Source: Oegoconia quadripuncta
Taxonomy: Eukaryota; Arthropoda; Insecta; Lepidoptera; Autostichidae
Reading direction: 5' to 3'
Assembly: GCA_949316235.1 (NCBI GenBank)
Contig: OX438744.1
Span: forward strand, 33,786,778 to 33,850,777
DNA: 64,000 nt
Shown in pieces: positions 1 through 64,000 of the stretch. Position 1 is the first letter of the stretch. Each line of letters opens with the position of its first letter. The position numbers and the translations under genes are program-made. The notes under the pieces are model-generated. The model was given only the letters and a program-made list of their open reading frames with translations. It had not been told where the DNA came from and made no database searches.

Positions 1-135
1 GTCATCCTGGTTAATTGATTCGCCAACTCTACAGAACCGGTCAAGACGGTCTAACGATCCTGACTCTTGTCGCCTCGACCTTGTTGACCAGGAGAATAGG
101 GTCCGTATTAATAAACCGTGCTCAAGATTGAGAAC

Positions 136-259
136 AGTCTTGTGACTGGAAGAGATCGCTTTTAGTGATAAGACCGCCTATTGTGTTCTATTGTTATCAT
201 CAAAATTATTGTAAATTATTTTGCGCAATAAAGAGTATTTGTATTGTATTGTATTGTAT
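136..259 (+). mobile_element. 5'-truncated LINE 3' end
   Basis: CTGGAAGAGATCGCTTTTAG, then an AATAAAG signal and a (TTGTA)n tail. The same CTGGAAGAGAT block occurs at 11970 and 44050, where AATAAA-type ends follow. In the 11.6-kb copy it lies downstream of a reverse transcriptase C-terminus, so this is the 3' untranslated end of a non-LTR retrotransposon. It sits inside the TIR-bounded element. Confidence 0.75.
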
Positions 260-444
260 TAATAAACCTTACTTGAGACCTGAATCGAACGTGCTTACTC
301 AAGCAGTACTCACTTGAGAGGTGCGCGTATTTATGAATGAAACTCAAGACTATCGTTATTTCGCCACTGAGGCGAATACTTGAGAAGTGATCTCAGCTGA
401 GTAGACCTCAAGATTGGTTTATAAGAACTGCTTTCTAATATAGG

Positions 445-665
445 GCTGAAAACAAACCGGTTAGGTCTTCGGGAACGGCCACTGCTATATGTTCCTTTAT
501 CGAGGACAAATTACAGGCAGAATTCATTTCTGATACGCGCTAGCAACAGCTTCAACAGCATATGCAATGACTTGACCTATTTTGCACGAGTACTTCAACA
601 GTGAGACGTATACTCACTAAAGATTTTTATGCCTGCGTCGAGGGTGACACGTAAGTGAACCATTG
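445..665 (+). repeat. Dispersed repeat Q, copy 1
   Basis: About 220 bp that matches 32768-33005 in inverted orientation with many substitutions. Shared blocks include the GGTTCACTTACGTGTCACC end (seen on the minus strand here) and GAAATGAATT near the middle. It may be a decayed coding piece, but I could not assign a protein family. Confidence 0.7.
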
Positions 666-912
666 TTATTGTGGCTGACTGTACCTACTATTGTTATATA
701 TTTAATGTTTTTTTGTTTTTTCTTCTTCTTAACTTTCCTAATATACATGTGGGAACTTGTAATTGGAATTTTTATATACAATGTTCATATGATATCTTAT
801 GTATTAGCTGTAAGTTCTATGCAAATAAAAAAAAAAACTAGCACGGAGCTTGAGATCTCGTTTGATACAGCTTCAAGTCTTATATTGAGATTGGTTTATT
901 AATACGGGCCTA

Positions 913-2544
913 GGACCTGCTATGAACAAACTACAATTACTGTAATTTATAGCAGGGCGAAGTACCAAGCATTGTTCGAACAAAAATAATAATAAAGAAG
1001 AGGCAGCACCCAGCACTGGGTCGATAAGGGTGGATAATAATATCACGACGAAAATAGACCAATATATTCCTTGGTAGCCACAGACCAGCTAGTGGTTGGT
1101 CTGTGTTGGTAGCGAAAGAAAAGACATTGAACATTCTTCTACTTTTTTACGTGTCGATGGCGGGATCCAGGAACCTCATTGAAGATTGGGTAAAGTTGTA
1201 TTCAAAGCTGTGACCGTTTCTAACCGACTTACAAAAGGAGATTTTATTGCGTATGTATGTTTTTTTTCGATACGGCCTACGCTACCAGATAAGCGAACGC
1301 AGCGACACCCATTCCGGGACTGAATCGTCAACGTGACAAAATGTCCAGTGGGCGAATTGTTTAATGGTCATAAAGTACGAATGTCAAAACGTACAACACC
1401 TGCTTCTACTGGAACTGTTGCAGTCGTCATGTAGCCGCGTGTACGCTGATTACTCCGAGATTCTGTAACCGATTTGCATGATTCTTTCTTTGTTGGAAAG
1501 AAGATACTCTCGAGGTGGTCCCTTTTAAATTTCATCAAGATCTGATGATGAATACCCGTTGGAGACCAGGTAACTGTGGCGTGAGCTATACAAATACTTA
1601 TAAGTAGTTGCTGATGGTAACAATAATAATGCAGTCGGGATATAGAGAACGAATCGCATTGTAGGTTGTTTTACCACTTTTTTGGAGGTTCAATTATGTT
1701 GTTTATACTTAATCCAAAACTTCAACTCAAGTCCATGCTCAGCTTGGTGTAATGGTTACCTGTAACAAACAAAATTACAATACATTAATAGGACATTCTT
1801 GAACATTAGTTAGCACAGTCGTCTGTACATATACACACTAAACTTTAAATTGATAAAAGTGTACTTAAAAAATTAAATGATATAGAGGGCATCAAAAATT
1901 CACAACATCGTGTGTTTAGAAAAATTAATCTGAAATCTATTCTATTTCTTTATTATTTATTGCTTTTTCCTTGCAACGAGTGGGTCAATCAATCAAAAAT
2001 CAATCAAAAAATGGTAATATCAATTTAGGATAGTGCTGTAGGAAATTAAATACTGTTTTGAAACAAAAATTGGCATATCTGCGATATATATTTTATCTCA
2101 AAGAATATGAATAAGAATCGTTTAATAATACCACCTGAATAACCTCCTAAAGACAAGATCGAAATTTACTACCACCTCATCGTAAATGCATAAATACCAG
2201 TCTTACGGCAGTGCTTCGATCGATTCCGACTTCATGAAAGTTTCATTAGGGTGCGCTGCTTGTACTGCCGGCCGGCCATTAAAGTTCAGTGAAGGTGCAA
2301 GCAACGCTTAACAAGGTAGACCTCAATGTCGATGGGCTTTCCAGGGCCTACGGCCAAATGCGGTAAAAAAGGCGGGTGTTATGTGTTTGTTATTCGCGAG
2401 CGTGTGTGCGTGTAATTATAGAAATAATTGCAAATTCGTGGTTGAGTTTACGAAAAAATAACGTATCTAGGTACCTACGTAAATGCTAAATGGAGACCTT
2501 TTTACATTTAGATATTGTTATCACTTTATTATATACAAATCGTG
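913..2544. other. No gene recognised
   Basis: No ORF with a recognisable domain and no clear repeat boundaries. The minus-strand frame at 937-1134 encodes nothing I recognise. The sequence is AT-rich with short homopolymers, as in the rest of the window. Confidence 0.5.
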
Positions 2545-2858
2545 AAGCTTCGGTGGCTCAGCGGTTAAGACGCGGTCTCCCAATTTGGGAGGTCCGGGTT
2601 CGATTCCGCGGCACGCCATGTGCCCACGAGTTTCTAAGTTTAATTTATTACTTATGTGCTTTTATCCGACCGCTCTTAAACGGTGAGGGAATACATGGTG
2701 AGGGAGTGATGCCTTAGAAATAATAATTCTAAGGCATGTGAAATCCCCAACCCGCATTAGGCCAGCGTGGTGGACTATGGCCCATACTACTCTCTCCATT
2801 ATACGAGGGAAGGCCTATATCCCTGCAGTGGGATGTTAACGGTCTGATGATGATGATA
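2545..2858 (+). mobile_element. tRNA-derived SINE, family A (full length)
   Basis: The head has a pol III A box (GGTGGCTCAGCGG) and B box (GGGTTCGATTCC) about 35 nt apart, as in a tRNA. The body ends in a module around GCGTGGTGGACTATGGCCCA and a (GATGAT)n tail. Four further copies are at 7596, 14601, 17176 and 47731. The tRNA-like head with a long unrelated body rules out a functional tRNA gene. The tail module is shared with the 5S-headed SINE at 4058-4297. Confidence 0.88.
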
Positions 2859-3481
2859 CAAATCCAAATAAATTCTTTCTTTCTCCTACATTCTTTATTT
2901 ACAATAAGATCCTCCTAATTAAGCCATTACAATGACTTGCAAATATTGGACAATATTAAAATTCCTTACACAAAGAAACTCAGCATTAATATAATTAATT
3001 GATTTTGTGTTAAAAGATTTTTGTGGAACAGAACGAGTACGTCCTTTTGAAAGTAACAAATCAAGTTAGAAAACATACGAATACATAATCTAGGTACATG
3101 TATTTAATAGGATGTTACATAAGTATTTAAAGCCTTTTCCTGTCTACGGCATTCTAGCACCAAAACGAAAATTAGTGTTCGCGATGTTTGATTTTAATCG
3201 GTTTAACAAGTTAATGAAAATTGAGTCAGCCGGTTCCAAAAATATTTAGCTTCTGACACGGTTTCGTCATATACAAGAGTTTCCTAACTTTGCTATAGTT
3301 GCGGACGTAAACGTTAAAAGTGAAGTGCCTATTTGTAGGCGCTGTCTCAATTCCCCTACTGTACACGTAGTAAAACTGTCGATACATTGATGTGCTATTA
3401 ATATTAAAGTCAATAGGCAGTGCGCCCACGGGTCGAACGTTTATATGTGTATACCTTTCCCTTCGTTCACTTATAGACAAT
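2859..3481. other. Unassigned; one dispersed repeat
   Basis: The 3226-3480 stretch has an 84-codon minus-strand frame ending in a Tyr/Arg-rich segment. From memory it resembles a high-copy lepidopteran repeat, but no second copy lies in this window. The rest shows nothing recognisable. Confidence 0.35.
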
Positions 3482-3850
3482 AGATAGATAGATATAGCCT
3501 TTATTTGTTTCCAGAGTCACACACATACATTTAGCGTTTACATATTGATACACAGATAAGGTAATACATAATAAAAATACACAATAACATAATATTGTAA
3601 CACTAACGCATGTGTGTGCTGCAGCAGTACAAATGGGTCATAGCTAAGTGTATTAGATTGCTCATTGAGCAAAACACTTATTTTCAGCTCTCCCCTAAGT
3701 AGCAGAGCAACTTGTAACCAGAGGAAACAGTAAGTATTAAGTAAATAGCAATTTTCAGACTCTTGAAATAGTGATTGATGAGTGATAGTAGGTGCCAGTG
3801 AATATAAAGACACGTAGTGTTTCTAAGTTGTAATATACAAGTGTATATTT
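3482..3850 (-). mobile_element. LINE 3' end with (TATC)n tail
   Basis: On the minus strand the segment ends in AAATAAAGGC followed by TATCTATCTATC, the usual signal-plus-microsatellite end of a non-LTR retrotransposon. The 91-codon minus-strand frame over it has no recognisable domain and is probably 3' untranslated sequence. The 5' limit is approximate. Confidence 0.5.
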
Positions 3851-4057
3851 ACAATGCTGCATAGTCTCCTCTGGCCGTTGGTGGGAATCCTAGTTGAAGC
3901 CAGGGGCTGATCCATAGACGTATAAATATTTGCAGACCGAACATTCACATATTCATTCAAGATTTTTTAGCGGCGAAATTTGTAATTTGTTGAAACAGCT
4001 GCTGTGTTATTCCTATATTTCAGTACATTAAAATGCATAAAAAGTCACATTCGCCAT

Positions 4058-4297
4058 TCGATTTAGATTAGCGAAGTTAAGCAATGTCTGGCGCGGTCAA
4101 TCCTTGGATGGGTGACCACTAGTGATATTTTAATACAAGTCGGTGGTATTACAAGCCCTGGCTGTCAGATAGTCAGTAGCCTGACACAAATCCACCAATC
4201 CGCACTGGGCCCGCGTGGTGGGTTATGGCCCATACACTCTCCTAGTGAGAGAAGGCTGTGCCCCAACAATGGGGACGTGTAAAGGCTGTTGATGTAA
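4058..4297 (+). mobile_element. 5S rRNA-derived SINE
   Basis: The head at about 4071-4122 is plainly related to the 3' half of 5S rRNA: GAAGTTAAGCAATGTC (box A region) and CTTGGATGGGTGACCA (box C region). It is joined to a tail with CCGCACTGGGCC, GCGTGGTGGGTTATGGCCCA and a TGTTGATG end, similar to the tail of SINE family A. The 5S part is incomplete and fused to unrelated sequence, so it is not a 5S gene. A tail-only relative lies at 26092-26250 on the other strand. Confidence 0.88.
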
Positions 4298-4463
4298 AAT
4301 TCGCGACTCTCCCCAGACCGGCTTCACCCCCCCTTGAAATGTGTCCCAAGGACATTGTAGCGTTTTCTTGAAAATTGAAAATTTTGAGAAAATCTGTAAT
4401 TCTTTTCAAGGGGGGAGGAGGGGTGAAGTCGGTTGCGGTGGGGGCGGGAGACTTTGTGTATTT

Positions 4464-4762
4464 AACCGCCTCAGTGGCTCAATGTAAACAACATTGGATT
4501 TACGATTCGGAGGTCGCGGGTTCGATCCCCAGCTGGGTACATGTTTAAGTACTCGGTTGGGTTGGTGGTATTTTAAATGTCCGCCTGGCTAGCTACCACC
4601 ATCTTATCTAAAATCTGCCGCCAAGCAGCAATGTTAATTGCATTGTTGTGTTCCGGTTGTCAGAGATAAGATAGCCAGTCCCCAGTCCCCCAAATGTGTT
4701 GGGGTTTCCGGGTCAGTACGCTTACACCTTCGACCTCATCTTCACGTAGTGCATAAAAAAAA
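4464..4762 (+). mobile_element. tRNA-derived SINE, family B (near full length)
   Basis: The head has an A-box-like GTGGCTCAATGTAAAC and a B box GGGTTCGATCCCC. The body carries CTACCACCATCTTATCT, TTGTGTTCCGGTTGTCAG and TTCGACCTCATCTTCAC and ends TGCATAAAAAAAA. This is the commonest repeat of the window. This copy has lost the stretch of about 36 nt between the last block and GCATAAAA that other copies carry (AACATCAGGTGTGATTGAGG). Confidence 0.85.
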
Positions 4763-5934
4763 TGTACTCACATATAGGTATAAGTATAACACGTGGCATT
4801 AAAAAAAATATATAGTTTGCCGTTTTGCCCATACATTGAAATCTAGAATGAATCTACTATAAGGATTAAATGTCCGTTTCCATACAAAGTATTACCTACG
4901 TCTAGGCTTTGACGTAATAGGAAATGCGTAGAAATGGGTCCTAATTGTTTGGCATATGAGATTATGTATTTATTAATACCTGAATTATCTTAATACCTTG
5001 GAAAGAAACAATAATAATGTGTCTCGTAGTTGACATTAGCTGTACGGGGTCGGGACTCCAGCATAAGTATATTAGTGACAGTGACATCATCACACATCAA
5101 TTCAACATTCTATATCAGTTCACTGTTGGACATAAACCTAGCGATAAGCATTTGGCAGTAATCGCTACGCCAGGTTGGATATTGCCCATATCGACCCCAG
5201 TCGCATTTCAAGACACCCACGGCAAGAGGACGGATCTTGACGACTAGGCTGGTGTGCTATTTTTATGCATTCTTTTTATAAAAAGACGGCTATTATTTAT
5301 ACTTCAATTTTGACAATTTTACTGGATTACGCTGTGCATTTTCGTTTTTTAGCTTAACTTAACACACTTAACAAATATTGGAAGTAAATTTTAACCTACT
5401 TCTAATTTTATCAAAATGAAAATATGTGTTGTATATATGTAGTTCGGATGACAATAGTATAATTTGGTAACTTGGAGCTGATCTGATGATGGAGCCAGGA
5501 GGTGGACGTTGGAACTCTTCAGTGGCTATTAGTAAAACCCTCGACTTTGGGCTCATACGATTCGTGTTGACGAGTCCAATATATTACATTTGGTGTCGAG
5601 GATCTGATGAAGTCAGATGGTGGAATTCTAGCGTGTTTTTAGTTTTTTAAACTACATATTTTTAATATAGACTGGAGTAGAAACTGTCAGGAACCACATG
5701 TCTAAGACCTAATGTTGTTGAAATAATGTCGCACACACATTACGATGTCAAAGATGATTGTCCGATATTTATCAGCATGAAAAATTATACATAATTATAG
5801 CAAGGCTTTAACGTCCACAACACAATCGATCGGAAACTATTTATACAAAAAAAAAAAACAGAACAATGACGCAAATATGTCGTTACTGGCATTCCGTTTG
5901 CTACAAAGATTTGCAAGAAGATATTCTTATTATA
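4763..5934. other. Unassigned; small repeat scraps
   Basis: Positions 5175-5250 contain CAAGACACCCACGGCAAGAG, a scrap of dispersed repeat R. The segment at 5460-5610 has GAGCTGATCTGATGATGG, the reverse of a motif in the repeats at 36550 and 59707. No gene was recognised. Confidence 0.4.
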
Positions 5935-6750
5935 CAGGGCGTCCCAAAGTTATGGGACATGAAGGGGAAGTACCTTAAATATTGTAGATAGTGAATTTTG
6001 CTCAAAGAAGACTTTATGTTATTTTTAAAAGTTAGTAATTCTGCATTCATAGATTTTCTAAAAATTACTTGCTTCGGCTGGGAATCGAACCGACTTAAAT
6101 GTGAAAAAAAAAACACCCTACTTTTATGATGCCAATCGAAAGAATAGCTAAAAAATAATAACTCTGCCTAAGTAACATAGTATTTTAAAAGAAAGGAACA
6201 ACATAAAATGATTGAGTCAAATTTCAAGAAAGTTATTTATTGCCGACGACGTTCGAAAAGTAGCGATATTATCATTCCAAAGATAGCATTGATTATTCGT
6301 AAATAAGTACCCACTTCATAAAATCAACAGGCAGCGGGCTCATTAAAAGATTGGCGATTTGCGTAAAACAAGAGGGATCACATTTTGAGCATTTAATTAA
6401 TTAATTTACAAAAAAATACCTACTTAATTGACTACGGCAGTTTCATGTATGTTTTTTATTTGATTAAAATGATTAATTTCACGTTGTTCCTTTCTTTTAA
6501 AATACTATGTTACTTAGGCAGAGTTATTATTTTTTAGCTATTCTTTCGATTGGCATCATAAAAGTAGGGTGTTTTTTTTTTCACATTTGAGTCGGTTCGA
6601 TTCCCAGCCGAAGCAAATAATTTTTAGAAAATCTATGAATGCAGAATTACTAACTTTTAAAAATAACATAAAGTCTTCTTTGAGCAAAATTCACTATCTA
6701 CGATATTTAAGGTACTTCCCCTTCATGTCCCATAACTTTGGGACGCCCTG
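5935..6750 (-). mobile_element. Copy A: non-autonomous derivative of the DDxD element
   Basis: An 816-bp element that starts and ends with CAGGGCGTCCCAAAG in inverted orientation, flanked by TA on both sides (the Tc1/mariner target duplication). The two TIRs are about 268 bp. Its interior is the reverse of copy C at 61095-63217 with about 1.3 kb missing. The deletion joins positions equivalent to about 61523 and 62833 of C at a shared ATTTT. Only the last 27 codons of the transposase frame remain, so it would need a transposase in trans. Confidence 0.92.
6320..6404 (+). pseudogene. Transposase C-terminal remnant (copy A)
   Basis: An in-frame stretch ending TTTGAGCATTTAATTAATTAA, equal to the end of the transposase frame in copy C apart from an AGA-to-AAA change. 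It shows where the ancestral gene stopped. The residue pattern HFEHL followed by a stop is a usual kind of C-terminus in this transposase group. Confidence 0.8.
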
Positions 6751-6959
6751 TATATACGTAATGGAGATCCGTATCACGCGCTGCACTAACCTCCGCGTCT
6801 CCACAATGATCTGACTAATTGAAAAAATATTATAAAAACTCTCTCAGCAGACAGGCCTTACAATGTGAGAGTACCAGGCTGTACTGTATCAGTTTTATGT
6901 CCCATAACAAGTATCTTTATGCATTTATTTAATTTACATAGCACATTTTTATTCCTTTG

Positions 6960-7172
6960 ACAGGAATGTCCTTTCTTTATGCAACTAGCGACGGTAACTC
7001 GTCTGCTCTGGGTGCGACAGTAAACCAGCGCTGAGCTCTTATAAGCTCAGCATTTAGCTGAGTCGTTTCCCTTTCGCTGCTGCGACACTTATCTGAGTGT
7101 TCTGTTATTTTATTTGCCTAACAATTTGTTGTGTATGTGTCGAAGTGGCGAATAAACAGTTTCTTTCTTTCT
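6960..7172 (+). mobile_element. Retroelement 3' end with (TTTC)n tail
   Basis: The segment ends with GCGAATAAACAGTTTCTTTC and a TTTC microsatellite, a poly-A signal followed by a short tandem tail, as in a LINE or SINE 3' end. A palindromic GAGCTCTTATAAGCTC lies at about 7033. The 5' boundary and coding relation are unknown. Confidence 0.45.
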
Positions 7173-7324
7173 TTCTACTGTAGTCCGTAAAGTAGGCGCA
7201 GTCCACTGCTGGACATCACTGATATCACAAATGCCTCCGTTTTTCTTCCATCATGGCCCCCACGCGATGAATTCGTCGAAAACATATAAATCTCCAAAAA
7301 TCCATACAAGAATCAGTTTATTTA

Positions 7325-7580
7325 CATATGTAACGGACACGACCTCTATCCCAAATGGTTAGAGATATCCCAAACAATAGTATTTGGGTGTTCCAAACAT
7401 TAAAAATTTAGTAATTGAAACAACATCCACGTTTCGTCTTAAATGAAATATACAGATATGCACAAGTGACAGGGGATGAGCCTATCGCTATTGAAACGTG
7501 CAAATCTATAGATGTTTTTTGGTGAAAAGTCCCTTAGTCGCCTTTTATGACACCCACGAGAAGAGACGGATTGGTTTTAT
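7325..7580 (+). repeat. Dispersed repeat R, copy 1
   Basis: Contains GAGATATCCCAAACAATAG, AAATCTATAGATGTTTTTTGG and TCGCCTTTTATGACACCCAC. Related copies are at 12848-13210 (interrupted), 35395-35590 (+) and 34720-34925 (-), with scraps near 5200, 50200 and 50760. No coding frame is conserved, and no TIR or LTR was identified, so the class is unknown. Confidence 0.7.
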
Positions 7581-7595
7581 TCTCTTTCTCTCTCT

Positions 7596-7890
7596 CAGCC
7601 CGCAAACATCCCACTGGAGGAATATAGGCCTTTCCTCGTATAATGAGGGAGTATGGGCCATAGTCCACTACGCTGGCCCAATGTGGGTTGTGGACTTCAC
7701 ATGCCTAAGAATTCTTATTTCTGAGGCATGCAGGTTTCCTCACGATGTTTTCATTCACCGTTCAACAGCAGTCGGATAAATGCAAAGAAATAATTAAATA
7801 TAAAAACTCATTGGTACATGGCCTGCCTGGGAATCGAACCCGGACCTCCCAAATTGAGAGACCGCGTCTTAACCGCTGACCCACAGACGC
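7596..7890 (-). mobile_element. tRNA-derived SINE, family A
   Basis: Near full-length minus-strand copy. The tail side starts near CAGCCCGCAAACATCCCAC, and the head at 7820-7890 keeps the B box (GGAATCGAACCC as read on the plus strand) and a damaged A box. The 93-codon plus-strand frame over it (7498-7779) is a chance frame across two repeats. Confidence 0.85.
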
Positions 7891-9187
7891 TATTCAATTC
7901 TTTTCTATTCTATTTGTGCCGAAACCATACATCACACTGTGTTGCTATAATTGAATAAATCAACAATTTAATTAAAATCAACAAATCTAAAATTGGCGCG
8001 GTGTACTGGGAACTTAACGACTGCTCTTGGCGGAAAGATGTGTGCGTGTAATTGGGTCAGGCAGGTCATGCAGACAGAGTACCCATATTCTGGATTTATC
8101 GTTTCGTATCGTTTATATTGTCCACTTTCATAGGCAATTTATGACAGTTGGATTTTCGATCGGTACTACATTTCGCTTTCTGTGCTGGAACCGAGCTGAG
8201 TTTGTGTGGTACAGCTGTACTATTTGTTTTCGTACACGTCACGATTCGTTGTCGTTAGGTATAAAAACAGGTCGTAAAATGGGGGACCTCGTTTGATGTG
8301 ATTTTCGGCTTAAGAGGCTGATAATGCCAATGACCTTGGGCTTTGTTGTCCCAGCGTAAAGAGACGCAGCGAGTTTGATGGTTCGAGGAGAAAGCCACAA
8401 TGAAAGAAAGAGAGAAAACATTTATTCAGCTTACAATGGGCATGTACACAGAGTGCCCTCATATAACTGACCAGCTTGCAAAATTTTCTAAGTCAATGCC
8501 GACGTTTTGGTTCTGAGAGTTTATAATAAGCCAGTCAACTTCAGAAATAGATCGGTAATTTCAACGCACCTGTCGGAACTGTTATGGCGTAGTGGTTAGG
8601 ATTGTGGTCTGTAACCAGTGAATCAAAGATCGAATCCTACTAGTATCATCAACTTTTTTTTATTTGTTGTGTTAATCAGATAAATCATTGCATTGAAAAA
8701 GGCACACAACGGTGTCCGGAAATTATATTTATTGTTCGGAACATAATTTCTGCGGAAACAACTGCTCTGTGAAATATTTGTTAGAAAGTAAAAAACAATT
8801 ACATGTGTTAACATTTATTTACTATATAATAATAACCTTGTCACACAAGAACACATCTTAATCCGTCTTTAAGTAGTGTAATTCTATATAATACCTACTT
8901 ATTTACAAGACATGGTTACATCAAGTTAGAATCAAATTTATTCGACTGGGGTTTTAATTTATTTAATTGTAGTAGGAGTAGAATGTGGGATGACCAGTTT
9001 TCAAAACAATAAACAGTTTTTTCTCCAGGTTATTACTTTCTCCAGACTGAGTAGGTAAACTTATTTCTAAATCCAACCCAATCAACGAAAGAATGCATTA
9101 ATTCCATACCAACACTACTTATTATTATTTTTAGGACATAACGCACAATGTTTTAGTTATTTGAGAAATTTTAATATTCGATATAGA
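7891..9187. other. No gene recognised
   Basis: Contains only a tRNA-like head at 8578-8650. The overlapping frames at 8027-8296 and 8239-8421 encode no recognisable domain. The rest is AT-rich. Confidence 0.4.
8578..8650 (+). repeat. tRNA-like SINE head
   Basis: TGGCGTAGTGGTTAGG is a good A box and AGATCGAATCC a weak B box about 32 nt on. The spacing suits a tRNA or SINE family C head. The cloverleaf 3' side is poor, so I call a solo SINE head rather than a tRNA gene. Confidence 0.5.
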
Positions 9188-9212
9188 CAGACCGTTTAAA
9201 AAAGTGTAGTGA
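9188..9212 (+). repeat. Left terminal inverted repeat of the Tc1-like element
   Basis: Imperfect partner of 10561-10585. It carries CAGACCGTTTAAAAAAG, against CAGTCCGTTCCATAGAC at the other end. Divergence of the ends points to an old insertion. Confidence 0.55.
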
Positions 9213-9363
9213 ATAAACTTGCTATGTGAATAACATTAAACATCACTAACACTTTACATTTTTTTTGGATTCAACCTATTCGCACAGATAATTCCACAGT
9301 TATACTTCACAGTCACCGAACAAAGAATATACAACATTTTTGAATGGCATAGATTTATATTGG

Positions 9364-10473
9364 TCAATAGCGTAACGGGCCACCTTCACGATCAATAACT
9401 TGTTGCAAGCGGCCTCTCATTTCGGTAACCATTGTCCAACAAACATCTTTACCACGTAATGACTCCCATGTGGAAGTCACTAGATTATCTAGATTTGATC
9501 TAGATCTGACATCAGATGAGTCCCAATTGAGAGTCATCAAACCCCATAAATTTTCAATGGGGTTTAAATCGGGACTTTTGGCAGGCCAATTGATAACTGT
9601 GATATTATTCTGTGTTGAGATCCAATCACGCACAATACCAGCGCGATGCACTGCACAGTTATCTTGGACAAAATAAATGTGTTCGTTCGGATAGTGGATG
9701 CGCACAGTTGGTAACATTACGTCACGTAAAACTTCTAAATATGATTCACTATTGAAACGACCACCCACTTCAATTAATTCACCAGGTCCCATGGAACTCA
9801 TCCACCCCCAATATCCCAACGTTATTTTACCACTTAGTCTATTTGGCAGAATGTTAATTTCATTATAACGCCCTCCTCTTCGACGCCATAAAATCTTGCG
9901 GCCGTCCTTATCTGATCTAAACGTTTTCTCGTCCGTGAAAATAACAACGTTGTTTTGCCAGTCAAAATCTAAATATTCTTTAGAAAACCTCATTCGATTT
10001 TGGCGGTGATTGGATGACAAAGGAATTTTCCTTGCTGGTCGATACGGTTTAAAGCCTGCGATGTGTAAGTGTTTCCTTACAGTCTTCATTGCTATTCCGT
10101 GCAATACAGCAGTTGATCGTGTTGTCGAAAATGGATCCTCAGTATGCCTAGCCACGATCTCCTGGTGACGAAAAGAAGCTGACGTAAACATTTTCGGAGC
10201 TCGGCCGGGACGTTCACGCTGCAAGTCCCCTGTTTCGCCATAGCGTTTAAGCCATAACTTTACCGTATTTCTCTGTGAACAATTAATAAACTGACTATAA
10301 GATCGATCACAGCAATACTTAGATTTATCATTTATGCAACAAAGATTATAGTAAATGTGAAATTATGTGTTTGTTACCGTTATATGGAGGCTTCTTGCAA
10401 TTTCACTGATGGAAACATTTTGTTCATATAAAACGATTATTTTTGATTTTAGTAAATCCGTTAATTGCGGCAT
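9364..10473 (-). CDS. Tc1-like DD35E transposase, two exons, apparently intact
   Basis: A DNA transposase that would bind the element's TIRs and catalyse cut-and-paste movement in the nucleus. Exon 1 is 10378-10473 (32 codons from an ATG), the intron 10273-10377, and exon 2 9364-10272 ending in TGA, giving 334 residues, the usual length for the family. An N-terminal helix-turn-helix spans residues 1-45 and is split by the intron just before the recognition helix (RNTVKLWLKRY). An RPGRAP linker resembling a GRPR motif is at 53-58, and a second HTH at about 65-115. Catalytic residues are D146 in FTDEK, D236 in VQDN and E272 in NPIENLWG. The 35 residues between the last two make it DD35E, not the DD34E of classical Tc1. 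I see no frameshift or internal stop. Joining the exons is inferred from the splice signals and frame; exon 2 alone would lack the first helices. Confidence 0.85.
10273..10377 (-). other. 105-nt intron inside the transposase gene
   Basis: On the minus strand the donor is ACG|GTAACAAAC and the acceptor TTGTTCACAG|AGA. Removal is phase 0 and joins HTH residues ...SLHIT to RNTV... in the right register. The sequence between is AT-rich and has stops in the gene's frame, so the gene cannot be read through unspliced. An alternative AG two bases downstream would break the frame. Confidence 0.8.
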
Positions 10474-10560
10474 TGCGAAATCAAAAAAAACTTAGAAGAG
10501 TAAACAAAGATATGATAAGCGTAGTCAATGCGAGTGAATAGACTGATAGAACGGACATAT

Positions 10561-10585
10561 ACATTGTAGTCTATGGAACGGACTG
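10561..10585 (-). repeat. Right terminal inverted repeat of the Tc1-like element
   Basis: On the minus strand this reads CAGTCCGTTCCATAGAC and pairs imperfectly with 9188-9212. TA follows at 10586-10587. A related AGAACGGACAT lies 30 nt inward and could be a second transposase-binding site. Confidence 0.55.
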
Positions 10586-11137
10586 TATTAGTAGTCATTT
10601 CATTCGAGCATATCGTCTTTTATCATATACCCACCTTCTTCTTATTGTAAATAGCGTCACAACAAAATAGTATTGATTAAGTATTTCACTGCAGTCTACA
10701 GCCGAACAGCTGGCTCAACGGCTTGCAAAGCAACATATCGAATCACAGGTGAAGGTTCGAATCTCATGATATTCACAAAATATTGTTTTTGTTTGACACA
10801 TTCATTTAAATATGTTGACCATGCATATTGATGAAATAAAAACAGTAGATATCCATCCTCTCGACATTTTGTCAATCAAAGCCACGAAACTTGTATAATA
10901 AAGTGTTTGATATTGCTTCCGCGTGGTGGCGCTAGTGTGAGGTTATTTCTCCGCAATAATGACCGGCGTCATCTTGTGGTTTATTTTAATTTACAGAAAT
11001 ATTACAAATACGCATATTAAAATAAAAATTAACAAACGACATTTTGTAAATTTACCTTAAGAAGTCAATTGTGCGTTTGGAAAATAATTTTCAAGTTTAT
11101 CAGATGATGATAACGATAAGACGCCTATAACCTATTA
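10586..11137. other. No gene recognised
   Basis: Apart from the tRNA-like segment at 10703-10772 nothing is recognisable. Confidence 0.4.
10703..10772 (+). repeat. tRNA-like segment, probably a SINE head
   Basis: CTGGCTCAACGGC resembles an A box and AAGGTTCGAATCTCA a B box, about 40 nt apart. No clear acceptor-stem pairing or pol III terminator, and no other copy in the window. Confidence 0.4.
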
Positions 11138-11310
11138 GAGATACAAAAAAGAGAAATGTATTTTTTTTTATATTATAGCTCGGATTAGAACCAATAACCG
11201 AACAGAGATACAAAAAAGAGAAATGTATTTTTTTTATATTGAAGCTCGGATTAGAACCAATGACCGAACTGTTTTCTTTCTGAGCACAGAACCAATACAC
11301 CAATTATCAC
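11138..11310 (-). repeat. SINE family C-like head with a 67-bp tandem duplication
   Basis: Two units, starting at 11138 and 11205 with GAGATACAAAAAAGAGAAATG, each end with the same B-box-like GGTTCTAATCCGAGC on the minus strand. The A-box-like ATTGGTGTATTGGTT lies at the outer 11290-11310 end. So the 3' part of a tRNA-like head plus its flank was duplicated in tandem. The 67-codon minus frame over it repeats SVIGSNPS for this reason only. Confidence 0.65.
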
Positions 11311-11586
11311 ATAAGGAGTTGTGCGAAATTAACTAATACTATCGAATAGCAATTCTAACAGTAAGCGATTTTCTACCGGATTGCATTCATCTTAAAGATC
11401 AAATTTCATTGACACGTTTATTCGTGTAATGTTTGTTATACATTTCTAAATCTACACGTCGTAAGCGCCGCACTGGCAAACAGGTTGGCTGGTCAGTTAT
11501 ATGAGGGCAGTGTCTGTACATGAAAATTTTGAGATAATAATACTAAAACATAATAATGCAACTTGACGAAGTTTTACGGTCAATCC

Positions 11587-11697
11587 TTTAGATTGCAAGC
11601 TATTCGGCTATGGAACTCGCTACCAGATTCCGTTAGACGTGCTCAGTCACTGAACGTATTCAAGGCACAAGTGAAGGAGTTGTATCTAGCCATCTAG
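11587..11697 (+). pseudogene. Reverse transcriptase C-terminal remnant
   Basis: Thirty-six codons then TAG, with the pattern RLWNSLP, about eight residues, SLNVFK and VKELYL before the stop. The 165-residue fragment at 20853-21350 ends in the same pattern (RLWNSLP, VFRKRVKEHYL). This is the typical end of the ORF2 protein in a Jockey/CR1-like non-LTR retrotransposon; the clade is inferred. Everything upstream is missing. Confidence 0.78.
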
Positions 11698-12087
11698 CTC
11701 CTCTATCTATCCTCTTTTCGTTTCATACTTGCATTAATTACTGTGTGCTTAGTTACGTACTATTCTATTTATACTAAATTCAAATATTGGTATATATTAT
11801 ATGTATTATTTTATATATATATTATATATGTATTATTATGTATATATTATGTATGTGTGTTTGTATGTATTCAATTAACGTATGTATTTATATGGGTGAT
11901 TTATTTATTTTATTAAAATTAGTTTATCCTACCTACATGTCATGTGCATAATGCTTCCTAACCCAAAGGTTGCCTGGAAGAGATCGCTTTTAGTGTTAAG
12001 GCCGCCAAATTGTACTATCCCCTTTTTCTTATTTCTTTTTATGCTTCTTATTGTTGTACAATAAAGAATATTTTGTTTGTTTGTTTG
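11587..12087 (+). mobile_element. 5'-truncated LINE 3' end
   Basis: Holds a reverse transcriptase C-terminal remnant (11587-11697), a long AT-rich 3' region, the CTGGAAGAGATCGCTTTTAG block at 11970, then ACAATAAAGAATATT and a (GTTT)n tail. Same lineage as the tails at 136-259 and 44046-44133. Confidence 0.82.
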
Positions 12088-12295
12088 TTGTTTGCAAGCT
12101 GATATAGGTTCCAGCTCAGCATAATGCTGTGGCATGAACCATATAGTACTGAGTATATTAATTCTGTGCCACAGCGCTGATTTTCAGCTGGCACCTTTGT
12201 AGGAGGTTAGGCGCTCATAGAATAATTAAGAAAAAAAAACAAACAAATAAAATAATAAAATAATGACAAGTAATTCTCTTAAATTTCATTACAAT

Positions 12296-12443
12296 GACAA
12301 CCTGTTTGGTGTAGTGGTTAGAAACTCTGCTACTATACCAAATGGTCGCGGGTTCGAATCCCGCTAGGGGCATATGTTTGTATGATGAATACAGACGTGT
12401 TCCCGAGTTATGGATGTTTTTCATTTATACATGTATTTATTTA
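12296..12443 (+). mobile_element. tRNA-derived SINE, family C
   Basis: Head TTTGGTGTAGTGGTTAG (A box) and GCGGGTTCGAATCCCGC (B box inside a good T-arm hairpin), then the diagnostic GATGAATACAGACGTGTTCCCGAGTTATGG-type body (positions 12383-12417). Truncated after ATTTATTTAC. Other copies are near 28540, 28743, 29698, 31190, 32062, 44415 and 51271. Confidence 0.82.
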
Positions 12444-12847
12444 CAAAAAAAAACACACAGCGCCATTTAGGTAAATAACGCTGTGTGTTTGTAAAAAAAA
12501 AAGCCTAGTATTAAATTTGACAGTGCATCAACCATATTCCACTATTGGACATAAGCCTCTCTTAAGAGAGATTACCATGCCAAAGTCAAGGGAAGTCAAA
12601 TTTACAATCATGACATAAAAAATGTTCCAGGACACCTATGCCAAGCGTATCACTAGTTTTGTACTACACTTTTTTAGGATTATGGAAGCTACATATACCT
12701 TCCGAGGGTTTGATGGAAGAAATCTCTTACAGACTTAAACTCGCCTTTTGTGTATTGTAATTTCTGACCAATGTTTGTTCAATGTATGTGTGTATACCTA
12801 CTTATACGCAATAAAGTGTAATAAATAAAATAAAAATATACATAATG
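12444..12847. other. Retroelement scraps, no gene
   Basis: A stretch at 12540-12585 (CACTATTGGACATAAGCCTC) resembles the 3' end of RTE-type LINEs. At 12755-12836 TACGCAATAAAGTGTAATAAATAAAATA is another retroelement end. A short inverted repeat (CACACAGCG...CGCTGTGTG) sits at about 12456-12489. Confidence 0.4.
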
Positions 12848-13210
12848 TAACATCTGTATCCCAAATGGGATAGTCGGAGATATTTACCCCTAAACCCTAC
12901 AGTTTCTTGCTCGTTCTTCTCTGGGGATTCAGCTTAGTGAATGAGCAGTAAATTTAAATGTAATATTAATAGTGACGTTTTCAAATGATAATTTTATCCT
13001 ATGAAATAAAATATTTTGATTTGATTTATCCCAAACATTAGCGTTTAAAGATATAAAAATTTAATGCCTTGAAACAACAGCCACGGTTCACGTTCCGAAA
13101 TAACAGAAACGCACACGTGACAGATGTTTTTTGGTGGAAAGTCCCATGGTCGCCTCTTTTTACAATACCCACGGGAAGAAATAGGTTAGTTCTATTCATT
13201 TTACGTGCCG
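12848..13210 (+). repeat. Dispersed repeat R, copy 2, split by a LINE tail
   Basis: The left part is ATCTGTATCCCAAATGGGAT up to 12885, and the right part resumes at 13027 with ATCCCAAACATTAGCG and runs through AGATGTTTTTTGGTGGAAAG and the GTCGCCTC/ACCCACGGG block. The middle is a LINE 3' end. The minus-strand frame at 13038-13259 is produced by this repeat. Confidence 0.7.
12886..13026 (+). mobile_element. LINE family X, 3' end only
   Basis: TTTCTTGCTCGTTCTTCTCT, a GTGAATGAGC block, AATAGTGACGTTTTCAA and ATGAAATAAAATATTTTGAT. The same 3' end occurs behind reverse transcriptase remnants at 13476-14110 (-) and 55822-56412 (+). It interrupts repeat R, so it is the younger insertion. Confidence 0.82.
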
Positions 13211-13475
13211 AAACCACACAGTAGGTAATGATTACATTATAATTTAAATCAAAACACAATTAGCCAGTGCGTAGACTAAATAGTCTCCACAGCTGATGCA
13301 ACTTAAAAAGTGTTTTCCAAAAGGTAAATTTGTCAGAATCAGAATCAATTTATTGTAATTTTTCTATCGAATAAATAGTTGGATGACATGTTTTTTACAA
13401 ACAACAATTATCTCAATAGATTCAGTGATGTTTGGTATATATTTTTTTTATTATATTAATAAGGTTATTTAGCTA

Positions 13476-14110
13476 AATCAAATCAAAAAATATTTATTTC
13501 GTAGGATAAAAATTATCACTTGAAAACATCACATATTTTATCTTATTATTAAAGTTTTTGACATTATTGCTCATTCACAAATCTGATTCCCCAGAGAAGA
13601 ACGAGCAAGAAACTCTTTTAAATAAGTTTGTGTTACAATTATATTATATTGTATAATTAGACTGAATATTGCCGAGCGGTCTATGTCCATGCTTGCTTTC
13701 CAGATAGTCAGAAATTTTATAATAGCCTTTGGTAAATAATGTCTGTTTTATTTGGTTTTGAATTTATTTAAGGGTAAATTTTGAATGTCCACTGGAATCT
13801 TATTATAAAAGCGTACCTATTCATTGCCCCTTAAATGACTTGGTGACTTTGTGTAAACGGCTGACATGAACAGCAAGTTTATTTTTATATCTGGTATTAA
13901 CATAATGTATATCACTATTTTTCTTAAACGATTCTAGATTTTTTCTTACATACGTTAAGTTTTCGTAAACATATTGCGATCCTAATGTTAATACATCAAT
14001 TTCTTTAAATTCCTTCTTTACTTATTTAAATCTTTGCATACTGTAATATTCAGCAAACTTGGCCCCGTATCAATTCTACTTTCACCGGTACTATTTAATT
14101 CTATATTAAT
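13476..14110 (-). pseudogene. LINE family X fragment with decayed reverse transcriptase C-terminus
   Basis: On the minus strand, about 14020-13690 encodes a recognisable C-terminal reverse transcriptase segment: EIDVLTLGSQYVYENL, HYVNTRYKNKL, VSRLHKVTKSFKGQ, then after stops and a small insertion KGYYKISDYL. It is followed by the family X 3' UTR (TTTCTTGCTCGTTCTTCTCT) and an ATTTGATT tail. It aligns with 55822-56412. Several stops and indels make it non-functional. The clade is likely Jockey/CR1-like, inferred. Confidence 0.75.
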
Positions 14111-14600
14111 AAAAATGTGATGAATTTGATTAAATATGTTCCTAGTAAAATAATGTAGACTGTAACTATCAATTTTACCTATCAATCATGGCTAAAACCA
14201 AAGTCTTGTTACAATCATTATTACTACAAAAATAGAAAACATCAAACCAACCATATCATAAAGCACACGTGCAATGAATAAAGGAATTATAAGGTACAAA
14301 GTAACTATTAAATATGTATACATTAGCTTCGAAAATAGAGCTCTTGAAAGGTTTAAGCGTTTACCGCCTACGTACCAAAAGCAACCCTAAAGCCGTAACA
14401 AGTATAACCCGTTTGCTGATCACTCTTGCTGTAGAGAACTCAAAATAGATGGTAACCATACTACTTGTAACACGCCACGTAAGTGAAAACTGTGTGATGT
14501 GGGGGCATTGTGGAAGTTTTATATCCTGGTTTACAGTAAGGGTGGGAGCTGATGAAAGAGTCATATAAAAGTTTGTGTTTGGATACTTCTATGTAACAAA
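14111..14600. other. No gene recognised
   Basis: Only short chance frames. The minus-strand frames at 14361-14564 and 14461-14733 have no recognisable domain; the second is created partly by SINE A. Confidence 0.4.
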
Positions 14601-14796
14601 CCAATGAGTCTTTAAATTTAACCGTTCTCAAACGGTAAAGGAAAACATCGTGAGGAAACCTGCATGCCTGAGAAATAAAAATTCTTATTAAAATTGGTAC
14701 AGCGTGGTGGACTATGGCCCATACTTCCCACATAATACGAGGGAAATCATATATCCCTGGAGAGAGGTTTACCTACGGGCTGAGATGATGATGATG
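14601..14796 (+). mobile_element. tRNA-derived SINE, family A, 5'-truncated
   Basis: Lacks the tRNA head. It begins near CAATGAGTCTTTAAATTTAA, keeps ACCGTTCTCAAACGGTAAAG and the GCGTGGTGGACTATGGCCCA module, and ends GATGATGATGATG. 5' truncation is expected for LINE-driven retrotransposition. Confidence 0.8.
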
Positions 14797-15028
14797 AACG
14801 TATGCCTTTGAAATATTATCTAAAACTATTATTCCTTCCGTTCAGAGTAGTGATGGTGATTAATATTAAATCGGAGACCGGTTTCCGACAAAATGTGACC
14901 AATTTATCACTTCTCATAAGGCGACAAGGAATTATTATCAAGCTGATGGAGTACAGTGTTATGAACACTGCTACTGAGTCAGAAAAGATCTAGTTAAGGA
15001 GCCAGAAGTTGCTTAGCTTAGCTTAGCT

Positions 15029-15245
15029 AGGCTCATCATATCAGCCACAAGACGTCCAGTGCTGAATATGACCTTCCTCCATTGATTTTCAGAGCGATCG
15101 GTTGGAAGTGGCATGCATCCAGCCACATCCCGCGACCTTCATCAGGTCGTCCGTCCACCGTGTGAGTGGACGTCCAACACTGCGCTTGCCGGTGTGTGGT
15201 CTCCACACGAGAGAACCGGCCTTCTGTTCTTCGAGCGATCAAATC
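15029..15245 (-). pseudogene. RTE-type LINE, C-terminal end
   Basis: Minus-strand translation gives GRPLTRWTDDLMKVAGCGWM, then a run matching the EGHIQHWTSCG-stop ending typical of RTE-clade endonuclease/reverse transcriptase proteins (usual pattern RW.DDL.KVAG..W...A..R..W..L.EAYVQQW). One in-frame stop is present. The MITE at 15254 abuts it. Confidence 0.68.
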
Positions 15246-15253
15246 CTGTAGAT

Positions 15254-15611
15254 ATATTGGGTCTTTACCTATGAAATTGGAGATTTTTTCTTCGTTAATC
15301 ATATGTTTCAAGGTTTCACATGAAATATTTTTTTAATTTCTGAGCTAAATCACATAATAAAAAAAATTTGAACAGAGCTCTTTTGCGCTTCCCATAATCA
15401 TTTCTTAGATTCGCTGAAACTTTTATAAAGCGGTTACTTTTAAAAATTAACGCTGCCTATTCTTAACTTAATGTTATCCGATAATACACACAAAGTTTAG
15501 CTAAAGGATTTGCCGTTCCCAAAAAAAAAATCAAAAATGTTTGTATGGAGAAAACAGTCTTAATGAAATTCTTCATACAAAACGCCAATTTCATAGGTAA
15601 GGACCTAATAT
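15254..15611. mobile_element. MITE with ATATT(G/A)GGTC ends, copy 1
   Basis: Ends are ATATTGGGTCTTTACCTATG and, on the minus strand, ATATTAGGTCCTTACCTATG, giving TIRs of about 26 bp. The 358-bp body matches 52436-52796 in reverse. No coding capacity and no clear target duplication at either copy. Confidence 0.8.
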
Positions 15612-16358
15612 TAAATCTGGAATCGAATGCTGGAAATATTTAGCCATGGAGGCAGGAATTATAACAAATGATCTGAATGCCATGAGGGATGAACAAGCTA
15701 TGACCAAGTAAATGTTGAGGAACAAATTACGGAACTCGCCAGAATTAAAACCCACATAATTTTACAAAGGTCAAACTAAACGTGGGGTGACATTTTATAC
15801 TTAATGATCAAAGGATATTTAAAAGGATATTGCTTCAATGGCTCATTTGCAATTGTTTCTATTCCATAAAAGAATATTTTGACAAACGTCCGTCATAATG
15901 CTTCAATAAGTATTCATCTACTTTAACAATGTATATATATAATGTAATAATATAAGAATATGAATGACTAATGTGCCATATTAACATAAGCTAAACATGA
16001 CTTTCAATTGTTATTATTATGAAGAGACAACATTGCATAATTAATTATTGATTGACGTTTAATTTCATTTTTGACATTTTGTATTAATATTAAATAATGA
16101 TAATAATAGTAAGTAAGTAAATGTAAGCAATGTAATGTGTAATCATATTTAGGTACATTGTTATGACAAACTGAGATGCTTTTGAAATTCTATGTCAAAT
16201 TTTGCATGCCGAAATGGTTAAATGTGAGATCCTTTGTATGCATGTTCAACTTTAATGTACCACATATATCGCAAATAAACGATTTGATTTGAAAGAAATT
16301 GTTCAGTAACTCTAATAACAATATTAGCAAATAAATTTTCATTAAAACAAACGAGCAA
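15612..16358. other. Unassigned
   Basis: A plus-strand open stretch at about 15619-15711 reads GIECWKYLAMEAGI and on to a TAA. It looks protein-like but is too short to assign. The rest is AT-rich. Confidence 0.3.
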
Positions 16359-16584
16359 CTAATATTATAAATGCGAAAGTTTGGATGTTTGTGTATTTGT
16401 TTGTTGCTCAATCACGGTTAAACGGATGAACGGATTTGGCTGAAATTTGGTATACAGGTAAAACATACCCTAGATTAAAACATAGGATACTTTTTATCCC
16501 GATAAAGTGAGTAGTTCCCGCGGGATATACAAATTTCCGCGATAAAGTTCTGACACGCAGGCGATACCGCGGGCGGAAAGCTAG
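16359..16584 (+). mobile_element. Helitron-like non-autonomous element, copy 1
   Basis: Starts CTAATATTATAAATGCGAAAG, carries CCCGCGGGATATACAAATTT and ends GCGGGCGGAAAGCTAG followed by T. Two relatives are at 48582-48761 and 53341-53568. A 3' CTAG end preceded by a GC-rich short palindrome, with no TIR, fits a Helitron 3' end (CTRR). Class inferred from these ends. Confidence 0.65.
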
Positions 16585-17175
16585 TGTATCATAAATAAAT
16601 CTCGCGTAGGTATAAATATGAAACAGAGCAAAATCTATGCAAATTGTAACACGAACGTACAAAGGCGTGATGAAGCGTACATTTTACGAACCTATTAACT
16701 ACGCCACACGTTAAAAGAATAGCAATAAATATCGCAAATAAGAATATTTATCTAACCGACAACTAAAGAACGAATGAGATGTTTAACCGCTGAATGGAAT
16801 GGATACCGCGGAGATGCGTATTGATGGTTAATGTTTAGAAATATTTGGGAAGCGTTCTAATTACAATCTTCTTTTTTTTTTGAAATCGGTTTTTCAGTTG
16901 CTAGTTCACAGTCAATAAATTTTGTGGCATTCGATCGTCAGATAGCGCGATAGATGCGGTAGACCGAATATACGATTGTGAAAATGACTCTGCTGAATCT
17001 TGCGGTTCTTATAATCCTGTCTCAAAGTATTAAGTTTGAAACCTATTTAGCTTTTAACATGGTTAGCTTGTTTTGATAGGGGGGGATATCGGAATATTCC
17101 TTACCTAGATGACGCATACGCCTTACGTAGTCCCACAGGTGCTTCATTGATTCTCTTTCTTTGTTGCATGTTCCT
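16585..17175. other. No gene recognised
   Basis: No repeat family was identified here. A T9 run lies at 16871. Confidence 0.4.
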
Positions 17176-17450
17176 CCTCCTCCAGGCCTTCCCTCGTATA
17201 TTATCGAGGAATATGGGCCATAGTCCACCACGCTGGCCTAATGCGGGTTGGGGACTTCACATGCCTTAGAATTTTTATTTCTCCGGTATGCAGGTTTCCT
17301 GACGTTTTCCTTCACCGTTTAGGAGCAGTCGGATAAATGCACATAAGTACTTAAATTAAATTTAAAAACTCATGCCATGTAGCCTGCCTGGGAATCGAAC
17401 CCGGACCTCCCAAATTGGAAAACAGCGTCTTAACAGCTGAGCCATATATC
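17176..17450 (-). mobile_element. tRNA-derived SINE, family A
   Basis: Near full-length minus-strand copy: tail side ATGGGCCATAGTCCACCACG, then the head with GGGAATCGAACCC (B box) and a decayed A-box side at 17435-17450. The 62-codon minus frame at 17043-17231 starts in it and has no independent meaning. Confidence 0.83.
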
Positions 17451-17833
17451 TAAGACTTATGAAGTCTATTGGTTGGCAATAGAAGAAAGTGCACAAAAGA
17501 TCATTGTACGTGACTATTTAGTCATAGCCAGTTCCATGTGATATTGAGCCAAACACACGTAAAAGGTGGGCGTCTGGATTGTACGTGTCAATTTTGTGAT
17601 GAAATATTATAAACCTCTTCCTACAACCGCTACAGAATAATCATTCATTATGATTAAGGATTAGATATTTGAAAGTCAAATCCCACCCATTCCCCTCCCC
17701 ATCATTTCTCTGGCTGTGTGCCAGGTTTCGTTTCCCTGCTCTCATATTTCTACTGTGCCCTATCTTATTCATCTAGGGTTGCCAGATGTGGTCGCATTAA
17801 TTTTGAAGAGATAAAGCAGAGTACAAATTTTTA
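17451..17833. other. No gene recognised
   Basis: Contains a C-rich stretch near 17690 (CCCACCCATTCCCCTCCCC). No repeat family identified. Confidence 0.4.
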
Positions 17834-18193
17834 TACCGGATGAGTTTTTTTACCTTAAGGAAAAAAATAGGGCATATTAGGTAAGTGAAATACAAAATAT
17901 TGGCAAAGGTAGTTAATTTTTTTTTAAAACGCCCGCCATTGCCGTAGATTGAGATGCGATTGGCGGGATTCGTATATATGGATTCCTATCATGCGAAATT
18001 TATTTGGAACTCATATTTTCTTCGAGTTTTCTTTATTTATTTAATTCAATTATGTAAATGTGGAATAAACTACAAACGCGACCGATGATGGTTTTGAAAA
18101 AATTAAACTGCCTATGCCGATAACTTCTATTTCACTTAGGTACCTAATATTATGTCCTATTTTTTTCCTTACGGTAAAAAAACTCATCCGGTA
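17834..18193. mobile_element. TACCGG MITE, copy M1
   Basis: Ends TACCGGATGAGTTTTTTTAC and, inverted, the same sequence; TIRs are about 65 bp. TA on both sides is a probable TA target duplication. The 360-bp body has no coding capacity. Copies M2 (18789), M4 (30539) and M5 (56432) share the TIRs. Confidence 0.82.
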
Positions 18194-18195
18194 TA

Positions 18196-18369
18196 GGAAT
18201 TCTTGACACCTGATAAGCTTTCATATTGATAATCTTTATTGCTTTTTTTTTTATTATTTTTATTTATCGTTTAGCCTCTTAAAAGTCACGCCTAAAATCG
18301 AAAACTTTAACTACACTTCTGAAGATTCTCGCCAACTTTTCCTTCAACTAAACCAAATTTCTACGTCAA
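18196..18369 (+). repeat. Segment duplicated with a MITE (partner 30370-30536)
   Basis: Matches 30370-30536 in reverse orientation, through ATTGATAATCTTTATTG, GTTTAGCCT and ATCGAAAACTTTAACTACAC. In both places it directly abuts the TATACCGG end of a TACCGG MITE. An open frame (ENFNYTSEDSRQLF...) is partly kept in the partner with amino-acid changes, so coding is doubtful. Confidence 0.72.
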
Positions 18370-18788
18370 ATACTTTTGTAAAATAGATGGGTGTGACAGA
18401 TCGACATACAACGAGGCGATTCCACAATCCACAAGTCTTCCGTTTTGTTACAAATAGTGATCTCCGAACTGATCGCGTAACTTTGTTGGCTAGAAACAAA
18501 GTAAGCAGTAAGCGAATAGCTGGGTATATAGTTGTAACCTTGTATAGAGACCTTGACAATGGCCTACGGTTTGTTTATAAGTGTTTGATAACTATATACC
18601 TACAATGACCTCAAAGACAGGTAGACAGCAATTAGGTCATCGTATTATTGCGTAATAATGTACCTAACGTTATCGCGACAATGGAGTTGTTTGGTGACAA
18701 ATGATCGAGCAGGTCTCCTTAGGGTAGGTGAACTTATCGAGACCCATCACACCTGTGACTCACTCATATTTATTTCAACATAAACATA
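18370..18788. other. No gene recognised
   Basis: Overlapping frames on both strands at 18344-18608 encode nothing recognisable. Confidence 0.35.
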
Positions 18789-19155
18789 TACCGGATGAGG
18801 TTGTTTACCGTAAGGAAAAAAATTGGGCAGATTAGGTAAGTGAAACAGAAGGTATTGGCATAGTAGTTTTTTTTTTCAAAACCATCATCGAATAATGCGT
18901 TAATTGTGTCACTTGACGGTCGCGTTTGTAGCCTATTCTATATAATTTACATAATTGAATTAAATAAATAAAGAAAATTTGGAGAAAATATGAGTCCCAA
19001 ATAAATCTCGCATGATTGGAATCCTATATACGAATCCCGCCAGTCGCATATCAATGTAAGACAACGGCGGGCGTTTGAAAAAAAAAATTAACTACGCCAA
19101 TAACTTCTATTTCACGCACCTAATTTTTCCTTACGGGAAAAAAACTCATCGTGTA
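18789..19155. mobile_element. TACCGG MITE, copy M2
   Basis: Left end TACCGGATGAGGTTGTTTAC; the right end is decayed (CTCATCGTGTA in place of CTCATCCGGTA). The body shares TTTGACGGTCGCGTTTGTAG-type and AATCCCGCCAGTCGCATATC blocks with M4. It lies about 600 bp from M1. Confidence 0.78.
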
Positions 19156-20540
19156 GCACATTTTAATTATCAATTTAATCTACACTTTAATAATGTACAT
19201 AATGGATGTTTGTTTCCAGTGACAAATAATTTAAAAAAAAAAACAATACATCTATTGGGGCTGGTGGAATTTCTATGTCAGACAATAGGCATGTTCAAAC
19301 TTCGGAAAGTGAAAGACAATGGGAAAAAAGCGGCACAAGAAACCATAGAATATTTGTGATTTCTGTTCTCTTTTGTTTTTCATTTTTGGGAGCTGGTAGT
19401 CAGGAGCGTATTTGTCATTCAAATATAGCGAAGTCATCGCAACAACACCGACAATTCTGAAGTAATCACCCATAATCTGATTATATTTGGTTCTCCAAAT
19501 CTTGTGGCTTGGGAGCAGAAATAGAAGCAGTACACCCGAAGGCAGTACGTTCCCAACTTTGCTTAATTTGCATCGCTTTTTCGCCAGCTGCTGAGTTTAT
19601 CAAATGCATATCTTTAGGTAGCTCAATTCCATGGAGTTGATCTGTGCTCCACAGCAATGAATGAGTGCATTTTATGATTTATTGGGGAAATATCCGTGAG
19701 ACATTACAAAGCCGTTTGTATGGAGGCGGCCAGCGGGAGGCCAATGGTCATTCGGTTCACAGCGTCTTCGTTGATGTGGTGAAAGTTAAATAACTAAAAT
19801 AAGAAGCTTCCATAGCTATTTCTGTGAACTGCAGTGCAAGAGAACATCTCGTTGGGATCCTAATTAACTTACCAGAAAAGCTTTATGGCGATGGCACTGT
19901 TTAAACGTCATTTTTTGGAATTCTATTCAAGTCTTTAACCTAAACCGTTTCGCCGTACGAAAGGCGAGGATTTCTGGCGTCAAGCTGCTGCTGGCCGTAA
20001 TGACTTGTGATGCTCTCACAACTTACCACTAAATTGGTATAATTGTACCTACATCGCATGTTTTGCGCCCGTCGGCGTTTATTATGGCGGGACGACTGAT
20101 AGTAAACATAACGCAGACATGGCATTGTTCACAATAATAGCAAACTCACACGATACAGCGCACCTGTGGAAATGCGAAGAGCTGAGTCGGTGTGAACGCC
20201 TGGGTATCTATTTACAGACGCAAACGTAAACAGGAACATTTTGATATGAAGAATAACAAAAGAATCTGCTGTCGTTCTCGTCGCTCTTCAGTTTTGTCAG
20301 AGAAGTCGGTATTATTTATATACTGGGTAATATTATCACCAATAGCGACAGATGGGTCAAAGTGACCAAAATCGTTATCTCTTCTAGGTAACAAGTCACT
20401 TAGGTAAGCAAGGTGTATTATACGCTTACGTGGAAGCCCGCATTCTAATTTTGCTAAAATGAAAAGGTTTGCAAAAAAAACAACAACGTATGAGCTGTAC
20501 AATTACGGGTTTTTGCTATGTAAAGCTAGATGGCATTACT
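19156..20540. other. No gene recognised
   Basis: Several 60-96 codon frames on both strands (for example 19273-19473 minus and 20212-20502 minus) have no recognisable domain. No repeat boundary identified. Confidence 0.4.
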
Positions 20541-21350
20541 TATTTATTTATTTATCATTTATTGCACACAAGAAAAAAAAGACATACAGATACAACATAA
20601 TAGAGACGACACAACAGGTTCTGCTTATTTCTACAATGAAATTTCTTCCAGCAGACCTACGAAAGAGAGATATGACTGGAAGAGGCAGATAAGACGTGCA
20701 CAATCTAAAAAATGGATAAATATGATAGATAAAAAAACCTAACTGAATATAAATGTAACTACATACTAATAAGTACATAAATACATAAATAAGTACATAT
20801 TTCAATACATACGAATATAAAGTATAACATACATATAATACACGGAATAACACTATGAAATGGAAAGGTAATGTTCCTTAACTCTTTTCCTAAAGACAGC
20901 GATCGATGGACTGGCACGGATAGTGTGAGGAAGAGAATTCCACAGCCTGGCAGCATGCACAGTGAAAGAATGTGAGTAGAAGTCTGAGCGGTGAGAAGGG
21001 ATACACAGCAGAGTCCTGACATTAGAACGGCAGGGCTCATCCTGTGGCCGCGAAAAAGAAAAGCGCTCACGCAAATAAGAAGGGGAAGAAGGATTATGCA
21101 AGATATTATAGAGAAGAGAGACGACATGAGCATTCCTACGAAGACGAATCGGGAGCCACTTGAGCTGCGAACGAAGATGGGACACATGGTCGTACTTGCG
21201 CAGTCCGAAAATTAATCGTATGCACAAGTTTTGGAGACGTTCAAGTTTGTTAAGAAGCTCCTCGGTGGCGTCCAAGTAGCAAGAGTCGGCGTAGTCGAAT
21301 ATTGGGAAGATGAGAGATTGCACAAGAGTGATCTTAGTGTTTTGGGGCAA
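20541..21350 (-). mobile_element. 5'-truncated LINE, 3' third
   Basis: On the minus strand an open reverse transcriptase C-terminal frame (21350-20853) is followed by about 310 bp of 3' UTR with a CTGGAAGAAAT block and GTGCAATAAATGATAAATAA as signal and tail. The UTR block matches the lineage at 136 and 11970. The coding part is uninterrupted, so the insertion may be fairly young. Confidence 0.83.
20853..21350 (-). pseudogene. Non-LTR reverse transcriptase, C-terminal 165 residues
   Basis: The last part (thumb and C-terminal region) of the ORF2 polymerase of a Jockey/CR1-like retrotransposon, which copies the element's RNA at a nicked target. Visible features are SLIFPIFDYADSCYLD at residues 13-28, LNKLERLQNLCIR at 33-45, LKWLPIRLRR at 63-72, YNILHNPSSPSYLRERF at 81-97, and RLWNSLP with SPSIAVFRKRVKEHYL at the end. 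The catalytic fingers and palm (including the YADD box) and the endonuclease are absent, so it cannot act. The first ATG is probably not a real start but a methionine within the truncated protein. Confidence 0.85.
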
Positions 21351-23327
21351 AAAACTTTGTTTTTGTTTTAATTAAATCTATTTGGTGTAACACAACTAAC
21401 TAGCAAACTCGGTTAAAAAACCAAAGAATAAAACCACTAATTGACAATATCAACAAAGTCCAAAAATATTCAATTAAAGCAAAGCCAATGAAAGAAAGTT
21501 ATTGCAAAAGCTCTTAGTTGGTACATTAACGAATCCCATTCAAATATAGTAAAACAAAAGGAAGTATAGAGGCACATCAATCCAAAGACAATATGGCTGT
21601 GAGGAAGAGAAAAGAAAATAAAACAATGGAGGGACGCCTACGTCCATTCATCCACACATATTCTGCTTGTAGCTAGGTCGTTCGAACTTAGGCATTATAA
21701 TATTTAAATTAAGCGAATATGTAGGAAATGAATATAACATCCGTGTAATAAAAACTTTAACCGTGTAATATTTTAGTAGATTGTCGATAGATATTATGTA
21801 TATTGATGTAAATAAATTATTAACAACTGCGCATTGATTTTATTCGCTGATATGCCTCCTGTACCTATTATTTCTCACGGCATTTTAAGAGATCTTTCCA
21901 ACCATTTCAAAAATATTGTTTCATAAAATAAAAACAAAACGAACCCAATAAAGTATTTTATAAGACAAATTACTCGCAAAAACAGTTCTCAGTTTAAAGA
22001 GTGAAAGATCATTGTCATTTAACATTCCTATAGCGAATGTGAGTTTCATTCACATTATTAAAAGACGAAATGATGAATGTGTTTTATTTTTTATAAGTAT
22101 TAAGAGAAAAAAGTTTAGAAACCATACAGGTGACATTCAGAATTAAGTCTGTAAAATCATTACACTCAATAACAAATTTTGGAGGTATTAAACCTATAAG
22201 AAATTTTCAACAAGCACAATCACAGACCTGTAGGCTGGTAGACGACGAGCACATGGTTATAGAAGTAATGGAACCAGGAGTAATAGTGGGACAAAGACGA
22301 GACTACAATCAATGAACTCTCACAGCTGTGGAATTTAGTAGCGATCTGTTCAACATGTAAGAGTGACATCTCTAGAGCAGTGTCATAGCTTTAGACAACA
22401 TGGCATAAAGTACTTCGTGTATCTTTAAAAACCTCTATATTGTTTAAATGAAATTCTTTCAACATGCTCATTGTCCAGTCACAACGGAATAGCATAATAT
22501 TTTTTTATATCACTCGTCCGTCCGCAATAAAAAGATCGCAAATATCGCAATACGCCCTACATTTTTCTTTTTACGCTACAACAAATTCTCTGGAATAACG
22601 ATTGCGTTTTCCTCGAACGAAAATAAAATATAGAGCTCGTGGAAAGTAAATTAATTTACGTTTAGCAATACCAACCCTAAGTAAACATGAAGCAATATAA
22701 GTATGATTTCAAACTTTTTTAACGAACATTGAATGGCTTCATTTGCTTAATTGTCAAGTGGACAGAATTGTTTTAAAAGAACTTTGATTAGCATAATTAC
22801 TGTTTGAAAGACCAAATTTTTATCGCTCGTCTGAATTCCGAAGTTGTGATCATTCCTTAGTACAAAGAATGTAGTTTTAGTTCTACAAGTGTATATTGCA
22901 GTCAATGTCAAGATGGTAAACAATTTCTGAAAATTGGAACACCATTAGCCAATGTATGCCGTTCACAAAATCCAAATGAAAGAAGTACAATTTGCTATTT
23001 CAGAAACGTTAGCTAGGAGAAAACGTCAAACGAAGATGTAGCACCTAAGCGCAGCGCTATATCTGACATCTATTACATTGGTACAGGAAATGTATAGGTA
23101 AAAAAAACCGACTCGCGTACTAAGGATTCTTGTACAAACTTGTAGATAGATGGTTCATCCATCACGGGAATCGAGAGAGAGGTTTGACCAAAAACTTTTT
23201 TTATGTGATAAAACAAGTTTATTATTTGGTTATCTTTTCTTTTTCATTTGTTTTATTATTGGTTGTAGGATTTTTTTTTGCGCACAATTTGCTGCTAAAC
23301 CCCAAACTCAGTTTCCTATTTCAATGT
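21351..23327. other. No gene recognised; one protein-like short frame
   Basis: Long AT-rich stretch. The only item of note is an open frame at 22861-23016 on the plus strand (51 codons then TAG, no ATG at the front) with CSQCQDGKQF and VCRSQNPNE. It looks like a cysteine-bearing exon but could be chance. No repeat family identified. Confidence 0.35.
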
Positions 23328-23412
23328 TCAGGTCGGATGGAAGAGATATCTTTGTACGTTACCTATTGTTCGTACTCTGTTATTGTAATATTTTGGTGCA
23401 ATAAAGAATATA
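23328..23412 (+). mobile_element. LINE 3' tail (probable)
   Basis: GGATGGAAGAGATATCTTTG followed about 40 nt on by GGTGCAATAAAGAATATAA, the same order as in the 44046-44133 tail. Diverged; it may interrupt the dispersed repeat that continues at 23428. Confidence 0.55.
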
Positions 23413-23427
23413 ATTACAAAATTAACG

Positions 23428-23735
23428 GTTTTCGGATTTTTTCTTTAACCGGGGCTTCTTGACAAATTTCATGATTCTAGCTCATATTTATTTGCGAGTT
23501 TCAAACTGTACAGCAAAATGGCCGCATTTTGTAATTGCGTTGACTTCGAAGCTTGATGTTTTTTTCAGCTCCAGAAGATCGCAGACCTCAGTACTGATAT
23601 TAATTCCAACTTGATACCTCCTCGCGTTTCGGAGAAAAAGGGTCTTAACAGACGATAGAGGAACACCGAGATGCTCCTATCACTTCGTATATAATTTCTT
23701 CGTATCTCCTTTTTCCTTATGAAACGGAACCCTAA
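23428..23735. repeat. Dispersed repeat (AAGCCCCGGTTAAAG type)
   Basis: Read on the minus strand it contains GGGTTCCGTTTCATAAGG, GCGATCTTCTGGAGCTG and TCAAGAAGCCCCGGTTAAAG. From memory this resembles a high-copy lepidopteran repeat; no second copy is in this window, so the call rests on recall. Confidence 0.4.
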
Positions 23736-25007
23736 AATCAATACTTATAGTGTTTTTTTCTATTTTTATCATTGCTATTATTGTTATCAATATTTATTAT
23801 AGGGGCAGAGAAACGTTTGTTTTGTAAGACTCTATTGAGATGTGAACAAGGATGTGTGGATGAGGATAGAAATTTCTTGTTATGCACAATAAGCGTTTGA
23901 CCCCAGATGTAATGCCATGCTTACCATTGATATATCTCAATTTCTTGCGAGTATGATTTCTCCGATCAGTGAGACACTAGGAACGAAATCTAATAGAGAT
24001 AGTGATTCATAACAAATCTAAAGAAATACATTTTTGAGAAAGCGAAAGATGATAATGGTCCAAGAAATCCTGACTTGTTAAAGAAAATTTAGCTACAGAT
24101 TTTAAAAACAGATAAAAAACAAAATATTACTTCAATGAAGCTGTTGCAGCCGTTACTGAAAATCAACTACTACCGATGGACATCATCAGATCTGAAAGCC
24201 TTAGTATGAACTATTCCTGGCAATCTTTGCAACAAATTAACCGACAAACTTTCCAACATTTTGAATTTGATTCGTTCGTTCTTTCAGTGATGTTACAGAA
24301 GTCTGCATCTACACCAGCATGTGTTTCAATCTCCACCCCCGCCTCCACAATTTCCTTTTCTGTTCTATTCAAAACGAGCACTAGGTAAATTTTAATTAAC
24401 CGCCCTTCATTAATATTGAGACTATAAGCTTTTGTGATATAATCAAGGAGAGAAAGCATTTTGCTTGTTACGTTATCAATAGAATTAATTATGGGGCTCG
24501 ACGTCAACGGTTGTTTATTGTTTTATTTAACTGTTCTGTTGGGAACGCATTGTCCCATGAACTCGTTTGGAGCATGCTGCTCAAAGAGGTCCATTAAAGG
24601 ATTAAAAAGGCACGAGTTGCATTCTTTCGCTCTTTTGTTGAGATTTAATGTTGATATTTCTACCCACGCCAATGTTCACCAGAAATTTTAAAGCTACCTA
24701 AACGCTTACAACTAGTCTAGATAGAATTCATGTAAAAATTTCTTTGAGGAGACATAAACTGTAGAGTCTTAGAACTGTAAAGTCCCTAAAAGCTATCATA
24801 ATATTTGAAAAAATTGCCAACATCTAAGCTTATAAAATATATAGATGTTAAAAATAAAAGGATAAAGGATGGAACAGATCGGTGACCTGAAAATGGCGGT
24901 CGGAAGCACGGATCAGAAAAAAAAGGACTCCGTCCGCCTAATTAAACAGTTGAACACCCATGGACTGTGTGCGGATACAAAATAAAATGAACCACATTTT
25001 TAAATGT
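23736..25007. other. No gene recognised
   Basis: The opposing frames at 24176-24388 (+) and 24211-24507 (-, 98 codons) overlap. The minus one is rich in Glu, Asn and Cys near its end but shows no known domain. Confidence 0.35.
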
Positions 25008-25175
25008 TTCATCAACTTATCCTACAATGCTGGACATAGGCCACTACTGAACCACATCACTGAACCCGATTTTCGATTTTCTGTTTCCGCACTTACTGCT
25101 AACCACGTTGGGCAGATCGTCGTATCATCTAACAAGTGGGCGTGCCTATCTACGTTCGTCGAGACGTGGTCACAA
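25008..25175 (-). pseudogene. RTE-type LINE 3' remnant, much decayed
   Basis: Minus-strand reading near the end gives GSVVAYVQHCRIS-stop, comparable to the LGEAYVQQW ending of RTE proteins. Upstream, GTPTC.MIRRSAQRG echoes GRP..RW.DDL..AAG. Many stops. Confidence 0.4.
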
Positions 25176-26091
25176 CTCGTTTTCCGCAACGGTTATCGGT
25201 TCTGCAACCGATGTAATCAATGCTCTACTCTAGTTATCTGACGAATCATCTCATTTCTGAAATTCATTTAGAGGAAGTTCGATTTTCACAGCGCTCTAAG
25301 CGACTGATTGAACTAGGGATGGCCATTACTGGTACTTTTTAAATCCCGACGAAAAACGACTAGTGTTGTGTTTGATGGCGTTGTGAGTGTCCAGTCTTTC
25401 AGAACAATTTCTTTTTTATTAATCGAGAAGGATCGGTTAAGCTATTTCCAAGATATTTAGCTTTTACCAGCACAGTTAGTTGCCATATTCGTATGATAAC
25501 ATAGCCTTTTCGGAGGTCTCCAAGCTTTGTGGTATCGGTATACGAAAATTTCAAGCATCTTTTCACATCCCAGCCATTTAAAAAGTTATCGGAAAAGATA
25601 CTTCAACTTGAAGAGAGGTGTGTAGCCATTAAGTGGGTAAACTTACTTTGAATGCTTCACCTGCGAACTTAGCAAAGTATGTTCTTTCTGGTCTATACCA
25701 TCATCATCACCTACATTACGTCCTCTCTCAATATAGGCCTCCATAGCATATCGGGATTCGGAAAGCAGCTTGTCCATTTATAACGCTACGCTACGCTTCG
25801 AGAAAGTCAAAGAGGCTGATGGATGATATCAAAGAAATATTTACAAAACTATATCCACAAATATGTATAAATATTATGATTGAAACGTTAATAGTTGGGC
25901 AGCAAGCCATCCAATATATCAGTCATTTGGCAGTATTTTACTTGGCACTCATTTAATAATAACGAGTAACTTATAAATGTGATTATTATTGCAGCCAACA
26001 ATACATGGCCTCCATTTTCTTTAATGAAAGACCTTGATTTGTAGCTAAGTTAGGAGTTTTGATGCCTATACAATTTTTTTTATATGTCATC
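25176..26091. other. Mostly unassigned; RTE-like tail scrap
   Basis: At 25690-25760 the plus strand reads ATATAGGCCTCCATAGC after ACGTCC, the reverse of an RTE-type C-terminal end. Nothing else is recognisable. Confidence 0.35.
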
Positions 26092-26250
26092 ATTATACGT
26101 TCTCGCTGTTGGGGCAGTCTTCTATCGATAGAAGAGAATATGGGCCCTTAATCTACCGCATGGCCTAGTGCGGATTGGTCGATTTTTGTCAGACACCGGT
26201 CAGTGTTTTAAAACCGCGCTCGTAAACCACCAACTGGGCTTGCGGTACCG
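26092..26250 (-). mobile_element. 5S-SINE tail, decayed copy
   Basis: The minus strand shows CAATCCGCACTAGGCC, GCGGTAGATTAAGGGCCCAT and GCCCCAACAGCG in the same order as the 4058-4297 element. The 5S head is lost or unrecognisable. Confidence 0.65.
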
Positions 26251-26360
26251 ACTATTTAACGTGCTCTCCGAAGAAGGGAAATATTAAATACACATTTTCT
26301 ATGAATAAAAAAAAAAATATTTACAGTAATAAGAAAATATGAAGACAGATGTCACAACCG

Positions 26361-26774
26361 TCAGCGGGATGAGTGTCGAGAATAGGTGGCCAGTATACGA
26401 CAGTCCTCCGCCGCTTTTCCTGACTGCCCAACTCCCGGAGCCGGTAGCAGTTGCTCAAGGTGCCTGCGCCACACAACGCCATCATCGATTTGCACCTCAT
26501 AATGCAGTCGGCCCAGCCGGCGCACTATAGTGCCGAACTCCCATTTTCATTTGTGGTCGGAGTAGGCTCTGGCCTGGATTCGGTCTCCTACAGAGAAAGA
26601 TCTGATGGAAGGCGGTGTGCTGTGGGTTCTCAATGTAGTCGGGGCGGATGGATATCTGAACATGACGTGCAACTTAGTTCGAACATCCCGCCTGAACATT
26701 AATCCATAGGGTGTTTGGCCGTTCTGGATAGGGGTGCGTCTAAGCCGGGACTTCAGGATAAACAGCTTCACCAC
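26361..26774 (-). pseudogene. Gypsy integrase C-terminal fragment
   Basis: Reading from 26774, residues 15-32 (PIQNGQTPYGLMFRRDVR) match the TP..LMFGR..R motif after the integrase core. FSVGDRIQARAY, KWEFGTIVRRLGRLHY and VWRRHLEQLLP match the C-terminal GPY/F-type region of Ty3/Gypsy integrases. An in-frame TGA at 26547-26549 and the missing catalytic core make it non-functional. The frame ends at 26361 inside the LTR-like repeat. Confidence 0.72.
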
Positions 26775-26803
26775 GACGGGGAGAGTGGTGATATTACAGA
26801 TAA

Positions 26804-27082
26804 CACTTCTGACGAGGTTAGTTCTTGGATAGGTAGAATTTTCTTGAGTATGTTTCCTGTCGTATACTGGCCACCTTTACTCGACACTCATCCCATCCTC
26901 GTCGCCAATTTATTAAATACACATTTTCTATGAATAATAGGTATATATACGGTAATAACAAAATATGAAGACAGATGTCACAACCGTCAGCGGGATGAGT
27001 GTCGAGTATAGGTGGCCAGTATACGACAGGAAACATACTCAAGAAAATTCTACCTATCCAAGAACTAACCTTGTCAGAAGTG
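26804..27082. repeat. 91-bp inverted repeat with 97-nt spacer
   Basis: Arms 26804-26894 and 26992-27082 are near-perfect inverted copies (CACTTCTGACGAGGTTAGTT against its reverse, through the GGATAGGTAGAATTTTCTTG core). Arm 2 overlaps the right-hand direct repeat of the Gypsy relic. Confidence 0.85.
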
Positions 27083-28539
27083 CCGTAAATTCGCTAATCA
27101 AAAACGAATAGCCAAGGCGCCACGAGTGCTTCTATACGATTCCCGACAAAGCATAGGAAAAAAAGGATAAGGGAAACTGAAATTGCTGGCAACACATCTG
27201 TAACCCCTGTATTTGAGTCGACAACAGTTTCTTGAAATTACAGCGATTAATCCCAATCGCTCCATTGTCATCACATGTCATAAAAAAGCATTCGCGTCTC
27301 AAATTCAAAATTCATTCGCGACCACCCAATACATGCACCAATGCCCAAAAAGATATCAAGACGCGGCGCAAGCGCAACGAGTGTCGGATGCGCGGTCCTG
27401 TCCAACCCGGAACCGGTTCCTCACATTTCTCTCTCCTGTGTCCGCCTACACTGAACGTTGCTGAGCCATTACACTGTCTGTGATTATGACCGTTGCTGCT
27501 TTGAAACTAGAATCGAGATACTTATTGCTGTTAGTTTAAATTTCAATCAGGAAAGTTATTGTAAAACTCCCGTACTTAGACTTCCCCAAGGATCTACTAG
27601 GCTTACTAATTCTTAATTCCTTTTGATTATTCTAAAATTTAAAACAATATTACTTTCATGCAAATTTTGAGTAGTTTGATTAGTTTAAATGAATGATCAC
27701 TTGCACAACTAGACTACGAGTACTACAGTTTATATGTTTTACGGACAGTTAACCAGAGGGAATGGCACAGCAAAGGTCGCAGTGACTGTAGTGAATGATG
27801 TCAGCCCTCCATTCTTCGAAATAATAATAAGACTTAAGACAAGGTCTCGGCAGCTAAGCCTTACGTAATAATAGAATTCCATCAAGAACCTAACATATCA
27901 TATAAAATCTGTCTCCAAAGTATAAAAACAGGATTTTCCTGCAACGCAAACTAGCATAGATATTCACAAATTACCGATAACACGGTGTTTTTTTATTATA
28001 TTTTTCATATGTATACATTTTTTTTATAATTTGAGGCTTAAACCATGTGTGTCATAAATTATTATAAAATAACATGTAGATTGGTGACTTAGTATTTTAG
28101 TGCAAGGATTGAATAATTATAGGATTGCGGGATATTCGGGAAACATCTTAATACACTTATGCATGATTCCAATGTTGTAAATGTTATCCCACGTTTACAA
28201 TATTAGGACACTCCCCCGTATTCGAGACGATTGGCCGCCTTAAACATGCTCCCATTCGAATAGTCTGCCAAACACCTTTCTGCGGCCTGGTTTACAAATG
28301 TAAAACGACGCCATATAGATCAATCCAATAAGGTAAACGAGCTGAAATCTGGAAGTTTTAAGAGCTTTCTGTGTTGCTAAGTATAGAAATGATAATATTT
28401 CAAAAGACATCAATATAGATAATAAAAAAAAAACATTCTTAACTTCTGCGCTTAATAGCGACCTTCGGCACTTTTCCATTACCGTGTCCTCACCTGTTTA
28501 TCTTATTAGGTTGTCAAGAAGAGCATTCCTTCCAAATGC
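27083..28539. other. No gene recognised
   Basis: Two overlapping 83-codon plus frames at 27213-27483 have no domain. The rest is AT-rich with a T-rich run at 28018. Confidence 0.4.
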
Positions 28540-28742
28540 TTCAAAGATTAGTCTAGTGGACAGAGCGTGCCTGCCTTCGCAAACGATGGTAACAGGTTCG
28601 AATCCCGCTCACCAAGCCCCCTTAGCTTTACGTGTGATGAATACGACCATTTATTTATGTTTATAGAATGATTTATGTATGTTTGTTTACACCATAGCAT
28701 CATAGCACAGGGTTTGCCCAGTTTAATATTGGATAATAAATA
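28540..28742 (+). mobile_element. tRNA-derived SINE, family C (diverged)
   Basis: AGATTAGTCTAGTGGACAG (A-box side), GGTTCGAATCCCGCTC (B box), GTGATGAATACGACCATTTA body, then a CAGGGTTTGCCCAGTTT block and a (TAAA)n tail that meets the tail of the next copy. Confidence 0.75.
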
Positions 28743-28978
28743 AATAAATAATAAATATTTCGGACACTTACACCAATCATCTAGTCCCAAACTAAGCAAA
28801 GCTTGTACTATGGATACTAGATAATGGATAAACATACATAAATATTAATATAAACATCCATGACTCAGGAATAAATGTTCATATTCATTACACAAACATT
28901 TACCCGTCGCTGGATTCGAATCCGCAACCGTTGGTTTCGCTGACAGGGTCACTATCCACTACACCAATCGGTCATCAG
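28743..28978 (-). mobile_element. tRNA-derived SINE, family C
   Basis: Minus-strand copy: tail side CACCAATCATCTAGTCCCAA, AAGCAAAGCTTGTACTATGG, then head with GGATTCGAATCCGCAACCG and CACTATCCACTACACCAATC. It is joined tail-to-tail with the preceding copy. Confidence 0.83.
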
Positions 28979-29697
28979 GAGGTGTAATTGTCTAAAAATA
29001 TTTATTAAATTAAATCCCATAAATCCATTTCAATTACAACGAATCTATAGCTTGCATGTGAATCTCAACAACCGGTTACAGATTGTAATCTGGAGATCAG
29101 ATTACTTATACGACATGATTAGACGCAGTTAGCTGAGTCACTGCTATATTGGCTCCGGACGGATTACCAGACCAGTCTACCCACGCCGGAGCCCGCGGCA
29201 TCACTTGGCCAAGGCGGCTATTTGCTTAATACCTGTTATGTTCGAACCCCGCTTAAGTGAACTGAGGAATCAACTTGTCCATATAGATAGCATCTACCTC
29301 CTATCGGAAACTGAGGAAACTAATACGTTAACTGGTATTTTAAAACTGAGAAAACTTTAACAGGACCAGAGATTACAGTGGCTATTACCTAGTTTTCCTC
29401 AAAGATAAGGTTCAGACTAACAATAAACTTTAAGTGCCCACTAAAATGACAAAAGGTGAAGGTCGATAATATTACCGCTTCGCGACACCTAAACCAAAGC
29501 ACTGCATTATCATAGAGCGTGTTTCTTTCAGAGGCAGTATGGGGAAATCCGAAACCGTATGACATACAAGGAAAATGTCATAGGCACTCTTAGTTCTATT
29601 TTGTGAGTGGTGAGTTGTCCTTAAGAAATAAAGAAATGGCAAGATGTATTATGTGGAACGTCTCAGTTACACATAAGTATCAATTCATTATTTAATT
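28979..29697. other. No gene recognised
   Basis: A weak tRNA-like stretch at 29195-29260 (GGCCAAGGCGG ... GTTCGAACCCCGC) could be another SINE head. Nothing else. Confidence 0.35.
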
Positions 29698-30042
29698 GAC
29701 GACCGATTGGTGTAGGGGATAGTGACCCTGTCAGAGAAACCAACGGTTGCGGGTTCTAATCCCGCGAGGGGTAAATGTTTGTGTGATGAATACAACCATT
29801 TATTCCCGAGTCATGGATGTTTTTTTTTTTTTTTTTTTTAAATTAGAATGGGATCGCTCTTGACCTTATCTATCTATCTAATGTTTGTTTGAAATGTTTA
29901 TCTAAATATTTATGTATGTTTATCCATTATCTAGTTTCCATAGCACAAGCTTTGCTTAGTTTGGTGACTAGATGATTGGTGTAAGTGTCTGAAATATTTA
30001 TTTATTATTGTTATTTATTTTATTATTTATTGTAGACGAAAA
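29698..30042 (+). mobile_element. tRNA-derived SINE, family C, fullest copy
   Basis: Head CGATTGGTGTAGGGGATAG and GCGGGTTCTAATCCCGC, GATGAATACAACCATTTATT body, a T21 tract at 29819-29840 and a (TATC)n-like stretch (29866-29880) that may be a small inserted retroelement tail, then TTATCCATTATCTAGTTTCC, AAGCTTTGCTTAGTTTGG and a (TTTA)n tail. Confidence 0.82.
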
Positions 30043-30295
30043 ATTTGGACAACAGAAGTTGGTCAAATTATTTGCCAATAACTAACTGTGGCTAATTTGA
30101 TCCTGTAAAGATATAAGGGTATCTAATATAGTTTCCCTTTAACTAATAACGCTTTTACTGAATCCAGTTTAAAAAAAAACACACCGTATATATCACTGCA
30201 AGGATATTTTCCTTGTTAAGTATTGTTAAGATTGTATCCGGATATAGGCAGGTACATATTGTAGTTCACATTTGGGACGAGGTTAAGACTCTATA

Positions 30296-30361
30296 TACCG
30301 GATGAGTTTTTTTTACCGTAAGGAAAAAAATAGGGCATAATTAGGTAAGTGAAATAGAAGG
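30296..30361 (+). repeat. TACCGG MITE, solo left arm (M3)
   Basis: TACCGGATGAGTTTTTTTTA up to GTGAAATAGAAG, the whole length of one TIR. It stops abruptly at a (GTTT)n run, beyond which the duplicated segment begins. Confidence 0.72.
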
Positions 30362-30369
30362 TTTGTTTG

Positions 30370-30536
30370 TTTGTAATAGAAATTTGGTATAGTTGAGGGA
30401 AAAGTTGGCGAGAAGCTTCGGAAGTGTAGTTAAAGTTTTCGATTTGCGTGACTTTTAAAAGGCTAAACGATAAATAAAAATAAAAAAAAACAATAAAGAT
30501 TATCAATATGAAAGCTTATCAGGTGCCAAGAATACC
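30370..30536 (-). repeat. Segment duplicated with a MITE (partner 18196-18369)
   Basis: Inverted partner of 18196-18369 with scattered substitutions and small indels. It abuts MITE M4 at the same internal position as its partner abuts M1. Confidence 0.72.
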
Positions 30537-30538
30537 TA

Positions 30539-30870
30539 TACCGGATGAGCTTTTTCACCGTAAGTCAAAAAATAGGACATATTAGGTAAGTGAAATAGAA
30601 CTTATCGGCATAGGTAGTTTAATTATTTTTTTTCAAAACCATCATCGAATTAAGGGTTAATTGTGTCATTTGACGGTCGCGTTTGTAGTATACCACATAA
30701 TGACATCACTAAATTAAATAAATAAAGAAAACTTGGAGAAAATATGAGTTACTAATCCCGCCAGTCGCATATCAAACACGTGCAAGCGCGGGCGTTTTTT
30801 ACCCAATATCTTCTATTTTACTTACCTAATATGCCCTATCTTTTCCTTACGGTAAAAAAACTCACCGGTA
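30539..30870. mobile_element. TACCGG MITE, copy M4
   Basis: 332 bp, ends TACCGGATGAGCTTTTTCAC and (minus) TACCGGTGAGTTTTTTTACC, with TA on both sides. In its left part (TTATCGGCATAGGTAGTTTA) it is closest to M1, in keeping with a shared duplication. Confidence 0.8.
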
Positions 30871-30921
30871 TATATACAGCTTTGCCTTAGATCATTATAA
30901 GATGGAATTGTATACCACAAC

Positions 30922-31087
30922 TTAATGTTAATAGCATTGTTGTGTTCCGGTTGTCAGAGATAAGATAGCCAGTCCCCCAAATGTGTTGGGGTTTCCGGGT
31001 CAGTACGCTTCCACCTTTGACCTCATATTCACTTAACATCAGGTGTGATTGAGGTCAAGTACCAACCCGTTGGGCATAAAAAAAAAA
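30922..31087 (+). mobile_element. tRNA-derived SINE, family B, 5'-truncated
   Basis: Starts at AATGTTAATAGCATTGTTGT and runs through GTTGTCAGAGATAAGATAGC, the CTTCCACCTTTGACCTCAT block and AACATCAGGTGTGATTGAGG to GGGCATAAAAAAAAAA. The tRNA head is missing. Confidence 0.85.
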
Positions 31088-31189
31088 CTCCTTTTCTGTT
31101 TAAACTGATCCAATTGTTTTTTTTTTGGCCGATTGTGTACCCATAAGGGTCCTAAGAGTTTACGATCTGCAGCCGTACTACGAAAATAT

Positions 31190-31310
31190 TTTTATATATA
31201 AACACCATGACTCGAGAGTAAATGTTCGTATTCATCACACAAACATTTGTCCCTTACGGGTTCGAACCCGCAACCGATGGTTTCCCTGACAGGGAAACCA
31301 TCTAGTAAAG
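31190..31310 (-). mobile_element. tRNA-derived SINE, family C, head part
   Basis: ACGGGTTCGAACCCGCAACC (B box hairpin) with CATGACTCGAGAGTAAATGT body, on the minus strand. The A-box side has a palindromic change (GGTTTCCCTGACAGGGAAACC). Confidence 0.75.
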
Positions 31311-31642
31311 GGTGTTGCGAAAAAAAGGTCTTGACGAACAGATACTACAAAATAATCCTATAAGGTTTCCTTAGAAGTACGAAATCCTAAAACGACTACA
31401 ATTTGCTGTCATTATTACTAACTGTTAAGTAAGACGAGAATTTAGTATTGTGTCGATGTAAATTTTCAACTTACTTTTATTGGTTCAATAGATCTGCGTA
31501 CTCCACTGGCAGTCTGGCACAAATCAATAAACTGATACGTACCTATTCCTCTACTGATTAAATACTACACTCTACATGGAAACCGCATCGTCATCGAGAT
31601 GACATGTGTTTGTATTCGAGAGTATATTACGATTTTTGCGCT
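31311..31642. other. No gene recognised
   Basis: No repeat or coding signal recognised. Confidence 0.35.
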
Positions 31643-31922
31643 GGATGCACTGGGTACATGTTTAAGTACTCGGTTTGGTAGGTGGTAGGGCATTTTAAAT
31701 GTCCGCCAGGCTATCTACCACCATCTTATCTAAATCTGCCGCCAAGCAGCAATGTTAATAGCATTGTTGTGTTCCGGTTGTCAGAGATAAGATAGCCAGT
31801 CCCCCAAATGTGTTGGGGTTTCCGGGTCTGTACGCTTCCACCTTCGACCTCATCTTCACTTAACAACAGGTGTGATTGAGATCAAGTACCAACCCGTTTT
31901 GCATAAAAAAAAAGAAAAAAAA
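31643..31922 (+). mobile_element. tRNA-derived SINE, family B, head lost
   Basis: Begins just after the B box (TGGGTACATGTTTAAGTACT) and is otherwise complete to GCATAAAAAAAAAG. The 122-codon plus frame at 31872-32240 starts in its tail and is not a gene. Confidence 0.85.
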
Positions 31923-32061
31923 TGCTACCGCGAAGGCGCCAAAGACATGGGGCCATGCTTGAGTAGGCAGAGACTACATATTTCCACTTGCTACGATCGT
32001 GACATAATTGCATGCATCGTCCACTCTAATAAATACTTTGTACAGACTCTAGAGTTTACAC

Positions 32062-32367
32062 TAAATAACTCCAAATTAGGCAAAGCCTGTGCAATAGATG
32101 CCGATGACTCGGGAAATAAAAATATTCGTATCACACAGACACTTAACTCTAGCAGGATTCGAACCGGCAACCGTTGTTTTCGGAGTTTCTTATCGCTTCT
32201 TCTCCCTAACCATAACACCTTGCGAAGCGATGTAGTTTAAAAAAAAAATAACATGTTGACTTTCAATAAGTGATATTTTTGTATCCTACATTGAATAAAA
32301 TATTTTTGATTTTGATTTGATTTTTTGAGGCAAGGTCACTAACCACTAGACCAAATCGATCGTCTAG
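32062..32367 (-). mobile_element. tRNA-derived SINE, family C, with insertion
   Basis: Left part 32062-32185 has AATTAGGCAAAGCCTGTGC and GGATTCGAACCGGCAACCG; the A-box end CACTAACCACTAGACCAAAT resumes at about 32327. The break lies between the two pol III boxes. Confidence 0.75.
32186..32326 (+). mobile_element. LINE 3' tail nested in a SINE
   Basis: TTGACTTTCAATAAGTGATA, a T-rich stretch, then ACATTGAATAAAATATTTTT and (GATTTT)n. The order of blocks is that of a non-LTR 3' end. It separates the two halves of the SINE C head. Confidence 0.65.
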
Positions 32368-32469
32368 TTTATCAATAGTTATTTATAATATCATTATTGT
32401 TAAGACCATTGTCGGGGAGTTTTCCAAACAAGTTGTTTTGAACAATATATACCCAAAAACCGGACAGCT

Positions 32470-32645
32470 ATTTTGCATTACTCGTGCGCCATGTTAGATT
32501 TTTCACCATAAAATCTATCCTATAATACTTCAGGTATCAAAACGAATCTAACTACACCATGCACTTCGAAATCAGTTAAGCCGTTTAGGCTAGAGGAGGT
32601 AATGTAGAAATCTGCATACATATTTATTTGCTTTTAGGAGAACTT
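32470..32645 (+). repeat. Dispersed repeat, AGCCGTTTAGGC type
   Basis: Contains GAAATCAGTTAAGCCGTTTA and GAGGAGGTAATGTAG, motifs of widespread short lepidopteran repeats; 36810-36890 has the comparable CAGCCGTTTAGGCATGATGA. Class unknown, possibly Helitron-related. Confidence 0.4.
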
Positions 32646-32767
32646 GCAGCTAATACATAAAATATCGTATGAACATTGTATAAAAGCCAATGCAATCCCA
32701 CATGTAAATTGACGAAGTAAAAAAGAGAGAAAAAAAAATCAATAATAAGTTAACGTTAAATAAATAT

Positions 32768-33005
32768 AATGGTTCACTTACGTGTCACCATAAGCAGCCA
32801 TAAAAATCTTCGGTGAGTATATACTCTCACCCTAGAAGTAGTTACTCGTGCAAAATAGGTCAATGTCAAAGTCTTTGCATATGCTGTTGAAGCTATTACT
32901 AGCGCGTATCAGAAATGAATTTTGTCTATAATTTGGGCTCGATAAAGGAACGCTTAATGGTGGCCGTTCCCGATGACCTAACTGGTTTGTTACAGCCTCA
33001 TATTA
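32768..33005 (-). repeat. Dispersed repeat Q, copy 2
   Basis: Inverted match of 445-665 beginning ATGGTTCACTTACGTGTCAC and running to GACCTAACTGGTTTGTTA. It carries small insertions relative to copy 1. Confidence 0.7.
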
Positions 33006-34719
33006 AAAAGCAATCAACTTTACCATAAGTAATATTCATCAGACTTCCCGAAAGAAGGAGGGTCGCTTTTCGTATGGAAAAACAGTCGGGTAAAAATACA
33101 TAAATTTTTCGAATTTGGTAAATGAAATACCTAATCATGCACGGACGAATTCAATTATCTCGTTATGGTGCGTCGTGCGTGACCCACCATTAAACTGTCA
33201 TGGCACCGCCACTGGTATGCATGTACCACCAAAACGTGACGTCAGAACAGAACCCAATGACACTCCAAATGGGATCATTCGTGACAGACATATTCCGCTT
33301 AATGGGATCACAGTTGGAATTGAAACGTTATTATTGGCAGCGTGAAACTTTGGAATATACGACAGTCGTAAGTCCTACGGTAAGTTTCGATACAAACTAT
33401 TTTAATGGCGCCCCTTCACGTTGACCCATATCCACTGTGGCCAATGCTAGTCATCATGCAGAGGAGGGTGTATTCGCCTAGGCTTCAAACACAGAAGATT
33501 TGCGATATAATCCTCATTGCGCTACAGATTGTCCCACCTTTCTTCAATTTCTTTTGAATAACTTTGGTATTAAAAGGGCAAAATGAATATCTACTACCAA
33601 TGCCAATTTCTCCAAAATCGCAACCAATAATGTAGATTTGTTTAATAACTTTAGTATGGTATTTGACTAGGATATAGGTATGCAGGTAGATGTCAATTTT
33701 ATTAAATTTACGATAAACCACGTAAATAATGACTGGTATTACACTTCGGTAGTAAAACGCTGTAAATAAATGAACTGCAACAGCCATTACCAATTCAACA
33801 TACATTTTTAAAGCACGCTTTGACGTCAGCATATTGACGTGCACCGACACAAACTGAACGACCTTCCAACGTAACCGTCGCACATTATTGGCCAACGTGA
33901 AGAACAGCCACTATACTACAATGAGGGTAAAGGAATGATGTTATTTTACGCTACTGCTTTACAATATTTTAAAAGAAGTACCCTTAGATTAAATCTCAAA
34001 GATTTAGGATCTCTTTGCTTACATTCAGGCTTGCAGATAAGTTACTATGAAGATACGAAGCCAGGAACACCATCCGATGTTTCTCCTACTGGTTAAGTCT
34101 ATTACCTGCAACAATAAGAAACAAGTTTTATATTAACAGGTATACTTAAAGTACCTATAACACATACAGTTACCTGAGTCTACTAAATACTGGCATAACC
34201 ACTTATAACAAAGTGTCACACGTACGCACAAATTCGACCTACAAAACCTTTTCTCGGATAGCTTTACCCTTGTAAACCTAATGATGAAAAAGGTTACCAC
34301 GTGTTTTAATAATATTTAGCTACAAGTCGTGACAAGCATTTGTTTTCTATTAGACATGATCTTTTTTGGAGAAAGTACATATTTTCCGATTTCTTTTCAT
34401 TCTTTTATGGTGTCTTTTATCTTATATAGAGTTAGTTGTCTTGTATTATGTTATTTGTTATATTTTGTAAAAAAAATGTGTCTGCTCATCCTCCTCTACT
34501 TCCTTATCTTTTACTTTTATCTTCACATATTCACAAAGTCACAAAGATGAGTAATATTAGCAGAAACTCGAAAATTGTACTATATGCTGTTGCGGCTTCA
34601 TCGTCCGTCAGAGCCTACATCAGATTTTACTTGTCAAGACAAAACAAACTTTATTTCCTATTTATCATCAAACCAGCTCAATGATGCCATAATATTTGCA
34701 AAGCCGTGTGGGTTTTTTC
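33006..34719. other. No gene recognised
   Basis: The 136-codon minus frame at 33485-33895 is the longest unexplained ORF of the window. It has a hydrophobic middle (AVAVHLFTAFYYRSVIPVII) and a basic front end but no known domain. Plus frames at 34329-34684 are T-rich chance frames. Confidence 0.35.
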
Positions 34720-34925
34720 CTTTGGGCATTACTTGGCATTATTTGAACACAATTCAATGCCGTGTGGTTTCATGGCGATCTTTTACGTGTTCCATTTTGT
34801 ATATAGGGAAAGATGGTGAATGTTGTTGTAATGTTAAAGCTTTAATGTGTGGATCATCAAAAGTTTGGGATATCTGTGACCAGCCCATTTGGGATAAAGG
34901 TCGTGACGTAATTTTTATATCACTA
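34720..34925 (-). repeat. Dispersed repeat R, copy 3
   Basis: On the minus strand: TATCCCAAATGGGCTGGTCA, CAGATATCCCAAAC and later GAAACCACACGGCATTG. It is followed at 34950-35035 by AGATTTGATTGAAGCGGGAC and AATAAAAGCTTGTAAAAA, a motif also seen at 60080. It is inverted relative to the copy at 35395. Confidence 0.65.
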
Positions 34926-35394
34926 TGTATGCAATATTTCAGCTCCACTGAACACCGGGAAGTGGGTCAAATTTAATTTGTAAGATTTGATTGAAGCGGG
35001 ACAGGTGAGGTAAATAAAAGCTTGTAAAAATATGTGGAATCATTAAATGACACGCAATTATTATGATTTGCATGACGTTATCTTGTAATTAAATGATACA
35101 AGGCGTAGGAAGGAACACGCAAACCACACGCAAGAACTCATGTCGCATACATGAAGCATGTAATTTACGTGGAGGTGTAGTCAAACACTGAGATAGTCAG
35201 CTGGCCTTAATTGAAGTACAAACTTTTGTAGAAACTTAAATGGGAAATTTTCGTCATCGTCAGAACATTGTCAGTTGAAATTGATGATTGCTTGTCACGA
35301 GATTACAGCTTTCTATCCAAAAACGATTTCCCTACGCGAGTTCTACTACACACAATGAAGCCCTACGATCTAAAATAATTTTGTGTGTACATAT

Positions 35395-35590
35395 ACATAT
35401 AACGTCACGACTTTTGTCTCAAATGGGGTGGTCAGAGATATCCCAAACAATAGTGTTTGGGTGTTTCCAACAAAGAGATTAATGATTGAAACAATATCCA
35501 CGGTTTACCTTATGAAATATACAGAAATTCACAGGTGACAGGGAGTGGTACCATCGCCGTTAAAACGTACAAATCTATAGATGTTTTTTG
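35395..35590 (+). repeat. Dispersed repeat R, copy 4
   Basis: TCAAATGGGGTGGTCAGAGA, TATCCCAAACAATAGTGTTT, AAATCTATAGATGTTTTTTG in the same order as at 7325. It stops before the GTCGCC block. Confidence 0.72.
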
Positions 35591-36549
35591 TATGTAGCAA
35601 ACTAGAAATGCAACTGCATTTAATTAGGTATACTACATATATCACTAGTAACACCTAACGGTAGTGTTATGTGCCTTTTGTGTAGGTATCTCTAAAAGTT
35701 CATAGTAGGCTTATGCCGTCAAATCTTTTAACAAACGTTTTGCTATTTTATTTTTCCTAATGGCTTTTTCGAAACTTCCGTCGGCAGTCTTACGTAATAA
35801 CTTTTCTATGTCTGATACAAGACTCATAGATAAGAAATACTCGTACGTAGAAATTGTCTTTACTAACATAAAATACATTGAGAATATGTTACAAGAAATA
35901 ACTTCCAAACTACATTTGTTCTTATCTCGGGAGTTACAAGTCGTCGAAAGATTGTTACACCTTAGGTAGTTCATGTCATCAAAAGCCTGGCTTTACGTAA
36001 GTGTACTATTGTATGGATGTTATATGTAAAGAGAATAGTTTTGCTATCCCAAAATGCCTGTCTGCCTGCAAATGAATGAATGCCAAAATTAATCCACTTA
36101 CCAGAGCTATGTTCGTGTAGAGTTTCATACAATTGATGAGGGACAGAATCCTTAATTATATAATGGGTAGATAATAACAAACAAAAGTGGGAATAAAATG
36201 TGGTTAGTGCTATTCACTAGGATTATAGCCTTCGTATAGTTGCAGACTATATTATGGAACAGACAGATATACAGGACCGTCGAATTACTATTACGCGCAG
36301 ACAACAATCAGCGTAAGCTGGCGGTCTCGTGTGATGGGGGCCAGCCAGTCGATTCATCGCTCCGTGCTCCGTACTTTATTTATAAAGATTGGAAGGCTTA
36401 GCAGTAATCATACGTAATGTCAGACGATCAGAGCAAAATCCAAAAAAAATAACAAACAAAAACATTAATTAGAGTCATTCAAATAAGTTCTCTCTCTTTC
36501 TTATATTTAAGAGCTAAGCTCTTGTCGATGGAGTCCTTGTCGAATAAGC
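35591..36549. other. No gene recognised
   Basis: A scrap at 36505-36545 (TTAAGAGCTAAGCTCTTGTC) matches the 3' coding end of the RTE LINE at 39331. Opposing frames at 35711-35974 are unassigned. Confidence 0.4.
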
Positions 36550-36893
36550 TCTACATTAAAAATATTCTTTTAATATTCCATCATGATTATTAGACATTGT
36601 TCTAGTACAAAGACGAGTAACTTTGATGGAGTTCATCTTCTGGCTCCATCTTCAGGCCTGATCATCATGTGTAATGGAATGTGTTCAAGGCAACAAAAGA
36701 AATTAGCCCAAATTCCACTATCTTGCTATTTGCCATTAGAGAGTTCCAGTCCCTATATCCCGGCTCCATCATCATATCAGCTCGATGGCACCATAATATC
36801 TTTCAACCAAATCTGTCCAGCCGTTTAGGCATGATGAAGTAACATACATACATACATACACACAAACTTTCTCATTTATAATATTAGTTGGGA
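36550..36893 (+). repeat. Dispersed repeat P, copy 1
   Basis: Begins TCTACATTAAAAATATTC, contains CATCATGTGTAATGGAA, GAGTTCCAGTCCCTATATCC and GGCTCCATCATCATATCAGC, then CAGCCGTTTAGGC, a (CATA)n run and ATTTATAATATTAGTTGGGA. It aligns with 59707-60102. It may be a Helitron-like non-autonomous element (TC start, no TIR), inferred. Confidence 0.6.
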
Positions 36894-38364
36894 TTGTTAT
36901 TATTTTTTTGTGTTTCTTTTTCTCAGCATGAGCCGGTATTATCGTAGCATTTAACAATTAAATGTTATTTTAAAGTCGTAAGTCAGTCACTTTTATAATA
37001 ATATTATAATAAATGATTAATATTATAGTTGGGATTATTTATGAACCTACTTACCTAAAACATAGTCACCATCAAACTCATCAATATTACCAGCATCGCC
37101 AAAAAAACGTGTTAGTTATACGTGTTCCGGAAGTAATTGAACCTTGGCCCATTTATGTCGCGTTTTTTACCAACGGACTTGTGAGTCACGCGATCCTTGT
37201 TTCTATGAATATAGTGGACAGCCTCGGCGCATTTATTTAATCTCACAAAGTGATAGAAACATAACGTAGTTATAGATAGGTATATATATATATATATATA
37301 GAAAGGTAGAGTCAACAGATTCGGACTACAAGGGGTGGGAAAGGAATTCCACCCGTAAGTAGTTAATATACCGTACATATATTTTTGAAACGGCTAAACC
37401 GATTTTAAATACACAATTTTTGTGGTGTAACTTCCTATAGTTTCAAATTTCCTGATTTTTTTGTTGTAGGATAAAGTACCCATCAGTAATCAAATAAAAA
37501 TGTTTTCTAATAATTCTGTAGCTTGCTTTAGGTATAGTATAGGTATTAATATAACCTACAATATTAAATTAAAGTTACCACTGCGAAATTCATTGCATTG
37601 TAGAAAAAACTAAAATTTAAAACAATTTTCTAAAAAATTATTAATGGCTACTTTATATTTTGTAAAAATAGTTTATTGAGTCATAATATTTGCCCTCCGT
37701 GAAATTTTTCATAAATAAAGAAATTATTGATCGATTTTTTTGAAAATAGTTACAGGAGTTCTAAGTATATTCTCTGACGCAATGAAATTCACAGTTGTAA
37801 TTTAAATCTAATATTTTATTTGGATTACTAAATACCCATACAATATCTAAAGCAAGCTATGCTATGCTAATCAAGTATAAGTTACTATGGCTCTTTACAA
37901 ATATGCAGACTTCTAAAATATAGATCGAGGAAACGGCAACAAGTATTGATAACCTTTCCACAACAAGTTTCACGTTTTATAGGTAGGTATCCAACAACAA
38001 ACAAAGACCATTCATAACAAACAACACTTTCTCTTTAATAAGTAACCTTAATTCGAAGTCAATAGCAAATAGACCTGTCAATTCAATGCGTAAAATAATA
38101 ACTGTCAAAACAGAACATACGTAAGAGGTACAGTCGCGCACAACGGGGCGTGCGACACAAAGTAAACAATAGCTTACTATGTACGAAGAGGAAACGTCTC
38201 CACCACGTCAATCATTCTGTGTGTGCGACGGGCCCTACGATACTTACTATCATCGCATGACACTTTAGTATGTAACTATACTTAATTCTCTAAACTTTCT
38301 TGGGTATCAGACAGTAGCGGATTTAGTTGAAGGCGATTGTTCAAAATGTTAAAGGAAAGTCAAA
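36894..38364. other. No gene recognised
   Basis: Contains a (TA)n microsatellite at about 37278-37300. The rest is AT-rich and unassigned. Confidence 0.4.
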
Positions 38365-38715
38365 TCGGAGATGAAATATTTATATTTGATGAATGAACAG
38401 ACGAATGGAAGTAGAATGGATGTGGCAGAGATGAGAATGCTAAGATGGATGTGTGGTGTGACTAGAATGGATAGAAAAGTTGAGGAATAATGGTTTAGCA
38501 TAGTTTGGGCACATTTTGAGGAGGGATGAAGGGCACGTGACGAGTACTGAGTGTGAATGTGGAGGGATACAGAGGTAGAGGTAGACCGAAGATGGTGTGG
38601 GTAGACTACGTGAGGAATGATATGTGTATGAAAGTGGGTGAGTACGGAGATGACGGCTGATAGATGAGAGTGGAAGAGGAAGACATATTGCGCCGACTCC
38701 ACCTACAGTGGGATA
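38365..38715 (+). pseudogene. RTE-like LINE, C-terminal region, broken
   Basis: In shifting frames the plus strand gives MDVAEMRMLRWMCGVTRMDR, then RRDEGHVT, RGRGRPKMVWVDYVRND and EEEDILRRLHLQWDK. This order is that of the C-terminal region of RTE-like or related endonuclease/reverse transcriptases (EMRMLRWM.G..R.D, FGHV.RR, GRP...W.D). A deletion after the first block and several frameshifts disable it. The minus-strand frames over it are shadows. Confidence 0.7.
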
Positions 38716-39330
38716 AGGTCAGGAAAATGTTTAAAGATACAATTTTCAATTTCCAGCGACACCACAGTGTATATTCAGCTTGTCGAAAGGACTTCGAAAT
38801 CCTGTTCTGCTTTTTACATTGCTCTTTAGGTTCATTAAATTGGTGTACAGAAAACCTATGATAACAAATCTTCGAACCAATTTCCCTCAAACATGCTATG
38901 AACCACCTCGCAAACCCCAGTTTTCGATAATGAAAACCCATTTTTGAAGCGTTTCAGCTAACAGGCTTTTTTTGCGTAGGGAGTTAAAAAGGAAAAATCC
39001 TTTCTGAGAACTTATGTACCCATACCTACTTCGTTTACCTAACGTGCCAGATATTAGTTTTGAACCTGACCAGTTAAACGGTGTGAGTAATACCTAAATA
39101 GTAAACCATACCGATGTTATTTGGATGCATGCAACCCCCCAACAGTCTATAGGCAGAAACCGACTGCTGGATATGAACCTCTCCTGAGGCATGATCTGCA
39201 ATAATTTCCATGGTAGGCAATCGTCACGCAGACCGGTTGGCAATGACAAATTTTTGGAAGCCCCGGAAAAAGACACTGCTTCAAGCCTTATCAGTGATCT
39301 TCATTACACTGCTTCTTCTTCTTCTTCAAT
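38716..39330. other. No gene recognised
   Basis: Positions 39120-39290 (CAACAGTCTATAGGCAGAAA, GGATATGAACCTCTCCTGAG) faintly recall an RTE-type 3' end on the minus strand. Confidence 0.3.
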
Positions 39331-39485
39331 TTAAGAGCTGTGCTCTTGTCGGTGGAGTAATGACCACGTCTCTCTACTTTCCGCCCTCGTTTTAACCTCT
39401 TGGTACGACACGACATTCACCTTTTCTTTCACTTGGTCAAAGTAATTACTTCTAGGTCTTCTCCTTCTTCTCTTTCCTTCAATTA
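39331..39485 (-). pseudogene. RTE-like LINE, C-terminal end in open frame
   Basis: Minus strand: a basic KRRRRRPR tract, NYFDQVKEKVNVVSYQEVK, then TRAESRETWSLLHRQEHSS and stop at 39331-39333. It matches the end of the 41330-41770 fragment in a single intact frame and so shows the true C-terminus of that family. Confidence 0.7.
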
Positions 39486-41329
39486 TGTGTTACACTGTTA
39501 GAGGCGCTAAAATGTATGTACCTTAGTGTGGCACCGTTGAGAAATGCCAAGGCACCAGCTGGAATGAAGATTGTTGGAAGGGCTATAATTTTGCAATCAC
39601 GCACCGAGTTAGGTGTAACACGTCGCAAGTCGGTTGATATTGAATTATTTATGAACTTCGCGATGTTATGTTAGCATTTCAATAAATCTGTAGCTTCAAG
39701 AGGATAGGTACATTTAACTTGCTAGCTTCGACCCTGAGTGTCCCGTTTTTCATACAAACATATTATATCTGTCTTTCCTGGTATTACATTGTTTATCTAT
39801 GTAGTCTATGATTATTGCAAAGTGAGAAAAATTTAGATTATCCTCAGAAGCAGCTTTTAAGGTAAACGCTTTCATTTTAATAGAATCGTCAAGTATTTGC
39901 TTATTTTTATGGGAGAACCAGTAGTATTGTTTCAGTCATAAGTTGTTTAACATCTTTATACACTAACCTTGGTGCCACAACTAATAAATAGATGACACAA
40001 AATCACAGGATGTAACTAATGATGCAAATTCATTCAAAATGAATAATCCTCATCTGAATGAGAAAAGAATTTGAAGTCAAAGATACTTATCGAAAGTATA
40101 CTAATATACCATGAACCTGTGTGCCTTTTTCGAAACAAAATATGAGCCTTATGACATTGCATAGGGTCGGGAGTAATTTGCTGAACGGATGCCGATGCAA
40201 AAAGCAGATTGATTCGTGCCACCATGCAGACAAGACTGACAATCGGTCGTCTGTCGTTGGAACATGAGCGCGTGTCCGCCTAACGCAGCGGACTACGATC
40301 AATAGCCGTAATCAATGAACACGTCTTCATAATTTTAGCTTTAAACCTCATTATCGCCTTTCTAGGCGCCAGCCGAGATGTCCAACCACCAAAGACCTCG
40401 GGCAACAACTGGCTTTACTCCATTTTAACCATATAGACGTTGTTGGCGGGAGGCATAGGAGGCCAAGCAGTTCTGGCGTATTGACCAATGAGGTGAATCA
40501 TTTCAGTGCTGTACGAAGGCGAAAGTGTTCGGACAGCGAAAGTTCTCATTATTTATAATACAGTTGTAGCTCTGTCAGATTGGTAAAGGTGTTTATACCT
40601 TTCGCTGACATTTGAACTAAAGGATCGTACAAAATGTTACAACCAATTTGTTTATGAATTATTATTATTATAGACGAGCAGCATTACTGTTGGTAAGTCT
40701 ACGTCAGAAGTTAGGTTTTAAAAATTTATCTTGAACGAATTCATTGATTGGAAGACAACCTCTTCTGGCAGTTATGCCAGGCCTGAACAACTTTGATGTG
40801 AGCGTGAGTAAGGCTTATTCGCAGAGGGTGTCCTCGTAACTGTGGCATGTCTTTCATCCTGAATATGTCGTGCAAGTGAGGCAGGTATTTACAATTGTTC
40901 AGCTCATCTTTACTTGAGGGCTTATTAAAAATTCGATATCATGTGTAACCACAAGATGTACTAGTCAATGGATGTGCCACAGGCTGTAGATATGTAATTT
41001 TCCCTAAGCAGTGGAATGTAGATAAATACAATGTTGACGAGGTGTTGACAGTTCAATAAAAAATACAGCATGTATCTTAGATTATTCAGTGAAAAGTTAC
41101 ATTTTACAATTGTCCATATCACGTATGTCACGTTTTTGCAGAACATTAAAATGGAACACGTTTAGTGACTATAAAAAGCTGATATGTTTCGTAAAAATGT
41201 TACTACAAATGTATTATGCAGGTAGCCTATGAATAAAGTCAAATTCTCGGTAATAGGTGACTTTAGCCTGGGAGTTTTTTCGGACCATAGACAAATATTC
41301 AATATCCACAATAACATTTTTCTTCTTTA
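39486..41329. other. No gene recognised
   Basis: Frames at 40034-40302 (minus) and 40961-41146 (minus) are unassigned. No repeat boundary identified. Confidence 0.4.
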
Positions 41330-41770
41330 TAACGGCTGATAAAATACTTTGCATGGAGTATAGCTTTATACGGCTGTGAGACATGGACATTAACACAATG
41401 GGAAAGGTTAGAGGCATTCGAGATGTGGTGCTGGCGACGAATGGAGGGAATAAGCTGGACCAAGAAGAGAAGAAATGAAGAGGTGTTAGCGATGGTAAAG
41501 GACAAGAGATGCCTGTTAGCCACAGTTGAGAACCGAAGAGGAAAGATGATAGGTCACTTGATACGACACGATATTTTTTTGAAGAACATAATTGAGGGAA
41601 AGATTGAAGGAAAGAGAGGAAGGAGAAGGCGTAGGCTTGGCGTAATTACTTTGACCAAGTGAAAGAAAATGTGAATGTCGTGTCGTACCAAGAGGTTAAA
41701 ACGAGGGCGGAAAGTAGAGAGACATGGTCGTTATTCCACCGACAAGAGCATAGCTCTTAAATTGAAGAAG
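41330..41770 (+). pseudogene. RTE-like LINE, C-terminal region with a frameshift
   Basis: Reads LYGCETWTLTQWERLEAFEM, then WCWRRMEGISWTKKRRNEEV, VENRRGKMIGHLIRHD and IIEGKIEGKRGRRRRR. This is the standard C-terminal order of RTE-type proteins (GCETWT, R.L..FE.WC.RR.L.ISW, HL.RH, I..GK..G.RG..R). After the Arg run the frame shifts; the +1-shifted reading NYFDQVKENVNVVSYQEVK continues to a TAA, as in the copy at 39331. The polymerase core is missing. Confidence 0.8.
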
Positions 41771-42111
41771 AATTATAGCCTCAGTCAGAAATCAATCATA
41801 CTTGATGCTAACCGAAAAGCTAACCTGTATAGAATTGTGTATAGAACACTTATGGTTTTGCATGGCCAAGCAGAATTATTGTGCAGTCCAATATATTTGT
41901 ATATATGGTTCTGTAATATGCAAATAAACTTTACCTATTTATCATCTAAGTCAATGCTTAGATAAACAAAATGAGATGTCCTTGTTTTGAAAAAATCTGG
42001 GTAATAATGAACTGTATTTCCAACTCCTTCGCCAATGATCGGATTTTGGTTCGCGATGGCGATTGGCGATAGACTTCATCATTCTCGTTGAAGATAATTG
42101 AAGAAAATAAC

Positions 42112-42263
42112 AGCAATGTCAATAGCATTGTTGTGTTCCGGTTGTCAGAGATAAGATAGCCAGTCCCCCAAATAAGATGAGGTTTCCGGGTCAGTACGCT
42201 ACCACCTTCGGCCTCATCTTCACTTAACATCAGGTGTGATTGAGGTCAAGTGCAAAAAAAAAG
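42112..42263 (+). mobile_element. tRNA-derived SINE, family B, 5'-truncated
   Basis: Begins AGCAATGTCAATAGCATTGT, nearly the same truncation point as the 30922 copy, and ends TTGAGGTCAAGTGCAAAAAAAAA. The GGGTTGGTAC-type block before the A tail is deleted. Confidence 0.83.
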
Positions 42264-44045
42264 ATAGACAAATAGGATGCACGTGGGCCTGGAAATCCTT
42301 TCGGATTTCGGTAATTTCAAAAAGTTTAGACTCCCGCATTCCCGGCCGAATATTTATTTACTTAGAACACAAGATAATTGAAGATTTTCGGTGGGTTAAA
42401 CGAGACAACCTTTTTGGACATTCTCGAAACCCCGCTGGACGTGGTTTTGGTTTCGCTATCACCACAAACTAAAGGTGATCAATTCCGTGAATTGCCGGGT
42501 CTAATAGAAAACAAGCAGTAGAGGTTTAAATTTTGACGCATTGCGCTACTATGATACGGCATCGTTTGCTTCGCATTGGGCTCATTTGGCGACGTTCCCA
42601 GTACACAGTTTCGGGTCAAATTTCATTTTACAATACTCCATTTCAACCAAATTAATTGTGTCTAACAAAGAACATGATGTGTTTGTGAGCAAGATTACTT
42701 ACAACATCAACGTGTGTCCGCCTGCCCAGCATGCCGATAAGGTAAATCTTGCCTTATGCTATTGTCACTGACTGAGTAAATCAGAATGCTGATGACGAAC
42801 TGCGGCTGTGACTAATAATGTTTGTGACCTTCAGCGTCGAAATTATTTTTTTCTTTTGGATGAGACCTGCATGCAAAGTTTCAAGATCCTAAGTGTACTG
42901 GAAATTACTAAACATTTAGATTACAAGTTAGTGAGTCGGTCAGTGAGTGCGGAAAACTATCATTTGAGGAGTTCCTTAATTGAAAAATTATTAAAGTTAA
43001 ATATTATTATCTCAGCAAATTATCAGAATTCAAAATTCATGTATATTATAGACTTAAATACTAGGACCTAGACCTAATATAAGGGTTAATTAGCGTGTCA
43101 CCAGTTTCTATATAAATGCATTAAGCAAGGGAATCATCCCTTGCTAAAATTTAGGCTTAATCTATCAACATGACATTTCAGTCCTGTCATTTTGGTTTAA
43201 TTCTTTCAAAATAGCATTTTCGCACAGGTTTTAAAGAGCATGACAGCTAAATATTTTATGATTTCTCAACTGACATAAATAAAATGTTATGTTGTCCTTG
43301 TTGTGTGCCATTTGTCAAAAAAGGATAGACGAGTTTAAATGTAGTTTAAACGTATGCTAACCGAATCGACACCATTAGCCACGTTTACTGACGAATGAGA
43401 AAACATCTAGAAATCTGTTATCTGTCTGACGTACCAGAGAATTCATTAATACCTCACTTCTTTGGAAACCAGCAATACATATTTATCTTTAAACAAGTAT
43501 GTAGGTAGCTGTATAAGTAGACAACGAGTACATACATCTGTGCTTTCACGAGAACTCAGTCTGCGACTCATTATCAAGGTCTTAGATACCTTATCACTGT
43601 CACTCAATAGCTGCTGCGAGATATTTTGCGGATATCTACATTTTAGACTCGATATGAAGTTAAAACCTAATTAGTAGGTAAGAGAAAGGATCGTTCAACA
43701 CGAAGTACTAATCTGGGTTGCCAGTTGCAAATAATAATTTATCATTGTTTATCTGATATGGAAGCTGCTTCTCTCCTGGGCTAACGAGAGACGGTACTTA
43801 GAGAAAGTACAGACTTGGGTATTAACTGTGATTCATTTGCAATCGTAAATTTTATTTCTCTCTCTATGATTGATTCCTAAATATGTCAGAGGCATTCTTC
43901 GGAGTTTCTTTTTTAGATCGTTAAAGGAATTAGGTGAATCATTTGGTATTCAGATAAATGCATAAAAACGTTTTCTCTGTATCAATTTTGTTTTTTTTTA
44001 TTTGTTGGAGGGGGCTCCCGTGTAATGTTTCTAACTTCCAGTAGG
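42264..44045. other. No gene recognised
   Basis: Frames at 42236-42472, 42541-42771 and 42808-43071 have no domain. A short inverted repeat (AAGCAAGGGAATCATCCCTTGCT) is at 43123-43145. Confidence 0.4.
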
Positions 44046-44133
44046 GTTAACTGGAAGAGATCTCTTTAGAGATAAGCTCGCCTTTGTAACTTTTATCTGT
44101 TTGTATTTCTTGTGCAATAAAGAATAAAGACAA
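44046..44133 (+). mobile_element. LINE 3' tail
   Basis: TAACTGGAAGAGATCTCTTT, GATAAGCTCGCC and TTGTGCAATAAAGAATAAAG. Same lineage as 136-259 and 11970-12087; the tail is short. Confidence 0.78.
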
Positions 44134-44414
44134 AACGGGAAAAGAAGTACACCACAGCCTTACAATACTAGAAACAGACGGCAAGTTTACATACTAAAGA
44201 ATTAAATATAATCACATGATAGGCCACGTTTCATGTGATTGTTCACAGGGGCATATGTCTCAAACAAGTCGTAAATTTTTTCACAGAATATTGCGCCGAT
44301 TTCTCTAATGCCAACGTTATAAATTATAATACTTAGTTAGAATCCAGCAAGATCGACTCAATTAATCGCGTATCACTGTTGAAGCAAGTCCGTTTCTAGA
44401 AATAATAGCAGCAG

Positions 44415-44592
44415 ACGACCATTTGGTGTAGTGGATAGTGACCCTGTCTGCGAAACCAATGGTTGCGGGTTTGAATCCCGCAAGGAATAAGTGTTTGTTT
44501 GATGATGTTTACATTATCGGTTATCTATTATTCATGAAATAAGCTTTACTTAGTTTGAGACTAGATGATTGGAATACTTATTAAAAAAAAAA
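44415..44592 (+). mobile_element. tRNA-derived SINE, family C
   Basis: Head CCATTTGGTGTAGTGGATAG and GCGGGTTTGAATCCCGC, then a shortened body, CTTTACTTAGTTTGAGACTA and an A12 tail. Confidence 0.82.
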
Positions 44593-45070
44593 AATTGAAA
44601 ATTCTTTTTCGACTTTTCTGGCGTCATAAATTAATATTGTAGAATAGGAATCTGGTATACCTATCCACCTAACTATACCTATATACGTACCTACATGTAG
44701 ATATACATGAACGGCTAAAATTTCGCGTTCGTATGCGCAATGGAATCTGAAACTAAGCAATGTGAACACCGACCTGCAAACACCTGCTTGACATGCGGAC
44801 GACTGTATACAGCTTATGTGAATGGCATTTAAAAGTAGTGCTGATGACGTAGCAATGTTATACAACGTTACGACAAAGGACTTTGGAACTGCAGGAAAAT
44901 CCGGCAGAAATTAGTCAGGAGATGGTATATAAGCATACACATGATACTTGTATATAGTGATTTGAAAAATTTATTATAATAATTGATAACTCTTTTACCT
45001 TACCAGAGGACCTGTTCGTTATATAGATAACCTCTCACCAAAGTACATGTATACAAAAAAAACGGATTTC
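44593..45070. other. No gene recognised
   Basis: The 94-codon minus frame at 44581-44865 has no known domain. Confidence 0.4.
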
Positions 45071-45071
45071 T

Positions 45072-45200
45072 TGTTATGCATAACGGGTTGGTACTTGTCC
45101 TCAATCACATCTGATGTTAAGTGAAGATGAGGTCGAAGGTGGAAGCGGACTGACCCGGAAACCCCAACACATTTGGGGGACTGGCTATCTTATCTCTGAA
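45072..45200 (-). mobile_element. tRNA-derived SINE, family B, 5'-truncated
   Basis: TTATGCATAACGGGTTGGTA to GGCTATCTTATCTCTGA on the plus strand, truncated at the GTTGTCAGAGATAAG position. Confidence 0.83.
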
Positions 45201-46064
45201 CGATGATGGAATTAAATGATGGCATTAAGTCCTCATGCGTCAGTTTTACCTCATCACACCATTTACTCTTCTTATTATTAAAATTTCTCATTGAAAGAAA
45301 GATTACGAGTATACTGTTAGTAGAGGTATGTACCTACTTGCGCAACTATAACTACCACGCAAAGTCACGGTCACGTAAGGATTACTTATAATCTCTCATG
45401 AGCTGCCTAAATTAGCCTTATCATGAAAAATTGGGAGAAAACCTGCATATTTAAGATATACACACAGTGAAATGGAAAGAAGAAAGAAATATGGCGTAAC
45501 GGCGGCGGACTCATTTCATTTTGATAGTGGTGATAGGTTAAATTAAAATATCTATAAGATGGAAAATGGATTCCAGAGAAACACTCAATCAGTATTTTAG
45601 GATTAATTACTTCTACATATTGATACATCATCATGTCATGGTATGACAAAATGAGCAAGCTCACCTTTATCTTATCATTCTCTTAGCAGGTATGCCTGTC
45701 ACTTTTACATTTATGGGCAAATGCAAAAGTAACAAACTTATAGATCAGAATCAGGGACCACTTGGCAAGTGACAACATATAGGTATATCCACATACGTAC
45801 CTAATAAGTGTACCTACTTAATTATAGGGACGAAATACCAACCAAGAACTTTTTTTTTATGCACGACGGGTTCGTACTCGGGAAAATGATTGGAATCTTC
45901 TAGTCAAAGGAGTGTCTTGCATTGCGGTATTACCAAATTTATACAGCGCTTCATCTAAACATATTTCAAGCTGGGGGTCTGTAAACGCTCATTACATAAG
46001 TCGCTCAAGTTCTATACAAGATATTTCAATAGTACGTTCAACCGTTCAACTCACAATATCATTG
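45201..46064. other. Mostly unassigned; SINE B scrap
   Basis: At 45851-45881 TTTTTTTTATGCACGACGGGTTCGTACTCG is a minimal family B 3' end on the minus strand (given here only as its first and last motifs: ATGCACGACGGG, TTCGTACTCG). No gene recognised. Confidence 0.45.
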
Positions 46065-46414
46065 TTTTTTTTTTTTTTTTTTTTTATGCATAACGGGTTG
46101 GTACTTGACCTCAATCACACCTGATGTTAAGTGAAGATGAGGTCGAAGGTGGAAGCGTACTGACCCGGAAACCCTAACACATTTGGAGGACTGGCTATCT
46201 TAACTCTGACAACCGGAACCAAAACAATGCTATTAACATTGCTGCTTGGCGGCAGATTTAGTGGTAGTTTAGATGGTGGTAGCTAGCCAGGTGGACATTT
46301 AAAATGCCCTACCACCAACCAAACAGAGTACTTAAACATGTACCCCGCTGGGGATCGAACCCGCGACCTCCGAATCGTAAACCCAATGTTGTTTACATTG
46401 AGCCACGGAGGCAG
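46065..46414 (-). mobile_element. tRNA-derived SINE, family B, full length
   Basis: Complete copy with a T21 run (poly-A on the element strand), all body blocks, and a head with GGGGATCGAACCCGCGACC (B box) and CATTGAGCCACGGAGGC (A box). One of two full-length copies, the other at 58799. Confidence 0.88.
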
Positions 46415-47730
46415 TTGTATTCTTCAATTTGGATATCCTTTATTTCCAGGATTCCGTACCTCAAATAGGTAAAAAACGCGAAAAAAGCGGAACCCTCTAA
46501 CACTTTGTCGTCCCTTTGTTTAGAAAGGCTACATGGGAATCCAACTGAAATCACATATAATCACGAACGCCGACAAAGTAGTAGAATAAAATCTTGAAAA
46601 ATATTTTTTTAGGGTACCTCCCCTACAAGTAGAGTAGGGATGAATTTTCTTTTATTTTTATACTTTATCAAATTGGGTGTCGTTGGATAGGATCCGCTTA
46701 AGAAATATAAAGTTTTAAAGAGTTAATTTTTGTTAGAGTTGTAACGTTGTAATGTACATCTATCTGTCTCATAGAAAGTGGTTACCACACCCTGCACTAC
46801 CTACCTGGCTTTGCTTTACGTACAAGGAATTAGCGTTTGTCTTCAATCATATATGATGTTAAGCGAAGATGAGGCCGAAAATCCATCGCTCATGAAGATA
46901 ACATTTTATTTTATTTTATTAAGGACAACAAACAGCTGCACAATTTATTTACTTAATCTAGTTTTACAAAATGATTTGGATCATTGTACAACCAGCAACG
47001 TTATCCACAGGTTACTATTTCGAAGATATAGACAGTGGTACAAAATTGGTTTAATTTAACACTAAAACTTGAATATACCTAAACTAAGTTTAACAATATT
47101 ACCTACAGTTATTACAATAAGTATCTAAATATAGTTTGTAGCATCACAAAATAATTTACCCCTAAAAATATATTAATTAATGCTATATTATTATATTTAG
47201 TACACGATGCATTTACACATTTCACATTTGTTGGGTGGAATTGCGACATACAGACTCATAACCCGAGCACGACATGAGAGTAAGTAAAAATTACTACATG
47301 AGGATCATTACACTATATTTGAGATCGTAGTTGTCAAACTTAAAGGTTACCAGAAGGATAGTAGCCGTGTAATATAATGTAAAACATTCCAGAACATCAA
47401 TACAAAAAGAGAGATCTACCGAACACGTAATTATACCTTAGGTATACAGTTGTATACCTTTACAGCAATCTGTTATTTTTAACGAGTGAACTTTGCCTTC
47501 GCGTAACCACACCCGTCGTGCGTACGCGCATCAATCTACACGTACTACCCATCTCGCGGTGGGAGACATTGTAAAGGGCACCCAGGTCGCAACATGCATC
47601 GCGCATGCGCCAAATGGTCGATGATCGACAATTATTAGGTAATTAATGCAAAACTGCCATAGTACTTGATACGTCTATTGATGTTTATCCACTTATTCTT
47701 ACTTCTAGGGCGCTTAAGTAACAAACATAA
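46415..47730. other. Unassigned; dispersed repeat scraps
   Basis: Positions 46430-46790 contain GGGTACCTCCCCTACAAG and TTGGGTGTCGTTGGATAGGA, which from memory resemble a common lepidopteran dispersed repeat. A degraded SINE B scrap is at 46820-46880. No gene recognised. Confidence 0.4.
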
Positions 47731-48011
47731 TCATCATCTCAGCCCGTAAACATCCCACTGCAGGGATATAGGCCTTCCCTCCTATAATGAGGGAGTATGG
47801 GTCCATAGTCCACTACGCTGGCCCAATGCAGGTTGGGGACTCCACATGACTTTGAATTTTTATTTCTCAGGCATGCAGGTTTCAGAGCAGTCGGATAACT
47901 GCACATAAGTAATTAAATTTAAAAATTCACTGGTACATGGGCTGCCTGGGAATCGAAGCCGGACTTCCCAAATTGGGAGACCGCGCCTTAACGGCTGAGC
48001 CACCGACGCTC
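47731..48011 (-). mobile_element. tRNA-derived SINE, family A
   Basis: From TCATCATCTCAGCCCGTAAA to the head GGGAATCGAAGCCGG and ACGGCTGAGCCACCGACGC. It lacks about 30 bp around the ACCGTTTA hairpin compared with the 17176 copy. Confidence 0.86.
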
Positions 48012-48581
48012 CATAAGTTACCTATAAAATTTGAAGAAACTTATAGGTTTCAGTCAGCCCATCACTAGACGGGAACGATAAATAAATCGGCGCAGACTCA
48101 ACAAAGTGTTACGTAAAACGAAACAGTGCAGGTGCATGCGGACTGGCGTTGGTAATAGACACATATATAGACATATTTATTTGACTTGTTCTTGCGAGTT
48201 GTGGGACTACATTTATTCAACAAGATTCGTCAAAGAACTACACGTATCGACATAGCTTTGAATGTTTGACGAGGCGAGATTGGTGAATATCAGAGGTAGT
48301 TTTAAGCATATTAATCAATCCCTTGCAAGATGCAGACAGCCAACTTTTGCAGATCAGATTGGCTGGCAGACAATTGCCGCCATAGACATGAAACCCGACC
48401 ACTGCACCGCGTTTCGAAGAGATTGAAGTGAAGTCTGTTGAGGATCGGCAGCAAACATAGGCGTAACAAATTCTTACCTATAAATACCTACATCTTAATG
48501 TACTTTTCATTTTCAGCTGCATCTCTACTTCATCAAACTCAAACTATTATCACTATTCATAAAAAATAACTATTTATCCAA
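48012..48581. other. No gene recognised
   Basis: No repeat or coding signal recognised. Confidence 0.4.
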
Positions 48582-48761
48582 CTAGTATTATAAATGCGAA
48601 AGTTTGGATGTTTGTTTGTTGCTCGGACGGATGAACGGATTTGGATGAAATTTGGTATATAAGTAGAATATACCCTGGATAAAGTGAGTAGTTCCCGCGG
48701 GATAAACAAATTTCCGCGATAAAGTTATTCCACGCAGGCGAAGCCGCGGGCGAAAAGCTAG
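48582..48761 (+). mobile_element. Helitron-like non-autonomous element, copy 2
   Basis: CTAGTATTATAAATGCGAAAG start, CCCGCGGGATAAACAAATTT, and GCGGGCGAAAAGCTAG end followed by T. About 45 bp shorter than copies 1 and 3 because of internal deletions. Confidence 0.65.
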
Positions 48762-49179
48762 TAAGCAATAAAAGAGCAATATAATGTCAAATTGACAGCG
48801 CATGCACGAAGTCAAACGCCGTAAAACTTAAAAATTGGGTTTACAACCTAGCCTGAACTACAGGTTGACGAATTTACCTTACGCGGATAGGCTGAGCAAA
48901 ATTTATACATAGCGTATCTAAGTTTACGTGCAGTGATTAAATTCTCTTGACAAAGATCAAGTTAGTAAGAACAGACAACGGTTACTTATAGATCTCAGCT
49001 TTGATTTGTCTGATTTAGGTAGGTTTTGCGAAAATAATGTATTGTTCGTCTGGCTGCTATCAGCATTATATCTAGGTTGCCGCGCAGTGAGTAGGTACCT
49101 AGCAATGTTGCCAGTTACAGGATTATTCTGGGTGTGTCATTGGAGATCTTGAAGCAGCAGTGCCAATTAGTGTTTATCC
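48762..49179. other. No gene recognised
   Basis: No repeat or coding signal recognised. Confidence 0.35.
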
Positions 49180-49540
49180 ATTTCTTACACCAGGATTATC
49201 ATCATCTTCTTGCCTTGGATCCGATTTACTTGAGGTCTGCGCAGTAGGTCTTTTTCTTCCATTCTTCTCTGTAAGCCGTTCCCTCATCATTCTCGCCTTT
49301 TTCGTTCATATCATCCCTCACACAATATACATCCATCTTTTCCGTGGTCTTCCTTTCCATCCATCAACATCTACATTCATTACTCTCATACTAACTTGCG
49401 TTTCATCCATCCTCATAACATGCCCATAGCAAGCCAAACGATTTCCTTTTATCGTTTCTGGCGCTGGTATGGGTGTCACTTTTAAGCTCCCTCTTACTGC
49501 CTTCTTCTTACATCAGGATATTGTACCTAAAATATAGCGA
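49180..49540 (-). pseudogene. RTE-like LINE, C-terminal region
   Basis: Minus strand: VRGSLKVTPI, RLACYGHVMRMDE, VDGWKGRPRKRWMYIV, then after a one-base shift VRDDMNEKGENDE, EEWKKKTYCAD. Same block order as at 38365 (GHV.R.DE, GRP..RW, EWK.KTYCAD). The tail ATGATGATAATCC follows. Inactive remnant. Confidence 0.7.
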
Positions 49541-51270
49541 TTGGTCCATAAGTTTTGGCTGTAAAATAGAAAAGGGTTGAATAATTAAACAGAAACTAAC
49601 AGCCAGTTAGCGCCAATTTCTGGCGTAATCATCATCATCATATCAGCTACAGGACGTCCACTGCTGAACAAAGATAGATTTCTGGCGTAAATACTTAGAT
49701 AAATTATCCTATAAAAAAAAATACACAACGCCTCTTATATAAACTTAATTGTTTAAAAATGTATGAGTCATAAAAATATAACTTCAAAGTTTAGAGTGAC
49801 CATAAACGGAGGAACCGACAACTTAAACGGATTAAGACGGAAAAACTTGTTACTTTATCATATTTGTTCCTTATACAAACAAAATTATGACAAGACATCC
49901 CATTCTGTATCGTGTATTGTTTGAAGTCAAAACTGACATTAAGACGTTCCATTTTCAGTTTTGTAAGGTTGCATCTATTCAAGATTTTGTACAGATACCT
50001 TGAAGCAGATGTGGAATGCCTTCGTGATCCAGAGGTTCCTCACCAAGGCTGTTAAACCATACTCCTAATGGAGACAAACAAACAAATCTATGAACTTTTC
50101 GGGTCTTCTGGGCGGTAACCTGGTTCACATAGTGAGTCATTTTATGGTAAGCTTGAACAAAATCGACACTTTAGTTTTATGTTCCGTGTACGCCTGTTTA
50201 TTTCACATTTCGGCACGTACAATACCCGTGGAGTTGACTGTACGGATAATGAATTGACGTCACCGCGGTACCATATGAGCCATTGTGACATTACCAACAT
50301 GATGTGAGAAAGAGAGAATAAAAATAGCGCAAACGTGCCCCATGTGTTAGTCGAGTAACATCGAACTTTGGTAGAAACTTTAAAATGGCGGCCGTATGAG
50401 ATGGTAAAACCTTACATCGGCTTTTAAAGTCTGCGGTTTGGATCCGACCGACTATAACCGTAATGGCGGACTTTTACTTGAAATGGAGAATAGTGTAGAA
50501 TAAAAAAGTTAGGGATGTACTTTATTATATTCTCTAATAGACAAGTTCAATGGTAATCATATACATACGTGGTTGTCGACTTCGTGCAGACCCCTACATA
50601 GAGCTTCATATCAATACCTATAGTAAATGGCTACATACAACTTAACAACCCTACAGTGTAAGACTGTATACAAAACATACCGCCTCCGTGACTCAATGTA
50701 AACAATCCCCCCTCTTTCAAGTATTAAACTTTCAATTTTTAGAACACCCAAACGCTTGATTGGGATTTCTCTGACCACCCCATTTGGTATAAAGGTTGTG
50801 AATGTGTTGTCACAATTTATAAATATTCCAATATTAGGTACGTGTTGTTTATACAGAATGAGAATGGCATAACATTATTATTGTCATTTTTACTGTGTCA
50901 TTTGAAATCAGCTTCATGAAACATCTGGCTCAGTCTCAATAGATTGAGTTAATATTTATAGAAGTTTAATTCATTAGTATACTTTTATGTGTGAGTGTCG
51001 CATATACGTATTTCTTTAGTCTTGACTGTACATATTATCGTTGAGAAAGAATAGAACAATAATCGAGGCTTCCCACGGTTCCGTCCATTCGTCCGTCTCA
51101 GCAATTAAGGCAACCGGTGTAAATGATAGGAACTAGCGATAGACAAGATGGAAAGAGATAGGGTTAAGCATTTATAATGTTAATTGCTTGTGTCGAATAC
51201 AAATGGATTAAACAATTAACATACTTTTAATTAGTCTCTAATCAAGGAATCAGACATACATAGGGAACTT
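49541..51270. other. Unassigned; several repeat scraps
   Basis: 49626-49670 (TCATCATCATCATATCAGC, GGACGTCCACTGCTGAA) is an RTE 3' scrap. 50195-50240 and 50755-50815 are pieces of repeat R. 50679-50708 is the front of a SINE B head. No gene recognised. Confidence 0.45.
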
Positions 51271-51348
51271 GATCCAATCGATTGGTCTGATAGGTAGTGA
51301 CTGCGCCTTCGAAACAAACGGTTACGGGTTCCAATCCCGGCAACTAAA
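51271..51348 (+). mobile_element. SINE family C head
   Basis: CGATTGGTCTGATAGGTAG and TTACGGGTTCCAATCCCGG with tRNA-like spacing. It ends just before a SINE B 3' end in opposite orientation. Confidence 0.7.
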
Positions 51349-51353
51349 CTTTG

Positions 51354-51439
51354 TATTTTTTTAAGCACAACGGGTCAGCACTTCACCTCTATCACACCTA
51401 ATGTTAAGTGAAGATGAGGTCGAAGGTGTAAGCATACTC
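51354..51439 (-). mobile_element. SINE family B 3' end
   Basis: TTTTTTTAAGCACAACGGG, the ACACCTAATGTTAAGTGAAG and GATGAGGTCGAAGGTGTAAG blocks on the plus strand. Severely 5'-truncated. Confidence 0.75.
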
Positions 51440-52435
51440 TCAATCTCTCTACATACTCTACATCTCAATACATTATAGGATTTTGAAGACATTGATAGTA
51501 CGATTTTTCAAGCAAACCCCGCAGAACGATAAAACTGATTTAGCAACGGATGGCCGTGGAACAATAATTAGCTGTGCAAAATTTCTCCGCTATACTCTTG
51601 CGACATAGACCAAACTGAACTCAGACTAGCTACTAGCCGGCGTACCTGACACAATGTGGATGGTACTAGTTCAAACCCGGTCGAGAAAGTGCGGATAAAT
51701 TCGTTGCAAGCGTCTAGCTTAAACGTACCAAATAGGTATGCGTACACGCATCTCAATTGCACAGGAAAACTTGGATGCTGTGAAAAGGATGAAAGTGGTA
51801 TGGAATCCAGCGAAAGTGCAGATAAATATAAGTACAGGTTTGCTAAAAATGGAATGCAACGACACTTTTAGTCGCTTTTGCACAATGTTGTTGTTCTAGG
51901 TGGAAAGTTGTCTCGTCTTCATCACCATATGTCAAGAAGAAATTAAACAAAAAAACTTGAACCGGAAAAAGCAGGCAATTCAATCAACGTGTTTTTGCCA
52001 GTTTGTTTGTAGAACTCGTCACTGCGTGATTCAAACAAGGAGACCGTCTTCGTATTCTACAGAAAGAGACACTGCAATGTGCACAAGTTCCCACATCGTA
52101 TCGTCGCCCTAATTTTAAATGCAATGCAGTTTGACCCAATAAAGTGAATGACAAATGATCAGCCCATAATAGAGTGCATTAGACTGTGAAGACATAAATT
52201 CAATATCCATCAGATTCTTTTGTATTGAACAATGGACTCCACTATGCAACTGTCGCAGCTGCTATGCTTCAGTAGATAAGGCATAAGGGTAATAAGATTC
52301 ATGGTGCATTACATCGATAACGATCCTTAGCTAGACGCGATTTATTTTGAAGGTGAAGTACTTACCTATACCACAAACCTAAACGATGTAACATTAAATT
52401 AGCCAATCAATAGTCGAATAGCAAAATATTAGGTC
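51440..52435. other. No gene recognised
   Basis: A tRNA-like stretch near 51620-51670 (GATGGTACTAGTTCAAACCC) is weak. Frames at 51568-51871 and 51900-52112 are unassigned. Confidence 0.35.
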
Positions 52436-52796
52436 CTTATCTATGAAATTGGCGTTTTATATGAATAATTTAATTAAGACTGTTTTCTCCTTACAATCAT
52501 TTTTGATTTTTTTTTTGGGAACGGCAAATCGAAATTTAGCTAAACTTTGTATGTATCATCGGATAACATTAAGTTAAGTATAGGCAGCGTTAATTTCTAA
52601 AAGTAACCGCTTCATAAAAATTTCAGCGAATCTAAGAAATGATTATGGGAAGCACATGAAAAGAGCTCTGTTCAAATTTTTTTTATGTGATTTAGGCCAG
52701 AAATTAAAAAAATATTTCATGTGAAACCTTGAAATAATATTCCATTTTCCAAATAAAAAACAAAGCACTCCAATTTCATAGGTAAAGACCCAATAT
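52436..52796. mobile_element. MITE with ATATT(G/A)GGTC ends, copy 2
   Basis: Inverted match to 15254-15611 along its whole length: ATATTAGGTCCTTATCTATG start, GGGAACGGCAAATCG, AGCACATGAAAAGAGCTCTG, and GGTAAAGACCCAATAT end. Substitutions and short indels are scattered. No coding capacity. Confidence 0.8.
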
Positions 52797-53340
52797 TATA
52801 CATTGACACCTACCTATTTAAACTTCAGCACTAGTATGGCGGACGCGATAAACATTTATGTCGCACGAGATATTTGTCCAGTCCTGGTGGAGGAGCAAGC
52901 CAGCTCCTTCAGAGTTTGATGAACCAGGAGTGGCCCTACCACGTGGCCTACCAAATCTGGGGAATTGATCCCCAATTCAGTGCGATTGTGGAAGCCCATC
53001 ACAAAACATGGCGTACTTGCTTTCCTGCCCACTGTGGCTCTGCTCTTTGCGTGGCTGCAGAAAACTCCGTAGTAATTTGGACGCATTGAATAAGATCTTT
53101 TTCGCGTAGTCGGATAATAAGAAAAAAAATAGACATAGCATAAAAATGGCGGATTTATTGATTGACCCTCGCAAAAGTACCTAATTTTCTCTACTATAAT
53201 CTGTATTCTGTGTGTCAATGCTCTCTTCATTTGAAATCTTCTTCTCCTTTTAATATTATCGGCGTGGCTTACCTGTGGACAATAAAGATACCACTTTAGT
53301 TCCGTTGTGAATGTGAAACATATTGTTTTGTAGTGTCTTA
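52797..53340. other. Unassigned, locally GC-richer
   Basis: At 52860-53090 the DNA is visibly GC-richer than its surroundings and open on both strands (71 codons plus, 124 codons minus to 53230). Neither product is recognised; each could be an exon or an unknown repeat. Confidence 0.3.
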
Positions 53341-53568
53341 CTAATATTATAAATGTGAAAGTTTGAATGTTTGTTTGTTTGTTTGTTGCTCAATCACGGC
53401 GAAACGGATAAACGGATTTGGATGAAATTTAGTATATAGGTAGAATATGTACCCTGGATTAAAACATAGGATACTTTTTACCCCGAAAAAGCGAGTAGTT
53501 TCCGCGGGATAAACAAATTTCCCCGATAAAGTTATTCTAAGCAGGCGCAGCCGCGGGCGGAAAGCTAG
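53341..53568 (+). mobile_element. Helitron-like non-autonomous element, copy 3
   Basis: CTAATATTATAAATGTGAAAG start, a (GTTT)4 stretch, AAAACATAGGATACTTTTTA, and GCGGGCGGAAAGCTAG end followed by T. It ends 7 bp before element copy B. Confidence 0.67.
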
Positions 53569-53575
53569 TAATATA

Positions 53576-54432
53576 CAGGGCGTCCCAAAGTTATGGGACA
53601 TGAAGGGGAAGTACCTTAAATATCGTAGATAGTGAATTTTGCTCAAAGAAGACTTTATGTTATTTTTAAAAGTTAGTAATTCTGCATTCATAGATTTTCT
53701 AAAAATTATTTGCTTCGGCTGGGAATCGAACCGACTCAAATGTGAAAAAAAAAACACCCTACTTTTATGATGCCAATCGAAAGAATAGCTAAAAAATAAT
53801 AACTCTGCCTAAGTAACATAGTATTTTAAAAGAAAGGAACAACGTGAAATTAATCATTTTAATCAAATAAAAAACATACATGAAACTGCCGTAGTCAATT
53901 AAGTAGGTATTTTTTTGTAAATTAATTAATTAAATGCTCAAAATGTGATCCCTCTTGTCTTACGCAAATCGCCAATCTTTTAATGAGCCCGCTGCCTGTT
54001 GATTTTCTAATCATTTTATGGTGAACACTCGATGTGATATGGCACAATTCTGTTTGCAACTTATTTACGAATAATCAATGCTATCTTTGGAATGATAATA
54101 TCGCTACTTTTCGAACGTCGTCGGCAATAAATAACTTTCTTGAAATTTGACTCAATCATTTTATGTTGTTCCTTTCTTTTAAAATACTATGTTACTTAGG
54201 CAGAGTTATTATTTTTTAGCTATTCTTTCGATTGGCATCATAAAAGTAGGGTGTTTTTTTTTTCACATTTAAGTCGGTTCGATTCCCAGCCGAAGCAAGT
54301 AATTTTTAGAAAATCTATGAATGCAGAATTACTAACTTTTAAAAATAACATAAAGTCTTCTTTGAGCAAAATTCACTATCTACAATATTTAAGGTACTTC
54401 CCCTTCATGTCCCATAACTTTGGGACGCCCTG
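53576..54432 (+). mobile_element. Copy B: non-autonomous derivative of the DDxD element
   Basis: An 857-bp element with CAGGGCGTCCCAAAG ends, 268-bp-class TIRs and TA on both sides. Same orientation as copy C. Its deletion joins TTTGCAACT (C about 61584) to TTATTTACG (C about 62848) at a shared ACT, removing about 1.26 kb. It keeps about 46 codons from the 3' end of the transposase gene. Deletion points differ from copy A, so the two arose separately. Confidence 0.93.
53922..54060 (-). pseudogene. Transposase C-terminal remnant (copy B)
   Basis: On the minus strand LQTELCHITSSV and on to EGSHFEHLIN-stop at 53922-53924, uninterrupted. Where copy C has GAA TAA TTG this copy has GAA TTG, so B preserves the older reading. 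Confidence 0.85.
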
Positions 54433-54860
54433 TATAAAAGCGAAAGTCACTCTGTCTGTCAGATATATAAAACTCCAAGACAAGAGAGATAAGTTATCGA
54501 GCTTCAAAATGTTTGTATGAAATTCAAGGACTCACGGCGTCACTTCACTAATCGAAAATGAATAGCGAATGTGACTGGGGCACGAGTAGAAGATTCCATA
54601 GGTACAGTCCTATCAAAATGATATCAACGACCGGGATGATCAAAATGTATCTTAACATTTAAGAGAAATGTTCAGGTTCATATCATAATCTATTTTGCTT
54701 TGTTTTATGTCCGCGCCTGCTGTATCAAGGAAAAATGATTTATTGCAATATATATTTAAGGTAAATTTTACATAGATGTTAAGAAGACATGGCTGCTAAT
54801 ATAATTTTGTAGCTGACTATACCTACATCCACAATAATAAGTAAATGCAAAAATCAGAGC
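54433..54860. other. No gene recognised
   Basis: 54530-54600 (CACTAATCGAAAATGAATAG) resembles 27090-27130. No coding signal. Confidence 0.35.
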
Positions 54861-54995
54861 TGTCACAGATAAGATAGCCAGTCCCCCAAATGTGTTGGGG
54901 TTTCCGGGTCAGTACGATTCCACCTTCGACCTCATCTTCACTTAACATCAGGTGTGATTGAGGTCAAGTACGAATCCGTCGTGCATTAAAAAAAA
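54861..54995 (+). mobile_element. tRNA-derived SINE, family B, 5'-truncated
   Basis: TGTCACAGATAAGATAGCCA to GTCGTGCATTAAAAAAAA. Truncated at nearly the same place as the 45072 copy. Confidence 0.83.
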
Positions 54996-55180
54996 TCACT
55001 CTGCCCGTGTGCCAGAGACACGCGATACACAAAAGTCCGAGACCTTCAGCATGCAAAGTAGCCTATGTTCTTCACCAGGTCCCAAGACTACTTCTCTGTA
55101 AAGTTTCAATATCATCGGTTCAGAGATTTAGTCGTGAAACGGTAACAAACAGACGGACACACTTTCGGATTTATAATATT
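54996..55180 (+). repeat. Dispersed repeat ending TTATAATATTAG
   Basis: TTTCAATATCATCGGTTCAG, GTCGTGAAACGGTAACAAAC, GACGGACACACTTTC and TTATAATATTAG, the block order of short Helitron-like lepidopteran repeats. No other copy of this subtype in the window. Confidence 0.4.
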
Positions 55181-55316
55181 AGGGTCGTATTAATAAATCG
55201 TTCCTCAAATTGAGATCGCGTCACAGTGTCAATACCATTTTCTTTTCGTTTTATGCAACAGATTCTCAAGCGTCAACTTAAGGTCATATCAATCTTGGGA
55301 ACCGTTTATTAATACG
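55181..55316. mobile_element. Short MITE (GTATTAATAAA ends)
   Basis: Ends GGGTCGTATTAATAAATCG and, on the minus strand, CGTATTAATAAACGGTTCC; about 136 bp. It is a compact relative of the 97-911 element. No coding capacity. Confidence 0.7.
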
Positions 55317-55821
55317 TTATACTTAGGTATTTATGATTAAGTTAGATGGGAGAGAAATTGAATTGGCAGTTCTTTAAGAAACTCATAAAGCACTTATGTA
55401 TTTATCGGCTAACAATATGCCGTGAGCAACTAGGTCGGAGGTGAGAGGAAATGGAAAGAGAACAAAGAGCGGTAATGTACTACGACAACCAATTGAAACA
55501 TCTTTTCCATTTAGAGAGGTGCAGTTTAAAAGCAATTTCTATCGGCAATCGGTCGCTACTTTAGTGGTCGACATTTTTGGATAATTATGAGAATCGCCGC
55601 ATTGTCAAATAGTTCCATCAATAGAACTAGTGGGAACAAGTCGATGGAGCAAAGAAAAGGAAACCGACCGACCCGCCTATTCAAGTGGCTGTCGAGTCTA
55701 AAGCAACAGTCTAAAAAGATAAATTCTTATTTTTGTGGCCAGAATATGCTGGCCAGACTTGAGAGTTTATATAGATTCTTCGTTAGTCCTTTAATTGGCA
55801 ATAGAAATATATATTGCCAAC
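55317..55821. other. No gene recognised
   Basis: The 87-codon plus frame at 55587-55850 runs into the LINE fragment and may contain decayed reverse transcriptase sequence in its second half; not assignable. Confidence 0.35.
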
Positions 55822-56412
55822 AAAAAGCGTGCTATTCGTGCAATTTATAAATTAGGACCTAGAGTGTCTCTTAGAGATAAGTATAAGGAAATTAATGTCT
55901 TAACAATGACTTCTCAATACATTTATGAGAATTTGTTATATGCAAAAAAAATATATAACCTTATTCGCTAAAAATAGTGATAGGCACAATGTTAATACAA
56001 GGAATAAGAACCAGTTATCCGTTTATGTTAGCCGACTTCATAGTTAGTAAATCGTTCAAAGGGCAATGTATACGCTTTTATAATAAGGTTCCAGTAGACA
56101 TTCAAAATTTGCCTTTAAATAAATTTAAAGCAATCATAAAACAGAAATTATTAGCAAAAGGCTATTATAAAATCACTGACTATTTGAATGATAAGCAATC
56201 ATGGACATAGCTGTCTTATTATTCATATAATTACGAAATCACAAATTGTAACCCATAATCTGTTTAAAAGAGCAACCCTAGAGTTTCTTGCTCGTTCTTC
56301 TCTGGGGAGTCAGCTTTGTGAATGAGCCGTAAATTTATATGTAATATTAATAGTGACGTTTTCAAGTGATAATTTTATCCTATGAAATAAAATATTTTGT
56401 TTTGATTTTAAT
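55822..56412 (+). pseudogene. LINE family X fragment with decayed reverse transcriptase C-terminus
   Basis: Frame 1 gives KKRAIRAIYKLGPRVSLRDK, KEINVLTMTSQYIYENLLYA, then stops. In a second frame RHNVNTRNKNQLSVYVSRLH continues the homology, and in a third VSKSFKGQCIRFYNKVPVD and KGYYKITDYLNDKQSW. So at least two frameshifts break one original protein end. The family X 3' UTR (TTTCTTGCTCGTTCTTCTCT, ATGAAATAAAATATTTTG) follows from about 56280 to 56412. Confidence 0.8.
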
Positions 56413-56431
56413 ACAGAAAATGAAGCAGTTA

Positions 56432-56800
56432 TACCGGATGAGTTTTTTTACCGTAAGGAAAAAAATAGGGCATATTAGGTAAGTGAAATAGAAGGTATTG
56501 GCATATGTAGTTTTCTTTTAAACCATAAACAATAAGCCGATGTGTCATTTGGTCGTCACGTTTATAGCTTATTCCACATAATTGCCTCATTAAATTACCT
56601 TTGAGACAATATGAATTCCAAATACATTTCGCATAATAGTAACGCTACGAATCCCGCCAGCCGCATATCAATCTCCGCCCGGCAAGTGGGTCGATGAAAC
56701 TTTGAAAAAAAAAATTTAAAACTACCTTTGCCAATATCTTCTATTTCACTTACCTAATATGCCCTATTTTTTTCCTTACGGTAAAAAAACTCATCCGGTA
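56432..56800. mobile_element. TACCGG MITE, copy M5
   Basis: 369 bp, near-perfect TIRs of about 80 bp (TACCGGATGAGTTTTTTTAC through AAGTGAAATAGAAG and beyond), with TA on each side. The best preserved copy of the family; no coding capacity. Confidence 0.85.
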
Positions 56801-58798
56801 TACATCGGTATGATTATAAACAACTGAAAGGATTTATAGCAAAAGGATTGGGCGTCACCATTTGCGGCCAATATGATGGCACTTGATAGCGCTTGTTTGC
56901 AGCGACCCCTTCTATCACCAGTCATCCTAACAGGATCAGTTTAGTTCCAAAAAAATTGCGGCTACGAACCCGCATACTCTAATTAGGGATTAGAGTAAAT
57001 CTTCCCATATAAAGTGAGACGAGTAGTGAATTGTGTATATTACGTTCAGACGATGAAATTGATGATTGGTGTGATTGTGAATGACTGTAAGTGTTGAATT
57101 TGTACATAATGGAACCTCGATTCCGTGCCACACGCTTTAAATAAAAAATTGTCTTTATCCTTTTCTGATTAGGAGAACACGTAAATGACAATATGACATT
57201 TTGATCCTGTTAATTGTATTTTATATCGTCCAAAATAACATCCTTCTTTTTAACATGTGTAGAAATGCGAACTGAAAACCACTAAATTTTTTTTAGGTTA
57301 TGATTTCTGAACGAAATGAAGTAAAGTGACAGGACTAAAATGTCATATTCATTTAGTTAACGTATGTCAAAGTTATAATACATAGGTAAGTACTAACGTA
57401 GGTACACCATGTACCTTTATGTCATGTAGGCCTTGTGTGCTCACAATAAGAAAAAGATCTAGCTTAAAATGAATTCTAAAAATTTTATACAGAATTGACA
57501 CCAGTGTGAATCCTGAGACCTGGGGTCATGAAACACAGGACGTACCTAATTCAGACATCAGTCTCCAATGATTGGTAAAATAACATAATCACCATAATCA
57601 ATAACTTAGTCATAATCCTTGTGAAAAAAAAAAATATTATTAAAATCCAAATCACCTAAATCTGGATATACGAATATGTATATAGCATGTATATATATCA
57701 ATTGACGACCAAAACCACAATACATTACTTACATACTTGTAGTATATTTTATTAGCATACCTACACGTGTAAAACTAGAATTTAATAAGTAATCCAGTTT
57801 TTTGGTTCGGAACGCCAAAGTTAATAATATAAACAAGCACTTCACATAAATGCATAAATCACCATAACACCAATAAGTATTATCCAATTCAATAAACCAG
57901 TTGAAATTTAAAAATAGATGTTACATGAAAAACTTCGTCTTCTTTTAGTCTAGGATTACCAACATTAGTCAGAAGGAGACAACATCTTTTCACACGATAA
58001 ACATCTCATTATTATGCGGCAGCGACCGCAAAAACGACTGGTTAGTTTACATCATCCCATCAAAATAAATGTAGGTAATATATTTGCGCGAAATAACTAG
58101 TTTCTTTGTATTCATATCAACGAATTTTAAAGATAATTGGGTCAATTTGGTCATTTATTCCAAGGAGCATGGATCGGGCTTTAGTATCACATCTAAGGAA
58201 CCTAGAGGAGGCAGCTCTATAAACAGCCCATAAACCAAAAGAGAGTAGACTTTTTGGACTTATTCCACATTTTAAAATCCTTCCAAAGCAGCTTCTCATA
58301 ATTACTAATTGCATTACGATTTCGAAGATACCTATTTAATATTTTTGATCAAGAGTCAATTGCACGCAATAGAGCGCCAATGCTTCAAGTGTATGTGGGC
58401 GACCTTGCCACTTATCTTAATTTATTCAAATTTGCATTGCCGCCTGTTACAAGCAAGACCAAAAAGAAGCGTCTACCAAACAATGTGATCATTTTGAAAT
58501 CAACCAAATAAGGCCAAACATATGAAACAATTCGAGATCGTCACTTCAGGAGTAGACTTATCCCGGCCAAACAACTCTTCATACTAGATCCTGGGAGCCA
58601 AGAACAGTGACACAGACCAGACTGAAATGTTAGTATTCTAAACTACCCCGACTGGAGCAAACGCGATACGAATATATTATGCCGAAACGACGGTAGTCGT
58701 CAAAACAGACTTTTACGGCCTCGGACTCGTGCACAGAGAACTAGTCTATAATCTCTGATCCATCCATCTAGTGGCCATATAGAGGGAGACGACTGATT
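56801..58798. other. No gene recognised
   Basis: Two kilobases with only short unassigned frames (56979-57191 minus, 58117-58314 minus). No repeat family identified by eye. Confidence 0.4.
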
Positions 58799-59130
58799 AA
58801 CCGCCTCCGTGGCTCAATATAAACAACATTGGGTTTACGATTCGGAGGTCGCGGGTTCGATCCCCAGCGGGATACATATTTAAGTACTCGGTTTGGTTGG
58901 TGGTAGGGCATTTTAAATGTCCGCCTGGCTAGCTGCCACCATCTTATCTAAATCTGCCGCCAAGCAGCAATGTTAATAGCATTGTTGTGTTCCGGTTGTC
59001 AGAGGTAAAATAGCCAGTCCCCCAAATGTGTTGGGGTTCCGGGTCAGTACACTTCCACCTTCGACTTCATCTTCACTTATCATCAAGTGTAATTGAGGTC
59101 AAGTACAAACCCGTTGTGCATAAAAAAAAA
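58799..59130 (+). mobile_element. tRNA-derived SINE, family B, full length
   Basis: Complete: CCGCCTCCGTGGCTCAATAT (A box), GGGTTCGATCCCC (B box), GTCCGCCTGGCTAGCTGCCA, CCGCCAAGCAGCAATGTTAA, TTCCGGTTGTCAGAG, AAGTGTAATTGAGGTCAAGT and TGCATAAAAAAAAAG. Confidence 0.9.
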
Positions 59131-59706
59131 GATTGAGAGATCTAGGATCAGTTTTGTAAGTTGGAGATAATAATTGAGAGCCCTCTGGTTACGACTTTAG
59201 GTGCGTTATGCAACAAAACATTTGTGATCGGTTGTTTAAACATCTAAATCCAAAGCATTCACCAATCAGTTTGTTTCAACCTATAACGTATAATTTTAGA
59301 ACAGTGTGCAACACATTTATTCTTACAGCGTTTCGGTTGGTTTGATCAAAATTTGATTGTTTAAAAATATATTGCAAATGTCTATCAGACGAATCGACCT
59401 ACATAATCCATCTGTACGGCAGATCAAAAATTAAATAAACCATAGATAAATTATGAACGTGGATTACATCACACGTTTATTTGTGGACTTGACATAAACA
59501 CTGCATATGGCTGCGGACGCTCGGTGCCCGCTAGGCTTGTCTAAGCGGTGGCGGTCGCAAGACGCATCATCGCCATTAATGCAACAAAGGAGGTCCGACA
59601 GCGTGGTAACCCAAGTGACCGCAATATGGATAACATATTGCATACGTAAAGGCGAGATACTATTGTTATTTATGAAACCTTAAGTAAAATATTAAAATAA
59701 ATCATT
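59131..59706. other. No gene recognised
   Basis: No repeat or coding signal recognised. Confidence 0.4.
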
Positions 59707-60102
59707 TCTACATTAAAAATACTTTTAATAATGCTTAATCAAGATTGTCACACATTATTCCAGTACAGACGAGTAACACAAAGTTCATTAAGGAGTTCCA
59801 GTGACAATCGTATGACTCCATCTTCAGATCCTCGTCATCATGTGTAATGGAAAGTGCTCATGGAAACAAAACAAACTAGCCCAAATTCGATTATTTGCCA
59901 TTTGCCATCAGGGAGTTCCAGTCCCTACATCCCGGCTCTATCATCAGATCAGCTCGTTGGTACCGGAATATTGCATTGTCACCAAACTTACACAAATATG
60001 CCAAATTTTAGCTCAATACCAGCGAGTGGTTGGAAAATGCTTTGCAAACGAACAATTTATATACTAACATTGCAAACTAAATAAAAGCTTGTAAAAAAAA
60101 AA
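59707..60102 (+). repeat. Dispersed repeat P, copy 2
   Basis: TCTACATTAAAAATACTTTT start, ACTCCATCTTCAGATCC, CATCATGTGTAATGGAA, GAGTTCCAGTCCCTACATCC, then AATAAAAGCTTGTAAAAAA. It aligns with 36550-36893 in its first 300 bp; the 3' ends differ. Confidence 0.62.
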
Positions 60103-60514
60103 AGATTGTTAATTAATACTCCTAAAGCTTTCAAAGTCATTGAGAAAAATAATGGAGTGGCATTGGAATGGATATTTGTTTTTTGTGGTTATTCATCCAG
60201 GCGGGAAATAAACCAATAACGATGAAAAAAACGAATCTTTTAAATTCGCAGCCGGCAGAATGTCAAACACTTTGACATTTAGGACGACTCGACTCGTAGA
60301 GACCTGTGCATTACTGGTCGTATGTTTGGCTTGTCGTCGACTGTACCTACCAAGGCGAACGTGACTGGATCATAATATCCGCTCCGTTAATTCCTGTGAC
60401 GCAAGGCGCCACAGGAAGACGATTGGATTTCCAATCTTCAACACAAGCGAGCAGCAGTCATAAAAATACAACCAATTATCAAGAAGAAATTGACAAAAAC
60501 AAACGTTAGCAATT
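60103..60514. other. No gene recognised
   Basis: The plus frame at 60306-60509 is unassigned and is not in frame with the LINE fragment that follows. Confidence 0.35.
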
Positions 60515-61062
60515 ATGGCTGCTAGAGTACGTAAGTTGATACATACCATGAAGTTGCTTCGCGCGGCCACTGACGGATGGCTTCTCAAATCGGTTTATTT
60601 GGCCCTGGTTCAATCTCTTATTGCTTACTGCATCTGTGTATGGGGAGGTGCAAATACATCCACCCTTATCGTCCTTGAGAGAGCTCAAAGAGCTGTGCTG
60701 AAGGTATCCTTGCGGAAGCCTATTCTTTTCCCGACTTCTCTACTTTATGCAGAGGCACAAGTGCTTAGTGTTCGCAGGCTATATCTGTTGAAGGTGGTGG
60801 TGGAAATGCACAAACGAGTTCTTTCTAGCCGCGACTATATCGACCTTTTAAAAAGACGAATTTTTAGGGTTCCAGTGCCAACTGTGCGCAGCTCTTTTGC
60901 CCACAGGTTTTAAAAATTTCTTTATCCCTACATCTATAATAAATTTATGAGGGAACTCGACTTCAGAGAGTTAAACGTACTTGAACTGAAGTTTAAAATT
61001 CTAAATGTCTTGCTTGGTTGGTCGTACAAAGATGCCGAAGACTCCTTGAGAATTCTTGCTTA
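60515..61062 (+). pseudogene. Non-LTR reverse transcriptase C-terminal fragment
   Basis: A reverse transcriptase thumb and C-terminal region: ARVRKLIHTMKLLRAA, LKSVYLALVQSLIAYCICVW near residues 24-43, LERAQRAVLKV, YAEAQVLSVRRLYLL, RSSFAHRF. An in-frame TAA (60911-60913) is followed in the same frame by 49 more codons (ELDFRELNVLELKFKILNVL..., WSYKDAEDSLRILA) to a TAG at 61060-61062, so one nonsense change broke a longer end. The catalytic core is absent. It belongs to a different LINE family from 20853 and 55822; copy C lies 32 bp downstream. Confidence 0.8.
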
Positions 61063-61094
61063 GCTATGCCCTTATATAATTACGTACATATATA

Positions 61095-61362
61095 CAGGGC
61101 GTCCCAAAGTTATGGGACATGAAGGGGAAGTACCTTAAATATCGTAGATAGTGAATTTTGCTCAAAGAAGACTTTATGTTATTTTTAAAAGTTAGTAATT
61201 CTGCATTCATAGATTTTCTAAAAATTATTTGCTTCGGCTGGGAATCGAACCGACTCAAATGTGAAAAAAAAAACACCCTACTTTTATGATGCCAATCGAA
61301 AGAATAGCTAAAAAATAATAACTCTGCCTAAGTAACATAGTATTTTAAAAGAAAGGAACAAC
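61095..61362 (+). repeat. Left 268-bp TIR of copy C
   Basis: Starts CAGGGCGTCCC. GTCCCAAAGTTATGGGAC forms a small terminal hairpin (5-bp stem) that could be a protein-binding site. It contains GGGAATCGAACCG, the complement of a pol III B box, and ends AAAGGAACAAC. Confidence 0.92.
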
Positions 61363-61440
61363 GTGAAATTAATCATTTTAATCAAATAAAAAACATACAT
61401 GAAACTGCCGTAGTCAATTAAGTAGGTATTTTTTTGTAAA

Positions 61441-61566
61441 TTAATTAATTAAATGCTCAAAATGTGATCCCTCTTGTCTTACGCAAATCGCCAATCTTTT
61501 AATGAGCCCGCTGCCTGTTGATTTTCTAATCATTTTATGGTGAACACTCGATGTGATATGGCACAA
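61441..61566 (-). pseudogene. Transposase C-terminal extension lost to a new stop codon
   Basis: Downstream of the TAA at 61567-61569 the same frame stays open for 41 codons (LCHITSSVHHKM to EGSHFEHLIN) before a TAA at 61441-61443. Copy B carries this segment joined directly to the preceding residues, so it was once part of the protein. Confidence 0.85.
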
Positions 61567-62505
61567 TTATTCTGTTTGCAACTCGCCTACGTTCTCGTAT
61601 CGCTTTTTGTATAGCATATCTTTCACGTATCCCCAAAAGAAGAAATCTAATGGTGTGAGGTCCGGGGATCTGGCCGGCCATCTAATCGGTCCATTTGTAC
61701 CAATCCATGTAGGAAAACATTCATTTAGAAAATCTGCTGCTCTCCGACTATTATGAGCCGGAGCTCCATCTTGTTGGAAAATTAAGTTTTCTTGCTCCGC
61801 CGCGGAATGGTTTCTTATCTTATCCCTTAAAATTTGAAGTATTCCTAAATACTTTTCTGTGTTCAAGGTTCCTTGGTAAAAATGGATTAAGAAAACCCGG
61901 TTTTTTAAAAGTCCGCACCAACAGTTGAGTGAAAAACGCACTTGGTTATTAGTTTCAGTCACTCGTAGGGGATTTTCTTTAGACCAAATACGATTATTGT
62001 TGCGGTTATACATACCGTTATTGCTAAAGTTAGATTCGTCTGTCCAAATAATATTATCCAAAAAATTTGGATCTTCGAGCAATCGTGCCTGGATATCAAG
62101 ACAGAAATTTTTTCTCCTTTCTGTATCGCCCGGAAGTAATTTTTGAACCAATCGTCCTTCAACATAACTCTTAAAACCGTGTTTTTTTAATACACGGTGT
62201 ATTTTACTTTTTGAAACTCCAATTTCATGTTCTCCTTCTCTCACCGATGCTTTCGGAAAAGCCGAAAAGTAAATTAAAATACCAAGTTCTTCGTCGTTGA
62301 TCGTATGGTTTTCTTGCTGTGGTTCTCTTGGGCGTTTATCGAAACGTCCCAGAGTTTTCAAATTGTTCACAAGCCTTTTCAAAACTTTACGAGACGGTAT
62401 TTGTCTATCAGGATATTTTACGCCATACCACCGCAAACTTCTAGAGATATCTTTATCGTTCAAAAAATATGCTTCCATTAGATCAAAACTTACTTGATAT
62501 GCCAT
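61567..62505 (-). CDS. DDxD mariner-like transposase, C-terminally truncated
   Basis: Would bind the TIRs and move copy C, and possibly A and B in trans. The 312-residue frame starts at an ATG with an N-terminal helix-turn-helix region (about 1-60; IPSRKVLKRLVNNL at 36-49) of the DUF4817 kind and a second HTH-like region at about 68-110 (KASVREGEHEIGVSKSKIHR). Catalytic residues are D156 in IIWTDESNF, D246 in FQQDGAPAH and D287 in RSPDLTPLDFFFWG. With 40 residues between the last two it is DD40D by my count. The TAA at 61567 comes from a 3-bp tandem duplication; the intact protein would be about 354 residues. All three catalytic Asp precede the stop, so residual activity is possible but unproven. 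About 445 bp of non-TIR sequence precede the start and could hold the promoter. Confidence 0.86.
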   Translation of the reverse strand: MAYQVSFDLMEAYFLNDKDISRSLRWYGVKYPDRQIPSRKVLKRLVNNLKTLGRFDKRPREPQQENHTINDEELGILIYFSAFPKASVREGEHEIGVSKSKIHRVLKKHGFKSYVEGRLVQKLLPGDTERRKNFCLDIQARLLEDPNFLDNIIWTDESNFSNNGMYNRNNNRIWSKENPLRVTETNNQVRFSLNCWCGLLKNRVFLIHFYQGTLNTEKYLGILQILRDKIRNHSAAEQENLIFQQDGAPAHNSRRAADFLNECFPTWIGTNGPIRWPARSPDLTPLDFFFWGYVKDMLYKKRYENVGELQTE

Positions 62506-62573
62506 GTTCGCAATAAATTAACACAATAACACTTGTGTAAGTGAATTGAGACTAAACAGATCAATATCCGAAA

Positions 62574-62707
62574 AACAAACGCTCGCACATACTGTTCCAT
62601 TTTCAAATTTAAGAACAACATTTAAAAATATCACTTCTTTTTAAAATATCTTAAAAAGTATGCATTCAAACAAACGCTGTCATAAACTGTTCCATTTTCA
62701 AATTATA
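62574..62707. repeat. Pair of subterminal direct repeats in copy C
   Basis: ACAAACGCTCGCACATACTG at 62574 and CAAACGCTGTCATAAACTG at 62671 are each followed by TTCCATTTTCAAATT. The two units of about 38 bp lie about 97 bp apart, between the transposase start and the right TIR. Confidence 0.75.
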
Positions 62708-62949
62708 AATTATTTATTTTTGTTTTTAATTTGCCTTCTGTCTAGCTTACAGAGGACGTATTGAAATACAAGTTTTATCATTTCATCTACACGTGCACTT
62801 ATAATAAGGAAAACTATGTTAGTACCTATTTTATGAAGTGGGTACTTATTTACGAATAATCAATGCTATCTTTGGAATGATAATATCGCTACTTTTCGAA
62901 CGTCGTCGGCAATAAATAACTTTCTTGAAATTTGACTCAATCATTTTAT

Positions 62950-63217
62950 GTTGTTCCTTTCTTTTAAAATACTATGTTACTTAGGCAGAGTTATTATTTT
63001 TTAGCTATTCTTTCGATTGGCATCATAAAAGTAGGGTGTTTTTTTTTTCACATTTGAGTCGGTTCGATTCCCAGCCGAAGCAAATAATTTTTAGAAAATC
63101 TATGAATGCAGAATTACTAACTTTTAAAAATAACATAAAGTCTTCTTTGAGCAAAATTCACTATCTACGATATTTAAGGTACTTCCCCTTCATGTCCCAT
63201 AACTTTGGGACGCCCTG
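62950..63217 (-). repeat. Right 268-bp TIR of copy C
   Basis: Inverted partner of 61095-61362. Read on the plus strand it has GGTTCGATTCCCAGCCGAAG. The open frame at 63036-63239 lies almost wholly inside it; the same frame is seen in all six TIRs of copies A, B and C because the DNA is repeated. Confidence 0.92.
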
Positions 63218-63539
63218 TATATATGTCTATTATAGGTAATATCAAGAATTGCTCTAGTATGGTGCTATCTATATATTTGCCGCACACACGCGTATACACA
63301 CAACCACACCCCCCTCACACATCCTCTGCTACACACATTTACTCGCTTACTCTTGATACAACATATTATGGAAACATATTTAAGTTAGTTAGTTTGCCTT
63401 TCTTTTTGTTAATAGGCAGAAGCATGCAAATTTTAATTAAATGATCTCACACCCATACACATGCGCACGCGCAACTTGTACAATTCTATCGTGCTAGTTA
63501 CATCTAAGGCTAGTTCTGCATGCATGTCTATCTCCCTAA
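63218..63539. other. Low-complexity, no gene
   Basis: A CA-rich stretch at 63281-63340 (ACACACGCGTATACACACAA) and nothing recognisable otherwise. Confidence 0.45.
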
Positions 63540-63710
63540 GTCTAAATTAACAGATGATGTTACTTATAAAATGTAATGACCAGTGAAATTGTTTCTCTAA
63601 TATGGAAAATTTGGCATCCACGATACAGGCCTAGCCTAGTGTGGATGCTACAGCAAATGTATAACTATGTATGGTCCTTTTTGGTAAATAAACATCTTAT
63701 CTTATCTTAT
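63540..63710 (+). mobile_element. Retroelement 3' end with (CTTAT)n tail
   Basis: GGTAAATAAACATCTTATCT with three CTTAT units, a poly-A signal followed by a microsatellite, the style of a LINE 3' end. Upstream limit uncertain. From 63711 to the window end nothing was recognised. Confidence 0.5.
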
Positions 63711-64000
63711 CAAATCAATTCCTTTACAAACAAACAAATTTACATTCCTTTACTATTGCATGTACATGTACCTCAGCTCAGACGTATATTTCAAAACTAT
63801 ATAAAATATATATAAATTAAACCACTAACAAATTAATGGTAATCATAAAATTGTACATCAAGTGAACAAGCGCTTGATTGATAGTAATTTTTCCTCACGA
63901 GCTCAGTCCAAAAAGGGGTCGGTCATACAAGTCCACCCACTGGTGATTTTCGACAATTTCCGGCTATCTAGGCAATTTATGTATAACTCACATTCCCAAC

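Follow-up and report, generated by a model that had tools for sequence, protein, structure and literature searches.

The aphid LTIR clade, reported in 2017, already brings together a DD40D or DD41D transposase, long TIRs, deletion MITEs and microhomology (PMC5490172). Apismar5.1 and Apismar5.2, with MITE5.1 and MITE5.2, are elements of 2.3-2.4 kb whose DD40D or DD41D transposase has 351-370 aa, and their MITEs came from independent internal deletions with microhomology (PMC5490172). The element of the moth Oegoconia quadripuncta that we describe here is like them in both respects, its likeness to Apismar5.2 being one of description. It is unlike them in its TIRs, which are 268 bp long where those of the aphid elements have 460-466 bp and another sequence. 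It also differs in abundance: aphid LTIR is described with one complete copy per lineage, against 1,653 matches to a 34-mer of the gene here, and its MITE sublineages comprise 3-5 copies that are 86-90% identical (PMC5490172). DD40D has further been reported as a change within DD41D/VS (Visitor), in bumblebees (PMC8472432) and in a gall aphid (PMC9783078). The Oegoconia element shares with Visitor this spacing class and the rise of DD40D within DD41D; unlike it, Visitor in bees is described with 1-3 intact copies per genome and up to 401 copies in total (PMC8472432). In their first bases, maT elements, which begin with CAGGG (PMC8472432), and rosa elements, which begin with AAGGGTGTC (PMC5490172), both resemble the CAGGGCGTC found here; maT differs in its DD37D spacing, and the TIRs of rosa (DD41D) are short in aphids, 27-32 bp as compared with 268 bp (PMC5490172).

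Young expansions of other lineages offer a second kind of comparison. The fire ant element Mariner-2_DF was also judged from identical copies to be a very young mariner expansion; the figures given for it are 857 copies, pi 0.005 and at most 11 identical copies, against pi 0.0007 and 13 identical copies in a selected set of 30 here (PMC6307670). The Oegoconia burst looks younger than that of the fire ant, with the proviso that our diversity sample is a selected one. Mariner-2_DF is a DD34D-type lineage. The zebrafish element ZB, of DD34E type (PMC9777934), is likewise a young Tc1/mariner with a palindromic AT target around a central TA; unlike the present family, it is described with 20 full-length copies and a preference for ATATATAT (PMC7913693). 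ZB and Sleeping Beauty are reported to prefer similar AT palindromes, and as far as that account goes the uniform TATATA target found here looks stricter than either preference (PMC7913693). In the silkworm, BmMITE-2 is a recent MITE burst in a moth with 2,371 full-length MITE copies, but it is described as non-autonomous, whereas full-length gene-bearing copies form a large share of the burst here (PMC2997013). Among the openly available DD40D/DD41D and LTIR reports covered, those on Lepidoptera included, we recognised none as describing the Oegoconia element. The class of the element is already known; what gives it value is the burst, that is, an abundant and near-uniform full-length family with fresh derivatives, one of which is multiplying. 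The origin of MITEs and the selective amplification of one product are usually reconstructed long after the death of the parent.

The stretch of DNA that was analysed, called here the window, comprises 64,000 nucleotides of contig C3 (33786778-33850777) in a genome of 622.6 Mb in 45 contigs. It holds three copies of the element, designated A, B and C, with the following features (positions in the window).

61095..63217, minus strand (gene strand): copy C, full-length, 2,123 bp
5935..6750, plus strand: copy A, deletion derivative of 816 bp (MITE), in the opposite orientation to C
53576..54432, minus strand: copy B, 857-bp deletion derivative, orientation as C
61095..61362, no strand: left TIR of C, 268 bp, matching the right TIR at 268/268 positions and diverging from position 269
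62950..63217, no strand: right TIR of C, 268 bp, minority haplotype without the variants at TIR positions 49, 134 and 162
61567..62505, minus strand: transposase frame of C, 312 aa, DUF4817 helix-turn-helix plus DDE_3, DD40D, ended early by an in-frame TAA
61566..61571, minus strand: ATTATT of C, private 3-nt tandem duplication making the stop, one match in the genome
61441..61566, minus strand: C-terminal stretch of 41 codons plus stop, severed in C but kept in frame by B and L001 (coordinates arithmetical)
6320..6324, minus strand: deletion junction of A, 5-bp microhomology ATTTT
54059..54061, no strand: deletion junction of B, 3-bp microhomology ACT
61091..61094, no strand: left flank of C, TATA (outer target TA plus duplicated TA)
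63218..63221, no strand: right flank of C, TATA
5931..5934, no strand: flank of A on the window left, TATA
6751..6754, no strand: flank of A on the window right, TATA
53572..53575, no strand: left flank of B, TATA
54433..54436, no strand: right flank of B, TATA

A pattern for the 28-bp tip of the TIR (up to 3 mismatches) matches the window six times, each time perfectly, and never in 100 shuffles. The TIRs extend over 268 bp, past which both ends of each copy diverge. Left and right TIR agree at all positions in C and differ at three in A and at three in B, at identical TIR positions (49, 134 and 162). The interiors were compared by BLAST and the MAFFT alignment of the three copies was used for the TIRs alone, as MAFFT misaligned A and B in the deletion. 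A aligns to C over 441 and 394 bp (99.5 and 99.2% identity) and B over 494 and 378 bp (99.4 and 99.2%). Compared with L016, a full-length copy of the majority type (2,120 bp), A is short of 1,304 bp and B of 1,263 bp, with different breakpoints. The sequence-only reading had thus placed the three copies correctly, and its common 268-bp TIRs and its loss of about 1.3 kb of interior from A and B hold after alignment. Two of its statements need qualification. The TA flanks it gave agree with a TA duplication, but the flank is TATA on both sides, beyond plain TA; and the 3' end of the transposase gene is indeed kept in A and B, though A retains the final part of the frame alone and B slightly more. 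That reading mentions neither how large and how young the burst is nor that the target is uniformly TATATA.

The transposase frame of C has 312 aa, against 353 aa in the full-length copy L001 and in the homologue P0001, which is 97% identical; in Pfam, DUF4817 lies above cut-off and DDE_3 just under cut-off for the frame of C. The catalytic residues are D156, D246 and D287, and the 40 residues that separate the last two bear out the proposed DD40D and differ from the DD37D of maT. The model of the 353-aa L001 protein (pLDDT 86.5, pTM 0.66) finds in Foldseek the Mos1 transpososomes as the best PDB match (4u7b, E 2.4e-17, TM-score 0.62 by query length), and also the catalytic domain of Sleeping Beauty (E 3.1e-11); phmmer gives SB100X at 3.6e-8 and Mos1 at 7.5e-6. 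With a DDE/D transposase of predicted Mos1-like fold, TIRs and a TA target-site duplication, the element falls in Tc1/mariner (IS630-Tc1-mariner), and by its spacing of 40 and its 268-bp TIRs, which are shorter than the >460 bp of aphid LTIR, in the long-TIR DD40D/DD41D group. An intact protein of this kind would be expected to be catalytically competent.

The spacing is 41 in 101, 40 in 16 and unscorable in 3 of the best 120 of 972 homologues, and the matches include proteins of Chilo suppressalis at 60-66% identity. A quick maximum-likelihood tree with a midpoint root was built from 115 rows, namely 113 of these 120 homologues, C and a second transposase of the window; the other seven were left out for their length or for missing catalytic residues. 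All homologues in the tree are search matches. C groups with 12 of them in a DD40D clade (SH-aLRT 99), which joins eight DD41D rows (99) and lies amid DD41D rows; four further DD40D rows sit elsewhere, and the two Uroleucon aphid proteins P0098 and P0102 lie in a separate DD41D branch. Because the DD40D clade is nested in this way, a spacing of 40 is to be regarded as a small variation within DD41D. The sequence-only reading had held long TIRs with DD40D spacing to be uncommon for the superfamily; with DD40D nested in DD41D, and with the combination already published for the aphid LTIR clade (PMC5490172), we do not retain that claim.

That reading had also proposed a genome search for further copies, and there are a great many. 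A whole-genome protein search gave at least 127 full-length matches (127 scored of 7,226 candidates), 74 on contig C1 and 53 on contig C2, the only two contigs represented, so that C itself is not among them. Each of the 127 has the 312 aa of C unchanged and unbroken by a stop; the open frame runs to 357 aa in 125 of them, and the other two have 347 or 344. We also counted a 34-mer that lies in the 3' half of the gene and is absent from A and B. With up to one mismatch allowed it matches the genome 854 + 799 = 1,653 times (control 0), a figure that is not the number of intact copies, since deletion derivatives with the 3' part of the gene keep the 34-mer too. The 100 exact matches listed lie on C1 as far as 34.45 Mb, and 44 of them recur among the 127 scored protein matches. 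Six of the remaining 56, picked as absent from the perfect-match list, were inspected: five are deletion derivatives and one (L058) is a full-length copy with two amino-acid changes, G75D and Q188L. The L040 locus supplies one more full-length copy from outside the perfect-match list. An extrapolation based on six copies and a portion of a single chromosome suggests that perhaps about half of the gene-bearing copies are intact, or 700-900 in the whole genome.

All 36 distinct insertion sites that were scored read TATATA, with TATA on each side of the element; they belong to 33 fetched full-length copies and to A, B and C, and identical flanks were merged before counting. Copies with altered tips (the second copy in L031 and in L032, and the left end of L058) were left unscored; the right flank of L058 is TATA. 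The same flanks are present in ten further A-type copies and in five gene-bearing derivatives, while TATATA centres make up 1.3% of the TAs in the window. Two insertions lie in repeats that have empty paralogues: that of L027 is in a SINE, and that of L024 interrupts a satellite of roughly 64 bp. Most of these paralogues have six bases at the insertion point (TATATA, TATACA, TATATG; TATCTA and similar), some SINE paralogues having other lengths. This indicates an element CAGGG...CCCTG, a duplication of TA and a target TATATA, the length of the duplication being read from diverged empty paralogues of two sites.

Copy C is damaged. Its ATT duplication is absent from all 30 fetched full-length copies, from B and from the reading of P0001, and a 32-mer carrying it matches the 622.6-Mb genome once, at C itself. 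The duplication puts a stop in the frame and removes 41 C-terminal residues, where L001 and P0001 read through. The lost part holds C340 and G345, which are invariant in 60 aligned sequences, and the last two helices of the predicted L001 structure; C has therefore probably lost its function and is not likely to be autonomous. The right TIR tells the same copy apart. In 21 of the 30 full-length copies it carries the variants at 49, 134 and 162, in seven those at 134 and 162 only, and in two, as in C, none; A and B have the majority haplotype. A lacks element positions of about 431-1731 and B of about 486-1747. Each keeps bases that the other is missing, hence neither deletion was derived from the other, and as the deletions are not nested their origins are independent. 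The view that A and B derive from an autonomous parent holds for the family, of which both are internal-deletion derivatives, but fails for C, given its private stop and its minority right TIR. C is a full-length copy that was later spoilt by a 3-nt duplication, and not the parent of A or B.

As to the right TIR itself, site 49 and sites 134/162 occur in all four combinations, L050 carrying 49 alone. The two TIRs of one element thus probably exchange sequence, although recurrent mutation could give the same pattern, and the perfect TIRs of C may result from such exchange.

Copy A has become a family of its own. With up to one mismatch allowed, a 30-mer over its junction matches the genome 176 times (control 0), and all ten A-type copies that were fetched are 816 bp long with TATA flanks. 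Short, with TIRs, many alike copies and full-length kin and with no intact gene, A is a genuine MITE as judged from its sequence, and B may exist as a single copy. The members of an established MITE family are usually more numerous than their parents. Here the A junction is found, among the exact matches listed, 16 times on C1 and 18 times on C2, against at least 74 and at least 53 full-length copies, from which it follows that intact full-length copies outnumber the A MITE; taken together, the deletion derivatives may well be as numerous as the intact copies or more so. Among the five gene-bearing derivatives (L056, L057, L059, L060 and L061) the sizes are 870, 1,024, 997, 1,057 and 1,125 bp. 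They were picked up by the 34-mer in the 3' gene half, and the presence of that end in all of them reflects this choice of probe. Together with A and B they make seven derivatives with seven different breakpoint pairs, and both 268-bp TIRs are complete in all seven. The majority right-TIR variants are present in A, B, L056 (with one extra), L060 and L061; L057 has those at 134 and 162 only and L059 has none. The derivatives may thus have had different parents, or their TIRs may have exchanged sequence later, as L050 suggests.

Read without gaps, the junctions show microhomology of 5 bp in A, 3 bp in B, 5 bp in L056 and 8 bp in L057, a 3-nt filler in L059, a 1-nt filler in L060 and a blunt join in L061. 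BLAST gives gapped overlaps instead for L060 (7 bases) and L061 (4 bases), and these two junctions are accordingly unsure. When random joins were made in C (n=200,000; left 269-700, right 1500-1855), microhomology of at least 3 bp occurred with P 0.076 and of at least 5 bp with P 0.010. The binomial chance of finding at least 3 bp in four of seven junctions, with L060 and L061 unsure, is near 0.001.

The copies are very much alike. The 30 fetched full-length copies measure 2,119-2,121 bp and differ pairwise by a mean of 1.49 and at most 6 substitutions per 2,120 bp (pi 0.0007), and 13 of them are identical over the entire element; as the best matches of the search they bias this diversity downward. 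Of their private substitutions, 8 fall in the 1,071 non-coding columns and 4 in the 1,049 coding ones. Copy A and the ten A-type copies, which were picked among the 176 matches by the junction alone and not by identity, differ by a mean of 0.69 positions in 816 bp, with 29 of 55 pairs identical. The mutation rate of Lepidoptera is near 3e-9 per site and generation, and at that rate the 2.5e-4 private non-coding changes per site would correspond to an age in the order of 100,000 generations. A BLAST search of about 266 kb of fetched loci returned near-identical copies only and no diverged relic of C, which suits a recent arrival, small as this sample is. One of the matches in these loci is a TIR cut at the end of L003. 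Four random 10-kb stretches of the genome, too few for an estimate of density, held no copy.

We are rather confident in the following explanation: the locus belongs to a Tc1/mariner-type family, presumably of the cut-and-paste kind, with long TIRs, DD40D spacing and DUF4817, in or just after a very recent burst, A and B are deletion derivatives, and C is not their parent. Intact copies (353 aa, 2,120 bp, 268-bp TIRs) would insert at the TA inside TATATA and duplicate TA. In some copies the interior would be lost, most likely, after excision, in a gap whose template-directed repair is aborted and whose ends are then joined by way of short homology or filler. Derivatives with both TIRs could then be moved in trans, as A may have been to its roughly 176 copies. 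For internal-deletion products, gap repair that breaks off after excision is a well-established model, and it fits these junctions, although seven junctions do not separate it from other end joining. That the deletions instead arose by replication slippage, or by hairpins between the TIRs, is a doubtful but not negligible alternative. Long TIRs are able to pair, and three of the seven junctions lack microhomology in the gapless reading; against this alternative, the breaks fall in the single-copy interior, save the right break of L059, which is at the TIR boundary. The insertion step has its own competitor, in which TATA is duplicated as four bases, or the ends include TA (TACAGGG), and there is no six-base target. 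The palindrome alone, with TATA on both sides of every scored copy, fits either model, but most empty paralogues at both sites, diverged as these repeats are, have six bases and not four or two, and we consider this reading unlikely.

Still less probable, in our opinion, is an older family whose copies are kept alike by homogenising gene conversion. The four combinations of right-TIR sites do point to conversion between TIRs or to recurrent mutation. Against this, the copies occupy distinct insertion sites with intact TATA flanks, the deletion derivatives at unrelated sites are just as uniform, and the fetched loci yielded no diverged relics by BLAST. That A and B nevertheless descend directly from an autonomous C is very improbable. 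The identity of 99.2-99.5% in the common parts and the identical ends would suit such descent, but the private stop is missing in B, and the right-TIR variants of A and B are those of 21 of 30 full-length copies while the state of C is found in two of 30. A twin of C from before the duplication, with a later conversion of its right TIR, is a residual possibility within this scenario. We give hardly any credence to near-identical copies being assembly duplicates. One pair of neighbouring copies does recur in a 14.7-kb block that is near-identical between C1 and C2 and, on C1, borders a run of N; yet merging identical flanks still leaves 36 distinct flank pairs.

With the recent burst retained as the preferred explanation, a further-reaching reading appears to us evenly balanced between true and false: that this is an active, newly arrived transposon inserting in TATATA only, whose intact copies are about as common as its defective ones, and whose many independent derivatives, with A amplifying, amount to MITE birth followed by selection. 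If that is so, the birth of MITEs and selection among nascent MITEs would be visible inside one genome. The copies examined bring together, at a divergence of about 0.1%, well over 100 near-identical intact parents, several deletion products that arose independently and one product that is amplifying, so the breakpoints can still be read and each step is testable in living animals.

Other origins were looked for. A B-box-like GGTTCGATTCC in the TIR had suggested descent from a tRNA or SINE, a candidate that we rejected, as ARAGORN found no tRNA in the window; Rfam at gathering score found nothing in the window either, and under permissive settings it gave three matches in 61095-61600, with E values of 1 to 3. 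In viral contigs, as possible carriers, the TIR tip has no exact match, and none of 25 stretches with the transposase pattern encodes a relative. A composite transposon, as two copy pairs with an equal spacing of 4,491 bp might suggest, was likewise discarded in favour of a single 14.7-kb segmental or assembly duplicate shared by C1 and C2. By eye, this block also carries a carboxylesterase-like frame.

At sites 49 and 134/162 of the right TIR all four combinations of variants are present (L050, a genomic locus holding a copy of the family, versus window copy A and loci L025 and L029), and this suggests that the two ends of one element exchange sequence. The TIRs (61095-61362 and others) also contain a Pol III B-box-like GGTTCGATTCC; in the window, neither a tRNA match nor an Rfam match at gathering score was found for the TIR that carries it.

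Two further full-length copies lie, together with a carboxylesterase-like frame, in a block of 14.7 kb (loci L031, L032 and their neighbours) that is found on two other contigs of the genome, C1 and C2:

C1:5953070-5967766, first version
C2:38577352-38592045, second version

The versions are nearly identical, and the one on C1 adjoins a run of N. The block is a segmental or assembly duplicate. The homologous transposase P0001, taken from a public assembly, is intact (353 aa) and 97% identical, a likeness that may reflect either a sister species or horizontal transfer.

The window holds other repeats and mobile elements:

12297-12388, 29698-29789, 44414-44505, recurring tRNA-like SINE family (TTGGTGTAGTGG...GGTTCGAATCCCGC)
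4682-4748, 30924-31086, 31751-31913, 42115-42277, 54833-54995 and others, both orientations, repeat family (CCAGTCCCCCAAATGTGTTGGGG)
9364-10224 (-), second transposase frame, 286 aa, catalytic end Tc1-like by eye (VQDN...SPDLNPIE)
20853-21350 (-), frame, putative reverse-transcriptase tail of non-LTR retrotransposon type, by eye
60515-60913 (+), the same, putative, by eye

Since the second transposase is at most 27% identical to any row of the tree, it belongs to a different family from that of C. The CCAGTCCCCCAAATGTGTTGGGG repeat, with at least six copies in the window, is an unrelated family. At locus L027 a copy of the transposon is inserted within a member of the SINE family, and the copy at L024 lies inside a satellite array whose repeat unit is about 64 bp long.
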